Positions 1-64,000 of a DNA stretch of 64,000 bases are shown here, piece after piece. The notes below the pieces were generated by a model. It was given only the letters and a program-made list of their open reading frames with translations, ran no database searches and had not been told where the DNA came from. Source of the DNA: Pectinatus frisingensis (GTDB taxonomy: Bacteria > Bacillota > Negativicutes > Selenomonadales > Selenomonadaceae); contig NZ_WIQU01000042.1 of the NCBI RefSeq assembly GCF_015732285.1, positions 63,145 through 127,144 on the forward strand. Direction: 5' to 3'. The number at the start of each line of letters is the position of its first letter. Within the stretch, counting starts at the first letter, position 1. The position numbers and the translations under genes were made by a program.

Positions 1-1050
1 GTCGGGATGGTTATTATGGAAATGGTCATGTTTTTGTGCCTCATTAGGATCTTTTGTGACATTTTCACCTAATATGGAATTAGTGATGACCGGAGCTTGA
101 TTAACAAGATCGGCACAGGCCTGATCGATAGCGACCGGGTCGAAAGAAGCCAGCATGCCAATATTGGGCACGATAGCGGCATCATTTTCGGCATGGCAGT
201 CACAGTTTGGTGATACATCAACAATGAGACTGACATGGAATTGCGGGCGGTCATGTAAAATAGCGCAGGCATATTCAGCCATTTTCAGATTAACCATTTT
301 GCCGGCATTCCAATTGGTGGGAATGATGGCATTGGTCGGACATACACCGATACAACGGCCGCAGCCAACACATTTGTCTTCATCAATATGACATTTTTTA
401 TTTTCGATCAACGGAGCAGCATAAGCACATGTTTTTCTGCACATACCACAGCCAATACATTTATCTTCTTCTACCTTAGGTTTGCCATCGCAGTGCATTT
501 CCATTTTACCGGCACGCGAGCCGCCACCCATGCCAATGTTTTTTATGGCACCACCGAAACCAGTCATTTCATGGCCTTTGAAATGGGTAAGTGTGATTAT
601 GACATCGGCATCCATCAAGGCATGGCCGATTTTGGCTTCTTTTACATATTCACCGTCAGGTACAGGTACGTGGGTTTCATCAGTACCTTTAAGACCATCG
701 GCAATAATATTCTGGCAGCCGGTTGACAGGGGACTGAACCCATTGATATTTGCGGTATCAAGGTGTTCAAGAGCATCTTTCCTTGTACCAACATAAAGTG
801 TATTGCAGTCGGTAAGAAATGGTTTGCCACCACATTTTTTTACAGCATCGGCAACTACTTTAGCGTAATTGGGGCGAAGAAATGATAAATTACCAAGCTC
901 ACCAAAATGAATTTTTATAGCGGCAAATTTATTTTGGAAATCAATGTTCTGGATACCTGCTTTAGTCAGCAGTTTATCCAGTTTTTGTAATAAATTGGGT
1001 TTACCCGGATAAACACGCATGTCGGTGAAATAAACTTTTGATTTTTCCAT
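1..1050 (-). CDS. DUF362-type protein with two 4Fe-4S clusters, 3' end outside window
   Basis: The frame is open from an ATG at 1050 to the window edge (350 codons, no stop), so the C-terminus lies outside. A GGAG site sits just upstream. The N-terminal half has the DUF362 fold signature (IKIHFGELGN, then SFLRP near residue 60, and a glycine-rich GGAIKNIGMGGGSRAGK stretch). Two ferredoxin motifs follow (CIGCGMCRKTC and CVGCGRCIGVCP), with a second DUF362-like segment after them. DUF362 proteins are abundant in anaerobes and mostly uncharacterised; an electron-transfer or metal-dependent redox role is inferred from the clusters. No signal peptide is seen, so it is probably cytoplasmic. It is separated from ahbD by about 125 bp. 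Confidence 0.88.
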   Translation of the reverse strand, partial: MEKSKVYFTDMRVYPGKPNLLQKLDKLLTKAGIQNIDFQNKFAAIKIHFGELGNLSFLRPNYAKVVADAVKKCGGKPFLTDCNTLYVGTRKDALEHLDTANINGFSPLSTGCQNIIADGLKGTDETHVPVPDGEYVKEAKIGHALMDADVIITLTHFKGHEMTGFGGAIKNIGMGGGSRAGKMEMHCDGKPKVEEDKCIGCGMCRKTCAYAAPLIENKKCHIDEDKCVGCGRCIGVCPTNAIIPTNWNAGKMVNLKMAEYACAILHDRPQFHVSLIVDVSPNCDCHAENDAAIVPNIGMLASFDPVAIDQACADLVNQAPVITNSILGENVTKDPNEAQKHDHFHNNHPD

Positions 1051-1174
1051 AAAATACTCCTTTTAAACGCCAATAATCATGTTAGTAATATATATTTATT
1101 ACTTTTTCTCTATGTTTTATATTATAACAATAAAATAATTATGTTTACAAGTGAGATTTCAGATATTGACAATA

Positions 1175-2173
1175 TTAATATTGTCCTTCGCGGCCGTGGT
1201 ATAGGCACCATGGTTCTTCGGCCATATAATCGCCATCGTGGTAGTAAGCGGCTCTTGCCCGACAACCACCGCAGGATTTTTTATATTCACATTTGCCGCA
1301 GCCGCCTTTGAAATTAAATGTTCGGAGTTTATTCAAGACGGGACTGTTTTTCCATATTTCATCAAAAGGGGTTTTTCGTACATCGCCTAATTCCATATTC
1401 AAATAAGCACAAGGTTGGACTTTACCACGCGGACTTATTATACAGTAAGAGTTTCCTGCCAGACAGCCACGGCGGAAGCGTGTTTTTACGCCCATTTGGG
1501 CAGCAATACGGACAAATTGCGGAGCACAGGTCGGCTTAAGTTCAATGTCCACTTCCTGCTGCTTTTTCATGATACGTGTCAGTACATCTTCATAAGAACG
1601 GGCCCTTAATGATTCGACTTCAATTGTTTTGGCGCGTCCCGTCGGTACGAGAAAGAAGAAGTGGTGTGCCACAGCTCCTTCCGCCACAGCAAAATCGGTT
1701 ATAGCTTCGATTTCATGTTGGTTCCAATCCATGACGGTAGTATGGATTTGAAAGGGCAGACCAACTTTGCGGCAGTTGCGCATGCCGCGGACGGCACCGT
1801 CCCAGCCGCCGGGGAATCTGCGGAATTTATCATGTTTTTCTTTATTCATAGAATCGAGTGAGATACCCATTCCCATGGCGCCGGCATTTTTTAATTTTTG
1901 AGCTAGTTGTTCAGTTAGAAGTGTTCCGTTAGTACCAAAGACTGAGCGTAAGCCGACATGGGTGGCATGAGCTACAAGCTCGACAATATCGGGGCGCAAT
2001 AACGGCTCTCCCCCGGAGAATATCATTATTTTAAAACCGGCTTTGGCTATTTGATCGAGCAGTGTTTTGGCTTCGCTGGTGTTTAGTTCTTCATCGGCCT
2101 TGCAGCCGGCATCGCGATAACAATGTTCGCAGTACATATTGCAGGCATTGGTGGTATTCCAAGAAATTATCAT
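1175..2173 (-). CDS. ahbD: AhbD/NirJ2-type radical SAM heme synthase
   Basis: 332 aa. The radical SAM motif is C11-x3-C15-x2-C18 in the N-terminal sequence WNTTNACNMYCEHC. The GGEP motif (FSGGEP) follows, and a C-terminal SPASM-like cysteine cluster (CGKCEYKKSCGGC) holds auxiliary Fe-S clusters. This matches the NirJ2/AhbD family, which decarboxylates the two propionates of iron-coproporphyrin III to give heme b in the siroheme-dependent pathway. AAGGAG precedes the ATG. It lies 64 bp downstream of ahbC on the same strand, an expected pairing. The family assignment is strong; the exact substrate is inferred from the pairing. Confidence 0.88.
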   Translation of the reverse strand: MIISWNTTNACNMYCEHCYRDAGCKADEELNTSEAKTLLDQIAKAGFKIMIFSGGEPLLRPDIVELVAHATHVGLRSVFGTNGTLLTEQLAQKLKNAGAMGMGISLDSMNKEKHDKFRRFPGGWDGAVRGMRNCRKVGLPFQIHTTVMDWNQHEIEAITDFAVAEGAVAHHFFFLVPTGRAKTIEVESLRARSYEDVLTRIMKKQQEVDIELKPTCAPQFVRIAAQMGVKTRFRRGCLAGNSYCIISPRGKVQPCAYLNMELGDVRKTPFDEIWKNSPVLNKLRTFNFKGGCGKCEYKKSCGGCRARAAYYHDGDYMAEEPWCLYHGREGQY

Positions 2174-2237
2174 TTATGTTCTCCTTACAGATACTATGTG
2201 ATATTAAAGACGGTTTTCCGGCACAGAACAATAATTG

Positions 2238-3416
2238 TCAATCGGCAGTAATTTCTTTATCTGTAAGATAACAGGATGGGTCATCACCCCAGAAATCATT
2301 ATTGCGGGCTTCTGCTCTGGTGCGGAAATTACCGTTGCAGACATTGAGAAATTGACAATGACGGCAGCGTCCTTTAAGTAAAGGTTTGCGATTTTTGAGA
2401 CCGGCCATTATCGGATGGGAAGTGTCCTGCCAGATATCACCAAATTTTCTTTCCCGTACATTACCAAAAGTGTAATATTGGGTAAATTGATCGGGATGTA
2501 CATAGCCCATTGGGTCAACTTCACCAAAGGCAATGCCGGAGCGGTTGCCGCCATTGTAGAAAGCGTATTTCTTTATCTGGGCAGCAAGCTGTTCGTTGCC
2601 CTCCCGCAGTGCTGTCAAGTACATATAAACACTGTCACAGTGGTTGTCTACAGTAAGGATCTCTTTTTTTAGCCCACGGCGTTCAAAGTCACGAGTACGT
2701 TTGATTATGATATCCATTGCCTGACGTGATTGCTCCGGCAGCACATCTTCGTCCATCATCTGGGTACCGCGACCGGAGTACACAAGATGATAAAAACAAA
2801 CCCGGTTGATATTTTCCCGTTCAATGAAGTCAAAAATATTTTCCAGTTCTTGCAGATTATGCTGATTTATGGTAAATCGCAATCCAACACGCTGGCCGAC
2901 GGCAACACAATTTTCTATTCCCTGCATAGCAGCAGCAAAAGCGCCATCCTTGCCGCGAAATTTATCATTCACATCTTTTAGCCCGTCAAGTGAAATGCCG
3001 ACATAACCAACGCCGATATCTTTGATACGCCGGGCATATTCACGGGTTATAAGTGTGCCATTGGTAGAAAGTGTCGGTCGGATATCTTTTTTTGCAGCGT
3101 AGTCCGCCAGCTGCAAAAAATCAGGACGAATCAGTGGTTCTCCACCAGAAAAAAGTAAGACGGGTACTTTGAAATCAGCTAAGTCATCAATGAATTTTAA
3201 TGCTTCAGTGGTATTTAATTCATTTTTGTATTTTTCTGCATTGGAATCCATATAACAATGACGGCATTTTAAGTTGCAGGTGCGGGTGCAGTTCCAGACT
3301 ACTACCGGTCCGGCTCCTTCGTGAACACCATTTTTGGCATCACGGGCATTTTTGGTGTAACGCAGGCTGTCGCCAAAGTAATCAGTGGCAAATAATAATT
3401 TTGTAACGCTAATCAT
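2238..3416 (-). CDS. ahbC: AhbC/NirJ1-type radical SAM protein (12,18-didecarboxysiroheme deacetylase type)
   Basis: 392 aa from the ATG at 3416 (MISVTKLLF), which has an AGGAG site. An in-frame start 30 nt upstream is less well placed. The radical SAM motif is C47-x3-C51-x2-C54, followed by FSGGEP. A C-terminal Cys cluster (CRHCQFLNVCNG) and a closing GDDPSCY are typical of NirJ1/AhbC. The family removes the acetate side chains of 12,18-didecarboxysiroheme to make Fe-coproporphyrin III. ahbD follows. ahbA/ahbB and the siroheme genes are not in the window. The promoter and the 33-bp palindrome upstream suggest dedicated repression. Confidence 0.88.
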   Translation of the reverse strand: MISVTKLLFATDYFGDSLRYTKNARDAKNGVHEGAGPVVVWNCTRTCNLKCRHCYMDSNAEKYKNELNTTEALKFIDDLADFKVPVLLFSGGEPLIRPDFLQLADYAAKKDIRPTLSTNGTLITREYARRIKDIGVGYVGISLDGLKDVNDKFRGKDGAFAAAMQGIENCVAVGQRVGLRFTINQHNLQELENIFDFIERENINRVCFYHLVYSGRGTQMMDEDVLPEQSRQAMDIIIKRTRDFERRGLKKEILTVDNHCDSVYMYLTALREGNEQLAAQIKKYAFYNGGNRSGIAFGEVDPMGYVHPDQFTQYYTFGNVRERKFGDIWQDTSHPIMAGLKNRKPLLKGRCRHCQFLNVCNGNFRTRAEARNNDFWGDDPSCYLTDKEITAD

Positions 3417-3441
3417 AAAGTATAATCTCCTATATATTATC

Positions 3442-3474
3442 ATCATAAATATGAATTGTATTCATATTTATGAT
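3442..3474. promoter_or_regulatory. 33-bp perfect palindrome, candidate ahbC operator
   Basis: Two 15-bp arms are perfectly inverted around a 3-nt centre (tgt). The left arm is 3442-3456 and the right arm 3460-3474, with core TCATAAATATGA. It is AT-rich with no T-run, so it is unlike a terminator. It covers the -10 region and transcription start of the predicted ahbC promoter, the usual position of a repressor operator. The regulator is not identifiable from sequence. Confidence 0.7.
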
Positions 3475-3498
3475 AGCAGTAAGAGCCGTAAAAATCAA
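3470..3498 (-). promoter_or_regulatory. Predicted sigma-A promoter of ahbC-ahbD
   Basis: On the minus strand: -35 TTGATT (3493-3498), 17-nt spacer, -10 TATCAT (3470-3475). The -10 overlaps the 33-bp palindrome by five bases. Confidence 0.6.
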
Positions 3499-3531
3499 TC
3501 CTGAAAAATAAATCATGGTATATAAATACTA

Positions 3532-4548
3532 CTAAGTATTTATATCGGTTAGTTCAAGATATGGAACGGCATTGAGTCTCATATCGGCGTATTTACCATG
3601 TAATGATTGATAATAACCACGACAGGCAATCATAGCTGCATTGTCGGTGCAAAGAATTTTGTCGGGGAAATAAAATTTGCAGTCGTGTTCACGGCAGCCT
3701 GCTGTGAGTTTTTGTTCCAACAGGCTGTTAGCAGCTACTCCACCGGCTAACACGATGGATTTCATATGTGCGGCGTGCGCTGCTGCAATTGTTTTATATA
3801 CTAGTACGTCAATGACTGTCTGTTGGAAAGAAGCAGCAACATCGGCTTTATTTATTGATTGCTTTTTTTGTTCGGCATTATGAATATAGTTGATGACTGC
3901 TGATTTTAGTCCGCTGAAACTGAATTCATAGTTTTGTTTGTCCATTAATGCATGAGGAAAGTTAATAGCAGAGGGATTACCGGTCTTGGCAAGTTTGTCG
4001 ATTTGCGGACCGCCCGGATAGGGAAGCCCCAATAGCCGGGCAACTTTGTCAAATGCTTCACCGGCAGCGTCATCACGTGTTTGTCCAATTAAAGAAAAAG
4101 AATTAAAATCTTTCATGTTTACGAGTGCTGTGTGTCCACCGGATACTACAAGAGCTATGAAGGGCGGCTGCAGTTCAGGGTGTGACAAAAAATTAGCAAA
4201 TATATGACCTTCCAGATGATTTACGGCAAGCAGAGGAATGCCAAGAGAAAAGGCCAATGCTTTAGCCGCCGATACACCGACAAGGAGAGCTCCGACCAGC
4301 CCCGGGCCATAGGCAACGGCTATTTGATCAATGTCGGATAATTGCACTTGGGCTTTTTTTAAAGCTTCATCGAGTACCGGCATGATATTTATGATATGTT
4401 TGCGTGATGCTATTTCTGGTACGACACCGCCAAACTTTTGATGTATTGGAATCTGAGTGGAAATGATATTGGATAAAATTTTGCGGCCATCTTCAAGTAT
4501 GGCTATAGATGTTTCATCACAGCTTGATTCTATTCCTAAAGTGAGCAT
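3532..4548 (-). CDS. tsaD: tRNA N6-adenosine threonylcarbamoyltransferase TsaD
   Basis: 338 aa from the ATG at 4548 with an AGGAGG site. The longer in-frame reading (to 4596) runs into a repeat element and is rejected. TsaD transfers the threonylcarbamoyl group to A37 of ANN-decoding tRNAs (t6A), working with TsaB and TsaE, which are not in this window. The family start GIESSCDET is at residues 5-13. The metal-binding HxxxH is H111-x3-H115, the ASKH-fold glycine motifs GPGLVGALLVG and VSGGHT are intact, and length is normal. It appears to be a single gene; its upstream region is occupied by the short repeat element. Confidence 0.97.
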   Translation of the reverse strand: MLTLGIESSCDETSIAILEDGRKILSNIISTQIPIHQKFGGVVPEIASRKHIINIMPVLDEALKKAQVQLSDIDQIAVAYGPGLVGALLVGVSAAKALAFSLGIPLLAVNHLEGHIFANFLSHPELQPPFIALVVSGGHTALVNMKDFNSFSLIGQTRDDAAGEAFDKVARLLGLPYPGGPQIDKLAKTGNPSAINFPHALMDKQNYEFSFSGLKSAVINYIHNAEQKKQSINKADVAASFQQTVIDVLVYKTIAAAHAAHMKSIVLAGGVAANSLLEQKLTAGCREHDCKFYFPDKILCTDNAAMIACRGYYQSLHGKYADMRLNAVPYLELTDINT

Positions 4549-4565
4549 AATTCCTCCTAAAACAA

Positions 4566-4680
4566 ATGAAGGATCGCCGCACGTAATCATTTCCATTCAT
4601 AAATATGCAATATTCGGCTCTTGGAAGGGTGGCTGATTGCAGCTTTATGAGGTCAATGCCGTTCGTGTGACAGACCCAAC
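4566..4680. repeat. Short dispersed repeat, copy A
   Basis: Shares two long blocks with 44948-45083: TTCATAAATATGCAA (4596-4610 here) and TTTATGAGGTCAATGC (about 4644-4659). The outer ends are also similar: GTGTGACAGACCC at the right, and at the left a weaker match to the AAAGGACTGTCACAC end of copy B. The central region differs between copies and is shorter here. Its left end abuts the tsaD ribosome-binding site, so it forms the tsaD upstream region. It is probably a miniature inverted-repeat or REP-like element. Confidence 0.6.
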
Positions 4681-4697
4681 AAAAAGTATTTCATTAA

Positions 4698-5636
4698 TTA
4701 TAATATATCTGTGCAATTTTGTATAATTTTTTCAAAACAGATATGATAAACATTACGCATGGCATCCTGAGTACCGGCGCCAATATGCGGTGTGGCAATG
4801 ACGTTGGGCAGTTCAAGAAGTTGGTTGGCGGCATCAAAAGGTTCTTTTGACCAGACATCAATTCCGGCACCCAGAAAACGACCGTTTTTCATTTCGGTAT
4901 ACAGAGCGGTTTCGTTGATGACCCCACCTCTGCCAACATTCACCAGGACAGCAGTATCTTTCATTAATTTTAATTGGTCGGTGTCTATGAAATTTGTTGT
5001 CTGTTTAGTCAGCGGCAGATGGATGCTGACAATGTCAGAAGTTTGCAGCAACTTGTTTAATGGTGCGTATGTGACAGCGTATGTATTTTCAATGTCATCG
5101 GTCTGACGGGTACGATTGTAGTAAATGACATTGGCACCAAAGGCATTGGCAAGTTGTGCGGTACGTTTGCCAATGTTGCCAAAACCGATAATGCCATAGG
5201 TTTTACCCTTGATATCAAATGAAGTATCACGGTACTGCCACATACCCCATTGTCTTGTTTGGCTCATAGTTTCCAGTGGTATAATATGACGATAAATATC
5301 CAGGATAAAAGCAATAGTCAGCTCAGCAACACTTTCAGCATTGCCACCGGGAACATTATCTACTATTATTCCCAGTTTTTTAGCGGCAGCTTTATCAATA
5401 TTATCGGTACCAACACCTGTTTTTTGCACTGTCTTCAACTTGATCGCTTGTTTCATTAAAGCAGCGTCGACAATATAAGTAGCAGTCAACAGGGCATCTG
5501 CACGTTTTATATACTCTTCCTGCTGTATGGTAGATAATTTGCTCCAAAAAAATATTTGTATATTTTTAGGTACTGCGGCACGAATAAGATTTTCTGTATT
5601 GGAATCGATTTTATCTAAAAAAATACAGGTAAACAC
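4698..5636 (-). CDS. D-isomer-specific 2-hydroxyacid dehydrogenase family protein
   Basis: 312 aa, GTG start with a GGGGGG-containing site upstream. The NAD-binding Rossmann motif GFGNIG is at residues 151-156. The catalytic set is Arg236 (NVGRGG), Glu265 (SKEP) and His284 (PHIGA). This is the phosphoglycerate/hydroxypyruvate/D-lactate dehydrogenase superfamily. At 312 aa it lacks the ACT domain of long SerA proteins, so the substrate cannot be fixed: a 2-ketoacid reductase is likely, and a short SerA is possible. It is divergent from cstA across about 200 bp. Confidence 0.9.
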   Translation of the reverse strand: MFTCIFLDKIDSNTENLIRAAVPKNIQIFFWSKLSTIQQEEYIKRADALLTATYIVDAALMKQAIKLKTVQKTGVGTDNIDKAAAKKLGIIVDNVPGGNAESVAELTIAFILDIYRHIIPLETMSQTRQWGMWQYRDTSFDIKGKTYGIIGFGNIGKRTAQLANAFGANVIYYNRTRQTDDIENTYAVTYAPLNKLLQTSDIVSIHLPLTKQTTNFIDTDQLKLMKDTAVLVNVGRGGVINETALYTEMKNGRFLGAGIDVWSKEPFDAANQLLELPNVIATPHIGAGTQDAMRNVYHICFEKIIQNCTDIL

Positions 5637-5663
5637 ACAAATCCCCCCATTTAATTTTACATT

Positions 5664-5692
5664 ATTATATAATTCTTTATTTATTAGGTAAA
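5664..5692 (-). promoter_or_regulatory. Predicted promoter of the 2-hydroxyacid dehydrogenase gene
   Basis: Minus strand: -35 TTTACC (5687-5692), 17-nt spacer, -10 TATAAT (5664-5669), about 30 nt before the GTG start. Confidence 0.55.
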
Positions 5693-5730
5693 CACTTTTT
5701 TATTTATAAATTGTCATAATTTACCGTAAA

Positions 5731-5751
5731 AGGATAATTATTAATTATCCT
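5731..5751. promoter_or_regulatory. 21-bp perfect palindrome between divergent promoters
   Basis: Ten-base arms (AGGATAATTA and its complement) are inverted around one T. The site lies between the dehydrogenase promoter (minus) and the likely cstA promoter (plus), a position suited to a regulator acting on both. GATAAT/ATTATC half-sites recall Fur-family boxes, but the spacing is not canonical, so no regulator is assigned. Confidence 0.5.
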
Positions 5752-5781
5752 ATAATAACCGACATAATATTTACATTATTA

Positions 5782-5810
5782 TTGATAATTTAGAATTTTT
5801 GTGATAAATT
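5782..5810 (+). promoter_or_regulatory. Possible cstA promoter
   Basis: -35 TTGATA (5782-5787), 17-nt spacer, -10 TAAATT (5805-5810), 30 bp before the cstA ATG. The -10 is weak. Confidence 0.35.
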
Positions 5811-5840
5811 AATAGTATCTTATCAAGGGAGGGTGTTTTA

Positions 5841-7685
5841 ATGAATGGTGTCTATCTTGTTATTATTACAGCTTGTTTTCTTATGCTGGCATATCGTTTT
5901 TATGGAGCATTTATTGCAGCAAAGGTCTTAACTCTTAATGAGTTTAGGACACCGCCGTCAATTCGTCTTGAAGATGGTCATGATTATGTTCCTACTAATA
6001 AATGGGTGGTGTTTGGTCATCATTTTGCGGCCATCGCCGGTGCAGGACCATTAGTTGGTCCGGTTATAGCTGCTCAATTTGGTTATCTGCCGGGAGCATT
6101 GTGGATTTTGCTCGGGTCAGTTTTTGCCGGAGCTGTTCATGATATGGTAATATTACTGGCTTCAGTGCGGCATAATGGAAAATCTATAGCTGAAATAGCT
6201 AAGGCGGAAATCAGTAAATTGGCTGGAACCAGCGCTTTGTGGGCTACGCTGTTTTTGTTGATCATTACCGAGGCTGGAATGGCTGTTGTTGTTGCTAACT
6301 CTTTATTTAATAGTCCATGGGGAACATTTACTGTCGGATCTACTATTCCCATTGCTATTTTTATTGGAATTTATATTAAATATTTACGTCCTGGTAAAAT
6401 AAAAGAAGCGACGATTCTGGGGGTAACTTTGATACTGCTGGCTGTTGGATTAGGCCCATATATACGGGATTCGGCAACATTGGCACCATTTTTTACCTTT
6501 AGTGTCGTACAGATAGAAATTGGGATTGCAATTTATGGTTTTTTTGCGTCAGTACTGCCGGTGTGGTTGTTATTGGCACCGCGTGATTATCTTAGCACTT
6601 ATATGAAAATAGGTACAATAGCTGCACTGGCTATTGGTATCCTTATAGTGGCACCGGCTATTCGGATGCCGGCTACATCACCGTTTCTTTGGGGCGGTGG
6701 TCCTGTGATAAAAGGATCGGTTATTCCCTTTGTCTTTATTACGATTGCCTGTGGTGCATTATCGGGTTTCCACAGTATCATAGCCACTGGTACGACGCCA
6801 AAAATGCTGACTAATGAACGGCAGATACTGCCGATTGGCTATGGGGCAATGCTTACTGAAGCTTTCATTTCAATGATGGCTTTGATTGCAGCCACCAGTC
6901 TGCATCCATCAGATTATTTTGCGATAAATTCCACGCAGCAGGCATTTAATGCCTTGGGGATACATGTACAGGATCTGCCGATGCTGTCGAATATGGTCGG
7001 TGAAAATCTCATGCACAGACCAGGCGGGGCAGTATCATTGGCTGTAGGGATGGCTGATGTTTTTTCTAAGATTCCCTTTATGGATCAGTTTATGGGTTTT
7101 TGGTATCATTTTTGTATTATGTTTGAAGCTTTATTCATATTAACCTTGATTGATGCCGGCTCGCGTGTCGGCCGTTATCTGCTGCAGGAACTTTTAGGCA
7201 GAGTGTATAAACCGTTTGGTAATACCGAATGGTGGCCGGGTATTATTATCTGCAGTGCAACGATAAGTTTATGCTGGGGTTATTTGGTATTGCAGGGTAA
7301 TATCGGGGAAATATGGCCGTTGTTTGGTGTATCAAATCAGCTTTTAGGTACAATTACTCTGGCTATTGGTACGTCATATATATATCGTACCGGACGGGGC
7401 CGTTACGTATGGGTGACGATGATACCATGTTTATTTATGGCAGTGATTACTTATTATGCCGACTATCTTAATATTTTTGATAGTTATATTCCCAGTGGTA
7501 AATGGCTGCTTGTAGCAATAAGTGCTATTATGTTTGTGCTTGTGACGTTGGTTATGATTGAATCGGTCCGCAGCTGGCTGCGTTATGCCAAGACTGTACC
7601 ACAGGACTATAGGACAAGAGAAGAGATAGAGGCTGAAACAAAAGCTGAATTAGAAAAAGAAGGCCGGCCTTTGCCGATAGAATAA
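5841..7685 (+). CDS. cstA: CstA family carbon-starvation / peptide or pyruvate transporter
   Basis: 614 aa with an AGGGAGGG site before the ATG. Many hydrophobic segments run throughout. The N-terminal block WVVFGHHFAAIAGAGPLVGP and the SGFHS...GTTPKML region are hallmarks of CstA. E. coli homologues transport peptides or pyruvate (CstA, BtsT); the substrate here is inferred only. It is an inner-membrane protein with a charged, Glu/Lys-rich C-terminal tail. It is a single gene, divergent from the 2-hydroxyacid dehydrogenase and closed by a strong bidirectional terminator, which suits separate regulation of a nutrient-scavenging transporter. Confidence 0.95.
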   Translation: MNGVYLVIITACFLMLAYRFYGAFIAAKVLTLNEFRTPPSIRLEDGHDYVPTNKWVVFGHHFAAIAGAGPLVGPVIAAQFGYLPGALWILLGSVFAGAVHDMVILLASVRHNGKSIAEIAKAEISKLAGTSALWATLFLLIITEAGMAVVVANSLFNSPWGTFTVGSTIPIAIFIGIYIKYLRPGKIKEATILGVTLILLAVGLGPYIRDSATLAPFFTFSVVQIEIGIAIYGFFASVLPVWLLLAPRDYLSTYMKIGTIAALAIGILIVAPAIRMPATSPFLWGGGPVIKGSVIPFVFITIACGALSGFHSIIATGTTPKMLTNERQILPIGYGAMLTEAFISMMALIAATSLHPSDYFAINSTQQAFNALGIHVQDLPMLSNMVGENLMHRPGGAVSLAVGMADVFSKIPFMDQFMGFWYHFCIMFEALFILTLIDAGSRVGRYLLQELLGRVYKPFGNTEWWPGIIICSATISLCWGYLVLQGNIGEIWPLFGVSNQLLGTITLAIGTSYIYRTGRGRYVWVTMIPCLFMAVITYYADYLNIFDSYIPSGKWLLVAISAIMFVLVTLVMIESVRSWLRYAKTVPQDYRTREEIEAETKAELEKEGRPLPIE

Positions 7686-7735
7686 AAGCTTATATTAAAA
7701 AATGGGTTTTTGGTTAAACTGGCTAATATTTAACT

Positions 7736-7773
7736 GAAACAAAAAACCGGCTGATCAGCCGGTTTTTTGTTTC
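7736..7773. terminator. Bidirectional terminator between cstA and gpmA
   Basis: A 38-nt perfect palindrome with core ACCGGCTGATCAGCCGGT, flanked by A-run and T-run, so it terminates on both strands between the convergent genes cstA and gpmA. Confidence 0.92.
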
Positions 7774-7794
7774 AAAAATAAGTAAGATTGCAGA

Positions 7795-8535
7795 TTATGC
7801 CTTTCCCTGTGAGGCAACGCTGTTGATTTTTGCCTGAATGGCAGCGGCATCACCAAGATAATATTTATTGGTGACACTCCAATTGTCATCAAATTCGTAT
7901 ACTAAGGGAACACCGGTTGGTATATTTACATTGACGATTTCCTCGGAAGAAAGTCCGTCGAGCATTTTCACCAGGGCACGCAATGAATTGCCGTGGGCAG
8001 CAATAATGACGCGTTTACCGGCTTTCATATCTTGCAGTATATGTTCTTGATAATAAGGTACGACGCGGGCAATGGTATCTTTTAAACTTTCACTGAGGGG
8101 AAGCTCATTTTTTATAACATTTTTGTAGGCAGGCAGTAAGGCAGGATTGCGTTTGTCGGTTTGGGATAAAAGCGGTGGGCAGACATCAAAGGAACGGCGC
8201 CATATTTTTACTTGTTCTTCACCATATTTTACAGCAGTTTCTGATTTGTTGAGACCCTGTAAAGCTCCATAGTGGCGCTCATTGAGTTTCCAGGTTTTTA
8301 TCACGGGCAGCCATACTCTGTCAAGTTCACTTAAAATGATGTCAAGTGTGTGGATAGCACGCTTAAGATAGGAGGTATAGCATATGTCAAAATCAAAGCC
8401 TTTTTCTTTAAGAGCATTTCCGGCCGTGTGCGCTTCATTTCTACCTTTTTCTGTCAGATCGACATCTGTCCAACCGGTAAATAGATTTTTTTGATTCCAT
8501 TCACTTTCACCATGTCTTATTAATACTAATTTCAT
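7795..8535 (-). CDS. gpmA: 2,3-bisphosphoglycerate-dependent phosphoglycerate mutase
   Basis: 246 aa from the ATG at 8535 with an AGAGGTG site. The family start [14 protein letters not shown] carries the catalytic His8 in the RHGE motif, and the second-half [10 protein letters not shown] contains the other active-site His. It interconverts 3- and 2-phosphoglycerate in glycolysis/gluconeogenesis and is cytoplasmic. The reading frame stays open 44 codons upstream to a start at 8667 through the leader, but homology fixes the start at 8535. The leader carries an intrinsic terminator, so expression may be controlled by attenuation. Confidence 0.96.
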
Positions 8536-8593
8536 TTGATACACCTCTTTTAAAAATATCGTAAGTCGCGAATAACAGGCAGTAAAATATGAA

Positions 8594-8680
8594 AAAAGCC
8601 GACTGTGACCGAGCCGACTTTCTTTATAGCAATCATTGATGAGGAAAGCCAAGCGAGCGGGCATCAACTATCCTTTTTCT
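8594..8680 (-). promoter_or_regulatory. gpmA leader with candidate attenuator/riboswitch-like RNA
   Basis: The minus-strand leader begins about 8680. Its first part can fold with TTGATG pairing CATCAA and an outer ATAG/CTAT pair. This is followed by an intrinsic terminator: a 10-bp stem (AAAGTCGGCT with AGTCGGCTTT, two G-U pairs), 7-nt loop, then a T-run (8594-8620 region). A terminator between a strong promoter and the gpmA start implies conditional read-through. It matches no riboswitch class I recognise. Confidence 0.5.
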
Positions 8681-8687
8681 AAAATTC

Positions 8688-8715
8688 ATTATAGCATAAG
8701 AATAATAATCTGCAA
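8688..8715 (-). promoter_or_regulatory. Predicted gpmA promoter
   Basis: Minus strand: -35 TTGCAG (8710-8715), 16-nt spacer, -10 TATAAT (8688-8693). It gives a leader of about 145 nt. Confidence 0.65.
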
Positions 8716-8893
8716 TAGGGTGTTATAAATGGATAAAAAATTAAAGGTGAGTGTTTCCAAAAAATCTATTTAGTAGTAATATATATAATATAATATTAAT
8801 AAAATTTGCAATTCAGAAATTTATCTATAAATCAGTTTTGGCGTTTTATGCTAAAAATATGTAATAACATTATATTGTCAGGAGATGAACGGA

Positions 8894-10171
8894 TTGGTAA
8901 AATGTATTGATCTTCCTTATCATAAGGGAGTCGTAACGGCAAAAATACCGCAGGATAATCTGGCAGGTATTCTTGTCTCCAAAGCAGCTGCATTTCATAC
9001 GGATTTTACAGAAAAACAGATAGTTGAAAATTCACTTAACTGTCCTATTGCATCATCGAAATTGGAGGAACTGGTCAAGGGTAAAAGAAATATTGTTCTA
9101 ATAAGTTCTGATCATACAAGACCTGTTCCTTCTAAAATAATAACACCTATTATATTGAAACACATACGGGATGCCGAACCGGAAGCCAATATTACTATAT
9201 TAGTGGCCACCGGATTTCACCGCCCTTCCACCAGGCAGGAATTGATTGATAAATATGGTGAAGAGATTGTTCGTAATGAAAAAATAGTGATACATGCAGC
9301 CAGTGATGATTCGGCTATGATTAAAATCGGTACATTGCCTTCCGGCGGACCATGTATTATTAATAAAATTGCTATGGAAGCCGATTTGCTGCTGGCGGAA
9401 GGGTTTATTGAATCACATTTTTTTGCAGGTTTTTCTGGCGGACGTAAAGCTGTTTTACCGGGGATTGCTTCTTACAAAACAATAATGGCCAATCATTGTG
9501 GTGAATTTATTGATTCTGACAGGGCTCGTACCGGTAACATGCAGCATAATCCGATTCATGAGGATATGATTTATGCTGCTAAAGCTGCTGGTTTAAAATT
9601 TATTTTGAATGTGGTTCTTGATGAAGATAAAAAAATTATTGCCTCTTTTGCCGGTGATTCTGAAAAGGCACATTTAAAGGGCTGTGAGTTTGTAAAACAG
9701 CTGGCTGAAGTAAAAAAAATTCCTTGTGATATAGCAATTACGAGTAATGGCGGTTATCCGCTTGATCAAAATATTTATCAGGCAGTAAAGGGAATGACCG
9801 CAGCGGAAGCAACAAATAAAGAGGGTGGTGTAATAATAATTGCTGCGGGTTGTTGCGACGGCCATGGTGGGGTTGGTTTTTATAATAATATCGCTGATGT
9901 TCGAACACCTGAAGAATTTTTGGAAAGGGCGATTAAGACACCACGGCAGGAAACTGTTCCAGAACAATGGACGTCACAGATCCTTGCCAGAATATTGGTG
10001 CACCATCATGTGATATTGGTATCGAATTTAGTTGATAAAAAATTTGTCCATGGTCTGCATATGGAGGCTGCTGACAGTATCGAGCAGGCTCTGGAAAGAG
10101 CATTTCAGTTAAAGGGAGAAAAGGCAACGGTTACGGTTATTCCTGATGGATTATCGGTCATCGTAAAATAA
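8894..10171 (+). CDS. larA: LarA-family nickel-pincer lactate racemase-like protein
   Basis: About 425 aa. AGGAG is directly joined to an ATG at 8885, leaving no spacer, so the in-frame TTG at 8894 (9-nt spacing) is the better start. LarA motifs are present: SSDHTRP, TGFHRP and ESHFFAGFSGGRKAVLPG. The last carries the Lys that in LarA binds the nickel-pincer nucleotide, and active-site histidines lie in HRP and ESH. The family racemises or epimerises 2-hydroxyacids; D/L-lactate is the classic substrate but many homologues differ. No larB/C/E cofactor genes are in the window, so they must be elsewhere if it is active. Confidence 0.85.
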   Translation: MVKCIDLPYHKGVVTAKIPQDNLAGILVSKAAAFHTDFTEKQIVENSLNCPIASSKLEELVKGKRNIVLISSDHTRPVPSKIITPIILKHIRDAEPEANITILVATGFHRPSTRQELIDKYGEEIVRNEKIVIHAASDDSAMIKIGTLPSGGPCIINKIAMEADLLLAEGFIESHFFAGFSGGRKAVLPGIASYKTIMANHCGEFIDSDRARTGNMQHNPIHEDMIYAAKAAGLKFILNVVLDEDKKIIASFAGDSEKAHLKGCEFVKQLAEVKKIPCDIAITSNGGYPLDQNIYQAVKGMTAAEATNKEGGVIIIAAGCCDGHGGVGFYNNIADVRTPEEFLERAIKTPRQETVPEQWTSQILARILVHHHVILVSNLVDKKFVHGLHMEAADSIEQALERAFQLKGEKATVTVIPDGLSVIVK

Positions 10172-10180
10172 AAAATAATA

Positions 10181-10221
10181 ATGCACCTTACTAAAAAGTT
10201 TATCTTTTTAGTAAGGTGCAT
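10181..10221. terminator. Hairpin after the larA-like gene
   Basis: Perfect 18-bp inverted repeat (arms 10181-10198 and 10204-10221, outer sequence ATGCACCTTACT) with a 5-nt loop, placed between convergent genes. The U-tract is weak, so termination is likely but not textbook. Confidence 0.65.
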
Positions 10222-10260
10222 TTGTGTAAATAGGTAAATTATAAAATTTACAGTCGGCAG

Positions 10261-11277
10261 TCAATCATAAGCACGTTCGTATTGCTTAGGTATATAGCCG
10301 ACAACGCCGTATTTTTGGGCGGCCTGTATTGCAAAATAAGGATGGCGCAGTAATTCCCGTCCAAATGCAGTAAGGTCTGCCCGTTCGGTCTGTAAAAGGG
10401 CTTCAGCAATTTCCGGGTTAGTTAAAAGTCCTACAGCAATGACAGGAATATGACATTTACGGCGGATGGCATCAGCTAATGGCGCCTGATATCCGGGATA
10501 AGAGTTTACTGGTGTAGGTAACAAACCGCCTGAACTTACGTGTACCATATCTATCAATGACCGTACATCGTTAATTATCTCTACCATCATGGCAGCATCA
10601 ATTCCGACGGAATCATAGTCAGAGGCTGATACACGTATCCAAACCGGTTTATCGGCAGGCCATACAGTATGTACTTGCTGCAGGACCTGTTCTAAAAAGC
10701 GGGTGCGGTTTTTTAGGCTGCCACCATATTCGTCGGTTCGTTTATTAGTTAATGGTGATAAAAATTCATGTAATAGATAACCGTGGGCAGCGTGAATTTC
10801 CAAGGCATCGAAACCGGCTGCATCTGCCCGACTGGCCGCCTGTTTAAAGGCATCAATTATTTCATTGATTTCAGGTCTGGTCAGTTCGGCAGGCGTGCGA
10901 TATTTATCACTAAATGTAAGAGCACTGGGGGCGACAGGATGACCTGAAGCTGATTGACTTTTACGACCGGCATGGTTTATTTGCAGTGCTGTTTTCGAAC
11001 CATAACGATGGCAGGCATCGACTATTTTTTTTAATCCAGGTATTTGTTCGTCTTCCCACAGACCTAAATCATTGTCCGATATTCTGCCTATCGGTTTAAT
11101 ACCGGTCGCTTCAACTATTATAAGTCCAACACCGCCGACAGCCCTGGAAGCATAATGGGTTAAGTGAAAATCATTGGCTTGGCCGTCATCGGCTGCTGAA
11201 TACATACACATAGGCGGCATTACTATGCGGTTTCGTAAAGTCATATTTTTTATAGTGAACTTTTCAAATAGTTTCAT
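10261..11277 (-). CDS. namA: Old Yellow Enzyme, YqjM/NamA-type NADPH dehydrogenase
   Basis: 338 aa, a TIM-barrel FMN flavoprotein. The start KFTIKNMTLRNRIVMPPMCMYSA and the QINHAGRKS and HAAHGYLLHEFLSP motifs identify the YqjM subclass. The His pair of HAAHGY binds the phenolic or enone ligand, and C-terminal FGRELLRHP binds FMN phosphate. Family members reduce activated C=C bonds using NADPH; the natural substrate is usually unknown. Length is normal. It is a single gene, about 180 bp downstream of a flavodoxin-fold gene on the same strand. Confidence 0.93.
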   Translation of the reverse strand: MKLFEKFTIKNMTLRNRIVMPPMCMYSAADDGQANDFHLTHYASRAVGGVGLIIVEATGIKPIGRISDNDLGLWEDEQIPGLKKIVDACHRYGSKTALQINHAGRKSQSASGHPVAPSALTFSDKYRTPAELTRPEINEIIDAFKQAASRADAAGFDALEIHAAHGYLLHEFLSPLTNKRTDEYGGSLKNRTRFLEQVLQQVHTVWPADKPVWIRVSASDYDSVGIDAAMMVEIINDVRSLIDMVHVSSGGLLPTPVNSYPGYQAPLADAIRRKCHIPVIAVGLLTNPEIAEALLQTERADLTAFGRELLRHPYFAIQAAQKYGVVGYIPKQYERAYD

Positions 11278-11459
11278 TAATAATCACCACTTTCATATTG
11301 TTAAGATTAAATATATTTCATAACAATCTTTGATTTTGAAAAGCAATATCAACATCATTTATTATATAAGTACTATGAAAAAAATTCAATGTTTGCCAAT
11401 ATTATTTAGAATAATAGGAAACAGACAAATTTTATCTACGCTGCTTTTGGCAGATAATG

Positions 11460-12122
11460 TCAGTCATCGAGATTTTTCCTGGTGAGAAGTTCTAATTTTT
11501 TTTCAATTTCTTCATTTTTAATAAAATTGGTCATTATTCTTTTTTCTGGTAACGGTGAAAAGTTTTTGGTCATGTTTTTAAGTAACCAGACCATGTTATG
11601 TCCTAAAAGACGCATTGTTTGGAGTCCTTCAAGATCTTTTCTTACATCATCAGGGGTAAAACCATGTACAGAGTTCCAGTATTGGGAGGTTACCAATGGC
11701 ATTTGATTGATGGTGAAATATTTGTTTAATCGGTCGAAAGAAGCACTAGCACCGCCACGCCGGCAGCTAAGCACTGCGGCGGATGGTTTGCCGATAAGAA
11801 AATCACTGCCGGAACAAAAAATGCGATCCAGAAGAGCACATAATGCACCATTGGGACCGGCATAATATACTGGTGAACCGACAATTATACCATCAGCCGT
11901 TTTCATTTTTTCCAAGATGACATTAGCGGTATCATCATCAAATACGCATTTTTTCAGTGAGCTGCAACGCCCACAGGCAATACAGCCATGAACCGCGCGG
12001 TTACCAATATGAAATATTTCTGTTTCTACATCTTCTTTATTTAGTTGTGCAGCAACTTCAGTCAAGGCTGTATAGACACAGCCTTCTTTGTGCGGACTCC
12101 CATTGAGCATGAAAACTTTCAT
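11460..12122 (-). CDS. NADPH-dependent FMN reductase / iron-sulfur flavoprotein family
   Basis: 220 aa. The N-terminal flavodoxin-like fold carries the FMN phosphate loop LNGSPHKEG (residues 7-15). The motif CIACGRC (C47, C50, C53) plus C59 could ligate a 4Fe-4S cluster, as in iron-sulfur flavoproteins, although many homologues keep these cysteines without a proven cluster. GSPVYYAGPNG is the second flavin loop. It is probably a cytoplasmic FMN-dependent reductase. It is divergent from an HxlR regulator, a common arrangement in which the regulator controls the reductase in response to electrophile or redox stress. Confidence 0.87.
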   Translation of the reverse strand: MKVFMLNGSPHKEGCVYTALTEVAAQLNKEDVETEIFHIGNRAVHGCIACGRCSSLKKCVFDDDTANVILEKMKTADGIIVGSPVYYAGPNGALCALLDRIFCSGSDFLIGKPSAAVLSCRRGGASASFDRLNKYFTINQMPLVTSQYWNSVHGFTPDDVRKDLEGLQTMRLLGHNMVWLLKNMTKNFSPLPEKRIMTNFIKNEEIEKKLELLTRKNLDD

Positions 12123-12250
12123 AATAAAACTCTCCTTTTAATATGGTATTGTATGTTTAAACAGTGTATATTAATATAATATATAGTAATTTTCTTTTTA
12201 TCAAGAATACACTTTTTTGTAACATACTATCTAAAAAGGAAGTAATAATA

Positions 12251-12595
12251 TTGAGAACAGCAAAAAGTTTTAGTTGTCCGGTTGAAGCTGTAGTAAATTT
12301 AATCGGCGGTAAATATAAGACGGTAATCCTTTGGCATCTGATAAATAACACTTTGCGGTTCAATCAGTTGCAAAAACAAATACCGCAGGCTACTCCTAAA
12401 ATGCTGACACAGCAATTGCGCGAACTTGAGCACGACGGAATAGTGAATCGTAAAGTTTATCCGGTAGTACCGCCCAAGACTGAATACAGTCTTTCCCAGT
12501 TTGGCCTTAGTCTTATTCCCGTGTTAGATTCTATGCGTAAATGGGGTGTCGAATATATAAAAAGTGCAGGGAAACAGATATTAAGTGAAAAATAG
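12251..12595 (+). CDS. HxlR-family winged-helix transcriptional regulator
   Basis: 114 aa from a TTG at 12251 that has AAGGAAG about 8 nt upstream. The longer reading to 12164 has no ribosome-binding site. The family signature is complete: Cys9-Pro near the N-terminus, GGKYKTVILWHL, the recognition helix region TPKMLTQQLRELEHDGIV and the wing ending in EYSLSQFG. Several HxlR proteins (HypR, YodB) sense quinones or oxidants through this N-terminal Cys. It probably regulates the divergent flavodoxin-fold gene and itself. Confidence 0.93.
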   Translation: MRTAKSFSCPVEAVVNLIGGKYKTVILWHLINNTLRFNQLQKQIPQATPKMLTQQLRELEHDGIVNRKVYPVVPPKTEYSLSQFGLSLIPVLDSMRKWGVEYIKSAGKQILSEK

Positions 12596-12625
12596 TCATT
12601 ATGAAATAAAAAATTGTTTAGTAAA

Positions 12626-12664
12626 ACCCCTGCGGATCAGATGGTAAATCTAACCCCCAGGGGT
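12626..12664. terminator. Weak hairpin between hxlR-type gene and PHP phosphatase
   Basis: ACCCCTG (12626-12632) pairs with CAGGGGT (12658-12664), with a small inner hairpin (AGAT/ATCT). It separates convergent genes. There is no strong T-tract. Confidence 0.35.
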
Positions 12665-12690
12665 AAGTTTATAAAATCAGATAGTTAATA

Positions 12691-13542
12691 TTAATCAATA
12701 GGAATAAATTCACGGTTTCTGTTGGTAAATTTGACGCGTTGGGTATATCCGAAGGATTTGGCATAGGTGACAGCTTCATCAATATAAGCACCGCAGTCTT
12801 CTGGTTTGTGGGCATCAGAGGAAGTAATGACAGGAAGTTTGTATTTAGCAGCGATTTTCATGAATGCGGGGAAAGGAGATATTTCTTTTATCGGATAGCG
12901 ATAGCGTGTTCCGGTGTTAATATCAACAACCATGTTGGTTTTTTTCATAGCTTCGGCCACACGGATAAGATAGGGTGTTACATCAAAATCAGGTAAAAAT
13001 TTAAACAGACGGATATTAAAAGGATGTCCTAATATATCATAGATTTTTGCAGTGCATAATTTTTCGACCTCTTGAGTATACCATTCATAAATTTCTTTTA
13101 AATCATGGTTTTTCCATTCAGCACGTATTTGTGATGAGTCATAGGCCCAGCCATGGAGAAAATGAACTGACCCGATTATATAATCAAATGGCTGTCGGTC
13201 TAAAATTTGTTTTACTGTGGTCTGATCTTGAAAATTACATACTTCAATACCGGTTTTTACCGGGTAACCCTTAGCTTTGAGCATATCCATGAATTTTATA
13301 TAGTCAGACAAGGGACATTTAAATTTGTTGGTTTGCAGCCATTTTTTCTGAAACTTTCCGATGAAGGAATCATCATGGATAACATCTTTATAATACAGTG
13401 TTTTGAAATCAGTGAAACCATGTGTATGTTCAGAAATGCCTATTTCACCGATATGGCGCTTGGCAGCACTGTCAAAAAAGCCCTGTACCCATGAAAGATC
13501 ATAAGAACCGTATTCAAAATGCATATGATAGTCTATTTTCAT
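12691..13542 (-). CDS. PHP-domain histidinol-phosphatase family protein
   Basis: 283 aa. PHP metal-binding motifs are visible: DYHMH near the N-terminus, SEHTHG, GIEVCNF, GSVHF, ILGHPFN and a C-terminal SSDAHKPEDCG. This is the HisJ/HisK type, which hydrolyses histidinol phosphate using a trinuclear metal site. No histidine-biosynthesis genes are nearby, so general sugar- or polyol-phosphatase activity is equally possible. It lies 16 bp downstream of the HAD phosphatase gene on the same strand and is probably co-transcribed. Confidence 0.85.
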   Translation of the reverse strand: MKIDYHMHFEYGSYDLSWVQGFFDSAAKRHIGEIGISEHTHGFTDFKTLYYKDVIHDDSFIGKFQKKWLQTNKFKCPLSDYIKFMDMLKAKGYPVKTGIEVCNFQDQTTVKQILDRQPFDYIIGSVHFLHGWAYDSSQIRAEWKNHDLKEIYEWYTQEVEKLCTAKIYDILGHPFNIRLFKFLPDFDVTPYLIRVAEAMKKTNMVVDINTGTRYRYPIKEISPFPAFMKIAAKYKLPVITSSDAHKPEDCGAYIDEAVTYAKSFGYTQRVKFTNRNREFIPID

Positions 13543-13558
13543 AGGAAATGTCTCCTTA

Positions 13559-14353
13559 CTAGTTTTTTTGCAAATATTCGCGGATAACTTTTATTACACC
13601 GCCTTGGGAATTGGTCGGGGCGATATGTTTGGCCACTGCCTTAAGTTCGGGAATAGCATTTTCCATAGCGTAGCTTTCACCGACTGATTCAAGCATTTCC
13701 AGGTCGTTGTAAAAATCACCGAAAGCCATACATTCTTCTGGTTTTATATGGAGTTTTTTTTGCATTTTTTGGATAGCTATTCCCTTGTTCATACCTTTTG
13801 GCATAATGTCAAGCCAGATGTGAGTGGCCATTACTAACTGGACTTTGTCCTGATAAGCAGCCAGCTGGGCATGGGCTGTATCGAGCATATTACGGTTATC
13901 ACAATCACAGATGGAAATTTTTATGATAGGATCTTTTATAGAATAAAAATCGTTAATTATTTTATAATTGGTATAATATTTACCCATTTCAGCAAAAAAG
14001 GCAGCATTTTCGCTGATGACATAACTGCCGCTGCAAGTGCAGACAACAACATAGACGCCCTTGAGTGAAGTAGCTGTTGCAATAAGTTTGGCAGTCAAAT
14101 TATCAGGAAGGCTGGTATAGGATAAAAGTTCATTACCATGGACAACCATGGTTCCGTTTTCAGCAATAAATAACCAATCATCTTTGTAGCGGGAAAACTG
14201 TCTGGTAAGTGCATAATACTGTCGGCCGCTGGCAGGTGAAAATATTATGCCGCGCTTTTTTAATTCAATAATGGTATCATCAAAATTGACCGGTAGTTGT
14301 CCGTTGTCATCAAGCAGTGTGCCATCCATATCGGAAATAATCCATTTTATCAT
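13559..14353 (-). CDS. Cof-type HAD-superfamily phosphatase
   Basis: 264 aa from the ATG at 14353 with an AAGGGG site. HAD motif I is DMDGTLLDD, with the nucleophile Asp followed by the acid Asp. Motif II is SPASGR, and motifs III/IV are the Lys of KGMNKG and GDFYNDLEML. The C2-type cap of Cof/YbjI-like enzymes explains the length. These are promiscuous sugar-phosphate or flavin/PLP phosphatases; the substrate is unknown. It probably forms a two-gene unit with the PHP phosphatase downstream. Confidence 0.92.
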   Translation of the reverse strand: MIKWIISDMDGTLLDDNGQLPVNFDDTIIELKKRGIIFSPASGRQYYALTRQFSRYKDDWLFIAENGTMVVHGNELLSYTSLPDNLTAKLIATATSLKGVYVVVCTCSGSYVISENAAFFAEMGKYYTNYKIINDFYSIKDPIIKISICDCDNRNMLDTAHAQLAAYQDKVQLVMATHIWLDIMPKGMNKGIAIQKMQKKLHIKPEECMAFGDFYNDLEMLESVGESYAMENAIPELKAVAKHIAPTNSQGGVIKVIREYLQKN

Positions 14354-14435
14354 ATGTTTTGCCCCTTTATTGATATTGATTTTATTATAACATATGAAAA
14401 GCAATTTATCAGTACGAAAGGAAGCGTATATATAT

Positions 14436-14464
14436 TTGACAAATGATGTTTACATGATTATATT
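14436..14464 (+). promoter_or_regulatory. Predicted promoter of the clpX-like gene
   Basis: -35 TTGACA (14436-14441), 17-nt spacer, -10 TATATT (14459-14464). An alternative TTTACA/TATACT pair overlaps downstream (14449-14478). Confidence 0.55.
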
Positions 14465-14560
14465 TATTTTGGTATACTATATGTTAGGATATTTATATTA
14501 TAGTGTATTTATGTTCTGATCATAGCTATAATAGTCCTGCCATAGAAAGAAGGAATATAT

Positions 14561-15889
14561 ATGCCTCAAAACGACTTACACCATGTATGTAGTTTTTGCA
14601 AGCGTGACATAAAAATAACCAGTCAATATGATCTGCCGATATTCGATCCACAGACGGGATTTGCTATTTGTAAAAACTGCATAAAAGAGATATATCAATT
14701 AATAGCTGAAAATGAAGAGGAAACAGCAAAGATTGTGCGGCGTAAATTTATTAATAATTTAGATTCTGTGCTGGATAAAAACAGACCGCATATTATAAAA
14801 AAATATTTGGACGAATACATCATCAATCAGGACCGGGCTAAAAAGATTCTGTCAGTGGCTGTTTATAATCATTATAAACGTATGAAATGTATGGAGGGCC
14901 ATGATGATGTGGAAATTGAAAAATCGAATGTGATAATGATGGGGCCATCCGGCTGCGGTAAGACGGCAATGTTGTCACATCTTGCCAAATTACTTGATAT
15001 ACCATTTGCAGTGACTGATGCATCAAGTCTTACTGAGGCAGGTTTTGTCGGCGCCGATGTTGAAGTTGCTGTGCGTAATCTTTATTATGCCGCTGACAAA
15101 AATGTGGAAAAAACAGAACATGGCATAATTTATCTGGATGAATTTGATAAAATTGCCAGAAAGTCTGGTGAAAATAATTCTATAACAGCTGACCCAGGCC
15201 ACGAAGGGGTGCAGCAGGCTCTTTTAAAAATGCTGGAAGGCAGTGTAGTGGAATTCACTGCACGGGGACAAAGAAAACATCCGGAAGCACCGACTACCAA
15301 GATAGATACGACGAATATATTGTTTATTGTCGGTGGAGCTTTTGTCGGCATAGAGAAAATAGTGGAAAGACGATTGAAAAAAAATACGGCCGCTATTGGA
15401 TTTGGTGTTGATGTAAAGGATAATAATAAAGATACAAAATATGATGAATTGATACGTCAGGTCAGACCAGAGGACCTTATGAAGTTTGGTATTATTCCCG
15501 AAATTATTGGTCGGCTGCCAATAATCTGTACTTTGGAAACATTAGATGAGAATGCGTTACTGCGTATATTGACTGAGCCGAAAAATGCTCCGGTGAAGCA
15601 GTATAAAAAATTGATGGCAGTGGATAACATAGAACTGGAATTCACTGATGAGGCGCTTCGGGCAGTGTCCCGGAAAGCAATAGAAAGAAAAACCGGCGCA
15701 CGCAGTCTGAAAGGAATATTGGAAGATGCCATGCTTGACACGATGTATGAACTGCCAAAATCGAAAAAACCGCGTAAAGTCATTATTACACAGGAATGTA
15801 TCGAAAAAGATGCTGAGCCTGAGATACAGATATTAGATAATACTGAAACAGATGAGTTAAAAGAGGCGGCAAGTAATTTTGCCGGATGA
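14561..15889 (+). CDS. ClpX-type AAA+ unfoldase, divergent paralogue
   Basis: 442 aa. The N-terminal zinc-binding domain has C10, C13, C37 and C40. The AAA+ core has Walker A GPSGCGKT (128-135), Walker B IIYLDEFDK (189-197), a pore-loop GFVG (161-164; usually GYVG), RKH (238-240) and an IGF loop (279-281) that docks on ClpP. All working parts needed for ClpP-dependent unfolding are therefore present, although the sequence is divergent. The gene is not next to clpP or tig as the housekeeping clpX normally is, so this is probably a second ClpX. It is followed after 4 nt by a deformylase-like gene, suggesting a shared N-terminal quality-control role (inference). Confidence 0.85.
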   Translation: MPQNDLHHVCSFCKRDIKITSQYDLPIFDPQTGFAICKNCIKEIYQLIAENEEETAKIVRRKFINNLDSVLDKNRPHIIKKYLDEYIINQDRAKKILSVAVYNHYKRMKCMEGHDDVEIEKSNVIMMGPSGCGKTAMLSHLAKLLDIPFAVTDASSLTEAGFVGADVEVAVRNLYYAADKNVEKTEHGIIYLDEFDKIARKSGENNSITADPGHEGVQQALLKMLEGSVVEFTARGQRKHPEAPTTKIDTTNILFIVGGAFVGIEKIVERRLKKNTAAIGFGVDVKDNNKDTKYDELIRQVRPEDLMKFGIIPEIIGRLPIICTLETLDENALLRILTEPKNAPVKQYKKLMAVDNIELEFTDEALRAVSRKAIERKTGARSLKGILEDAMLDTMYELPKSKKPRKVIITQECIEKDAEPEIQILDNTETDELKEAASNFAG

Positions 15890-15893
15890 ATAA

Positions 15894-16376
15894 ATGATAA
15901 AAAAGCTTTTATTATTGGGAAATACTGACTTATATGAAGCGAGCCAACCAGTGATGGCAAGTGAAGATATTACCGGGATAGTAACTGATTTACATGATAC
16001 ATTATTTGACTGGAGGGAAAAACATCATGCCGGCAGGGCAATAGCAGCACCGCAAATTGGTGTGCGAAAACGTATTATTTATATGTATATTGATGAACCG
16101 GTGGTATTTATTAATCCCCGGCTGGAGTTTCCTACCCCTGAAATGATAGAGCTGTGGGACGATTGTATGTCACTGCCCGGGCTTTATGTAAAAGTGAGAC
16201 GTTATGCGCAGTGTCGTGTATATTTTACCGATATGCAAGGAGAGGCAAAGGTTTTTTATCTGCAGGGAAGTATGTCTGAATTGCTGCAGCATGAATATGA
16301 TCATTTGGAGGGCGTCCTTGCCACTATGCGGGCAATAGATAACAAGTCTTTTAGTTTGTGCAAAGATAATGTTTAG
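15894..16376 (+). CDS. Peptide deformylase family protein, variant motifs
   Basis: 160 aa, ATG 4 nt after the clpX-like stop and with no clear site of its own, so probably translated by coupling. The three deformylase motifs are recognisable but altered. Motif 1 is GRAIAAPQ (Gln54) instead of GxGLAAPQ, motif 2 is DDCMS (Cys91) instead of EGCLS, and motif 3 HEYDH (H133, E134, H137) is intact. The metal ligands Cys91, His133 and His137 are kept, so it is probably catalytic. The altered first two motifs suggest specialised or non-housekeeping formyl-Met removal, possibly linked to the adjacent ClpX. Confidence 0.82.
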   Translation: MIKKLLLLGNTDLYEASQPVMASEDITGIVTDLHDTLFDWREKHHAGRAIAAPQIGVRKRIIYMYIDEPVVFINPRLEFPTPEMIELWDDCMSLPGLYVKVRRYAQCRVYFTDMQGEAKVFYLQGSMSELLQHEYDHLEGVLATMRAIDNKSFSLCKDNV

Positions 16377-16500
16377 TGTATATGAAACGGCTGGATGCAT
16401 GATTTTTCTCCGGAGATGCTGATGCAGTGGTTTAAAGGGCAGATTAATGCGTTTATTAATGGAGCCTTATAAAAAGTCTGCTAGCTAAAAGTATATTTTG
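16377..16500. other. Gap after deformylase: one weak 25-codon frame
   Basis: A short frame begins at an ATG near 16396 (MHDFSPEMLM...) and ends near 16473. It has no clear ribosome-binding site and matches nothing I recognise. No other feature is seen before the terminator. Confidence 0.25.
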
Positions 16501-16503
16501 GAC

Positions 16504-16546
16504 AAAAACCGGACTATGCGGATTAATCGCATTAGTCCGGTTTTTT
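16504..16546 (+). terminator. Terminator of the clpX-like/deformylase operon
   Basis: Left arm AAAAACCGGACTATGCG pairs with the right arm at 16528-16545 apart from one bulged T, followed by a T-run. Confidence 0.88.
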
Positions 16547-16629
16547 CATAAGTTTTGTGACTAACTCACAGATAAAAAATTATATATGTTATATAATTGA
16601 TTTATCAAATGTAAGGGAGGCTGTCCATA

Positions 16630-19116
16630 ATGAAGACAGTTATTATTGGCGGGGTTGCCGGGGGCGCCACCACGGCAGCACGGCTTAGAAGAAGAGACGA
16701 ATCAATGGAAATTGTAGTTTTGGAAAAAGGTGGTTATATATCTTATGCTAACTGCGGTTTGCCTTATTATATCGGAAATGTGATAAAAGAACGGGAAAAA
16801 CTTTTAGTACAGACACCGGAAGGAATGAAAAATAAATTTAATGTAGATGTCCGTATTTTTAATGAAGCGGAAAAGATTTTACCGGATAAAAGATGTGTTT
16901 TGGTGAAAGATCTTCAGACTGGTGCAAAATACGAAGAAAGTTATGATAAACTGGTAATTGCCACCGGATCATCACCACTCAGACCACCTATCAAGGGTAT
17001 CGATGCAAAAAAAATTATGACTTTATGGTCGGTCGATGATACTGACAAAATCAAAAAAACTATTGATGAGCTGCAGCCCAAGCGGGCAGTAGTGATTGGT
17101 GGCGGATTTATTGGGTTGGAAATGGCAGAAAATCTTCATAAAAAAGGTATACATGTAACTATAATTGAAGCATTAGATCAGGTAATGGCACCGCTTGATA
17201 AAGAAATGGCCCAGCTGCTGCATGAAAATATAATCGATAATGATGTCGAATTGTTTTTAGGCGATAAGGTAACTGAATTTGAAGAAAAGAATGAAGCAGT
17301 GCTGATTCATTTAAGCAGTGGTAAAAAAGTCCCGGCTGATGTGGTTATATTATCCATAGGCGTCAGACCGAACAGTTTTTTGGCGCGGGATGCAGGATTG
17401 AAACTGAATCAGCGCGGCGGGATAGTTGTGAATAATAAATTGCAGACTTCTGATGAGAATATTTATGCTGTCGGTGATGTTATTGAAGTAGAAAATCCGT
17501 TGACTGGTGATAAGACGATGATACCATTGGCAGGACCGGCTAATAAACAAGCCCGTATTTGTGCGGATAATATCGCCGGAGATGATAAAATTTATCAGGG
17601 AACCTATGGAACGGCAATAGCACAGGTTTTTGACCTTGATGCTGCTTCTGTGGGGCTTAATGAAAAAACTTTAAAATTTAATGGGAAAAAGAAAAACAGT
17701 GATTATTATACTGTAGTAATAAATCAGAAATCGCACGCCGGTTATTATCCTGATGCAGCAGATTTATATATGAAATTGATTTTTACGGCGGAAGGAAAGA
17801 TTTTGGGTGCACAGATTGTCGGACAGTCTGGTGTGGACAAAAGGATCGACACACTTGCTGCCGTTATGCAGATGAATGGCGATATTTATGATTTGCAGCG
17901 GATGGAATTTGCTTATGCCCCACCGTTTTCTGCAGCTAAGGATCCAATCAATATGCTGGGATTTGTGGCAGAAAATATACTTACGGGATTGGTTAGTTTT
18001 ATCAGTGTCGAAGAATTTGATAACAGTCAGAATGATAATATAACGATTCTTGATATCAGAGAAGACATAGAATTTATGGTTTATCATCTGCCTGATGCAT
18101 ATCATATCCCGTTGGGCCAGCTGCGCAGTCGTTTTACAGAACTGGATAAACACAAAACAATTATTGTATATTGCGCAGTCGGCGTACGTTCGTATAATGC
18201 CGCCAGAATATTGATGCAAAATGGTTTTGAACATGTCATGGTATTGGAGGGTGGTACTAATTTTTATAAGGCTGTACACTTTCAAGATAAACAAAAGGAT
18301 GATTTAAAGCCGACTGCTTCAGAGCAGCCGGCTGCAACAGACAAACCTGCAAATATGAAAATAGTGGATGAATTTAACATTCAGGCACTTGACTGCAATG
18401 GATTACAATGCCCGGGTCCGATACTAAAGGTTAATCAGGCTGTGCGGAAGATGAATGACGGTGAAGTAATAAAAGTATCGGCGACAGATATGGGATTTAT
18501 TCGTGATATCAGAGCATGGTGTGAAAAAACAGGAAATACCTTGGTTAAAACTGATAAAACCGGGCATCAATACATCGCCTATGTCGGAAAAGGTGTCAAT
18601 AGCGCTGCCATACAGTCGTCTCATGTATCAAAAGACAGCAGTATGGCTGTGGGTAAAACGATGGTAGTTTTCAGCGATGATCTTGACAGAGCTATGGCAT
18701 CGTTGGTAATTGCCAATGGGGCAGCTGCTATGGGAAGGCCGGTTACGATGTTCTTTACTTTCTGGGGGTTGAATATTCTGCGTAAAAATAACGCACCGGC
18801 GGTAAAGAAATCATTTATAGCTAAAATGTTTGGTTCAATGATGCCGCGCGGTACGGAAAATCTCACGATATCCAAAATGAATATGGGAGGCATAGGTACT
18901 AAAATGATGAAAAAAATCATGAAGGATAAAAATGTGGCATCTTTAGACGAACTTTTAAAATCAGCGCGGGAAAATGGTGTAAAAATGATTGCCTGCACTA
19001 TGTCGATGGATGTCATGGGGATAACTAAAGAGGAATTGATCGATGGTATTGATTTTGGCGGTGTAACGTCATATCTTGGAGCGGCAGAAGAAGCCAATGT
19101 AAATTTATTCATTTAA
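16630..19116 (+). CDS. CoA-disulfide reductase-like flavoprotein fused to rhodanese, TusA and DsrE domains
   Basis: 828 aa, AAGGGAGG site before the ATG. Order of domains: FAD/NAD pyridine-nucleotide disulfide oxidoreductase (about 1-445; GGVAGG start, single redox Cys42 in YANCGLPYY, second Rossmann GGGFIGLE, YAVGDV); rhodanese (about 455-550, catalytic Cys515 in CAVGVRS); TusA/SirA sulfur carrier (about 583-655, Cys594 in LDCNGLQCPGP); DsrE-like domain (about 675-828, FFTFWGLNIL). The parts can make, hold and pass on persulfide sulfur, so a cytoplasmic CoA-persulfide or polysulfide reductase is inferred. It overlaps tail-to-tail by 4 bp with a Crp/Fnr gene that may regulate it. Confidence 0.92.
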   Translation: MKTVIIGGVAGGATTAARLRRRDESMEIVVLEKGGYISYANCGLPYYIGNVIKEREKLLVQTPEGMKNKFNVDVRIFNEAEKILPDKRCVLVKDLQTGAKYEESYDKLVIATGSSPLRPPIKGIDAKKIMTLWSVDDTDKIKKTIDELQPKRAVVIGGGFIGLEMAENLHKKGIHVTIIEALDQVMAPLDKEMAQLLHENIIDNDVELFLGDKVTEFEEKNEAVLIHLSSGKKVPADVVILSIGVRPNSFLARDAGLKLNQRGGIVVNNKLQTSDENIYAVGDVIEVENPLTGDKTMIPLAGPANKQARICADNIAGDDKIYQGTYGTAIAQVFDLDAASVGLNEKTLKFNGKKKNSDYYTVVINQKSHAGYYPDAADLYMKLIFTAEGKILGAQIVGQSGVDKRIDTLAAVMQMNGDIYDLQRMEFAYAPPFSAAKDPINMLGFVAENILTGLVSFISVEEFDNSQNDNITILDIREDIEFMVYHLPDAYHIPLGQLRSRFTELDKHKTIIVYCAVGVRSYNAARILMQNGFEHVMVLEGGTNFYKAVHFQDKQKDDLKPTASEQPAATDKPANMKIVDEFNIQALDCNGLQCPGPILKVNQAVRKMNDGEVIKVSATDMGFIRDIRAWCEKTGNTLVKTDKTGHQYIAYVGKGVNSAAIQSSHVSKDSSMAVGKTMVVFSDDLDRAMASLVIANGAAAMGRPVTMFFTFWGLNILRKNNAPAVKKSFIAKMFGSMMPRGTENLTISKMNMGGIGTKMMKKIMKDKNVASLDELLKSARENGVKMIACTMSMDVMGITKEELIDGIDFGGVTSYLGAAEEANVNLFI

Positions 19117-19781
19117 CGGGTCAATTTTTCCAAACCTTTGAGGCTGGTTATATTCACTTTACCGCGAGACAGTGTAACCAGCCCTTCCGTTGAAAAATAT
19201 TTAAGCATTCTGGTAACTACTTCGCGGGCGCTGCCAAGAAAACGGGCAATTTGTTCATGTGTCATATTGATCGTAAGTGAATTGGATGTCTTACTTTCGT
19301 GCAGCAAAAATAATGCCAGACGCTTGTCAAAACTCAGAAATAATATTTGTTGCAATGCCCATACGGCATCAGAAAAACGATCGACAGCTTCCCGATAAGT
19401 GAACGCTTCGAGATAGACATTTTTCTTCATAACGGAAGAAAAGGCAGAGGCATTTGTTCTCACTATTTCACAATCGGTTACTGCATCTATATAAACGTCA
19501 AAAGTGATACTTTTAAGTATGCAGGTAGCTGCCAGCAGACATATATTACCGGTTTGCAAGCGGTATAATGTTACTTCCCGTCCGTCCGGGGAATTGATAT
19601 ATATACGTAATGTTCCGGACAATACGATTAGTACACCAAAGCAATCCATCGCGACATTGTGAATTGATTCTTTACGATGGTAATGAATTGCGACAGTATT
19701 TTCAATGAGCGTTTCCTGTTGGGCTTCGGTTAACTTATCCCAACAAGCAATATTGTCCTTTAGGGCAGCTTTAATTTTCAT
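19113..19781 (-). CDS. Crp/Fnr-family transcriptional regulator
   Basis: 222 aa. An N-terminal cyclic-nucleotide-binding-like beta barrel (GVLIVLSGTLRIY..., residues about 20-120) is joined by a long helix to a C-terminal helix-turn-helix (MTHEQIARFLGSAREVVTRML). Cysteines are few and not in an Fnr-type N-terminal cluster, so it is not an obvious 4Fe-4S oxygen sensor. Crp/Fnr genes next to CoA-disulfide reductase/rhodanese genes are a common pairing, suggesting a sulfur or redox signal. The convergent stop codons overlap, so both transcripts would have complementary 3' ends. Confidence 0.92.
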   Translation of the reverse strand: MKIKAALKDNIACWDKLTEAQQETLIENTVAIHYHRKESIHNVAMDCFGVLIVLSGTLRIYINSPDGREVTLYRLQTGNICLLAATCILKSITFDVYIDAVTDCEIVRTNASAFSSVMKKNVYLEAFTYREAVDRFSDAVWALQQILFLSFDKRLALFLLHESKTSNSLTINMTHEQIARFLGSAREVVTRMLKYFSTEGLVTLSRGKVNITSLKGLEKLTR

Positions 19782-19809
19782 GATGATATCTCTTTAAAAT
19801 AAATTATTA

Positions 19810-21525
19810 TTAATGGGCCGGTTCAAAACGTATATCAGTGTCGTAATTGCGTCCCTGGACCATACGGGGACGGCTGGCGTCAAAGGCTGGATTGATGACG
19901 CTTTTGGCCGGGTCATATTCAGTCGTTTTTATATCGGCGATATCAAGGACAGTATGAATCATATCATCAGTCATATAAGGGCGGTTTACTGCCGCATTGA
20001 TAGCTGACCATTTTTGTGGATACATCTGCTTGAACTGTTCTGATGCCCAAACGATCATCGGGACTTCGAGCATGTAATGGTTGGGATTTTCTTCTACATG
20101 CCCGGCAAAATTACTGCCATCATCATAAACTGTTTCACCATGGTCCGGTAGGTATATGACAATGGTATTTGAGTCCCTGAATCTGTCAATGATACCGCTT
20201 ACGATATAGTCGTTGTAATAAATGGCATTAGCATATTGTGCCAGTACAATTTTTTTATCATCGGCGACATTTCGGATAATATCATTTTGAGTGAATTTGG
20301 AAAAAGCATAAGGGAAACGTTTGTAATAAAGACTATGACCACCCATTAGATGAAGTACATAAAAATTTTTGGCAGCGGCATTTTGTCGGGCACTGTCTAA
20401 AAGCGGGAATAAGGCTTCATCTAAGGTGCCAAAATCCTCGTGCGACTCTCTCATGCTGGTAAATTCGTGGACGGTACTGCGATTGGCAAATAATAAGGCA
20501 ACGTTACCCCAGATGCCGGAACTTTCCTGGTTGGACAACCAGTGCGTTTTGTAACCGGCGTCATTCATGACGTCAATTAAATTGTTGTAAGTATACCAAG
20601 GTTGATCTGATTCATAATCGCAGAATGTAAATAAAACGCGTAATACCGATACAGTTGTTGAATGGGGACTGATGCAGTCGTTGAACACGGCAATCTCGCC
20701 TTTTTGTTTTAAACGGTCAAGGTTGGGAGTATTATCCAGATGATAGCCATAAAGATGCATATGATTACGATTAGTAGCCTCACCCAAGATAAAAACGATA
20801 TTGGGAATGGTGCTGTTATTTTGTGTAATGTCATCGGTAGCAGCCATTTCTTTATCAAGATCCTTGTAGGATTTCATATTGCGCACAGCCATTTGTGCAG
20901 CGGCGTATACACGTATGGCTGGTATATCGAGAGAATCACTTAAAATAAATGATTTATAATTGGAAAGTAAAGTAGTTCCGGCAATGATACCGGCAAGCAG
21001 CATTAATGGAGCGGTGTAGCGTATGATACGATTGGAAAGATGATTTTCCTGCCGCAGACTTTTATCGAGAAACAGATTCTTTTTTAAAGTTACAGCAGCG
21101 ACAAGGAATAAGAGTATAGCTGCAATCCAACTCCATCCAACATACATCTTGAAAAATTCGTCGGCTTCATTGCTGTTTGTTTCCAGGAGAGCAGTAATGA
21201 TACCTGCGCCCATGACAGCATTGTAGTTATAAATAGAGAACAGTTCCATTAAACATAACAGTGCACTGATATAAAATAATAAATTAAAAAGGATTTTTCT
21301 GATGGTTCGTATAGGAATGGCTGTTAGTAAAATTGTGCATAGACAAACAGCAGCGAATAAAAATATGGCATCAATAACCATCACGGTTAGCTGACCGGTA
21401 GTCCATAAGGTCCAGGCAATAGACAAATAGTTGAATATGAACAATCCAATAGTGAATCCCAAGTGCCTTTTTATCGTTTGACCGACAAATTCAGTCAGCC
21501 GGAAGAATAAATTTTTTTTCTGCAC
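19810..21525 (-). CDS. Phosphoethanolamine transferase (EptA/CptA-like sulfatase-fold enzyme)
   Basis: 571 aa. About five N-terminal membrane segments (residues 25-195) anchor a periplasmic sulfatase-fold domain. Metal and nucleophile motifs are visible: FILGEATNR (Glu249), HSTT (288-291, the likely phosphorylated Thr), and C-terminal LPDHGETVYDD with FAGHVEEN. The family moves phosphoethanolamine from phosphatidylethanolamine to lipid A or LPS core, which fits a diderm. Surface-charge modification and cationic-peptide tolerance are known roles. Whether lipid A or core sugar is the acceptor cannot be told from sequence. It lies 28 bp downstream of the Crp gene on the same strand. Confidence 0.93.
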   Translation of the reverse strand: MQKKNLFFRLTEFVGQTIKRHLGFTIGLFIFNYLSIAWTLWTTGQLTVMVIDAIFLFAAVCLCTILLTAIPIRTIRKILFNLLFYISALLCLMELFSIYNYNAVMGAGIITALLETNSNEADEFFKMYVGWSWIAAILLFLVAAVTLKKNLFLDKSLRQENHLSNRIIRYTAPLMLLAGIIAGTTLLSNYKSFILSDSLDIPAIRVYAAAQMAVRNMKSYKDLDKEMAATDDITQNNSTIPNIVFILGEATNRNHMHLYGYHLDNTPNLDRLKQKGEIAVFNDCISPHSTTVSVLRVLFTFCDYESDQPWYTYNNLIDVMNDAGYKTHWLSNQESSGIWGNVALLFANRSTVHEFTSMRESHEDFGTLDEALFPLLDSARQNAAAKNFYVLHLMGGHSLYYKRFPYAFSKFTQNDIIRNVADDKKIVLAQYANAIYYNDYIVSGIIDRFRDSNTIVIYLPDHGETVYDDGSNFAGHVEENPNHYMLEVPMIVWASEQFKQMYPQKWSAINAAVNRPYMTDDMIHTVLDIADIKTTEYDPAKSVINPAFDASRPRMVQGRNYDTDIRFEPAH

Positions 21526-21677
21526 GGTTATAATACCTCAATAGCTACATTATTTATTGAAATTTTTTAATATAAATTATAGTAAAAAATTTCTTTACAT
21601 ATTATACCACAATAAATATTCTATAAAAATGTTATTGTGTATTATTGTGATAGAAAAATGCCGAAAATCTGTCTATG

Positions 21678-21706
21678 TTGTATTTTGTATTATTTTATGA
21701 TAATAT
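21678..21706 (+). promoter_or_regulatory. Predicted promoter of the T-box/valS/folC operon
   Basis: -35 TTGTAT (21678-21683), 17-nt spacer, -10 TAATAT (21701-21706). Confidence 0.5.
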
Positions 21707-21734
21707 AATGCGTGAAACATGACAATAGTGATGA

Positions 21735-21957
21735 TGAAGAGGGCACAGATAAATCCGGTGCAGAGATAAAATCCTTTGGCTGAAAGATTTTTCCGTAGAG
21801 ATCTGCTGCTGTAGCTTCAGAACTTTTTCAGTGAATTAAGTAGCTGTGAACGCAGACGCAGCGTTATGCGATTGGAGCCCTGCCGGGGAGCAGGGAAAAT
21901 TAGGTGGTACCACGAAAGCATACTCTTTCGTCCTATTAAGGACGGAGGAGTTTTTAT
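21735..21957 (+). promoter_or_regulatory. T-box leader of valS
   Basis: The T-box sequence AGGTGGTACCACG (21902-21914) is close to consensus. It is preceded by a Stem III hairpin CCCTGC/GCAGGG (21878-21895) and followed by an intrinsic terminator: 12-bp stem 21922-21933 with 21940-21951, then a T-run. A GTGCAGAGA distal-loop-like motif lies near 21761. Uncharged tRNA-Val should stabilise the antiterminator. A GTA triplet near 21795 is one candidate specifier, but I could not settle Stem I by eye. Confidence 0.92.
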
Positions 21958-21974
21958 TTTTAGGAGGAAAAGAT

Positions 21975-24629
21975 TTGCAAGATACTAATATACCGAAGGT
22001 TTATGACCCTCAAAGTTTTGAAAAAAAATGGTATGAGTTTTGGGAACAAAATAAGTTGTTTCATGCCGAGGTGGAAAAAGGTAAGAAACCTTACAGCATA
22101 GTTATACCACCGCCGAATGTTACCGGACAGCTGCATATGGGACATGCTATGGATAATACCTTGCAGGATATATTAATAAGATTTCGCCGCATGCAGGGTT
22201 ATAATACTTTGTGGATGCCGGGATGCGATCATGCCGGTATTGCCACACAGGCCAAGGTCGATGCAGCATTGCGTGAAGAAGGAACATCGCGTTATGAAAT
22301 AGGCCGTGAAAAATTTATTGAACGAGCTTGGGCATGGAAGGAAAAGTTTGGCAGTCGGATAATGTATCAGCTGCGTTCACTGGGGTCTTCTTGTGATTGG
22401 GACAGGGAAAGATTTACAATGGATGAAGGATGCTCGAAGGCTGTCAGGGAAGTTTTTGTCAGCTTATATAAAGAAGGACTTATATATCAGGGAACGCGCA
22501 TTACTAATTGGTGTCCACAATGTAATACGGCACTTAGTGACATTGAAGTGGAACATGAAAATGAAATGGGGCATTTGTACCATATCCGTTATCAGGTAAA
22601 GGATACTGACCAATATGTGGAAATTGCCACTACCCGACCGGAAACGATGTTCGGCGATACCGGTGTGGCTGTTCATCCTGATGATATCCGGTACAAGGCT
22701 TTAGTGGGGAAAACATTGATTTTGCCGATAGTTGGCCGACAGATTCCAGTGTTTGCTGATAGTTATGTTGATCCGCAGTTTGGTACGGGCGCTGTGAAAG
22801 TGACACCGGCGCATGATCCCAATGATTTTGATATGGGACAGCGGCATGGACTGGAACAAATACTCATTATGGATAATGATGGGACCATGGCTGAAAATAC
22901 CGGTAAATATGCTGGCATGGATCGTTATGAATGCCGCCGTAAATTGATTGAAGAATTAAGGGAAAAAGGTTTTTTACTTAGTATTGAAGAACATGAACAT
23001 GCTGTAGGCCATTGTTCACGCTGTGGAACTACAGTTGAGCCGATGGTTTCTAAGCAATGGTTCGTAAAAATGCAGTCTTTGGCTGAACCAGCTATTGAAG
23101 CGGTAAAAAGTGGTAAAATAAAATTTGTGCCGGAAAGATTTACAAGAATTTATTGCAACTGGTTGGAAAATATACGTGACTGGTGTATTTCGCGGCAATT
23201 ATGGTGGGGACATCAAATACCGGCATGGTATTGTGAAGAATGCGGAGCCACGATTGTCTCCCGTGAAGACGCTGTTATTTGTCCGAAATGTGGCAGTCAT
23301 AATCTAAAAAGAGATGAAGATGTACTTGATACGTGGTTTAGCTCGGCATTATGGCCTTTTGAAACGATGGGCTGGCCGGAGCAGACTGCAGAATTGAGGC
23401 AATTTTATCCGACAAGTGTTCTTGTCACAGGTTATGATATTATCTTTTTCTGGGTTGCCCGTATGGTGATGATGGGACTGAAGTTTGGTAAAGATATTCC
23501 ATTTAAACATGTCTTTATTCATGGATTGGTACGGGATTCGCAGGGAAGGAAGATGAGCAAATCACTTGGCAATGGTATTGATCCTGTTGATGTTATAGAA
23601 AAGTATGGAGCCGATACATTAAGATTTATGTTGATAACAGGAAATACTCCGGGTAATGATATGCGGTTTTACTGGGAACGTGTTGAAAGTGCGCGCAACT
23701 TTGCTAATAAACTTTGGAATGCATCGCGATTTATGCTAATGAATCTGGAAGGATTTGATGCGGACTTTGTACCGGCTGAGGCAGATTACACGTTGGCTGA
23801 TAAATGGATTTTGAGTCGTTATGCCCATACGGTTCAAAATGTGACGCAGAATCTGGAAGATTTTGAACTGGGAGAAGCGGCTCGTTCCATTTACGAATTT
23901 ATTTGGAATGAATTGTGTGATTGGTATATTGAACTAAGTAAGGCCAGGCTTTATGATAAGGAAAACAGTACAGCAAGAAAAGTAGCCCAATATGTGCTGG
24001 GATATGTGCTGGAACATACTTTGCGGCTGTTGCATCCATTTATGCCTTTTATCACGGAAGAAATATGGCAGCATATACCGCATGACGGCAAAAGTATAAT
24101 GCTTAGCCCGTGGCCTGACAATGAGTCGTCTAAATTAGATATAGACTCTGAAAAAGTCATGACTGCAATTATGGATGCAATAAAGGCTATTCGTAATATA
24201 CGTGCACAAGTAAATGCTGTTCCCGGGAAAAAGAGTGAAGTTATACTGCATTTTAGTGATGCTGGACTTATCGGTGAATTTGAAAAAAATCAAAGTTATT
24301 TGACAACTCTTGCAGCTGCTGAACCGGTAACTATTTGGAGAAATTCTGCTGATAAACCAGGAAATGCAATGACTGCCGTTGTAGACGGTGTTGAAATATA
24401 CCTGCCGATGGCAGGGCTGATCGATGTGCAAAAAGAAACGGCACGGCTTAATAAGGAGATTGAACATCTCAATAAAGAGATTGAACGATTGTCAAAAAAA
24501 TTGTCTAATAGGGGTTTTTTGGCTAAAGCACCAGCTGAAATTGTAGAAAAGGAGCGGGAAAAACAAAAAGGCTATACGGAAAAAAAGAACGCTGTTGAAG
24601 AACGGCTGTCTTATTTAGCGGATTTGTGA
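21975..24629 (+). CDS. valS: Valyl-tRNA synthetase
   Basis: 884 aa from a TTG at 21975 with an AGGAGG site. The in-frame ATG at 21846 lies inside the T-box RNA and is rejected. It is a class Ia synthetase: HMGH (HIGH motif) in [14 protein letters not shown], the CP1 editing domain with [17 protein letters not shown], a zinc-type CxxC pair in the CEECG...CPKCG region, and KMSKS. The C-terminal arm is a coiled coil ([16 protein letters not shown]) typical of ValRS. It charges tRNA-Val. It is under T-box control and coupled to folC by a 4-bp overlap. Confidence 0.98.
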
Positions 24630-25960
24630 TAAAAACTATGAATTATCAAGAAGCATTGGAATATCTCAATGAACTTAATAAGTTTGGCACAAAACTGGGG
24701 TTGGACAGGATTAAACGATTAGTTGAACTTCTGGATGAACCGCAGCTGAAATATAAAACTGTTCATGTGACTGGTACAAATGGTAAGGGTTCGGTATGTG
24801 CTATGGTCAGTGAAATCCTGCATCAATCAGGAATAAGGACAGGATTGTATATTTCACCGCACTTGGTATCGTATACTGAACGTATTCAAATAGACGGTGT
24901 AGCTATAGCTGAAGAAGAATTTGCCAGCTGTATCGGGGCTGTTAAGACCTTTGCTGATCAAATGGTTGATGAAGGGATGGAATCACCAACGCAGTTCGAA
25001 GTCCTCACCGCAACAGCATTCTTATATTTTGCATTTAAAAATGTGGAATATGCAGTAATAGAGGTGGGCGTAGGAGGTCTTTTAGATTCCACGAATGTCA
25101 TTGTACCGGAAGTGTCAGTGATAACCAATGTGGCGTTTGAACATGCTGATTTATGCGGTGGAACACTTGAAGGAATCGCTCACCATAAGGCCGGCATAAT
25201 AAAAGACGGTGTTCCTGTGGTTACTGATGCCAAGGGAACACCACTGGAAATTTTGCAGCAGGAGGCAGTGGAAAAAAATACGGATCTGTTTATTGAGGAT
25301 ACTGATTTTGAGGCAAAATTCGTCAGCTGCGATGGGAAAAGGCAGGTACTTTTATTTTCGTCGGAAATAGTTGGTGTATCGCTGGAATTTTCATTAAGTC
25401 TTTTGGGTGATCATCAGATTAGAAATTGCGCATTGGCTTTGATGACGATATATTTACTGTCAAGTGATGAAAAACGAATAAATTTCAAGGCGACAAAAGC
25501 TGCGTTGGCGAATGTTAAATGGCCGGGGCGATTTGAACGTTTCGATACCGCGGGAAAAATGATAATTATTGACGGGGCCCATAACCCGGCGGGAATGCTT
25601 GTATTGCGGCAAAATCTTGATAAATATTTTCATGATAATCAACGTATATTTTTACTGGGAATGTTAAGGGATAAGGCCATTGATGTAATGAGAAATACAT
25701 TGCTGCGGCCGGATGACATTGTCATTGCTACTGAACCTGATTCAAAACGTATGGCAGAACCAGCCTCATGGGCGGGTAAATTGAATGTAAAATATGTTGA
25801 GATTGAGCCAAATCGAAAAATGGCTTTGGACAGGGCCATGCGTCTTACTTCGGGAGAAAGTTTGCTGTGTATCACCGGATCGCTCTATTTGATCGGAGAA
25901 ATAAGGGAAATGATTCGCCATATTCGTAATGGTGAAGCGGAGATATCAAACGATAACTGA
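24626..25960 (+). CDS. folC: Bifunctional folylpolyglutamate/dihydrofolate synthase
   Basis: 444 aa. The GTG at 24626 overlaps the valS TGA by 4 bp (GTGA). An ATG at 24638 ([10 protein letters not shown]) is the alternative start, and neither has a strong site, so translational coupling is likely. The Mur-ligase-fold ATP loop is TGTNGKGSV, followed by the family [14 protein letters not shown] and a conserved DGAHNPAG. It adds glutamate to dihydropteroate and to folates. valS-folC is a conserved Firmicutes pair, so folC is also under the T-box. Confidence 0.96.
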
Positions 25961-26063
25961 TAAATTTGTTATAAGTTTTATAATGTATTATGGCAAAAGG
26001 CACAATTGCAGAATATGCATCTAATGTCCATTAATTATTTATATAATATTGTTTAGGAGCTAT

Positions 26064-27392
26064 ATGAATATTTTTACAAGAAAAAAATATGCCCGTGATT
26101 GTTCTGCAATGATGTTTTATGCATTGTTGGCGGCGATATTTTTCCTGCCATTCAGCAATGACGCGGCAACGTATGCATTATTGCTGGGATGGTTTTTTTA
26201 TTTATTAAGGACACGTTTTACCGGTTGGACATGGAAACGGACTAAACTTGATTTCCCTTTGGCAGTTTTCATTGTAATGAGTTTTTTGTCGATTTTCAAT
26301 TCACCGGAAAAGGTATTTAGTTTTTATAACTGCTACCATCTTGTCGGTAAATATGTGTTGATATATTATTTGGCGATACAAAGTGTTGAAGATGAACAAC
26401 AGATAAAAAAAATAGTATTTGTCCTGGGCAGCGCGGCATTGATAGTCATATTATATGGTTTTGTACAATATATTGCCGGTATTAATACGACAGCAATGGA
26501 TTGGACAGACAATAGTGCTTTTCCAGGAATGACAACAAGGGTTTTTTCAACTTGGAAAAATCCTAATCTTTTGGCAGGATATTTGGACATAATATTGTCT
26601 TTGGCTTTTGGATTGTTTTTTTACACTAAAAATAGAAAATTTAGAATTATTATTGGAGGGTTATTCCTTCTGGCATTGATCTGCCTGGGAATGACATATG
26701 CACGTGGTGCGTTATTCAGTATTGCCATTGTTATAATATTATATGCACTTTGTTATAATAAAAGAATAATATTGCCATTTATTGTTTTGGCCTTTGTCCT
26801 GCTTTATGCAGATCCGATTCTTATTGACAGAATGATGTCTGTTTTTACGTCGATGGATACCTCCTCCGAATTACGAATTGCATTATGGGAAAGTACCATA
26901 GAAATGATACTGGATCATCCTTTACTGGGGATAGGATGGGGAGCATATTATTTTGTTTATCCATCGTATGATTTTTATATGCAGGGGAATTTTATAAAAA
27001 TTGTCCATGCTCATAATATGTATTTAAATATTGCTGCAGAAGTTGGTTTAATTGGTTTTGCCGGATTTATCATCTGCTTTATCGGCAGCCTTTGGCGTTC
27101 ACTGAAAAATTTTAAGTTCATGCCGTCGGTTTTTTTGCAGGGGACGTTGCTTGGTTGTGGTTTGGCTCTTGTAACGGTAATGCTCAATGGTTTTACTGAT
27201 TATGTATTATTTAATACAAATATGTCAATGTTGTTCTGGTTTATAATGGCATTGAGTACCATTTTACTGAGTAATAAATCTTTGCAGAAGGCAGGGGAAA
27301 TATTGAAAAGCAAGCACCCTGGGCTCACTTCTATTCCAGAATTATCTGATGAAGAGATTAAAAAAAATAAAGAGTGTAATTTTCCTATTTAA
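26064..27392 (+). CDS. O-antigen ligase / Wzy-type polytopic membrane protein
   Basis: 442 aa from the ATG at 26064 with an AGGAG site. About ten to twelve hydrophobic segments run along the chain, with a large extracytoplasmic loop near residues 270-340 containing HPLLGIGWGAY and AHNMYLNIAAEVG, the Wzy_C (O-antigen ligase/polymerase) signature. It acts in the inner membrane, either joining O-antigen to lipid A-core (WaaL) or polymerising repeats (Wzy). With no other O-antigen genes nearby, WaaL and Wzy cannot be separated. It has a charged Lys/Glu-rich tail. Confidence 0.88.
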   Translation: MNIFTRKKYARDCSAMMFYALLAAIFFLPFSNDAATYALLLGWFFYLLRTRFTGWTWKRTKLDFPLAVFIVMSFLSIFNSPEKVFSFYNCYHLVGKYVLIYYLAIQSVEDEQQIKKIVFVLGSAALIVILYGFVQYIAGINTTAMDWTDNSAFPGMTTRVFSTWKNPNLLAGYLDIILSLAFGLFFYTKNRKFRIIIGGLFLLALICLGMTYARGALFSIAIVIILYALCYNKRIILPFIVLAFVLLYADPILIDRMMSVFTSMDTSSELRIALWESTIEMILDHPLLGIGWGAYYFVYPSYDFYMQGNFIKIVHAHNMYLNIAAEVGLIGFAGFIICFIGSLWRSLKNFKFMPSVFLQGTLLGCGLALVTVMLNGFTDYVLFNTNMSMLFWFIMALSTILLSNKSLQKAGEILKSKHPGLTSIPELSDEEIKKNKECNFPI

Positions 27393-27472
27393 GATGTTAT
27401 AAATTTGGCAGTGTTTTGATGGACAGGGTATTACGATAACAGTTTATCGATTGGCGAAGGGAGGTGAAAATA

Positions 27473-28099
27473 ATGAAGGATATATCAAAAGCCACTATTG
27501 ATAGGTTACCGTTGTATTTGCGGACTTTGCGCGTTGCACAAGATGAAGGCCGTGATGTTATTTCATCGGAAGAACTTGGCCGCAGACTGGAAATTACCCC
27601 TGAACAAATTCGTAAGGATTTAGCTTCATTTGGTCAGTTTGGTAAAAAAGGTGTCGGTTATTATGTAAATGAATTGAAACACAGTGTTAATAATATATTG
27701 GGATTAGATAATCACTGGAATATAGCTATCATTGGCATAGGACATCTGGGATCGGCCTTGGCCAACTATCATAATTTCGTTTCTTTGGGATTTAATTTAG
27801 TAGCTCTTTTTGATAGTGATCCGACAGTGGTAGGGCGGACAGTTAATCATGTTAAAATAATGGATATCGATACATTGGAAGAAACTATAAAAGAATTGGA
27901 TATTCATATTGGCATAATTACCGTACCCGGGCAATTTGCCCAGGAAATAGCCAATCGCCTTGTAAAAGCAAAAATCAAGGGTATTTGGAATTTTGCCCCA
28001 ATAAAAATGAAAGTGCCCGATGGGATGCATATCGTGAATGAAGATTTATCGATAGGTTTATCCTGCTTATCATATCATATAACAAGAAAACCGCGTTGA
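27473..28099 (+). CDS. rex: Redox-sensing transcriptional repressor Rex
   Basis: 208 aa from the ATG at 27473 (AGGGAGGTG site, 6-nt spacing); a GTG 9 nt upstream is too close to the site. The N-terminal winged helix (residues 1-75) has the LGRRLEITPEQIRKDLASFGQFGKKG DNA-binding block in two pieces. The Rossmann domain has GIGHLG (88-93) for NADH. Rex represses fermentation and respiration genes until NADH rises. A Rex-like box lies 38 bp downstream in front of the propionate operon, making those genes its likely targets. Confidence 0.97.
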   Translation: MKDISKATIDRLPLYLRTLRVAQDEGRDVISSEELGRRLEITPEQIRKDLASFGQFGKKGVGYYVNELKHSVNNILGLDNHWNIAIIGIGHLGSALANYHNFVSLGFNLVALFDSDPTVVGRTVNHVKIMDIDTLEETIKELDIHIGIITVPGQFAQEIANRLVKAKIKGIWNFAPIKMKVPDGMHIVNEDLSIGLSCLSYHITRKPR

Positions 28100-28136
28100 A
28101 GGTGGTTATGGAATTTTTAGGGTGCTGTCAGCTATT

Positions 28137-28154
28137 ATGTAAAATTTTTCACAA
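28137..28154. promoter_or_regulatory. Rex-box-like operator ahead of the propionate operon
   Basis: ATGTAAAATTTTTCACAA matches the Rex consensus TTGTGAAnnnnTTCACAA with a perfect right half-site and two mismatches in the left half. It lies 37 bp upstream of the predicted -35, immediately after rex. Confidence 0.65.
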
Positions 28155-28190
28155 ATATACACAATAGAGGCTGTTTTTTGTCCAAATTGC

Positions 28191-28219
28191 TTGACGCCTT
28201 TGACAACAGGTGGTATTCT
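28191..28219 (+). promoter_or_regulatory. Predicted promoter of the propionate operon
   Basis: -35 TTGACG (28191-28196), 17-nt spacer, -10 TATTCT (28214-28219). It implies a leader of about 165 nt, with no riboswitch class recognised in it. Confidence 0.55.
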
Positions 28220-28392
28220 AACAGTTGTAGAAATGTGGTCGTTTTGTTGTGCAAATAGCTATAAATGAAGTACATCGTTATCATTTAGTTTAATTATAGT
28301 TATAAACGGCTATCAGACCATATACAGCGCTGTCAGTAGTTGATTTTCAACAGTGTAATTTGAGTTTTGATTTACGGGGAGGAGAATAATTA

Positions 28393-29895
28393 ATGATTGA
28401 CATTCTCGATCGAGTACGCAACAAGGATTTGCGGTCTAGGATCGTTAGTGCCGAGGAAGCTGCTGAGTATATTAAGCCAGGTATGAACGTGGCTACTAGT
28501 GGATTTACATCAGCAGGCTATACAAAGGCAGTTACTACAGCTTTAGCTAAGCGCATGGAAAAGGACCCTTTCAAGATTAATTTGTGGACTGGTGCTTCAA
28601 CTGGTTTGGAAGAAGATGGTGTTTTAGCCAAGGTGAATGGCATTGATAAACGTATGCCGTATCAGACTGATAAAGCACTGAGAAATCGTATTAATAGTGG
28701 AGATGTAGACTATCTTGACATGCATTTGAGTGAATCTGCTCAATTTGCCCGTTATGGTTATATGGGCGGAGACATTGATGTGGCAATTGTCGAAGCTTGC
28801 GCGATAACTAAAGAGGGAAATCTCATTCCCACGACTTCATTAGGCAATACGGCTTCTTACGTACAACAGGCCGATGTTGTAATAGTTGAGCTTAATGTAA
28901 CTCAGCCTTTGGAACTTGAAGGAATGCATGATGTGTATGTACCGCTTGACCCACCACATCGTTTACCTATTCCCATTGTAAAATGTGATGATCGTATAGG
29001 AACAACATATATACCGTGTAATCCCGCTAAAATAAAATATATAGTTCCTTGTGAAACCAAAGACCATACTCGTCCTTTGGGACAGATAGATGAAAATTCA
29101 CAAGTAATGTCGCGTCATATTCTTGATTTATTTGATAAGGAAATAAAGGCCGGGCGCATGCCTAAAAATTTATTACCGCTGCAATCAGGCGTTGGTAAAG
29201 TAGCTAATGCGGTCATACATGGTTTTGTGAAGTCCAATTTGGAAAATTTATCTGTTTATACTGAAGTGGTTCAAGATGGAATGTTTGACCTGATTGATGC
29301 CGGAAAATTGCTCATTGCCTCTGGTACTGCATTAGCACCATCACCAGAAGGTTTGGATCGTTTTTATAAAAATATCAAGGAATATAGAAAACATATTATA
29401 TTCCGTCCTGAAGAAATATCCAATAGTCCTGAAGTTGCTCGTCGCCTTGGCGTTATTGCAATGAATACAGCTATTGAATGTGATATTTACGGTAATGTAA
29501 ATTCAACTCATATCATGGGCTCAAAAATGATGAATGGGATCGGCGGTTCAGGCGATTTTGCCCGTAATGCTTATCTGACTATTTTCTGTACTGGTTCTAC
29601 TGCTAAAGATGGTAAGATATCGTCAATAGTTCCATTCTGTTCACATGTGGATCATACTGAACATGATGTTGATATAATAGTGACTGAACAAGGTTTAGCT
29701 GACTTACGCGGTCTTTCACCACGCAAACGGGCCAGAGAAATTATTGAAAAATGTGCGCATCCTGATTTCAAACCAATGCTGCTTGATTATTTTGAAAGAG
29801 CTGATGCGTCTACTAAGCATGCCCAAACGCCTCATTTGCTGAATGAAGCTTTGTCATGGCACCAAAAATTTCTTGAAACAGGATCAATGAAATAA
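28393..29895 (+). CDS. Succinate/propionyl-CoA-type CoA transferase
   Basis: 500 aa, acetyl-CoA hydrolase/transferase family, with a GGGGAGGAG site. The conserved block LPLQSGVGKVANAVI and the catalytic Glu in VYTEVVQDGM (glutamyl-CoA intermediate) are present, as is the C-terminal TEQGLADLRG. Placement at the head of the methylmalonyl-CoA genes indicates a propionyl-CoA:succinate (or acetyl-CoA:succinate) exchange that regenerates succinyl-CoA without ATP, as in Veillonella-type propionate formation. It is soluble and cytoplasmic. The pathway role is inferred from operon context. Confidence 0.92.
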   Translation: MIDILDRVRNKDLRSRIVSAEEAAEYIKPGMNVATSGFTSAGYTKAVTTALAKRMEKDPFKINLWTGASTGLEEDGVLAKVNGIDKRMPYQTDKALRNRINSGDVDYLDMHLSESAQFARYGYMGGDIDVAIVEACAITKEGNLIPTTSLGNTASYVQQADVVIVELNVTQPLELEGMHDVYVPLDPPHRLPIPIVKCDDRIGTTYIPCNPAKIKYIVPCETKDHTRPLGQIDENSQVMSRHILDLFDKEIKAGRMPKNLLPLQSGVGKVANAVIHGFVKSNLENLSVYTEVVQDGMFDLIDAGKLLIASGTALAPSPEGLDRFYKNIKEYRKHIIFRPEEISNSPEVARRLGVIAMNTAIECDIYGNVNSTHIMGSKMMNGIGGSGDFARNAYLTIFCTGSTAKDGKISSIVPFCSHVDHTEHDVDIIVTEQGLADLRGLSPRKRAREIIEKCAHPDFKPMLLDYFERADASTKHAQTPHLLNEALSWHQKFLETGSMK

Positions 29896-30008
29896 CAGTC
29901 TTTAGATAAATATATAAAAACTGATGATTTTAGTTTATAAATCGGATAACAGAAAAGTTTTTATAAATATATATCCGAATAAATAAAAATCCAGGAGGAA
30001 AAATAACT

Positions 30009-31661
30009 ATGAGTACTGAAAAAGAAAAGATTCAAGCTGAATTAGACGCCTATAATGCCAGCGTAGAAAAAGCAACTGCAAAATTTCCGGAACGCGCGCA
30101 TTTACCTGAACAACGCCTTTACACACCACTTGATATAAAAGATACTGATTACGCTGATGATATCAGCTTTCCTGGTGTATATCCTTATACTCGTGGTGTT
30201 CAGCCGACGATGTATCGCGGTCGTTTCTGGACTATGCGTATGTATGCCGGATTTTCTACTGCTGAAGAATCAAATAAACGCTATCGCTATTTGATTGAAT
30301 CAGGTGCTTCGGGACTTTCATGCGCATTTGATTTACCTACACAGATAGGTTATGATTCCGATGATCCTATTTCTGAAGGTGAAGTAGGTAAAGTCGGTGT
30401 TGCTATCGACTCTTTGGCTGATATGGAAGTTTTGTTTGATAAAATTGATCTTGGTAAAGTGTCAACATCAATGACAATTAATGCACCAGCATCAGTACTT
30501 TTGGCTATGTACATTGCTGTTGGTGAAAAACAAGGTGTAAGTCCTGATCAACTCAAAGGTACAATCCAAAATGATATATTAAAAGAATATTCGGCCCGTG
30601 GAACATATATTTTCCCACCACGTCCTTCCATGCGTCTTATTACTAATATTTTTGAATATTGTTCGAAAAATGTACCGAAATGGAATACAATTTCTATTTC
30701 CGGTTACCATATTCGTGAAGCAGGTTCAACAGCATCCCAGGAAATTGCTTTTACTATCAGCGATGGCATAGCTTATGTTGAAGCCGCCATAAAAGCAGGT
30801 CTTGATGTTGACGCTTTTGCCGGTCGTTTGTCCTTCTTCTGGAATGCCCATAATAATCTTCTTGAAGAAGTTGCTAAATTCCGTGCTTCGCGCCGCATCT
30901 GGGCAAAAGTCATGAAAGAACGTTTCCATGCAAAAAAAGAAAAATCAATGAAATTGCGTTTCCATACACAGACAGCAGGATCCATGCTCACTGCACAACA
31001 GCCAAACAATAATATTGTCCGTGTTGCTTTGCAGACAGCTGCTGCCGTGATGGGTGGTACACAATCATTGCATACCAATTCCCGTGATGAAGCATTGGCA
31101 CTGCCAACGGAAGAATCAGTTATGGTTGCTCTTCGCACGCAGCAGATTGTTGCATATGAAAGTGGTTTAGCTGATGTTATTGATCCGTTAGCTGGTTCAT
31201 ATTATGTTGAAGCAATGACTAATAAAATTGAAGCAGAAGCGTGGGATTACATCAAGAAAATTGATGAAATCGGCGGTGCTGTTTCGGCTATCGAACAAGG
31301 TTATATTCAAAAAGAAATCCAGGACAGCGCTTACAAATGGCAGATGGATGTTGAATCTGGTGCCAAAACTATCGTCGGAGTCAATAAATTCCAGGTTGAA
31401 GAAAAACCTGTTGAAGGTCTCTTAAGAGTAGATGCTTCTGTAGGTGAAAAGCAAAAAGGCAAATTGGCTGCAATGAAAGCAAAACGTGATAATGATGCTG
31501 TTAAAAAGGCACTTGCTGATTTGGAAGCTGCTTGTGACGATACGAATGAAAATCTTATGCCTCATATTCTCAATGCAGTTCGAGTTTACGCTACTTTAGG
31601 TGAAATCTGCGGCGTAATGCGTAAAGTATTCGGTGAATACGAAGCACATACAAACTTATAA
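30009..31661 (+). CDS. Methylmalonyl-CoA mutase, catalytic (large) subunit
   Basis: 550 aa, AGGAGG site. It contains only the TIM-barrel substrate domain: the N-terminal [21 protein letters not shown] block, [17 protein letters not shown] and [10 protein letters not shown] are the mutase signatures (Tyr and His residues in the active site). The B12-binding domain is supplied by the separate downstream gene, as in archaeal and isobutyryl-type two-part mutases. It interconverts succinyl-CoA and (R)-methylmalonyl-CoA using adenosylcobalamin. The next gene follows after about 23 nt. Confidence 0.96.
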
Positions 31662-31684
31662 TATAGAGATTGTCGGAGGGAATA

Positions 31685-32083
31685 ATGATGGAAAAACATA
31701 TAAGAGTATTAGTTGCAAAACCTGGACTTGACGGACATGATCGTGGTGCAAAAGTAGTAGCGCGGGCGCTGCGTGATGCCGGTTTTGAAGTTATTTATAC
31801 AGGACTTCGCCAGACACCTGAACAAATTGCTGAAGCTGCTCTGCAGGAAGACGTCGATGTTGTTGCTATGAGTATTTTGTCAGGCGCACATCCGCATCTT
31901 TTCCCAAAAGTAGTTGAACTTGTCCGTGCTAACGGCATGAAAGATACACTGATTATCGGCGGTGGTGTAATTCCGGAAGGTGATATACCGGCTTTGAAAA
32001 AGGCTGGCATCGCTGAAGTATTTACCCCTGGCACGCCGACCGGAGATATTGTAGAGTTTATTAAAACACACGTGAAAAAATAA
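31685..32083 (+). CDS. Methylmalonyl-CoA mutase, B12-binding (small) subunit
   Basis: 132 aa from the ATG at 31685, following GGAGGG; a second ATG lies directly after. The base-off/His-on cobalamin motif DGHDRG has the Co-coordinating His18. SILSGAH and the GGGVIPEGD glycine block complete the flavodoxin-like domain. It pairs with the large subunit upstream. An upstream in-frame TTG at 31670 would overlap the ribosome-binding site and is rejected. Confidence 0.97.
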
Positions 32084-32094
32084 TAGTGTGTCGT

Positions 32095-32125
32095 CTTGCC
32101 CTCTTGCCCATTAGGAGAGGGCAAG
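32095..32125 (+). promoter_or_regulatory. Hairpin covering the meaB ribosome-binding site
   Basis: CTTGCCCTCT (32095-32104) pairs perfectly with AGAGGGCAAG (32116-32125), leaving an 11-nt loop. The right arm contains most of the purine-rich ribosome-binding site and ends directly at the meaB ATG (32126), so folding would hide the start. Confidence 0.7.
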
Positions 32126-33094
32126 ATGTTTATATCAAAGGTGGTGTTAGGTATAGATACGGTAAAGGAACTTTTAACCGGGTCGCGCTTGGCGTTATCT
32201 CGGACAATAACGGCGATAGAAAATGAATATGAAGAAGCTTCGGCAATTATGAGAGAGCTTTATCCTCATACAGGACATGCATTTGTTCTTGGTATTACAG
32301 GTCCTCCTGGTGCTGGAAAATCGACCTTGACTGACAAGCTTGCCCGTGAATATAGAAAAATGGGGAAAACAGTTGGCATTATTGCGGTTGATCCGACAAG
32401 CCCGTTTTCCGGTGGTGCTATATTGGGTGATCGAATTAGAATGAATGGGCTCACTTTGGATAAGGGGGTTTTCATTCGCAGTATGGGAACTCGTGGCAGC
32501 CTGGGCGGTTTATCCCATAAAACCGCTGATGCTGTGAAAGCTCTTGATGCTTTTGGTAAAGATATTATTTTTGTGGAAACAGTTGGAGTAGGACAATCAG
32601 AAGTCGATATTGTAAAGGCTGCTGATACTACGATGGTAGTACTCATACCAGGCATGGGAGATGATATCCAGGCGATAAAAGCGGGCATACTGGAAATTGG
32701 AGATGTATTTGCCATCAATAAGGCTGATCATGAAGGTGCTGATAAGCTGCAGGCTGAACTTAATATGATGCTTGATCTTGATGGCAGCATGCTTGAATGG
32801 CGTCCACCGATTCAAAAAGTAATTGCTAATCAAGGTGAAGGCATCAATGAACTGATAGCGTTAATTGATAAGCATTATACACATATAAAAGAAACAGGAT
32901 TGTTAGTGCGGCGGCGTCATGAAAGAATCAGGACAGAGCTTTTGGAGCTTCTTAAATCATCCATTGGCAGCTATATAACTAAAAATATAGTAGATAGCGG
33001 CAGACTGGATAATTACTTAAGTGATATCGAATTGCGAAAAAACGATCCGTATACCATCGTTCGTGAATTACTGAACGAGTTGTTAAAAAAATGA
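32126..33094 (+). CDS. meaB: MeaB/ArgK-type G-protein chaperone of methylmalonyl-CoA mutase
   Basis: 322 aa from the ATG at 32126. Walker A is GPPGAGKST (59-67), with switch residues ETVGVGQSE and the base motif NKAD. MeaB is a GTPase that guards loading and reactivation of adenosylcobalamin in the mutase. The C-terminal helices dimerise. It sits between the mutase and epimerase genes, as expected. Its start is inside a stable hairpin, so translation may be kept lower than that of the mutase subunits. An upstream TTG at 32096 would start inside the stem and is unlikely. Confidence 0.97.
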
Positions 33095-33119
33095 GTTAAG
33101 TTTACTGGAGGTCATTTTA

Positions 33120-33533
33120 ATGTTTAAAGTTGAATGCGTTGATCATATTGGTATAGCTGTGCCAAACTTAGAAACAGCAAAGAAATTTTATACTGATGTG
33201 CTTGGTTTGAAATGCACCGGTGAAGAAGAAGTAGCTGAACAAAAAGTAAAAACTGCATTTATTCCAACAGGAGAAGCTGAAATAGAACTTTTGGAATCTA
33301 CAGCTCCAGATGGCCCAATTGCTAAGTTTATAGAAAAAAATGGTGGCCGTCAGGGTATTCAGCATATTGCGCTTCGTGTAGATAATATTGAAAAGGCTAT
33401 TGCCGACCTTAAAGCTAAGGGTGTTCGCATGATTGATGAAAAACCCCGCTATGGTGCAGGTGGTTCATCTATCGCTTTTATTCATCCTAAAGCCAGTGGC
33501 GTTTTACTTGAACTTTGTCAGCGCAAAGGTTGA
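33120..33533 (+). CDS. mce: Methylmalonyl-CoA epimerase
   Basis: 137 aa, GGAGG site. This is a vicinal-oxygen-chelate fold of two beta-alpha-beta-beta-beta repeats. Metal ligands are suggested by His9 (VDHIGIAV), the mid-chain QHIALRV and the final Glu in LLELCQ, with catalytic Glu positions in the same set. It converts (R)- to (S)-methylmalonyl-CoA, the form taken by the decarboxylase encoded next. Length is typical. Confidence 0.97.
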
Positions 33534-33623
33534 TTTTATTATAGCAATACACACTATTTTGTGATTAATATAAGTAAGTGCCTGATAATATGGCATAATT
33601 GAGTAATTAAAGGAGGTATAATT

Positions 33624-35152
33624 TTGGCCACAGTTCAAGAAAGAATCGACCTCATGAATGCTAAAAAAGAACATATCATGCAGGGCGGCGGTCCAAAACG
33701 TATTGAAAAGCAGCATGCTAAAGGCAAAATGACAGCCCGCGAACGTATAAATCTTTTGTTCGATGAAGGGACTTTTGTCGAATTAGATCAGTTTGTAAAA
33801 CATCGCTGCACTAATTTCGGGCAGGAAAAGAAAGATCTGCCGGGTGAAGGTGTTGTTACAGGGTATGGTACTATTGATGGGCGCTTAGTATATGCTTTTG
33901 CTGAAGATTTTACCGTTGAAGGTGGATCACTTGGTGAAATGCATGCAAAGAAGATTTGGAAAGTACAAGATCTTGCTATAAAAATGGGTGCACCATTTAT
34001 TGGTATTAATGACTCGGGTGGTGCACGTATACAAGAAGCCGTGGATGCTTTAAGCGGATATGGTGGAATCTTCCTCAGAAATACAATGGCTTCAGGTGTA
34101 ATCCCACAGATTTCTGTAATCATGGGACCATGTGCTGGTGGTGCTGTATATTCACCAGCTTTGACTGATTTTGTCTTTATGGTAAAAAAGACCAGCCAAA
34201 TGTTTATAACCGGTCCTGCCGTAATAAAGTCGGTAACTGCTGAAGAAGTAACTGCTGAACAGCTCGGCGGGGCTATGACTCATAATACCACATCTGGTGT
34301 AGCTCATTTTGCCGCTGAAAATGAACAGGACTGTATAAACCAGATTCGTTATCTGCTCAGTTTTCTGCCGAGTAATAATATGGATGATGCTCCGACGGTT
34401 GATACGGGAGATGATCCATCCCGCATGGATGAATCTTTAGATACAGTTGTTCCGGATAATCCTAATATGCCATATGATATGAAGGATGTAATCCGCTCAT
34501 TGGTGGATAATGGTGAATTCTATGAATCACAGGCACATTATGCAAAAAATATTATAACCTGTTTTGCTCATTTTGATGGGCGCAGCGTTGGCATAATAGC
34601 CAATCAGCCAAATGTTATGGCAGGAGTCTTGATATTAATGCATCAGATAAATCAGCAAGATTTATTCGTTTTTGTGATGCGTTCAATCTTCCTATTGTAA
34701 ATTTAGTTGACGTACCGGGCTTTTTACCAGGAACTGACCAAGAATACGGCGGAATCATTCGCCATGGTGCAAAAATGCTTTATGCATACAGCGAAGCCAC
34801 AGTTCCAAAGGTAACCGTCATTACACGTAAAGCATATGGTGGATCTTACCTCGCCATGTGTTCGCGTGACTTAGGTGCAGATCAGGTAATGGCATGGCCA
34901 ACAGCTGAAATAGCTGTTATGGGACCGGCTGGTGCTGCTAATATCATTTTCCGCAGGGATCCTGACGTCAAGCAAAAAACAGCTGAATATATTGAAGAAT
35001 TTGCTACACCATATAAGGCAGCTGAACGTGGTTATGTCGATATGGTTATTGAACCATCAGAAACGAGACCGCGCATTATTACTGCGTTAAACATGCTTGC
35101 TAGCAAATGTGAAAGCCGTCCGGCTAAAAAACATGGCAATGTACCATTATAA
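33624..35152 (+). pseudogene. mmdA: Methylmalonyl-CoA decarboxylase alpha subunit (carboxyltransferase), frameshifted
   Basis: Start TTG at 33624 with an AGGAGG site. The frame runs correctly to about 34631 (…QPNVMAGVL) and then shifts. The expected continuation [16 protein letters not shown] is read one base out of phase, and the normal C-terminus resumes to 35152 ([14 protein letters not shown]). One missing G in TTG(G)ATATTAATG explains it, and restoring it gives 509 aa, the normal length. MmdA moves the carboxyl group from (S)-methylmalonyl-CoA to biotin. Because the rest is well conserved and the gene is central to the pathway, a sequencing error or very recent mutation is likely. Confidence 0.9.
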
Positions 35153-35170
35153 TAAAAGGATGTGCGATTG

Positions 35171-35314
35171 ATGGAAAAGAATAGTAAGGTAAGTGAAGAA
35201 ATCGTTGCGGTAATAACCGCAGCAATTGAAGCAGCTACTGGACAGAAAGTCAGAGCGATAAGTATTAAGCGCAGTGACATCTGGACTATGGCAGGGCGTC
35301 GGGCAGCTGTCTGA
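35171..35314 (+). CDS. mmdE: Small methylmalonyl-CoA decarboxylase epsilon-like subunit (MmdE/OadG C-terminal type)
   Basis: 47 aa: MEKNSKVSEEIVAVITAAIE, then residues 21-47 ending WTMAGRRAAV. AAAGGA lies about 10 nt upstream of the ATG. The pattern EEIVAVITAAIEAATG...IKRSDIWTMAGR resembles the C-terminal tail of OadG/MmdD subunits and the free epsilon chain of Veillonella methylmalonyl-CoA decarboxylase, which stabilises the complex. There is no membrane segment. It lies between the alpha and biotin-carrier genes, as in Veillonella-like operons. The delta (membrane anchor) and beta (Na+ pump) genes are absent from this operon. Confidence 0.75.
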   Translation: MEKNSKVSEEIVAVITAAIEAATGQKVRAISIKRSDIWTMAGRRAAV

Positions 35315-35363
35315 CTGCTTAATATTATAAAAAAGAAATCTACATTTTATGGGGGAATATCTT

Positions 35364-35744
35364 GTGAAAAAGTTTAATATTACTGTAAATGGCGCTTCTT
35401 ATGAAGTTGAAGTTGAAGAAGTTAAAAATACAGCAGCATCTGCTCCTAAAGCAGTTGCTGCACCGGCAGCTCCAGCGGCAGCACCTGCTCCTAAAGCAGC
35501 AGCTCCGGCTCCGGCAGCAGCTCCGGCAGGTGGAACTACAATAGCAGCTCCAATGCCAGGTAAAATCGTTAAAGTTATGGCTTCAGTAGGTCAGATTGTA
35601 AAAGCCGGCGATGTTGTTCTCATTCTCGAAGCTATGAAAATGCAGAATGAAATAACTGCACCGTCTGCAGGTACAGTGAAAGCTGTAAATGTTGAATCAG
35701 GACAAAGTGTAAAAGTTGGCGAACCAATGGTAGTACTTGGCTGA
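35364..35744 (+). CDS. mmdC: Biotin carrier subunit of methylmalonyl-CoA decarboxylase
   Basis: 126 aa from the GTG at 35364, with GGGGGA 8 nt upstream; the ATG at 35349 lies inside that site. Residues 1-20 form a short N-terminal beta segment, about 25-57 form an Ala/Pro-rich flexible linker, and 58-126 are the biotinyl domain with biotinylated Lys92 in EAMKM. It shuttles CO2 from the alpha subunit to the membrane decarboxylase. It is the last gene of the operon, followed by a strong terminator. Confidence 0.95.
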   Translation: MKKFNITVNGASYEVEVEEVKNTAASAPKAVAAPAAPAAAPAPKAAAPAPAAAPAGGTTIAAPMPGKIVKVMASVGQIVKAGDVVLILEAMKMQNEITAPSAGTVKAVNVESGQSVKVGEPMVVLG

Positions 35745-35768
35745 TTAGGTTAAATTACCAGATATGAT

Positions 35769-35820
35769 AGGAACTTCTGTACCGGGAAAATTTCCTTGGG
35801 TACAGAAGTTCCTATTTTTT
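35769..35820 (+). terminator. Terminator of the propionate operon
   Basis: A 15-bp perfect stem (AGGAACTTCTGTACC, 35769-35783, with 35799-35813), 15-nt loop and a T6 run. Confidence 0.93.
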
Positions 35821-35939
35821 ATAATTAGAAGTTATGATAAATATATAATACATTTTAAGACAATCAGACGTATCTGTGACGAAATTTTATGTAAAAAAAT
35901 CAGTAAATGATATATAATAATATAAGGGAGGATATTATT

Positions 35940-36128
35940 ATGGAAAATACAAATGAACTTGATTTTACCTGTGGTTTATCTGATGATGAACTTACGGTCA
36001 GATTTCGGGAAGCAGTACGTATTGGTAATGAAATAAAGAAAATAAAAGGTCAACCCATTGCAAAATATGACCATGAGAAGAATGTACCTTATATCGAGTA
36101 CCCTGATGGAAGAAAAGAATATGCTTAA
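35940..36128 (+). CDS. Putative antitoxin upstream of a zeta-like toxin
   Basis: 62 aa from the ATG at 35940 with AAGGGAGG upstream. It is small and acidic-to-mixed (LSDDELTVRFREAVRIGNEI... and a closing YPDGRKEY), with no domain I can name. It overlaps the next gene by 8 nt. Size, order and overlap with a P-loop zeta-type kinase suggest an antitoxin that binds and blocks the toxin, as epsilon does for zeta. This is inference from context. It has its own leader after the strong terminator of the propionate operon. Confidence 0.6.
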   Translation: MENTNELDFTCGLSDDELTVRFREAVRIGNEIKKIKGQPIAKYDHEKNVPYIEYPDGRKEYA

Positions 36129-36693
36129 AAAACCTGAAATAATAGTAGTGGCAGGGCCTAATGGCAGTGGTAAGAGCACTGTTATACAAATGGTCAATAT
36201 AATACAGCCTTATATAAATGCCGATGATATAAAAGCGGCTTTGCAGTGTACTGCACTGCAGGCAGCGCAAAAAGCTGAAAAATTGAGGAATACATTAATA
36301 AACCGTCAGATGAGTTTCACCTTTGAAACGGTATTATCAACGTCAAGAAATATAGAACTTTTAAAACGGGCAAGAAAAGCAGGATTTTTTATACGCTGCA
36401 TATATGTGCTTACTATCGACCCACAAATTAATATCATACGGGTGCGTGTGCGTAAGGCAGCCGGTGGACATGATGTTCCGCAGGATAAAATCATCAGCCG
36501 TTACAAAAAGGCATTAGCACAAATACCGCAGTTACTAGAGGTATGCGATATTTGTCATATTTATGATAATTCTGATGAAATTCCGTTTCGTATTTTCAAA
36601 AAACGAAAAGATGAATATTTTTATTGGGAAGATTCATTTTGGAATAAAAATAAAATAGAAAAATTAATCAATAATAAATCCTGCTGCAACTGA
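36121..36693 (+). CDS. Zeta-toxin-like P-loop kinase
   Basis: 190 aa from the ATG at 36121. Walker A is GPNGSGKST (12-20). Conserved INADDI (about 40-45) and the FETVLSTSRN segment are typical of zeta/UDP-GlcNAc kinase-like toxins, as is the long helical region with YIRC-type strands and RVRKAAGGHDVP. Zeta toxins phosphorylate UDP-N-acetylglucosamine and block cell-wall synthesis. Short P-loop kinases of this sort may have other substrates. Its translation is coupled to the antitoxin-like gene by an 8-nt overlap. Confidence 0.78.
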   Translation: MLKKPEIIVVAGPNGSGKSTVIQMVNIIQPYINADDIKAALQCTALQAAQKAEKLRNTLINRQMSFTFETVLSTSRNIELLKRARKAGFFIRCIYVLTIDPQINIIRVRVRKAAGGHDVPQDKIISRYKKALAQIPQLLEVCDICHIYDNSDEIPFRIFKKRKDEYFYWEDSFWNKNKIEKLINNKSCCN

Positions 36694-36714
36694 TATCAGC
36701 CGCAGCAGGATTTT
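36676..36714. terminator. Terminator overlapping the zeta-like gene end
   Basis: AAATCCTGCTGC (36676-36687) pairs with GCAGCAGGATTT (36702-36713). The toxin stop codon lies in the loop and the convergent phospholipase-D-type gene ends at the other side. Short A/T tails on both strands make it bidirectional. Confidence 0.8.
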
Positions 36715-37331
36715 CAGTTATAACTTTGCGTATTATCCCAGCGCCATTGCCAATTTTCATTATAATAATCGGCTAACTTTTTATTGCCGCGAATTATTAA
36801 AACGTTTTCGGCATTGTTTTTTTCGGCAGCCTTAGTAAAATTAAATGATCCTGTGATAATCGTACTGTCATCTATTATCATAACTTTGCTATGAGCTATA
36901 GCAAAATCATGATCAATTTTGACAGGGATTTTATTATCGATAAAAAATTTGGCAGCAGAATATTTTTCTGTTTCATTACTTTTATCCAAAATTATTTTTA
37001 CAATGACGCCACGCTTTTGAGCATTCAACAGAGCTTTTGCGATAGGTGTAGAAGTAAAAAGATAAGCCTGTACCTTAATAGTGCTATGGGCTTCATTTAT
37101 TGCTTTTATTACGGTATCTGTCGCACCACCATTGGGACTAAAGGCAACTTCGATTGTTCCGGCAGCATTTACGATATTGGGATGGTCTATTTCACCCGGC
37201 AGGACTGCTTGTGCAGAGGCTGTTTTGTTTACAAGGGCATTTTCATGCGAAATTGTCTTATTACTGCAGCCAAGTAAAAATCCGGCGAAAAATATTGAGA
37301 GAACAACAATAGCAGATACTAATTTTTTCAA
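36714..37331 (-). CDS. Phospholipase-D-superfamily lipoprotein, Nuc-like
   Basis: 205 aa. An N-terminal hydrophobic signal ends in the lipobox LLGC with Cys22, so it is probably a lipoprotein facing the periplasm. A single HKD motif H147-x-K149-x4-D154 is followed by GSFNFTKAAEKNNAEN, the pattern of Nuc-type endonucleases, which dimerise to build one active site. The likely activity is periplasmic nucleic-acid hydrolysis, with phosphodiesterase action on lipids as the alternative. It is a single gene downstream of tRNA-Val and bounded by terminators. Confidence 0.87.
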   Translation of the reverse strand: MKKLVSAIVVLSIFFAGFLLGCSNKTISHENALVNKTASAQAVLPGEIDHPNIVNAAGTIEVAFSPNGGATDTVIKAINEAHSTIKVQAYLFTSTPIAKALLNAQKRGVIVKIILDKSNETEKYSAAKFFIDNKIPVKIDHDFAIAHSKVMIIDDSTIITGSFNFTKAAEKNNAENVLIIRGNKKLADYYNENWQWRWDNTQSYN

Positions 37332-37364
37332 ATATTACATCTCCTTAAAAATTTGTAATAAAAT

Positions 37365-37389
37365 AACCGGCAAAAAAACTCTGCCGGTT
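37365..37389 (-). terminator. Terminator after tRNA-Val
   Basis: AACCGGCA (37365-37372) with TGCCGGTT (37382-37389). In minus-strand reading it is followed by an AT-rich tail (ATTTTATT). It separates the tRNA from the lipoprotein gene. Confidence 0.7.
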
Positions 37390-37451
37390 TACATCAAATT
37401 CCTAATTTCGTGTTTCGATTATGCTGATACCTTTATAAATAGTGATTTTAC

Positions 37452-37526
37452 TGGTAGGGCATGGTGGTTTCGAACCACCGACCTCTTGAATGTGAATCAA
37501 GCGCTCTCCCCCTGAGCTAATACCCC
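37452..37526 (-). tRNA. tRNA-Val (anticodon CAC)
   Basis: 75 nt including encoded CCA. Acceptor GGGGTAT pairs ATGCCCT with two G-U pairs. D-stem is GCTC/GAGC, anticodon stem CTTGA/TCAAG with loop TTCACAT (anticodon CAC, reading GUG), variable AGGTC, and T-stem GGTGG/CCACC with loop TTCGAAA. A -10-like TATAAT lies upstream at 37557-37562 on the minus strand. Confidence 0.93.
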
Positions 37527-37923
37527 GAATACCCTATAAATATCACAACGTGTATTATTATAGCATAAATTGTTATTTAATTCTATATATGGAGAAATAA
37601 AATATTTGGTCATAGATATTTCTTTTCCTAAAATCTAAAAATCAAGGAAGAATAATGATACTAAAACCAGCTATGAAGTCAATAATCAGGTAAAACAGGG
37701 CCGTTTATTAATTAACTTTTCTACAATGACCATGTCCAAGTCTAAGAAATTCAATATATTCGACTATTGATCGATATTTTTGAAGGTAAAACATTGCAGC
37801 ATATCTATTCTACATGGCATGTTGATTGAGAAAAAGGTTTTCGTTTTGATAGTATCAGGAGTGAAAAATATTCGAGTGAGACATAACAAAAAGCCTCCCG
37901 AGAAATCAGAAGGCTCATTTAAC
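37527..37923. other. 397-bp tRNA-flanked gap with possible decayed coding remnant
   Basis: No intact gene. A few short stretches read like broken coding (for example GFRFDSIRSEKYSSET near 37834-37885, interrupted upstream by stops), which could be a decayed transposase or integrase remnant. The identity cannot be supported. The tRNA-Arg terminator occupies the right end. Confidence 0.3.
37888..37915 (-). terminator. Terminator after tRNA-Arg
   Basis: On the minus strand AGCCTTC pairs GGAGGCT (37909-37915 with 37892-37898, one G-U pair), followed by a T5 run. Confidence 0.8.
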
Positions 37924-38000
37924 TGGTGCGATTGGCCAGAGTCGAACTGGCTACCTGCCGCTTAGGAGGCGGCCGCTCTATCCATGTGAGCTACAACCGC
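37924..38000 (-). tRNA. tRNA-Arg (anticodon CCU)
   Basis: 77 nt including encoded CCA. Acceptor GCGGTTG/CAATCGC (one G-U), D-stem GCTC/GAGC with a 9-nt loop, anticodon stem GCCGC/GCGGC with loop CTCCTAA (anticodon CCT, reading AGG), T-stem GCCAG/CTGGC with loop TTCGACT, discriminator A. Confidence 0.95.
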
Positions 38001-38084
38001 AATTAACATGCCTATATATTATAACAACTCTCTTTTATATCTGCAAGCACAAAACCAACTTTTTCCACTGAAGGGTAAATAAAT

Positions 38085-38843
38085 TTAATTTTGCAGTGTC
38101 TGGTCAGCAGTCATTTCTGTCAAATAAGGCCAGTATTTTTCAGGCATGAATGAACGGCGCAGCCTGGGATTTTCTCTTTCTTCGATGGCAATACTGCGGT
38201 AATATTGGCACCACATTTGACGGAATTTTTGTTCGTCCTTACTGTAGTCAAGATTATGTTTAGGTTCGGTAATCTCAGTTATGAGTAAAGTTTTTTTATT
38301 ATAATAAGCCGCTATATGGCGGTGAATATCATGAATGGCCCATTCCTCTGCGGGTAAACGATTGGTAAAGTGTCCGGCGATGAGTGGGACAATATTGTAA
38401 TCTGGTTTGATGATGGCGTAAAGCATTCCGGCGGCAAGTTCATTAAAGCGGAGTAATCCCAGTATACGCTGGCATTCATTACTGGTTTTCAGCGACCATT
38501 TTTCGACTTGTTGTATCCAGGGATCACGTCGGCAGACTGACAGTGTTCCTATATGACGGAAGGCTGTACAAATATAATAAAATAAAATCATTTCCCGTTC
38601 CGGCTGTTCTGCCATAAAAGCATAGTATAGTGTATGGGCGGCTATTGAACCACATTTTTGGTGAAAGGAATTAATCACCGAACTGGCATGATCTATATTG
38701 CTGGTTATTATTTTTTCGTTACCGAATAAAGAAGAACCGGCGCGTTTATTTTCTATTTTTTCCACATGGCTGGTTCCATCATGATATGCTTGATAAACAA
38801 CGGATAAAAAACCGGGAAAGGAGCCATCGTATTGATAATACAT
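38085..38843 (-). CDS. TIGR03915-type putative DNA metabolism protein
   Basis: 252 aa, starting MYYQYDGSFPGFLSVVYQAY, the typical opening of this family. It is mostly helical, with a conserved C-terminal block (RRSFMPEKYWPYLTEM). The family is named for its constant partnership with a radical SAM protein, and in some bacteria it is fused to a uracil-DNA-glycosylase-like domain. That fusion is absent here. Its biochemical function is unknown. It lies 2 nt downstream of the radical SAM gene, so the two are surely co-translated. It is cytoplasmic, with no signal or membrane segment. Confidence 0.85.
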   Translation of the reverse strand: MYYQYDGSFPGFLSVVYQAYHDGTSHVEKIENKRAGSSLFGNEKIITSNIDHASSVINSFHQKCGSIAAHTLYYAFMAEQPEREMILFYYICTAFRHIGTLSVCRRDPWIQQVEKWSLKTSNECQRILGLLRFNELAAGMLYAIIKPDYNIVPLIAGHFTNRLPAEEWAIHDIHRHIAAYYNKKTLLITEITEPKHNLDYSKDEQKFRQMWCQYYRSIAIEERENPRLRRSFMPEKYWPYLTEMTADQTLQN

Positions 38844-38845
38844 GT

Positions 38846-40093
38846 TTACACCTGACCTTCGAAGAGACTAAACTGTTTAAATATTATCTGGTTTTTTTGT
38901 GAGAGCAGTATTTTTTTTATCAGCAGCGGGTCATCACGACGAAGTCCGTAATATTTCCCTGAGCAGGTAATAAAATGCCGGGCCCGTTTCCAGACGATAC
39001 CGATATGGCGTAATTCATCATAAGAGAGATTGCCAAAACGACGCAATGTGCGTATGCGCATTGCTGAACGAACTCCTATCCCCGGAACACGCAGCAGCAT
39101 CTCATAAGGAGCCCGGTTTATTTCAACCGGGAAAATATGCCAGTTTTGTAAAGCCCAATTTGTTTTTGGATCGACAGATAAATCGAAATTAGGTCTGTCA
39201 GCAGTTAAAATTTCATCTGCAGAGAAATGATAGTAACGCAGCAGCCAATCAGCCTGGTAAAGACGATTTTCCCGCAGCAGCGGCGGAACTTGCAGTGCCG
39301 GCAGGTTTTTACCAGTCATTACCGGTACATAAGCGGAATAATAAACTCGCTTTAATGAAACTTTTTTATATAAAGCTTCACTGAGTTTTAAAATATGGCG
39401 GTCATTTTCACCACTGGCGCCGATTATCATTTGTGTAGTTTGGCCGGCGGGAATAAAGCTGGGAACATATTTTACCAAATGTTTTTCTTCTTGGCGTTCG
39501 GTCAGTTTATTTTTTATAAATTGCATGGGAGTTATGATTGCTGATCTGGTTTTTTGCGGAGCCAGCAACTTTAATGAACTTTCCGAAGGCAATTCCATGT
39601 TTACACTCATGCGGTCAACATATTTACCCAGTTCATAAATTAACATGGAATCAGTTCCGGGAATACCTTTCATGTGTATGTAACCATTAAAATTTTCTTT
39701 TAAACGGAGTGTCTTGGCTATTTTTATTAGTAATTCGGTTGTATAATCAGGAGATTTTATTATACCTGAGCTTAAAAACAGTCCTTCAATATAATTGCGG
39801 CGGTAAAATTGTACGGTCAGTCCGACAACTTCCTCCGGGGAAAGATGGGTGCGCACTATGTCATTGCTATGGCGGTTGACGCAGTATTCACAATCATAGA
39901 TGCAGTAATTGGTCATGAGTATTTTAAGTAAAGAAATGCACCGCCCATCAGCTGCCCAGCTGTGACAAATGCCGCTGGGAGCCGCATTACCAAGGCCATT
40001 GATTCTGTTTTTTCGTTTTGATCCGCTGGAGGAGCAAGAAACATCATATTTGGCAGCATCAGATAAAATTTTTAATTTTTCCATGATTTCCAT
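38846..40093 (-). CDS. TIGR03916-type putative DNA modification/repair radical SAM protein
   Basis: 415 aa from the ATG at 40093, placed 9 nt after GGAG; an ATG 15 nt upstream is not spaced correctly. The radical SAM motif is C64-x3-C68-x2-C71. An N-terminal block with GICHSWAADGRC, and a C-terminal helix-hairpin-helix (LLRVPGIGVRSAMRI) likely to bind DNA, frame the SAM barrel. The family is predicted to repair or modify DNA together with the TIGR03915 protein, but the reaction is not known. It is divergent from a small DsrE gene across about 200 bp. Confidence 0.88.
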   Translation of the reverse strand: MEIMEKLKILSDAAKYDVSCSSSGSKRKNRINGLGNAAPSGICHSWAADGRCISLLKILMTNYCIYDCEYCVNRHSNDIVRTHLSPEEVVGLTVQFYRRNYIEGLFLSSGIIKSPDYTTELLIKIAKTLRLKENFNGYIHMKGIPGTDSMLIYELGKYVDRMSVNMELPSESSLKLLAPQKTRSAIITPMQFIKNKLTERQEEKHLVKYVPSFIPAGQTTQMIIGASGENDRHILKLSEALYKKVSLKRVYYSAYVPVMTGKNLPALQVPPLLRENRLYQADWLLRYYHFSADEILTADRPNFDLSVDPKTNWALQNWHIFPVEINRAPYEMLLRVPGIGVRSAMRIRTLRRFGNLSYDELRHIGIVWKRARHFITCSGKYYGLRRDDPLLIKKILLSQKNQIIFKQFSLFEGQV

Positions 40094-40291
40094 GGTAGTT
40101 ATCTCCATAATACAAAATTAAATTTATAAAATAATTGAATTGCTTAGAGTATAACATTATAATTAAGTAAAGTAAATAATAAAATTAAGTAAACTGAATG
40201 AGAAGGAGATGCTAAAATATTATTGAATATAGAAATTAAGGTGGTATCTGTTGTATTGTAGAGACATATATAAAGATTAAGGGAGAATAAG

Positions 40292-40639
40292 ATGGATGTA
40301 TTAAAAATCGTATTTCATATTGATGAAATGGCAAAATGGCAGATGGTCATTGGCAATGTAAAAAATTTTATAGCCGATGTCGGAATGGACAGGTATGATA
40401 TTAAAATAGTGGTCAATGGTGATGCTGTGAATTTATTTAACACAGCGGATAATTCTGCTGTCTTGCATGATATGGAATGTTTGACGCATGAAAGCGTTGA
40501 AGTTTTTGTCTGCCGCAATGCTTTGCGCGGTAATGAAATAAACGAGTCTGAACTGCCACCGTACATATTTATTGCTTCTGCAGGAGTGACTAAATTAGTA
40601 AAGCTGCAATTGGCAGGGTATGCATATATAAAACCATAG
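40292..40639 (+). CDS. DsrE/DsrF-like family protein
   Basis: 115 aa, AAGGGAGA site. It has the DsrE-like flavodoxin-like fold pattern: KIVFHIDEMAKW start, DIKIVVNGDAVNLF, VEVFVCRNALRG with one Cys, and a terminal AGVTKLVKLQLAGYAYIKP. DsrE relatives bind or pass persulfide sulfur through a Cys. A role in sulfur handling is possible but unproven, since the Cys context is unlike TusD. Regulation is not evident. It stands alone. Confidence 0.8.
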   Translation: MDVLKIVFHIDEMAKWQMVIGNVKNFIADVGMDRYDIKIVVNGDAVNLFNTADNSAVLHDMECLTHESVEVFVCRNALRGNEINESELPPYIFIASAGVTKLVKLQLAGYAYIKP

Positions 40640-40916
40640 CGAAGTTGTTAAATATATTATCGGTCATTTTCAGGCAGCCGTTTATCTGGTTGTATTGATA
40701 AAATTTCAGGACAGCTTTTAGATAGAAATATCGCAGTTTACCATTTTCATTCATGAATACACAATATGTACCACTGCCCTTATTTTGTATGGCAGTGGGA
40801 TATGTGTACCTTTATGGTCAAATACTAATTGTGTGACAGTCTATTGTTTTCCAGATTATAATGGTATATTTTTGGGGTTATAATCGTTAATTATAGCAAG
40901 GATACCAGGCTTTGTT
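40640..40916. other. 277-bp convergent gap
   Basis: No gene. One hairpin, CCACTGCC (40771-40778) with GGCAGTGG (40791-40798), lies roughly mid-gap between convergent genes and may be a bidirectional terminator, though neither side has a clear T-run. Confidence 0.45.
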
Positions 40917-41870
40917 TTATAGATAAATAAATATATAATAGACAGGAAATACAATGATGAAGAAGATGGCTGTGGTTATCATAAAAATAGCTGTAGCCAT
41001 GTTTGTATTTAATTTGTAAAGTTGACTTATTGCAATAGAATTTATAGCAGCAGGTGCAGCACCTATTAAAGTCATTGTGTTAATGAAAAGTGAATCAGTA
41101 CTTATCAAGGAAAAAACTGTATAAGTCAGTAATGGCAGGATAATGAATTTTATTGGCAGCATCATTAAAGATTCCCGCAGATAAAATTTTAAAGCTGAAA
41201 ATTTTAATAGAAAACCAATTGGCAGCATACCTATCCATGCACCGATATGGACGAATGAATCGAATATCACAGGAAATATCGTTGGTCTGGGTACATGATT
41301 TATAGATAATAGAAAACCCGCCAGTACACCGATGAGAGCCAATTGATTCCAGCTGATGAATATATCGCGCCATTGCGGTTTAAAAGAAGCTTTGAAAGAA
41401 CGAGCCTGGGATAACTGTTTATAATAACCGGCTAAAGGAATGCAAAACAGCAATGTAAATATATTTTGAAATATAGCAACTGCCTGTACATACGCAAAAC
41501 CAATCTCACCATATAAAACGAAGCAGCATAAGCCGACGAGAGTGCCGATGTTTGAAAGATATCCGGTTAGTAAAAAAGAGCCTTCAGCGCATGGATTTTT
41601 AAGATGCCTGCTTAAAGGATATGAAAGAAGTCCAGGGATAATGCATACCAGAATCCCATAAAGTGGTATACTTAGGAATTTACTGTTGATATCCATCAGC
41701 CAAAAACTGCCCAAGGCCAATACTGTGGCAATAAATCTTATATTCAACTTCAGCAGCAGATTACAGGTCGTAATGCCCATCCATTTCTTTTTATGCAGTA
41801 TATACCCAATAATGAGTGGTAAAATCAAGTCAATAAAAATGTAAATTATGCGTGTGTTTGATTGTTCCAT
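40917..41870 (-). CDS. Auxin-efflux-carrier (AEC) family transporter
   Basis: 317 aa from the ATG at 41870, which has an AAGGG site; an upstream in-frame start at 41945 lacks one. About ten membrane segments in two inverted halves, with the polar segment FLLTGYLSNIGTLVGL and a C-terminal half ending GAAPAAINSIAISQLY, match bacterial AEC permeases. Bacterial members carry malate, malonate or other organic acids; the substrate here is not determined. It is divergent from a LevR-type activator, which may regulate it. Confidence 0.87.
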   Translation of the reverse strand: MEQSNTRIIYIFIDLILPLIIGYILHKKKWMGITTCNLLLKLNIRFIATVLALGSFWLMDINSKFLSIPLYGILVCIIPGLLSYPLSRHLKNPCAEGSFLLTGYLSNIGTLVGLCCFVLYGEIGFAYVQAVAIFQNIFTLLFCIPLAGYYKQLSQARSFKASFKPQWRDIFISWNQLALIGVLAGFLLSINHVPRPTIFPVIFDSFVHIGAWIGMLPIGFLLKFSALKFYLRESLMMLPIKFIILPLLTYTVFSLISTDSLFINTMTLIGAAPAAINSIAISQLYKLNTNMATAIFMITTAIFFIIVFPVYYIFIYL

Positions 41871-41906
41871 TTGACATACCCTTCGAAATTTTACTTTCCT
41901 TCTATT

Positions 41907-41935
41907 ACCATAGATAAAGATAATGTTAATGTCAA
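41907..41935 (-). promoter_or_regulatory. Predicted promoter of the AEC transporter gene
   Basis: Minus strand: -35 TTGACA (41930-41935), 17-nt spacer, -10 TATGGT (41907-41912). This is a sigma-A type promoter; I see no sigma-54 -24/-12 site in the gap. Confidence 0.55.
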
Positions 41936-42177
41936 CAGTTTGCATGTATTTTTTGTTATACGGATAAAATCAAGCGATAAAAACGGGTTTAGATTCGGCC
42001 CCTTGTAAACCTGCCGTATATCTGCGATAATATATATTATAAAATAATATGTGTCGGCATTTATCTATTGTTGCGATATAAAATGTAAAAAAATTTAGAA
42101 GTTTTAATCAACATATTTGCAAAAATAGATTGGAACCAATAGGACAAGCTGATTATATTTACTGGGAGTTTTATTTT
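41936..42177. other. Rest of the 307-bp divergent gap between AEC carrier and LevR-type gene
   Basis: AT-rich with no small ORF, tRNA or repeat. It presumably contains the levR-type promoter, but no clear -35/-10 pair or sigma-54 site stands out. Confidence 0.35.
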
Positions 42178-44928
42178 ATGAAACGTATTGACCGTATATA
42201 TGCATATATAAAAGGAATATATAACGACAGCAGAGTAAGAGAAAAGGGTGTCACGGCTGCGGCAATAGCTCAGCAGCTGGATATACTGCGCAGTAATGTC
42301 AGCCGTGAGCTCAATGAGCTTTATCGTCAAAAGAAGATATGTAAATCAACCGGGCGACCTGTATTATATTTTTATGATGATGGCAAAGTTAAGAATACCG
42401 TCAGACAGAAAAAGACTGATAATTTGTCGGATAATATTCATGATACGCACTCTAATACAGCTTTTTGCAAGTTCGTTGGATCTAGTTTAAAACCGCAAAT
42501 TGATCAGGCGAAAGCAGCAATAATTTACCCGCCTGATGGTCTTCATACGCTTATTTTGGGTCAAACCGGTGTCGGAAAGACGCTGTTTGCCCATATGATG
42601 TTTGATTATGGTTGTGAAGTAGGACGATTTAAAAAAGATGCGCCGTTTATAACATTCAACTGCGCTGATTATTATAATAACCCACAGCTTTTGATATCAC
42701 ATATATTTGGACATATGCGCGGTGCTTTCACCGGAGCTGACACAAATTCAATCGGATTGATCGAATCAGCTGATGAGGGAGTCTTATTCCTTGATGAAGT
42801 TCATCGCCTGCCGCCGGAAGGCCAGGAAATGATTTTTTACTTTATGGATACCGGAACTTTTAATCGCTTGGGAGAAACCAAACGGGAACGAAAAGCACGT
42901 GTTTTGATTATCTGCGCTACTACCGAAGATCCTGAATCTGTTTTGACAAAAACATTTCAGCGACGTATTCCCAATATTATTCAAATTCCACCATTAACAG
43001 AGCGCCCAATCGAGGAAAAGCTGGAGATAACAAAATTATTATTTTTAAAGGAAGCCCATTTTATCAAACGTCCGATAAAAGTCAGCGGTGATGCCATAAA
43101 GGCACTTATTGGCAGCATCGGGCCGGGAAATGTAGGTCAATTAGAGTCTAATATACGATTGCTGTGTGCCCAGGGATTGCTGAATATAAAAAATCGTAAA
43201 TATATAGAAATAGACTATCATATATTGCCCCAGCAGATAAAATCAGGAATCTTGGCAATGAGCACTAAACGGCAGGACATGGCGGCCATTTCTGCTACGA
43301 TTGGCAATGAATTTTATGTTACGCCAAATAGTAAGGGGAAACTGCCTAAAGAAGTTGAAGATGAAAAATTTAATCTTTACCAAATGGTTGAAAATAAAGT
43401 AAAAATTTTGCGAAGTGAAGGCATTGCTGATGATGTTATCCAGCAAGTGATGATTGCCGATGTGAATGCATATTTAAAAGATTTTTATATAAAACAAAAG
43501 CAAAATGTTAAATTATCGGTTCATGATAGATTGTTAAAAATTATTGATGCCGATATGGTAGATTTTACTCAACAAGTGGCCGATGTTGTGGCCCGGCGGA
43601 TTAATCTAGTGTCCAAGGAGAGATTTTTGTATGCTTTTGGATTGCATTTAAGCTCGCTATTTGCCAGAATAAAAGAAAAAAAACAGCTGCGCAGTTCTTC
43701 TTTATCCGGTATGGTGGATACAACTACCATTGAGTTTGAACTGGCGCAGGAAATAAAAAAAATTATTGAGCAGCATTATGACCTGGTTATTGCAGATTCT
43801 GAAACCGAATATTTTGCCATGCTGCTACAGTCATTAAAGGAAGAAGATATCACTGATAAAATAGTGATAGCGGTCGCTATGCATGGTAATTATACGGCAA
43901 GTTCGGTTTGTGATGTTGCCCGCAAACTTTTTAGCGCGACAAAAGTACAGCTGATACCATTTGATATGCCACTGGAATGTAAACCTAATGAAATGCTGGG
44001 AAAAATAACCGATAAATTAAGGACGATAAATTGCAGCCAGGGCGTTCTGCTAATGGCTGATATGGGATCATTATGTAATTTTGGGGCGCTTATTGAGGAA
44101 CAGCTTAATATTCCGGTCATGACAATAAATATGGTTACGACACCATTGGTTTTAGAGGCAATGCGCAAGGTGGATATGGCGGGAATAACTCTGCCGGCAG
44201 TATATGATTCATTGAAAAGTTTTGGCGGATATGATGACAGTACGATCTTACCTGATACTAAAAAAGCAGAAAAAAGTGATGCAATTATCACTATCTGTAG
44301 TTCCGGTGAAGGTACAGCTGAAAAACTGAAACAGATAATTTTTGATATTTTGATCAATGCGGGGATACTTAATATAAAAATTATTCCGTTGAGCCTTTAT
44401 GATATGAAGGAAAATATAAAAAAATTATCGGAAAAATATAACATCGTAGCTTCAGTAGGTGTTGTCAATCCCCAGATAGATGCTCCGTTTATACCACTGG
44501 AAACCTTGTTGGGCGGCAGAGAAAATGCTTTGTTGTGTCATCTGCCAATGGTAGGAAATCATGTTGCAGCGGGTAAAAAGGATAATAATGTTGTACTGCG
44601 ACATTTATGCAGGGATGCGCTGCATGACATGCTGTTGTATCTTAATCCTGATAAAGTAATTAATTTATTGTTAGAGTTTACGGAAAGATTAGAAAAACTT
44701 TTTGACAGTGATTTTTCCAATGCGCAGAAATTAAAAATAATAGTCCATACCGGCTGTGCCTTGGAACGTCAGGTAATACATAATACCATAAAATATAATA
44801 GCAAATTAGCCGGAAAAATTGATGCCGACAAATTGTCTAAAGTCGCCGAAGCTGCCAGTGTGTTTGAAAAAATTTTGCAGTTAAAACTGAATAAAGATGA
44901 ATTGTGCTATATTGCCGCAATGGTTTGA
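42178..44928 (+). CDS. LevR-type sigma-54-dependent PTS regulator
   Basis: 916 aa from the ATG at 42178 (GGGAG upstream). Order: N-terminal winged helix (1-70), AAA+ sigma-54-interaction domain with Walker A GQTGVGKT (128-135), GAFTGAD (182-188) and Walker B VLFLDE (202-207), a PRD-type domain, an EIIA-Man-like domain (region of AVAMHGNYTASSV), an EIIB-like stretch and a second PRD at the C-terminus. LevR-type proteins activate mannose-family PTS operons after phosphorylation by PTS proteins. No PTS genes are in the window. It is convergent with the glycosyltransferase gene, and its target may be elsewhere. Confidence 0.9.
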   Translation: MKRIDRIYAYIKGIYNDSRVREKGVTAAAIAQQLDILRSNVSRELNELYRQKKICKSTGRPVLYFYDDGKVKNTVRQKKTDNLSDNIHDTHSNTAFCKFVGSSLKPQIDQAKAAIIYPPDGLHTLILGQTGVGKTLFAHMMFDYGCEVGRFKKDAPFITFNCADYYNNPQLLISHIFGHMRGAFTGADTNSIGLIESADEGVLFLDEVHRLPPEGQEMIFYFMDTGTFNRLGETKRERKARVLIICATTEDPESVLTKTFQRRIPNIIQIPPLTERPIEEKLEITKLLFLKEAHFIKRPIKVSGDAIKALIGSIGPGNVGQLESNIRLLCAQGLLNIKNRKYIEIDYHILPQQIKSGILAMSTKRQDMAAISATIGNEFYVTPNSKGKLPKEVEDEKFNLYQMVENKVKILRSEGIADDVIQQVMIADVNAYLKDFYIKQKQNVKLSVHDRLLKIIDADMVDFTQQVADVVARRINLVSKERFLYAFGLHLSSLFARIKEKKQLRSSSLSGMVDTTTIEFELAQEIKKIIEQHYDLVIADSETEYFAMLLQSLKEEDITDKIVIAVAMHGNYTASSVCDVARKLFSATKVQLIPFDMPLECKPNEMLGKITDKLRTINCSQGVLLMADMGSLCNFGALIEEQLNIPVMTINMVTTPLVLEAMRKVDMAGITLPAVYDSLKSFGGYDDSTILPDTKKAEKSDAIITICSSGEGTAEKLKQIIFDILINAGILNIKIIPLSLYDMKENIKKLSEKYNIVASVGVVNPQIDAPFIPLETLLGGRENALLCHLPMVGNHVAAGKKDNNVVLRHLCRDALHDMLLYLNPDKVINLLLEFTERLEKLFDSDFSNAQKLKIIVHTGCALERQVIHNTIKYNSKLAGKIDADKLSKVAEAASVFEKILQLKLNKDELCYIAAMV

Positions 44929-44947
44929 TTATAACGATATGGAGAAC

Positions 44948-45083
44948 ATAAAGGACTGTCACACATAGACATTTAATTCATAAATATGCAACTTCCGTTT
45001 ATCCATTTTTAGAAAGGAAAACGGCCGTATAACAACGGTAGCATCTTTATGAGGTCAATGCTGTTCGTGCGTCAGTCCTTTAT
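44948..45083. repeat. Short dispersed repeat, copy B, with terminal inverted repeats
   Basis: Ends ATAAAGGACTGTCACAC (44948-44964) and the inverse of ATAAAGGACTGACGCAC (45067-45083) match at 15 of 17 bases. Internal blocks TTCATAAATATGCAA and TTTATGAGGTCAATGC are shared with 4566-4680, while the middle differs. It occupies the whole gap between convergent genes. It is probably a miniature inverted-repeat element; an RNA-level role is possible. Confidence 0.7.
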
Positions 45084-45092
45084 ATTGGTTAT

Positions 45093-47270
45093 TTAATTAC
45101 TGCCGCTTGTCATGATGGTTGCAGCCAGTATCCATGCTATAAGGCTTTCTGAGCCTTCATTTTTGTTTAGCCCAGTGGAAGTGATTCCATCAATGCAACC
45201 GCCGGAATGGGTGTCAATGGTAGAACGGCCGGCAATATTTTTACCAAGATACCATTGATAGCAACTATGGGCACGCTGCAGATAGATCGGTTCATGAGTT
45301 ATTTTATAGGCTTTTACACATGCTAATAAAGTTGAACATGCTTCGACGGGCTGCTCATCATATATAGCAGGGGATTGTCCTTTCATTAACCAACCCTTGC
45401 ATCCGACCGGATGAAAAATATCATCGATAAAAGTTTTTTTCAATAAAAAATCCAGACTTTTTATACCGATTGATTTATACGTATCTTTAGTGGTCACTGA
45501 ATAAGCATGGAGCATTGCCGCCGGTAAAACAGCATTGCAATAGGTAATCTGTGTGTCAAACCAATGCCAGTCCGGTTCGTCATACTTATCATAAGCCAGA
45601 GCAAGTTCGGAAGCTAATTTATTAACAATTGTGAAATTTTCCGGGTCGTGCAGCAAAGAAAGGCCAACGATCGAGTAAGCTTTGGCCCGTATAAATGAAA
45701 GTGATTTATAATGGGGCAATGTATTTTGCAATAATTTGGCCGCAGTATTGCGAATATCGGCAGGCAAACAATTAAGTGACGCCGTAAAACCAAGTGACCA
45801 AACACATCGGCCAAAACAGTCTTCAGATCCTTTTTCTTCTATAAAACGGCGGCTGTAATCCATAAAATTACGGAACCAGCCGTTGGACTGAGCGTAAATT
45901 AAAAAACGCAGATAAATTACAAGCAGCTCAAGATATTTATCATTTCTGGTGGTTTTAAATAACCAGCCGGCCATTATCATTGCACGGGCATTATCATCAC
46001 TTGTGTAGCCCTCAGAAGGATCAGGAACGGAATTTAGGGCATGCTGAAATATACCAGTATCATCGGTCAGGCGAAATATATAAGTATCATCAGGCAATTC
46101 ACTTTTAATGATAATATTTGAAGTATGGCAAACCGTCTGAAATATTTTAGCATAATGCTGGGCGACCGACTGCCAGCGTAAATCTTTGCCTAACAATAAT
46201 GTCTTTTCTTCCATTAATTTTTTTTCATCAGGATGTTCAATTATATAATTTATACAATTGCTTAAAGACATGCTGTCCTCAAATTTTGCCAGAAGGCCGC
46301 GGTCTTCTGCAAGCATTTCCTGTGCGTAAGGATAAGGCGTGGAGACGATTACCCGACCGCAGCCGGTGGCGTAAGCTAAAGTGCCACTTACAGCTTGTTC
46401 TTGTCCGAGATATGGGGTCATATAAATATCGGAAAGCTTGAGCCAGCGCACTATCTCTTGCTTAGTAAGATATTTGTTGACAAAGGAAACATTGTTTTGC
46501 AAATCGTAATCGCGAACTAATTTTTTTAATAAATTACGATAACTTTCCCCATATGATTTACGAATGACCGGATGTGTCTGACCTAAAATTAAATAAAGAA
46601 TATCAGGATGTTTTTGTGTTGATTGTCTGATGGCATCAATACCATAATCTATTCCTTTGCTTGGACTTAAAAGACCAAATGTGGATATAATTGTGCGCGA
46701 TTCGAACCCAAACTCTTGCTTTAGGGTCTCACGGCTGGGGAAATTAAAATAAGGAACACCATGATGTATTTTTTCTATTTTTTCAGGAACAGCTCCATAT
46801 ATTTCCTGTAATAATTTACGGGAATTTTCGGCCATAATGATTATTTTTTTACTTTTTTCGCATAAACATGCCAAAATTTTTTGTTGAATTTTTTCAGGTT
46901 TTGGTAAAACAGTATGCAGGGTTGTTAATAATGGTTTTTGTAATTTATTCACAAAATCCAGCAGATATTCACCACTGTCACCACCAAAAATACCATACTC
47001 GTGTTCAATTACTACGGCATCTATATCAGACAGATTTATTTTGTCAGCAATAACGGTATAGCTTTGTCGGTCCTGCTGAGGAATACTGAATATAACATCG
47101 GAGTCATATTTATAATAATCATCTCGTACCGCTATGACTACAGGGGTTATTTGAGGAAGTTTTTTTAGCTCACGGATAAGATCCTGGGTAAAGGTGGCAA
47201 TACCGCATTTTTGTGGGGGATAGGTACTTAAAAAAGCAATTTTGAAAGTAGAATTATTAATGATAAACAC
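45093..47270 (-). CDS. Two-domain GT4 glycosyltransferase with C-terminal alpha/alpha-barrel-like domain
   Basis: 725 aa. Residues 1 to about 380 are a GT4 (GT-B) glycosyltransferase: PPQKCGIATF near the N-terminus, HHGVPYF, FGLLSPSKG and the donor-site EQAVSGTLAYATGCG. Residues about 395-725 form an all-helical domain with LTDDTGIFQHA and YTSDDNARAM, repeated Trp/Tyr patterns and TDDNA-type motifs of alpha/alpha-barrel carbohydrate enzymes. There is no signal peptide. It is third in a cluster with a GH130 enzyme and a sugar-nucleotide pyrophosphorylase, so a mannosyl transfer or polymer role is inferred. The GTG start is very close to AAGGA, so the true start may differ slightly. Confidence 0.82.
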   Translation of the reverse strand: MFIINNSTFKIAFLSTYPPQKCGIATFTQDLIRELKKLPQITPVVIAVRDDYYKYDSDVIFSIPQQDRQSYTVIADKINLSDIDAVVIEHEYGIFGGDSGEYLLDFVNKLQKPLLTTLHTVLPKPEKIQQKILACLCEKSKKIIIMAENSRKLLQEIYGAVPEKIEKIHHGVPYFNFPSRETLKQEFGFESRTIISTFGLLSPSKGIDYGIDAIRQSTQKHPDILYLILGQTHPVIRKSYGESYRNLLKKLVRDYDLQNNVSFVNKYLTKQEIVRWLKLSDIYMTPYLGQEQAVSGTLAYATGCGRVIVSTPYPYAQEMLAEDRGLLAKFEDSMSLSNCINYIIEHPDEKKLMEEKTLLLGKDLRWQSVAQHYAKIFQTVCHTSNIIIKSELPDDTYIFRLTDDTGIFQHALNSVPDPSEGYTSDDNARAMIMAGWLFKTTRNDKYLELLVIYLRFLIYAQSNGWFRNFMDYSRRFIEEKGSEDCFGRCVWSLGFTASLNCLPADIRNTAAKLLQNTLPHYKSLSFIRAKAYSIVGLSLLHDPENFTIVNKLASELALAYDKYDEPDWHWFDTQITYCNAVLPAAMLHAYSVTTKDTYKSIGIKSLDFLLKKTFIDDIFHPVGCKGWLMKGQSPAIYDEQPVEACSTLLACVKAYKITHEPIYLQRAHSCYQWYLGKNIAGRSTIDTHSGGCIDGITSTGLNKNEGSESLIAWILAATIMTSGSN

Positions 47271-47455
47271 TTCCTTACAATATGCAATAATGTTTAATAA
47301 TTCAATAAATTAGATTGAATTTTTTGGAAATAATATTGGAAATATTAAAAAAAATATCTGTCGAAAAATCGGTATTACTAACTGGCAAATGGAATTAGTA
47401 CTTATTCATTGGTGTGGGTATGTCTGATATTATGTCATATTCTATCGAAAAAATT

Positions 47456-48487
47456 TTATATAAATTTTTTTAATCTGGGTGTTATTATATTTTTTTGAAA
47501 TGTATCGCTTATGATGCTTTTGTCAGTGATAATGCAGCGATCTATCCGGGCGTGGTTTTTCACAGTAATTTTATTCCATAAAATACTGTTGGCAATAACA
47601 CTTCTTTCTCCAATTATACTGTTGTTGCCGATTATTACGCGCGGACCGACTACCGCACCAGCTTTGATCTGGACATTTTTTCCAATGTATATTGGTCCAC
47701 GCAGTATGGCAGACCGGCTTATTTGAGTATTAACATCACTATAGACAGCGCGATGATGAAAATCGGTTTCTGCCAGACAGAATTTCCCTTCGAAGCTGTC
47801 GCGATTAGCCCGGACATATTTTTCCGGTGTACCAATATCAAGCCAGTAATTGCAGCCCCTGTATACAGCAATTTTTTTGCCATCCTGTAGAAGCTGTGGG
47901 AATATTTCCTTTTCAACAGAAACAGCGTGACCGGTTGGTATGTGTTCCAAAACCTCCGGTTCAAAGATATACACACCGGCATTTATAAAATGGGAGACTA
48001 TTTCATTAGGATCCGGTTTTTCGCAGAAGGATAATGCATAACCATTCTTGTCATATTCAATGACACCGTAAGCAGAGGGATCTTCTACACGCGTTACGGC
48101 AATAGTCACAGCGGCATGCTGACGCTTGTGATAACGCAGCATTTCGCTGAAATTTATATTGCTCAGGATATCAGCATTAAAGACAAAAAAAGTATCATTA
48201 AGTAATTTTGCACAGTTTTTTATAGCACCGCCGGTTCCCAGTGGGGAGTTTTCCGATATATAGCGAATATTTAATCCGAAAGCTGAGCCATTGCCAAAAT
48301 ATTGCTCGATACACTCAGGTTTATAGCAAATACTTAAAATAATATCGTGTATACCATGTAATTTTAAAAGATTCATGTTATGTTCAAGTAATGGTTTGCC
48401 CATAATCGGAACCATTGGTTTGGGAATTTCATAGGTTAGAGGATAAAGACGAGTACCCTTACCACCAGCTAAAAATAATGCCTGCAT
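47456..48487 (-). CDS. NDP-sugar (mannose-1-phosphate guanylyltransferase type) pyrophosphorylase
   Basis: 343 aa from the ATG at 48487, after AAGGA at 7-nt spacing. The N-terminal Rossmann nucleotidyltransferase has the signature LAGGKGTRLYPLT and the substrate motif PKPMVPIMGKP, NADILSN (metal Asp) and CEKPDP. The C-terminal half is a left-handed beta-helix of hexapeptide repeats (SAILRGPIYIGKNVQIKAGAVVG...). GDP-mannose is the best guess given the GH130 neighbour, but glucose or other NDP-sugars are possible. It is the middle gene of the cluster. Confidence 0.86.
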   Translation of the reverse strand: MQALFLAGGKGTRLYPLTYEIPKPMVPIMGKPLLEHNMNLLKLHGIHDIILSICYKPECIEQYFGNGSAFGLNIRYISENSPLGTGGAIKNCAKLLNDTFFVFNADILSNINFSEMLRYHKRQHAAVTIAVTRVEDPSAYGVIEYDKNGYALSFCEKPDPNEIVSHFINAGVYIFEPEVLEHIPTGHAVSVEKEIFPQLLQDGKKIAVYRGCNYWLDIGTPEKYVRANRDSFEGKFCLAETDFHHRAVYSDVNTQISRSAILRGPIYIGKNVQIKAGAVVGPRVIIGNNSIIGERSVIANSILWNKITVKNHARIDRCIITDKSIISDTFQKNIITPRLKKFI

Positions 48488-48586
48488 GTTCAATTCCTTC
48501 TTTCATTTCATGCACAACAAGCGAAATATAAACCGCTATTGATAAGATTGAGATTAATTTACGGCAATTACGAGATATAAACCTGA

Positions 48587-49564
48587 TTATGAATTTTCTG
48601 GTGTGGGACAACTTTCGATATAAGATAGAATTTCATCTAATGAAGCTGTAGCAAGGGCGATACAAGTATCAGCGGCACCATAATACATTTTAATTTTATT
48701 GTCATTCGGATTTAGCAACCAGCCGCACGGAAATACGATATCCCGGACATCGCCTTCTTTTTCATAATATTCCTGTGGTCCAAATACCCATTCGTCACTG
48801 CGATGTAAAACTTTTAATGGGTTTTCGAGATCAAGCAGAGCAAACCCAAGACGATAAATTGCCCCTGAAGCAGTTTCACGTACGCCATGGTACAATATTA
48901 ACCAGCCGCGGTCCGTTTTTAAAGGTTGGGCACTTATGCCGACTTTGCTGCCATCCCACCAGCTGCCGCCGCGAGCATTGATGAGGACTTTATGATTGCC
49001 CCAGTATTTTAAATTTTCTGAGCAGGAAACCCAGATATGGGCACCGTGTTCTATAGGACGATGAATCAGTATCCAGTGTGAATTAAACCGGCAGGGAAAT
49101 AGTACGGCATCCTTGTCTTCCGGTGGCATAATTGGACCCATGCGTTCAAAATCAACAAAATCATCAGTAAGCGCCAAGCTGACTACCGGTCCGCACGATG
49201 AGTATGCAGTATATGTAACAGCATATTTTTTTAATTCATCAATATAGGTGATACGTGGATCTTCAATACCCCAGGCTTCTTCAGGATGTTCATTACTGGA
49301 AGAAAGAGTAGGAGTTCTGTCAATTGTCCAATTGCTTATTCCATCATCACTGATTGCTTTAGTAAGATGGGAAAAACCTCGCCGATCTTCTACTCGGGCT
49401 AATAATAAAACTTTATTGTCAAAAAAAGTAGCAGCTGGGTTAAGAACTACATTTACCGGGTATGGCCAATCCTTTGCTGTAAGAATTGGGTTATACGGAT
49501 AACGATGAAAAAGTTCCTTAAAAGTATTATCACCGGCGTTTAAACGTGTTTCAAAATAATTCAA
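48587..49564 (-). CDS. GH130-family mannoside phosphorylase-type enzyme
   Basis: 325 aa, TTG start with GGGAG 9 nt upstream. It is a five-bladed propeller enzyme: NPAATFF, the catalytic Asp102 in GIEDPRIT, RVEDRRGFS and the phosphate/sugar loop region SWWDGSKVG are family marks. GH130 enzymes phosphorolyse or synthesise beta-1,4- or beta-1,2-linked mannosides, giving mannose 1-phosphate. No signal peptide, so cytoplasmic. Reversible phosphorolysis and the adjacent pyrophosphorylase would link mannose-1-P to GDP-mannose and a glycosyltransferase (inference). It is first in the cluster and its leader ends in a terminator. Confidence 0.88.
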   Translation of the reverse strand: MNYFETRLNAGDNTFKELFHRYPYNPILTAKDWPYPVNVVLNPAATFFDNKVLLLARVEDRRGFSHLTKAISDDGISNWTIDRTPTLSSSNEHPEEAWGIEDPRITYIDELKKYAVTYTAYSSCGPVVSLALTDDFVDFERMGPIMPPEDKDAVLFPCRFNSHWILIHRPIEHGAHIWVSCSENLKYWGNHKVLINARGGSWWDGSKVGISAQPLKTDRGWLILYHGVRETASGAIYRLGFALLDLENPLKVLHRSDEWVFGPQEYYEKEGDVRDIVFPCGWLLNPNDNKIKMYYGAADTCIALATASLDEILSYIESCPTPENS

Positions 49565-49587
49565 TTTATCGTGCTCCCTTATGAAAA

Positions 49588-49622
49588 AGTGCTGGAATCA
49601 GAAGATTTCTGATGCCAGCACT
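49588..49622 (-). terminator. Leader terminator (attenuator) just before the GH130 gene
   Basis: AGTGCTGG/CCAGCACT and ATCAGAA/TTCTGAT form one long hairpin (one A-G mismatch, 3-nt loop). In minus-strand reading it is followed by TTTTTC and then the GH130 ribosome-binding site. A terminator between promoter and gene implies antitermination control. Confidence 0.7.
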
Positions 49623-49835
49623 AAGAATATTGGTATTATGTCAACACTTTAGCCCATATATTAATACAATTTATTGCTGTATTAAATTATCAAGAATAGA
49701 CAGCTGAAGTGTTATTTATTTGATATCGTGCAATTAAGGCAAATAAATGAAATCTCCTGTGTTTGTTAAATATAGTTGCTGCAATAATAGTAAAAAAACA
49801 CCCATATTACTAAAACAGTAATCGTCCATAACTAT
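49623..49835 (-). other. GH130 leader region
   Basis: About 200 nt between the predicted transcription start and the attenuator. It contains an inverted repeat ATTTATTTG/CAAATAAAT (49714-49722 and 49740-49748) and a small hairpin (ATTACT/AGTAAT). No gene and no known riboswitch is recognised. Confidence 0.4.
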
Positions 49836-49864
49836 AATTTATACCTTTATGACACCAATGTCAA
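49836..49864 (-). promoter_or_regulatory. Predicted promoter of the GH130 cluster with palindrome at -35
   Basis: Minus strand: -35 TTGACA (49859-49864), 17-nt spacer, -10 TAAATT (49836-49841). The inverted repeat TGACA-4-TGTCA (49850-49863) covers the -35. Confidence 0.5.
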
Positions 49865-49925
49865 CTTTTTAAATAATGCAAAAATTTTGTTATTTGGTGA
49901 TTTACAGGAAATATCATAAGAAAAG

Positions 49926-49962
49926 CAGGCTCTAATCTTATTTTTATACAAGTTAGAGCCTG
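49926..49962 (-). terminator. Terminator after pyrR
   Basis: CAGGCTCTAA (49926-49935) with TTAGAGCCTG (49953-49962), followed by CTTTTCTT in minus-strand reading. It closes the minus-strand block that ends with pyrR. Confidence 0.8.
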
Positions 49963-50016
49963 TTTTAATACGTCAATAATAGTATTTGTTTACAATGGAT
50001 ATAATTATATCAGAAA

Positions 50017-51498
<1,482 letters not shown>

Positions 51499-51499
<1 letters not shown>

Positions 51500-51936
51500 T
51501 ACTCAGGCAATCCTTTTGTTAAAATATAATACATTATTATTATAACGCCGCTGACGATTGCTATATCAGCTATATTAAAAATCGGCCAGATATGAAAATC
51601 AAAAAAATCTACAACAATACCTAACCGTATGCGGTCAATCAGGTTCCCGACAGCACCGCCAAGCAATAATGCACAGCCCAGTCGGATAGATGACGGTTGT
51701 TTTTTGAGATAAGGATAAAAATAAACACTACCCAAAAGTATGAACAGTGTGGCGACAATAAAGAAGAAGCGTTGATGTTCGAGAATGCCGAAAGCAGCGC
51801 CGGCATTTTGGATGTAAGTGATGCTGAATATATTTTTAATAACGGGAAATGACATTCCCGGCAGCATTGTTGCCTGCACATAAAATTTAACCAACTGGTC
51901 AACAATAATTATAGCTGCGATACATGCTATAAACAT
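51499..51936 (-). CDS. lspA: Lipoprotein signal peptidase II
   Basis: 145 aa, four membrane segments. The catalytic Asp pair is Asp101 (NLIDR) and Asp124 (FNIAD), with the conserved YIQNAGAAFG block. It cleaves the signal of diacylated prolipoproteins before the lipid-bearing Cys at the cytoplasmic membrane, so it would process the Cys22 lipoprotein encoded at 36.7-37.3 kb. It follows ylmH after 17 bp and is coupled to rluD. Confidence 0.97.
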
Positions 51937-51953
51937 AATAATATCTCCAAGTT

Positions 51954-52739
51954 TTATATATATCGTTTCAGTAATATACCGGTACGGCCCTTTTTAGTTT
52001 TTCCCCTTATCGCGGTGACTTCCAGTCTGCCGCGACCACGCATAGAAATAATGTCACCCGCTTTTACAGTGCGTGAAGGACTTGTTACCGGCTGCCAGTT
52101 TAATTTCAATTTGTCCGATTCGATATCCGCAGCCATTTTGCTGCGGGAAGCACCGTAACCGGCAGCAGCAATGGAATCAATGCGCAGTGAAGCGACTGTA
52201 GCTGAAATTTCCTTGCAGCGTTCTTCTCTGGCCGGGATGGTCATCAGGCTGCCAGAAGAGCAGGATACAGCAGCGGCACCTATTTGTGTAAGATTGTTGA
52301 TAATAAAGTCACCTATTTGAGCGGTGCAGATTATTTTAGCACTGCCGGCGGTAATGAGCAGGTCACCGATATGGCACCGGTCTACACCCAGACCAAGCAA
52401 AGCGCCAAGTACATCACGATGGGAAAGATGATAAAATTTATCATTCCAGGCAGCCTCAATTACTTTAAGGTCAACGTTTATTTTTCCGGGAAAGTCTGAA
52501 TGAATAAAAATAGCACATTGACGTTCAGCACCATCATAACCACCATTGAATTCAACGCGGATGTCAGGATAATTTGCCGCAATAGTCTCAGCGATTTCCT
52601 GTCCGTAAGGATCTAAAAAATCACTTGTGCGGAATTTTTGTGTTTTTTTTACAGCTTCAGCATTATCGAGGAGATGAACAGCATAAATTTCACCCTCGGT
52701 ACCTTTATAAAAACGGATTATTTTTTCACGATCAGCCAT
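51954..52739 (-). CDS. ylmH: YlmH-family S4-domain RNA-binding protein
   Basis: 261 aa, ending in an S4-type RNA-binding region (about residues 185-255: SKMAADIESDKLKLNW...VKAGDIISMRGRGRLEV). The central block (HRDVLGALLGLGVDRCHIGD) is the family signature. In Bacillus and cyanobacteria relatives it is linked to ribosome rescue or division-cluster function. The ATG overlaps the proC stop by one base (TAATG). Its neighbours sepF, proC and lspA form the usual Firmicutes division-cluster tail. Confidence 0.93.
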   Translation of the reverse strand: MADREKIIRFYKGTEGEIYAVHLLDNAEAVKKTQKFRTSDFLDPYGQEIAETIAANYPDIRVEFNGGYDGAERQCAIFIHSDFPGKINVDLKVIEAAWNDKFYHLSHRDVLGALLGLGVDRCHIGDLLITAGSAKIICTAQIGDFIINNLTQIGAAAVSCSSGSLMTIPAREERCKEISATVASLRIDSIAAAGYGASRSKMAADIESDKLKLNWQPVTSPSRTVKAGDIISMRGRGRLEVTAIRGKTKKGRTGILLKRYI

Positions 52740-53539
52740 TAGATTTTCCCCATTGATCTGGATTTGACAACAGCTGCTGTTACAGTGTCGATTAAAGCAC
52801 CGCGAACACCATGTTCTTCCATTACCTGGACACCTTCGATGGTTGTTCCGCCGGGAGATGTTACTTGATCACGCAATTGCGCAGGATGAAGCCCTGTTTC
52901 AAGCACCATTTTTGCTGAACCGAGAACGGTCTGGGCAGCGAGTTTTATTGCGGCATCACGTTTTAGTCCGGCTTTTACACCAGCGTCTGATAAGGCATCA
53001 ATAATAATAAATATAAAAGCAGGACCGCTTCCAGATAAACCGGCAACAGCATCCATCAATTTTTCCTCAACAATTATTGCGGCACCTGCAGCAGCAAATA
53101 TTTTTTCAGCAGTAACACTGTTGGTTTCATTTACATGCGAGCCAAGTGAAATAGCTGACATGCCGGCTCCCACAGCCATTGGTGTATTGGGCATAACCCG
53201 AACAACCGGATTTTGCGGGAATGATTTTTCTAAGACGGACAAAGTTAATCCGGTTACAATTGAAATTATCATTGTGGTCGGATTGACAGTATTTTTTATC
53301 TCATCAATTGCTTTTTTTGCCGTTTGCGGTTTTATGGCCAATATAAGAACATCAACGTTTTTAATAAAATTGTCGGAACCAACATAAGCATTTATATTAT
53401 ATTTATTTTTTAAGTATTCACAGCGGGAGGCTTTGTGATCGGAAACAAAGACATTTTTTTCCGGCAGTAAATTTTGGGAGGTAATGCCGCATACTATGGC
53501 CTCAGCCATGGCGCCGCCACCGATAAATCCTATTTTCAT
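52739..53539 (-). CDS. proC: Pyrroline-5-carboxylate reductase
   Basis: 266 aa from the ATG at 53539 with GGAG at 8-nt spacing. The N-terminal Rossmann motif is GFIGGGAMAEAI. The signature near the C-terminus, QLRDQVTSPGGTTIEGVQVMEEHGVRGALIDTV (described by position, about 217-249), marks P5C reductase. It makes proline with NAD(P)H. proA and proB lie 6 kb upstream on the same strand, so the whole glutamate-to-proline route is in this block although split. Confidence 0.97.
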   Translation of the reverse strand: MKIGFIGGGAMAEAIVCGITSQNLLPEKNVFVSDHKASRCEYLKNKYNINAYVGSDNFIKNVDVLILAIKPQTAKKAIDEIKNTVNPTTMIISIVTGLTLSVLEKSFPQNPVVRVMPNTPMAVGAGMSAISLGSHVNETNSVTAEKIFAAAGAAIIVEEKLMDAVAGLSGSGPAFIFIIIDALSDAGVKAGLKRDAAIKLAAQTVLGSAKMVLETGLHPAQLRDQVTSPGGTTIEGVQVMEEHGVRGALIDTVTAAVVKSRSMGKI

Positions 53540-53569
53540 TAAAATCACTCCAGTATTATTAATATAAAA

Positions 53570-54052
53570 TTATTCCCAGGGAAGTTTATCATCCTGAGAT
53601 GGTTGCGAACGACGGGATGGCGGATCGGAAAAAGTCACATTTACATTGTTAGGGGCACATAAAAATATATGTTGACCTACTTTTTTTATATCGCCGGCTA
53701 AAGCATATGTGGCACCGCTAATAAAATCGATGATCCTTTTAGTAGTATCATCATTGGTATTTTCAAAATTCAGAACTACCGGTTTGCGTGCCTTAATATG
53801 GTCGGCAATTTGCTGGGCGTCATCGAAGGAAACCGGTTCGATAATAATAACTTTCATTTGTCGATTTGTTCCGGCTGAACCACTGTTGGCAGAATAGGCT
53901 GCTGACTGAAAATCCACAATATTATCCTGATTATTCATGTCATTGTATTCGGACGGATCACCGTCAAAATCTCTGTCTTGCATACTATCGGAATTCTTGT
54001 TTTTATCGTCGTTAAGGCCTATTTTGCTGCCAAACTTATCGAACAAACTCAT
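53570..54052 (-). CDS. sepF: Cell-division protein SepF
   Basis: 160 aa, GGAGG site. The N-terminal short amphipathic segment is followed by an acidic Asn/Asp-rich linker and a conserved C-terminal domain (VIIIEPVSFDDAQQIADHIKARKPVVLNFENT). SepF binds FtsZ and links it to the membrane, partly replacing FtsA in Firmicutes and actinobacteria. Its presence with envelope genes for an outer membrane supports a Negativicutes origin. It lies between yggS and proC in a dense operon. Confidence 0.95.
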   Translation of the reverse strand: MSLFDKFGSKIGLNDDKNKNSDSMQDRDFDGDPSEYNDMNNQDNIVDFQSAAYSANSGSAGTNRQMKVIIIEPVSFDDAQQIADHIKARKPVVLNFENTNDDTTKRIIDFISGATYALAGDIKKVGQHIFLCAPNNVNVTFSDPPSRRSQPSQDDKLPWE

Positions 54053-54063
54053 AATAATCCTCC

Positions 54064-54753
54064 TTAATATTGGCGTGGGCCAAATATTGCGGTGCCTACA
54101 CGCACAATGTTGGCTCCTTCTTCTACAGCAATTTTATAATCATGTGTCATTCCCATAGAAAGATAACGGATATCGGCATTATGGAAATGCAGATGTTTTA
54201 CTTTTTCAAATAATGTGTACATCTTTTTAAACATTGGCCGGACTTGCTCCAAATTATCCAAATTTGGAGCAATAAACATAAGACCCTGCAGTTTTAATGA
54301 TGACAGATTATCTACATCCTGAAGCAATGCATTTAAATCTTCGATATATATTCCAGTCTTGCTTAATTCTTTTACTAAATTGACTTGGATCAGTATATTT
54401 TGTATCTTATTCAGTTTAGCGGCTTCTTTATCTATGGTTTCAGCAAGTTTAATACTGTCGACCGATTCAATGAAATCAAACATTTTTACAGCATGCTTTA
54501 CCTTATTAGTTTGTAAATGTCCGATTAAATGCCAGGCAACCTGACGGTCAAGCTGTCCGTATTTTTCCCAAGCTTCCTGAACACGATTTTCACCGATTGT
54601 ATCAGCTCCGGCATCAATAGCTTCACGCATTTCAGCAACGGTATGATTTTTGGTTACCGCAATTAACTTGATTTTTTTAGACATTGTCGCCTGACGTTTT
54701 TTAGCAGCTTCAATAATGCATTGTTCCACTGATAATAGATTTTCTTTAATCAT
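54064..54753 (-). CDS. yggS: YggS/PLPBP-family pyridoxal-phosphate homeostasis protein
   Basis: 229 aa from the ATG at 54753 with AAAGGAG. It is an alanine-racemase-like TIM barrel with one domain. The PLP Lys is in LIAVTKNHTV, and the conserved IGENRVQEAWEKY, HLIGHLQTNK and LSMGMTHDYKIAVEEGA motifs are present. It binds PLP and helps balance vitamin B6 and amino-acid pools; no enzymatic activity is known. It is typical of the sepF cluster. Confidence 0.96.
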   Translation of the reverse strand: MIKENLLSVEQCIIEAAKKRQATMSKKIKLIAVTKNHTVAEMREAIDAGADTIGENRVQEAWEKYGQLDRQVAWHLIGHLQTNKVKHAVKMFDFIESVDSIKLAETIDKEAAKLNKIQNILIQVNLVKELSKTGIYIEDLNALLQDVDNLSSLKLQGLMFIAPNLDNLEQVRPMFKKMYTLFEKVKHLHFHNADIRYLSMGMTHDYKIAVEEGANIVRVGTAIFGPRQY

Positions 54754-54897
54754 CAATATATACTCCTTTAAAGACAGAATAATTCGCCTGTACGATAAGA
54801 TTACGGCCAATGATCATCGTCTTTAATGTTAACTATAATAAATTCCCCTTAAACAAAAGGTTTTCCTGCAATAATTATACCCTTTTAACAATAAAAT

Positions 54898-55722
54898 TTA
54901 AATGTTATTTAAACAAATTACAGCAGCATGACGGCCAGTTTTTTCCTTATCGGCTCTATATGAATAAAAAAGTGAAGAATTACAGCTGGTGCATGGACTT
55001 TCAGCAGCAATGTTGCAAGATAAAAGGCCATGTATTGTGAGCAGTGCCTTATTGGCTTCATAAAGTGAAAGATGATAACGGTCATTTTGTTTAACTAGTA
55101 TGTGGTCAAGGGTAAAATGAGCGGAATCATTAAATAAAGCAGCAAACTTGTCAGCAACTTCATTACCTATTTCGTAACAACACTGTCCGATGCAAGGACC
55201 AATACCGGCAATACAGTCTTGTGGATTGGTTTTATAAGCCCTGTGCATTGTGTGCAATGTACTGGCGGCGATATCGCCAACAGTCCCGCGCCAGCCAGCG
55301 TGAGAAAGACCAACTGCTTTATGTACCGGATCATATATCAAAAGTGGTGCACAATCGGCAAAAAAAAGCATTAATGGAGTATTGGGAACATCGGTTACTA
55401 ATCCGTCGGTACCGGCAATAGTGTCATTAAGACTAAGTGTACCTTTGCCGCGATCAACCTTGGTCACAATATGAACATGAGTACCATGTATTTGTTCGCA
55501 ACACACAGTATTTTGCAGGGAAAGATTCAGCTGTGAACAAAAAATATGCCTGTTTTCAATTACCTTATCAGGGACATCAGCAACATGCAGACCCAGATTT
55601 AATGATTTGTAATAAGAGTCGCTGACCCCGCCAATGCGGGTAGAGATGCCATGAATAAAATTTTTTCGATATTTGTTAAGTAAATCAATTGTATATACAG
55701 ATGGAAAACTATTATTGTACAT
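54898..55722 (-). CDS. pgeF: PgeF/YfiH multicopper-like (LACC1-type) nucleoside phosphorylase family protein
   Basis: 274 aa, AAAGGAG site. Signature motifs are LFFADCAPLL and GLSHAGWRGT, with the conserved metal-binding His/Cys set and CCYEIG. Homologues were first called polyphenol oxidases. Later work gave purine-nucleoside phosphorylase/adenosine-deaminase activity (LACC1) and a peptidoglycan-editing role (PgeF). The cytoplasmic position and sepF neighbourhood fit peptidoglycan editing. It is intact. Confidence 0.92.
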   Translation of the reverse strand: MYNNSFPSVYTIDLLNKYRKNFIHGISTRIGGVSDSYYKSLNLGLHVADVPDKVIENRHIFCSQLNLSLQNTVCCEQIHGTHVHIVTKVDRGKGTLSLNDTIAGTDGLVTDVPNTPLMLFFADCAPLLIYDPVHKAVGLSHAGWRGTVGDIAASTLHTMHRAYKTNPQDCIAGIGPCIGQCCYEIGNEVADKFAALFNDSAHFTLDHILVKQNDRYHLSLYEANKALLTIHGLLSCNIAAESPCTSCNSSLFYSYRADKEKTGRHAAVICLNNI

Positions 55723-55734
55723 TTGCAGCTCCTT

Positions 55735-57456
55735 TCAGCAAACACCGCAGCGCCGGCAATTTTCAAAACATTTCAAGGTAGGTTTTTCTTGTTTTGCCAT
55801 TTCTAATTCATGAATAAAATAGGATTTTTTTACTCCCATATCCAAAGTGTCCCATGGAAGAATTTCATCAGTGCAGCGCTGCCGATAAAGATAAAAATCT
55901 TCATCGATAAGGTGCTGTTTCATTACTTTAGGCAATAATTTCAAACTGCCGGATCTATATGTCTCAAGCAGAATTTGTGAAATGCGCCGGTCCCCACGGG
56001 CCAGAATGCCTTGCAGGCATGATTCTCTCGAAGATTCTGTCAGTACTTCAATACGTCGATCTTTTTTCAAAGTATTTTTGATATGTTTTAATATGATAGA
56101 GGTTGATTTGATATCAGCCATTGGCAGCCATTGGAAAGGAGTGAATGGCTTCGGCACAAAAGGATTTATACTCAAAGTCAATTTACCATGGGCATTGTGA
56201 TCGTCCATATAAGCTCGCAGTTTATATGCCATAGTAATTATTGCTTCTGTGTCTTCAAAGGTTTCTTCCGGCAGTCCCACCATTATATACAAACGGAAAT
56301 TTTTAATACCGGCTTTTATTCCCATATCCATTGCGCTATATAAGTGTTTATCTTCAATGCCTTTGTTGATAATGCGGCGAATCTTATCACTACCGGCTTC
56401 AGGAGCTAAAGTCAAGGTTTTTTGACCACTGGCTGCAAGAGAGTCAACTAACAGCTGCGTGACTGAATCGGCACGAAAAGAAGCTACAGACATAGGATGG
56501 TGGGTTTCATTGATAAATTGACAAATAGTATCTATTTGGGGATGATCTGAAACCGCCGCACCCATCAGGCCAATTTTTTTTTGTGACGGGACGGCTAAAA
56601 TCATTTTTTTAATAGAAGCTACGCTTCTGTTGCGAGGTTTTCTGAAACAATAACCTGCCATACAAAAGCGGCAGTGGCGGCCGCAGCCACGTGCTGTTTC
56701 GATAAGATAAAAATTGAACTCAGTGTTATTACTGCTGATTACAGTATGTGCCGGATATGCATCAATATTTTTTATCCACTGCCGCGAAACTTTGCATGGA
56801 ACATTATTTTGTGGTTCGATAGCCGATAATAAACCGGATTCACTGTAAAAGTGGTGATAAAAACATGGAACATATACGCCGGGAATATGGGCAAGTTTCA
56901 ACAAAATATCATGACGTGAAATATTTTTACTGCGGCAGTCAAGATAGGCATCAAGAAGATTATTTATTGTTTCTTCTCCCTCACCAATGATAAAGGCATC
57001 GATAAATAATGACAATGGTTCGGGATTGAAAGTGGAACAGGGACCGCCGGCAATAACCAGTGGATCATGATCTTCCCGTTCACTGGATAAAAGTGAGACT
57101 TTTCCCAACTCCAGCATAGACAAAACATTGAAATAATCAAGTTCAAATGATATGGCAAAGCCGATAATGGCAAATTCATATAAAGCAGTCTGTGATTCAA
57201 GACTTAAAAGAGGGGTATTAGTCTGATCATACTGTTTTTGCAGATGTTTATCGGGCACGAAAAAACGTTCAGCGGCAGTATCAGGGCGGGAATTGATTTG
57301 ATTGTAAATTATATGCATACCCAAATTGGACATACCAACATTGTATTGATTGGGATAACATAATGCAAAACGTGTGCGGATACCGGTGGGAAAGATGCTG
57401 TATCCGGTTTCATCATGCAATACACTTTGCAGGTAACTTTTAATTTTCCATGACAA
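55735..57456 (-). CDS. TIGR03960-type B12-binding-domain radical SAM protein
   Basis: 573 aa, TTG start with GGAGG upstream. The N-terminal region (1-240) is a B12-binding-like domain, and the radical SAM motif is C258-x3-C262-x2-C265. APEAGSDKIRRIINKG and the final Cys-rich tail (CFENCRRCGVC) are family features. In many bacteria this protein is fused to or followed by a TIGR03936 partner near rne/rng. The reaction is unknown; tRNA or cofactor modification has been proposed only by analogy. It lies 12 bp from pgeF. Confidence 0.87.
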   Translation of the reverse strand: MSWKIKSYLQSVLHDETGYSIFPTGIRTRFALCYPNQYNVGMSNLGMHIIYNQINSRPDTAAERFFVPDKHLQKQYDQTNTPLLSLESQTALYEFAIIGFAISFELDYFNVLSMLELGKVSLLSSEREDHDPLVIAGGPCSTFNPEPLSLFIDAFIIGEGEETINNLLDAYLDCRSKNISRHDILLKLAHIPGVYVPCFYHHFYSESGLLSAIEPQNNVPCKVSRQWIKNIDAYPAHTVISSNNTEFNFYLIETARGCGRHCRFCMAGYCFRKPRNRSVASIKKMILAVPSQKKIGLMGAAVSDHPQIDTICQFINETHHPMSVASFRADSVTQLLVDSLAASGQKTLTLAPEAGSDKIRRIINKGIEDKHLYSAMDMGIKAGIKNFRLYIMVGLPEETFEDTEAIITMAYKLRAYMDDHNAHGKLTLSINPFVPKPFTPFQWLPMADIKSTSIILKHIKNTLKKDRRIEVLTESSRESCLQGILARGDRRISQILLETYRSGSLKLLPKVMKQHLIDEDFYLYRQRCTDEILPWDTLDMGVKKSYFIHELEMAKQEKPTLKCFENCRRCGVC

Positions 57457-57491
57457 AATTTATGCCTCCAGCGATAAAATATATAAAAATA

Positions 57492-57575
57492 AAAAAGACC
57501 ATTGCCAGAACTTTAAGTATCAATAGCATAATATCTATTATGCCGATTAACAACAGTTTTGGCAACAGTCTTTTT
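57492..57575 (-). terminator. Terminator after nrdR
   Basis: Long imperfect hairpin (57492-57512 pairs with 57555-57575), containing an inner hairpin, with a T-run on both strands. It abuts the nrdR stop codon. Confidence 0.8.
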
Positions 57576-57576
57576 A

Positions 57577-58041
57577 TTATTTATTTCCCTTGGCAGCACG
57601 CAATTCTTTTAATTCTTGGGCAAAGTTATCAATATCAGTAAATTTGCGATAGACTGATGCAAAACGTATATATGCGACTTCATCAAAGCCTTTGAGACGC
57701 GCCATTACTAATTCACCAATTTTTTTGCTGGGAATTTCTGTTGACATCATATTGCGCAATTCTTTTTCAATATTGTCAGCAAAACGAATGATTGTTTCAG
57801 TTGGAATGTCCCTTTTATAGCAGGAACTGATAATTCCGTTGCGCAGCTTGTTGCGGTCGAATACAGCCCGGCGCCCGTCATTTTTTATTACGAACAGTGG
57901 AATGGTTTCTACTGTCTCATATGTAGTAAAACGCTTGCCGCATGCAGAACATTCTCGGCGGCGGCGTATTGATTTTCCGTCATCGACAGAGCGTGAATCA
58001 ATTACGCGGCTGTCAATAGTTCCGCAAAATGGACACTTCAT
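57577..58041 (-). CDS. nrdR: Transcriptional repressor NrdR
   Basis: 154 aa from the ATG at 58041. Zinc finger C3-x2-C6 ... C31-x2-C34 ([16 protein letters not shown]), then an ATP-cone domain ([20 protein letters not shown]). NrdR represses ribonucleotide-reductase genes when dATP is high. No nrd genes are in the window, so its targets are elsewhere. It follows rodZ by 13 bp. A longer start at 58089 has no ribosome-binding site. Confidence 0.97.
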
Positions 58042-58054
58042 GGATACACCTGCT

Positions 58055-58846
58055 TTATTTTTTGATATCTTCCACTTTATTATCGGCAAATTTTTTAGTT
58101 ACGACAGCACCGACAGCACCAAGGTTATCAATAGATTTGCCGTTGAAGGTAACTTTTGCTGCACCGGCATTGCCTAAAGTCATAGTAATATCTTTTTGTC
58201 CGTCCCAGTTAAAGGAACTACCCTTATCGACTGTCTTGCTGAAGACAGTTTTTCCATCTATAGTCACGTCTACCCAGCATTTATCATTAAAGACGGCATT
58301 TATATGCACACCACTTGTTTTTTCAACAGGAGATGCAGTCGGTGGAGCAGCTGTGGTCTGTGAAGATGGATTGGCAGGTACCGGATTAGGTGATGTTGGC
58401 GTAGAAAATGAGGAGAAAATAAAATAAGCTGCACAGGCAATTATTATTATTATGATGATTCCGCCAAAGACGATGTTGGAAAAGTTTCTTTTTTTCCGAC
58501 GATATTTTATACGCTGATCAAGAGAGACAGCAGGTTTTTGCGGAACTGTCTCAGTGGTGATTGCCTGAGGTGTTCTATCAGGAGCAACGTTAGGTACACC
58601 AGCTGCCGGTTGTTCGGCAGGCTGCCTTTCAGCATAATACTTGTTTAACATTTCATCTTGATCAAGCCCTAAATACTTAGCATATGTTCTGATAAATCCC
58701 TTGAGGTATACTTCACCTCGAATTGTTTTGTAGTTACCCTTTTCTATGGCATCTAAATATAAAGTTCGTATATTTGTTTCACTTTCGACGTCCTTCAAAG
58801 TGAGCTGCTTTTTTTCTCGTTCTTGTCGAAAAATATCGCCAATCAT
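58055..58846 (-). CDS. rodZ: RodZ-type cytoskeletal membrane protein
   Basis: 263 aa from the ATG at 58846 (AGGGAG, 8-nt spacing). The N-terminal helix-turn-helix (about 1-75: [17 protein letters not shown]) is followed by a basic patch, one membrane segment ([18 protein letters not shown], about 137-155), a Pro/Ala linker and a C-terminal extracytoplasmic DUF4115-like beta domain. RodZ anchors MreB and helps keep rod shape. It has its own promoter and is placed before nrdR. Confidence 0.93.
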
Positions 58847-58881
58847 GCCATTTTCTCCCTTCATAAAAGCACATTGTATTA

Positions 58882-58910
58882 ATTATAGCGTATATCAGAT
58901 TTTTTGACAA
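58882..58910 (-). promoter_or_regulatory. Predicted promoter of rodZ-nrdR
   Basis: Minus strand: -35 TTGTCA (58905-58910), 17-nt spacer, -10 TATAAT (58882-58887). Good match to sigma-A. Confidence 0.7.
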
Positions 58911-58925
58911 ACTATAGAATTACAA

Positions 58926-59531
58926 CTAGGTAAGGTATAAATGTTCCTTGCGAATGTATTGCTCAACAGTTTCGGGCAATATATACTTTATAGAATAGCC
59001 CTTTCGCAGACGATTGCGTATGTCGGTGGAAGATATTTCCAGTTCAGGTGTGGCGAGCTTGTGAATACGCTTTTCGCCCAATTCACCAAAATGTTTTTTT
59101 ATGGCATCAACATCAGGTATACAGCCCTGTCGCGTAGCTGCAATAAACTGGCACATATCCAGTAATTCTTCAATACGATCCCATGTGGGCAGTTCCTGGA
59201 CAGCGTCAGCACCGGTAATAAAATAAAATTCGGTGTCCTGTGGATATGTTTTGATCAATTCCCCAACAGTATCAATAGTATAGGATGGGCCCGAACGACG
59301 CATTTCAATATCAGAAACTTCGAAATAAGGATTGGAACATGTTGCAAGTAAAGTCATATTAAAACGATGAATAGCAGAAGTGATAGTAAGACCTGCCTTG
59401 TGGGGTGGATTGGCTGCCGGTATAAAAATAACCTGTTCCATTTTATATTCATCACGTACTGCCTCGGCAGTCATTAAGTGACCGTAGTGTATGGGATCAA
59501 AAGTACCGCCCATAATACCAATTTTTCTCAT
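58926..59531 (-). CDS. nadD: Nicotinate-nucleotide adenylyltransferase
   Basis: 201 aa from the ATG at 59531 (AGGAG site). The nucleotidyltransferase start is MGGTFDPIHYGHL, with the T/HxxH motif His15-x2-His18 and the C-terminal ISSTDIR (ISxTxxR). It makes deamido-NAD from NaMN. Its ATG overlaps the upstream small-protein stop by 4 nt (ATGA), so translation is coupled. The obg-proBA-nadD order is a known Firmicutes pattern; yqeK and rsfS, often next, are not here. Confidence 0.97.
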   Translation of the reverse strand: MRKIGIMGGTFDPIHYGHLMTAEAVRDEYKMEQVIFIPAANPPHKAGLTITSAIHRFNMTLLATCSNPYFEVSDIEMRRSGPSYTIDTVGELIKTYPQDTEFYFITGADAVQELPTWDRIEELLDMCQFIAATRQGCIPDVDAIKKHFGELGEKRIHKLATPELEISSTDIRNRLRKGYSIKYILPETVEQYIRKEHLYLT

Positions 59532-59689
59532 TGAAATGCTCCTGCTAAAGATTTTAGTAAAAAATATATTACCAGCATGATAATAAGCATAAATAAGATT
59601 GCCCTCAAGTAATCGAGACAATCATATTGTCCCTTTGGTGTATGAAGATATTGCTGTATAGTGTGCAGATAGCTGCATAGTTTATTCAT
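59528..59689 (-). CDS. Small single-span membrane protein between proA and nadD (53 aa)
   Basis: 53 aa, MNKLCSYLHTIQQYLHTPKG..., with one hydrophobic segment AILFMLIIMLVIYFLL (about 30-45) and a positively charged N-terminal half. The ATG shares one base with the proA stop (TGATG), and its TGA overlaps the nadD ATG by 4 nt (ATGA), leaving no spare base at either end. Such double overlap strongly suggests a translated, coupled gene. No family is recognised and the function is unknown. Confidence 0.7.
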   Translation of the reverse strand: MNKLCSYLHTIQQYLHTPKGQYDCLDYLRAILFMLIIMLVIYFLLKSLAGAFQ

Positions 59690-60942
59690 CAGCGGATCTG
59701 CCCGTTCCCATCAATCAAATATTTCATAGTAGTTAAAGCGTTGAGACCCATAGGACCTCTGGCGTGCAATTTTTGCGTGCTGATGCCTATTTCAGCGCCA
59801 AAACCAAATTCAAAGCCATCAGTAAAACGGGTGGAAGCATTTACATAAACGGCAGCGGCATCAACGGCTTTTTGGAATAAACGGGCATTATTATAATTGT
59901 TGGTGATTATGACTTCCGAGTGGCCAGTATTATATTTATTAATGTGTTCTATAGCGGCATTGACATTATCGACGACTTTTATTGATAATATCAAATCGTG
60001 ATATTCAGTGGACCAATCTTCTTGTGAGGCGGCAGTCATATCAGGATAAATAGCCTGCGTACGGGGACAACCTCTCAGTTCAACTTTATATTCGGCAAGT
60101 TTATCGGCGATAATGGGGATGAATTTGTCAGCAATATTTTTATGAACCAATAGTGTTTCTATAGTATTGCAGACAGCCGGCCGGGAAGTTTTAGCATTTA
60201 TTATGATGTTTTGAGCCATATTGAAGTCGGCATCCTCATCAACAAAAGCATGGCAGATACCGGCGCCGGTTTCAATTACCGGAACGGTACTGTTTTTAAC
60301 AACATAATTTATCAGACCGTTACCGCCACGGGGAATTATTACATCAATATGTTCGCGCAAATGAAGCATTTGGTTTACGATACTTCGGTCAGTTGAATCA
60401 ATGAACTGAATGGCACCTTCCGGAATACCGGCTTGGTAGGCAGCCAATGCTAACATAGAACTTATTATCCTATTGGAATTTATTGCTTCGGAGCCACCGC
60501 GCAATATAATGGCATTGCCGGATTTTATGCATAGTCCGATAACATCGGCAGTAACATTGGGTCTGGCTTCATAAATTACTCCGACAACTCCGAGAGGTAC
60601 ACGCACTGCTCTTATGTCCAATCCGTTAGGACGGCGCATTTCCATTATGCCGCCGCCGATAGGATCGGGCAATGCCGCTATTTGACGCAGACCATCGGCA
60701 ATTTGGTGAAGTCGTTCTTCATTGAGCATGAGACGATCAAGTAAAGCTGGACTGAGATTTTCATTACGTCCAGCTGATAAATCTAATTGATTTTCCGTTA
60801 AAATAAGTTTTTGTCGATGTTCGAGGCAATCGGCCATAGCTGACAAGGCATTATTTTTTTCCCGTGTTGACAAAGCTGCTAATTTGTGCGACGCATCATC
60901 GGCAGCTGCAGCCTGTTTGTTTAAAGCTGCCATCATTTCCAT
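59689..60942 (-). CDS. proA: Gamma-glutamyl phosphate reductase
   Basis: 417 aa, GGGGG site 8 nt before the ATG. It has the aldehyde-dehydrogenase fold with catalytic Cys in AVCNTIETLLV and the family motifs PLGVVGVIYEARPNVT and FEFGFGAEIGISTQKLHARGPMGLNALT (about 380-408). It reduces gamma-glutamyl phosphate to the semialdehyde on the way to proline. It follows proB by 31 bp. Length and motifs are normal. Its stop is reused by the small membrane-protein gene. Confidence 0.98.
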   Translation of the reverse strand: MEMMAALNKQAAAADDASHKLAALSTREKNNALSAMADCLEHRQKLILTENQLDLSAGRNENLSPALLDRLMLNEERLHQIADGLRQIAALPDPIGGGIMEMRRPNGLDIRAVRVPLGVVGVIYEARPNVTADVIGLCIKSGNAIILRGGSEAINSNRIISSMLALAAYQAGIPEGAIQFIDSTDRSIVNQMLHLREHIDVIIPRGGNGLINYVVKNSTVPVIETGAGICHAFVDEDADFNMAQNIIINAKTSRPAVCNTIETLLVHKNIADKFIPIIADKLAEYKVELRGCPRTQAIYPDMTAASQEDWSTEYHDLILSIKVVDNVNAAIEHINKYNTGHSEVIITNNYNNARLFQKAVDAAAVYVNASTRFTDGFEFGFGAEIGISTQKLHARGPMGLNALTTMKYLIDGNGQIR

Positions 60943-60973
60943 AAAGAAAACCCCCTTCTATAAAATAAATACT

Positions 60974-62101
60974 CTAAGTCATTAAAACCATATTATCACG
61001 ATGGATAATTTCATCATACATTTTTCCTGTAATCAAGGAGGAAAATTCACGCGTGTTATGGCCCTTAATTTTAGCTAATACAGCAGAATCATAATTTATT
61101 ATACCACGGGCGATTTCCCGTGAGTCCGGTGTCAATACCCGTACAGTGTTTCCTGCTGCAAACTCACCATCAAAATCTGTTATACCGGCTGCCAGAATAC
61201 TTGAACCGTTGTTGACCAGGGCAAGTTCACAACCATGATCGACAGTAATACTGCCGGCAATATTTTTACCAAATGCCAGCCAGCTTTTCCGGCGTTTTAG
61301 ATGCATTTCACGGGCTGGGAAAATCGTTCCAACATTCCTTCCGGCAATTATATCAGTTAAGATATTTTCACGACTGCCATTGGCAATGACCATAGTGACA
61401 CCGGAACTGGTAGCAATTTTTGCTGCCTGTATTTTAGTGTACATTCCGCCTGTGCCGAATTTTGTACCGGCGCCACCGGCGGCCCGTTCAATTTTCGGAG
61501 TTATATTAGTTATTTTTTCAATGAATTTGGCATCCGGATATAGCTGAGGATTCTTATCATAAAGACCATCAATATCGGTCAGCAATATTAGTGCATCAGC
61601 ATCGACTATACTGGCAACAATTGCTGATAAAGTATCATTGTCGCCAATTTTTAGCTGGTCAACAGCTACAACGTCATTTTCATTGATTATGGGGATGACC
61701 TGCATTTGCAATAAAGCTAGAAGTGCATTGCGGGAATTTATATATTGAGAATAGCGCACAGAATTTTCTTTTGTTAAAAGTACCTGAGCAACGGTTTGAC
61801 CATATTCATTGAATAATTTTTCATAAATATGCATTAAAATGCCCTGACCGATTGCAGCCAATGCCTGTTTTTCCGGGACGTTGTCAGGTTTATGTTTTTT
61901 ATTCATACGTGCCAAACCGGCACCGACGGCACCGGACGTGACCAATAGTATTTCTTTGCCTCTATTGTTCAAATCTGCCAATTGCCGTACAAGACATTCA
62001 ATGCGTTGAATATTGAGTTTGCCTGTGGGATAATTCAGGGTGCTGGTCCCAATTTTAACGATGATGCGGCCGGCATTTTTAAGCCCGATTCTATCCGTCA
62101 T
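60974..62101 (-). CDS. proB: Glutamate 5-kinase with PUA domain
   Basis: 375 aa from the ATG at 62101 (AAGG at 7-nt spacing); a start 15 nt upstream overlaps that site. The amino-acid-kinase domain (1-255) begins RIIVKIGTSTL and has the phosphate-binding VTSGAVGAGL and GTKFGTGGMYTKIQAA motifs. The C-terminal PUA domain is about 275-365. It phosphorylates glutamate, the feedback-controlled first step of proline synthesis. It sits between yhbY and proA. Confidence 0.97.
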   Translation of the reverse strand: MTDRIGLKNAGRIIVKIGTSTLNYPTGKLNIQRIECLVRQLADLNNRGKEILLVTSGAVGAGLARMNKKHKPDNVPEKQALAAIGQGILMHIYEKLFNEYGQTVAQVLLTKENSVRYSQYINSRNALLALLQMQVIPIINENDVVAVDQLKIGDNDTLSAIVASIVDADALILLTDIDGLYDKNPQLYPDAKFIEKITNITPKIERAAGGAGTKFGTGGMYTKIQAAKIATSSGVTMVIANGSRENILTDIIAGRNVGTIFPAREMHLKRRKSWLAFGKNIAGSITVDHGCELALVNNGSSILAAGITDFDGEFAAGNTVRVLTPDSREIARGIINYDSAVLAKIKGHNTREFSSLITGKMYDEIIHRDNMVLMT

Positions 62102-62201
62102 AATACTTACCTTCATTCATTAGTGACTGTCAGTCTTTTTAAACAGGCGGACAGCTTGATTCAATAAATCATTCCGTAATAATGCTGATGTAATAGTTTA
62201 T

Positions 62202-62507
62202 TTATTTAGGCAGTTCTACTTTGGGCTTTTTGAAATTCCTGCGGAATAAAAGTGCATTGCGGCCAATTATCTGCACCAGATCACAATTAGTTCGTTCAGC
62301 CAGTAGTTTTATAGAATCATCAGGTTCCTGCGGACAATTCTGCAAAACGCGTATTTTTATTATTTCACGTTTAGTTATGGCATCGTCGGTGCTTTTTACT
62401 ACTGCAGGTGTAATACCTTCTTTGCCTACTTGTACGACCGGTTCAAGTTTTGTTCCCATAGCGCGCAAAAATCTTTTTTGTTTTCCTGTTAATGTGTTGC
62501 GAATCAA
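62202..62507 (-). CDS. yhbY: YhbY-type CRM-domain RNA-binding protein
   Basis: 101 aa from the TTG at 62507 with GGAGG at 7-nt spacing. It is a single CRM domain: LTGKQKRFLRAMGTKLEPVVQVGKEG and the loop IGRNALLFRR near the end. YhbY proteins bind the 50S ribosomal subunit during assembly. It follows obg by 19 bp. Longer readings to 62555 extend into the obg end without a site. Confidence 0.95.
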   Translation of the reverse strand: MIRNTLTGKQKRFLRAMGTKLEPVVQVGKEGITPAVVKSTDDAITKREIIKIRVLQNCPQEPDDSIKLLAERTNCDLVQIIGRNALLFRRNFKKPKVELPK

Positions 62508-62526
62508 AATATATCCTCCAAATAGG

Positions 62527-63807
62527 TTATTCCTTAAATTCAAATTCCATGGCACCGATGTGGACCGTATCGCCCTCTTTTATACCTTTTTGTTTAAGTT
62601 TGTTATCAATTTGCTTCATTCTCCAGATATATTGAAAACGGCGTAGTGCCTCATCATTAGCAAAATTAGTCATAGCGACAAGCTTCTCTATTGCTTTGCC
62701 GGAAACAACAAAATCACCGGTCATATCACGGGAAATTTTTACTTCATCGGCTGTATCTTTGGTGACATCGTACAATTTGACTGAGTCTTCTGTTTCCGGT
62801 ACAGCGGTATAATTAAGCAGCATCGTATAAACATGCTTGATAAGATCAGACAAACCCTGCTTAGTAGCAGCTGAAATAGGGAACAATGCCATTTTTTCCT
62901 GTTTCGCAAGAGCTATAAGGCGCGGCAGATTTTCCTGCGCCTGAGGCAGGTCGATTTTGTTAGCTGCGATAACCTGGGGCATTTTTGTTAATTTATCAGC
63001 GTACAAGCCAAGTTCTTTATTTATTTTATGAAAATCATCCACAGGATCACGGCCTTCAATACCAGAAGCATCAATTATATGAATTAATATTTTGGTACGT
63101 TCAATATGGCGCAGAAAATCGTGCCCAAGGCCGACACCTTCGGCAGCGCCGTCAATCAGACCGGGAATGTCAGCCATAACAAAACTTTGCTCAGGACCAA
63201 CATTTACGACGCCAAGAATAGGTGATAACGTGGTAAAATGATATTCGGCAATTTCAGGGCGGGCTGCTGACACTGCAGCAATCAGACTGGATTTACCGAC
63301 GCTGGGGTAACCAATAAGTCCCACGTCTGCTAAAACCTTCAATTCTAAAAGTAAATTTTTGCTTTCGCCGGGTTCACCGAGCTCGGCAAAAGTAGGTGCA
63401 CGATTGGCACTGTTGGAAAAACGGGCATTACCGCGTCCACCACGTCCACCAGAGCAGATGAGAGCAGTTTCATTTTCAGCTGTCAGATCAGCAAGAACAA
63501 CACCAGTATCCTCATCTTTAATAATAGTTCCTGCTGGTACTTTTATCAATAAATCGGGAGCATTTTTACCAAACTGATTTTTTATATCACCATTGCCGCC
63601 ATTTTTACCGACAAACTTGCGATTATAGCGAAAATCGAGTAAAGTATTTATATTGCGGTCAACGATAAATACAATGTTGGCACCTTTACCACCGTCACCA
63701 CCGCTGGGGCCGCCTTTAGGAACAAATTTTTCGCGGCGGAAGGCAGATTTACCGTTGCCGCCGTCACCGGCTTTTACCGTGACTTTAGTTCTATCTATGA
63801 ATTTCAT
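62527..63807 (-). CDS. obg: Obg/CgtA GTPase
   Basis: 426 aa. The glycine-rich Obg fold (1-158, KAGDGGNGKSAF...KGGPSGGDGGKG in pieces), a GTPase domain (G1 GYPSVGKSS, G3 DIPGLIDGA, G4 NKID) and a C-terminal OCT domain (about 340-426) are all present. It is required for 50S ribosome assembly and stress responses. It is the first gene of the minus-strand proline/NAD block. The usual rplU-rpmA genes would lie beyond the right edge. Confidence 0.98.
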   Translation of the reverse strand: MKFIDRTKVTVKAGDGGNGKSAFRREKFVPKGGPSGGDGGKGANIVFIVDRNINTLLDFRYNRKFVGKNGGNGDIKNQFGKNAPDLLIKVPAGTIIKDEDTGVVLADLTAENETALICSGGRGGRGNARFSNSANRAPTFAELGEPGESKNLLLELKVLADVGLIGYPSVGKSSLIAAVSAARPEIAEYHFTTLSPILGVVNVGPEQSFVMADIPGLIDGAAEGVGLGHDFLRHIERTKILIHIIDASGIEGRDPVDDFHKINKELGLYADKLTKMPQVIAANKIDLPQAQENLPRLIALAKQEKMALFPISAATKQGLSDLIKHVYTMLLNYTAVPETEDSVKLYDVTKDTADEVKISRDMTGDFVVSGKAIEKLVAMTNFANDEALRRFQYIWRMKQIDNKLKQKGIKEGDTVHIGAMEFEFKE

Positions 63808-63885
63808 TTTAAATCTCCTGGTTGTAATGGTTTATAATGAGTTGACCAAATGAATAATTGTAAAAAAGGTCTATCTATCAAACAA

Positions 63886-63954
63886 TATCAGAAAATACTA
63901 TATTTGTAAAGACAGCAGAAAAAACATAGATACTTTTTGAATTATTTTCTGATA
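63886..63954. repeat. 12-bp inverted repeat upstream of obg
   Basis: TATCAGAAAATA (63886-63897) and TATTTTCTGATA (63943-63954) are perfectly inverted with a 45-nt spacer. They lie upstream of obg and are probably part of its promoter region or of the end of an upstream unit. Confidence 0.4.
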
Positions 63955-64000
63955 AATAGTTTACCATACTTTGACTAATATGATAAAATATTTTACTAGC

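Follow-up and report, generated by a model that had tools for sequence, protein, structure and literature searches.

The gene pair described here lies on the minus strand of a 64,000-nucleotide stretch of Pectinatus frisingensis DNA, which is referred to below as the window. It consists of two complete open reading frames, a radical SAM gene (P0002, 38846..40093, 415 aa) and a partner gene (P0001, 38085..38843, 252 aa), which follows it after 2 nt. An alternative ATG 15 nt upstream would extend the radical SAM protein to 420 aa. The radical SAM protein belongs to the NCBIfam family TIGR03916 (rSAM_link_UDG; profile positions 1-405 of 415, E 8.4e-193, 641 bits where the cut-off is 343.5) and also passes the Pfam Radical_SAM cut-off (31 bits against 29.5). 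The partner belongs to TIGR03915 (SAM_7_link_chp; 1-243 of 243 profile positions, E 7e-67, 226 bits where the cut-off is 112), and its Pfam domain is DUF4130. No UDG domain was found in either protein by a Pfam search at E up to 1, and the partner is thus not of the UdgX fusion form known as TIGR03914. Both the adjacency of the genes and the lack of a fused glycosylase domain, as described in an earlier note on this DNA, are therefore borne out.

The same note had seen in the pair the window's best candidate for an undescribed enzyme system, which holds only in part. Our literature searches turned up no known reaction or lesion for the TIGR03916/DUF4130 pair, but the families carry names in NCBIfam and Pfam, and LexA control of the operon has already been predicted. 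Because both proteins belong to named families, the pair is not new as a kind; the window carries a plain example of a repair pair that is widespread and uncharacterised. Families and gene order are shared with other TIGR03916 and TIGR03915 pairs, from which we saw no structural difference; the window copy differs in that its genus has no LexA over the cut-off and its upstream region has no LexA box. Searches of PDB sequences with the pair returned no close relative (best E 0.65; in another search, a 40-residue match to HydG, E 0.0025), and the radical SAM protein has no close sequence relation to solved radical SAM structures.

Next to the pair lie a tRNA-Val gene (37452-37526) and a tRNA-Arg gene (37924-38000), beside which a zeta-toxin-like and a PLD-like open reading frame occupy positions 36058-37331; this region is a possible integration hot spot. 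Elsewhere in the window, a carboxyl transferase (PF01039) is split over two plus-strand frames (33624-34700 and 34775-35152, covering profile positions 1-310 and 359-492), so that either the gene is frameshifted or the sequence contains an error, and a large sigma-54-type regulator with PRD and PTS IIA domains is encoded at 42130-44928 (+).

Both families are widespread. At least 591 relatives were found, and in a phylum sample of 398 genomes the radical SAM cut-off was exceeded in 91, of which 90 also carried DUF4130. The exception (G099) is an incomplete genome (75%) in which the gene sits at the edge of a contig. Conversely, DUF4130 occurred without its partner in 4 of the 398 genomes, three of which hold radical SAM fragments below the cut-off. 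Among 60 related genomes, the radical SAM protein passed the cut-off in 27 and DUF4130 was found in 28 (22 over the cut-off), namely the same 27 genomes and one more (G049). Both families also match in the control genome of Caulobacter vibrioides. At the level of loci, the radical SAM gene is followed by DUF4130 on its own strand and within 4.5 kb in 96 of 99 cases, as judged with a profile built from 62 of those loci's own partners and counting one locus whose open reading frame overlaps (L059); the remaining three are L050, L066 and L068. The partnership is far beyond chance, and the "constant partner" of the earlier note has proved an apt description. Pairwise identities of the two proteins are correlated across 105 loci, fusions and missing or short partners being excluded (r = 0.84); shared descent alone could be a sufficient source of this correlation. 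The 80 named loci, being the best 80 of at least 591 matches, lean to window-like forms, and from them two were dropped by radical SAM length and nine by absence or length of the partner. As separate observations, four genomes of one family (G108, G146, G356 and G377) keep both genes on different contigs or far apart on one contig, and in genus g141 a DUF4130 copy stands apart from the radical SAM gene (G160:C40, G194:C58 and G319:C57), with no radical SAM match found for G319 in the 398-genome search.

By its CX3CX2C motif and predicted barrel fold, the larger protein is a member of the radical SAM superfamily, and cleavage of SAM is predicted. The three cluster cysteines (C64, C68 and C71; 39881..39904, minus strand) are present in all 113 aligned homologues, an alignment from which L132, the second copy of genome G027, was left out. 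Upstream of them lies a conserved N-terminal set of cysteines and histidine (C20, C43, H44 and C52; codons within 39938..40036, minus strand). C43, H44 and C52 are invariant in the 113 sequences; C20 is found in 108, the other five having Ala at this position, and all five printed N-termini of the short forms have a Cys one residue earlier. We regard this set as a possible second metal or Fe-S site. Outside this set and the cluster motif no cysteine is invariant in the alignment, C377 being present in 90 of 113. The structural model has a pLDDT of 88.8, with lower confidence around the Cys/His set (block means 56-82). Among its closest barrels are lipoyl synthase (Z 17.4, 3.5 A, 225 aligned residues), HydE (Z 17.2, 3.1 A, 212 aligned) and biotin synthase (Z 15.9, 3.5 A, 212 aligned), none of which is known to have a helix-hairpin-helix or a clamp peptide. 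Lipoyl synthase is a sulfur-inserting enzyme. Homology to it was considered and set aside, hhalign giving a non-significant probability of 3.5; in this alignment, kept as a lead only, C43 and C52 fall opposite the first and third of LipA's auxiliary cysteines.

Two further parts of the protein point to DNA. A helix-hairpin-helix is placed at residues ~331-352 (LLRVPGIGVRSAMRI; 39038..39103, minus strand). Its HHH_3 match is sub-threshold in the window protein itself (Pfam, E 0.015), but HHH_3 and Radical_SAM each match all 79 aligned homologues at E up to 0.1 (best HHH_3 match 1e-7); we therefore take the element to be real, as the earlier note had stated. Beyond it follows a tail, predicted to be disordered (pLDDT < 50 at residues 403-410), whose length varies among homologues while one short peptide is kept. 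In the window protein this peptide is QFSLF (residues 407-411; 38861..38875, minus strand), and three genus-mates read QMSLF, QISLF and QFSLF. Bacterial beta-clamp-binding peptides have a consensus of the Q-L/M-x-L-F type.

The peptide was found in the last 60 aa of 82 of 99 radical SAM homologues, against 4 of 666 other mechanically called open reading frames of at least 200 aa neighbouring them at the same loci. When tails were cut after the helix-hairpin-helix, which left 85 of 99 (in the other 14 the core pattern was not found), 69 carried the peptide, whereas 500 shuffles gave 1.1 on average and 7 at most; the folded cores carried none. Of the 69 matches, 32 read QLSLF, more than any other form; nine of the 85 tails lack even a loose form. 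Position by position, Q407 is present in 111 of 113 aligned homologues, position 410 holds L, I, M or F in 112, and position 411 holds F or W in 106. The five short forms, which are diverged (42-47% identity with the window protein), carry QLSLW or QSSLW. The hexamer form of the clamp peptide, taken alone, was not above chance (6 of 85 tails; shuffle mean 1.4, maximum 7). Pol IV-type proteins served as a control, which was mixed, suggestive rather than clean: 5 of 16 tails from relatives matched the pattern, one of them (QLPVL) probably by chance, and the host genome's own Pol IV tail did not match, though by eye, some 35 residues before the end, it reads EMSLF, and that of three genus-mates EQSLF. 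Taken together, the radical SAM tail fits the class of beta-clamp-binding peptides, and binding to DnaN is predicted. Judged by titles and the openings of abstracts, literature searches yielded no paper that joins a radical SAM enzyme with a clamp-binding motif or the sliding clamp. At several Bacillota loci (for example L004, L048, L070 and L078) the C-terminus also carries, beyond the clamp-like peptide, a second recurring short motif, in which CLT precedes a few more residues.

The third line of evidence concerns regulation. In what follows, COG4277 is taken by us to be the radical SAM family TIGR03916. LexA control of the operon has been predicted in C. acetobutylicum (CAC3343-CAC3344; PMC3828012) and, under the name COG1573-COG4277, in Bacteroidetes; the latter source also states that the operon is SOS-regulated in Verrucomicrobia and Alphaproteobacteria (PMC8565304). 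An Acinetobacter homologue is reported to be upregulated on drying (PMC13130816). Our counts agree with such control. Within 200 nt upstream, GAAC-N4-GTTC occurs at 29 of 99 loci (shuffle mean 0.2; none in two coding controls) and the Bacteroidetes box CTAA-N5-TTAG at 9 of 99, where shuffles average 0.45 and the two coding controls gave 1 and 0. GTTC-N7-GTTC was found at 3 of 99 loci, one of them alphaproteobacterial (L034), against a shuffle mean of 0.37 and maximum of 3, and GGA-N5-TCC gave no signal, with hits at 4 of 99 loci, 2.1 on average in shuffles and 11 and 9 in the coding controls. The clearest contrast comes from the 27 pair-positive relatives: a LexA-type box, defined as at least 8 of 10 positions of CGAAC-N4-GTTCG, lies within 150 nt upstream in 20 of the 22 that have LexA and in 0 of the 5 that lack it. 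Raising the threshold to 9 of 10 positions leaves 3 of 22, because many boxes read AGAACN4GTTCT.

The window copy probably stands outside this regulation. LexA passes the Pfam cut-off in 41 of the 60 genomes searched and in none of the five genomes of the window's genus (G000-G004), and the best match upstream of the window pair reaches 5 of 10 positions, which is no LexA box. In this genus, without LexA, the operon probably runs from an ordinary promoter. A candidate, TTTACT-17 nt-TATACT with TG before TATACT (40148..40176, minus strand), has counterparts at the same place in three aligned genus-mates, as read by eye; the promoter scan by itself is no evidence, because its 15 sites are no more than shuffles give (10.7, sd 3.4). 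Seen as a whole, the helix-hairpin-helix, the clamp-like peptide and the LexA boxes of relatives give good support to the DNA role that the earlier note had proposed.

The same regulation would also suit an accessory of mutagenic translesion synthesis, which would edit or mark bases in the template and so let error-prone polymerases past them. DUF4130 has indeed been called a predicted mutagenesis-related enzyme (PMC3765255), SOS control of the operon fits such a role, and a similar class of peptide is seen by eye in Pol IV. Yet no polymerase is annotated beside the pair in five plasmid loci, nor was one found in the seven window open reading frames examined, and we consider this explanation very unlikely.

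SOS-linked radical SAM chemistry on DNA brings to mind the spore photoproduct lyase (SplB), which shares with the pair the radical SAM class, DNA repair and, in the literature, an SOS context. If the enzyme of the pair were of this kind, it would directly reverse a UV thymine dimer; an association of DUF4130 with SplB-like photolyases has been reported (PMC3765255). The two are, however, separate families. The SPL profile PF20903 has no match in the radical SAM protein at E up to 1 and none in the host genome at E 0.001, and true SPL is a gene of its own that stands alongside the pair in 11 of 27 pair-positive relatives. The lack of any invariant cysteine outside the N-terminal set and the cluster motif, C377 included, also speaks against an SPL-like enzyme. 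SPL is not among the matches listed for the radical SAM model, which is no evidence of its absence. On balance this identification appears unlikely.

Among the best 80 of at least 591 matches, the nearest radical SAM protein is that of Dialister succinatiphilus (67% identity); genus-mates stand at 76-79%, and five genomes of the window's own family at only 53-55%. The two tRNA genes beside the window pair are absent from the stretches examined in three genus-mates. These data suggest that the pair may have moved between genomes. Plasmid records match in 158 cases; of 20 records among the matches listed, 5 exceed 2 Mb. A phage or defence origin was considered and rejected: a single-protein query of IMG/VR returned no relative, PADLOC gave no defence-system match, and PHROG gave one weak match to a generic radical SAM family. 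Ten records of a phage collection match: eight are faecal contigs of 4-44 kb labelled 'Bacteriophage sp.', and the other two, about 240 kb long, bear the name Acinetobacter phage.

Such records, together with a Parabacteroides plasmid locus (L032) at which queF, queC and a class I SAM-dependent methyltransferase lie a few kb from the pair, could be read as signs that the enzyme serves restriction or protection and not repair, hypermodifying bases of normal DNA or inserting sulfur into it. The NCBIfam name of the family includes 'DNA modification/repair', lipoyl synthase is among the top-scoring folds, and the N-terminal cysteine set precedes the cluster motif as it does in lipoyl synthase, in an alignment that is not significant. 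LexA boxes and the clamp peptide, on the other hand, fit a damage response better than modification; the missing PADLOC match, the absence of restriction or methylase domains from the seven window open reading frames examined and the lack of a viral contig relative (in a single-protein query that reaches close relatives only) point the same way. Modification of undamaged DNA is thus a doubtful explanation.

What the partner might contribute is suggested by its predicted structure. The DUF4130 model, built from 72 homologues, is confident (pLDDT 92.5). Foldseek returned no match at E 0.001 or better, but its top four hits are DHH-type proteins by title or presumed identity (best PAP phosphatase, E 0.011, probability 0.99), and RecJ and Cdc45 appear lower down among unrelated rows. 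With VIA-align, all 50 matches listed are DHH or DHHA1 proteins, about one third of them (replisome chains, AlaRS fragments and unnamed replication proteins) by the presumed identity of the chain. They include PAP phosphatase (Z 8.9, 5.0 A, 188 aligned residues), RecJ (Z 7.7, 4.5 A, 185 aligned), Cdc45 in the human replisome (Z 7.7, 4.3 A, 188 aligned), NrnA, family II pyrophosphatase and the C-terminal domain of AlaRS; Z values of 7-9 are middling by the tool's own scale. Alignments start at residue 1, and the second domain was matched alone at residues 118-201. We favour a DHH-like fold because one superfamily fills the VIA-align list and because the second domain matches alone. The model and the alignments would divide the protein into a truncated DHH-like N-terminal part (residues ~1-80, a boundary set by judgement; 38604..38843, minus strand) and a DHHA1-like part (residues 119-201; 38241..38489, minus strand) with conserved R132, F133, H158, R162 and D172. 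Other conserved residues are D6 (59 of 72, Glu in 8), G11, E123, F159, R223, N225 and E243.

The catalytic signatures of the superfamily are lacking. No conserved columns corresponding to the DHH and GGGH motifs exist in the DUF4130 alignment, and both motifs were found in 20 of 20 NrnA- and RecJ-sized proteins from relatives and the host genome. A DHH domain at the level of sequence was rejected: hhalign of DUF4130 against NrnA and RecJ gave non-significant probabilities of 0.1 and 0.8, where sets of 20 shuffles rose to 1.5 and 0.5, no DHH appears among the Pfam matches listed for the 72 members (25 of 38 families), and the best hit of a PDB profile search had E 0.4. As the sequence searches are not significant, the structural claim is drawn from the model. 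We therefore say that DUF4130 is predicted to fold like DHH-DHHA1 proteins such as RecJ and Cdc45, in reduced form and without their catalytic motifs; compared with RecJ and Cdc45, its N-terminal part is much shorter and no significant sequence similarity remains.

A possible indication of the substrate comes from DUF4130-UdgX fusions (TIGR03914) at two Pseudomonadota plasmid loci (L034 and L035). As in the window, the radical SAM gene is immediately upstream and a DUF4130 domain is present; unlike them, the window partner has no UDG or UdgX domain, and the host genome, of 2.9 Mb, holds two UDG-family matches elsewhere. UdgX is a uracil-DNA binder. The fused partners read KRRMH and KRRLH in their printed sequences where UdgX has KRRIH, and on this ground the covalent-binding His may be kept.

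These observations support a radical SAM enzyme that has predicted DNA-binding and clamp-binding-like parts, is almost always accompanied by its partner and is under LexA control in genomes with LexA. The clamp-like peptide, the partner co-occurrence, the LexA boxes in relatives and the predicted DUF4130 fold are added by the present analysis; LexA control had already been predicted in other groups. On this basis we think it reasonably probable that the pair comprises a radical enzyme, recruited by the clamp and usually under SOS control, which acts on damaged DNA, and a DNA-holding subunit that is not a nuclease, its reaction and substrate being inferred. The clamp would bring the pair to gaps or lesions behind replication forks, after replication or translesion synthesis. 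There DUF4130 might hold single-stranded or gapped DNA without cutting it, by analogy with Cdc45, while the radical SAM enzyme would generate a 5'-deoxyadenosyl radical and repair the damaged nucleotide, presumably by direct reversal rather than excision. The target would most likely be a pyrimidine or uracil-type lesion, which we propose because the partners are fused to UdgX in the two plasmid loci. A bolder form of this proposal, which we regard as improbable, is a clamp-riding repair machine in which C20, C43, H44 and C52 would hold a second Fe-S site, lipoyl-synthase-like chemistry would take place on the damaged base, and a dead RecJ/Cdc45-like subunit would thread the single-stranded substrate.

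Were the bolder form true, a clamp-riding radical SAM enzyme with a dead RecJ/Cdc45-like subunit would give bacterial repair a counterpart of Cdc45. To repair DNA with a radical enzyme that is tethered to the replication clamp would be unusual. The tail peptide, the LexA boxes of relatives and the modelled partner fold offer concrete ways of testing what these families do.
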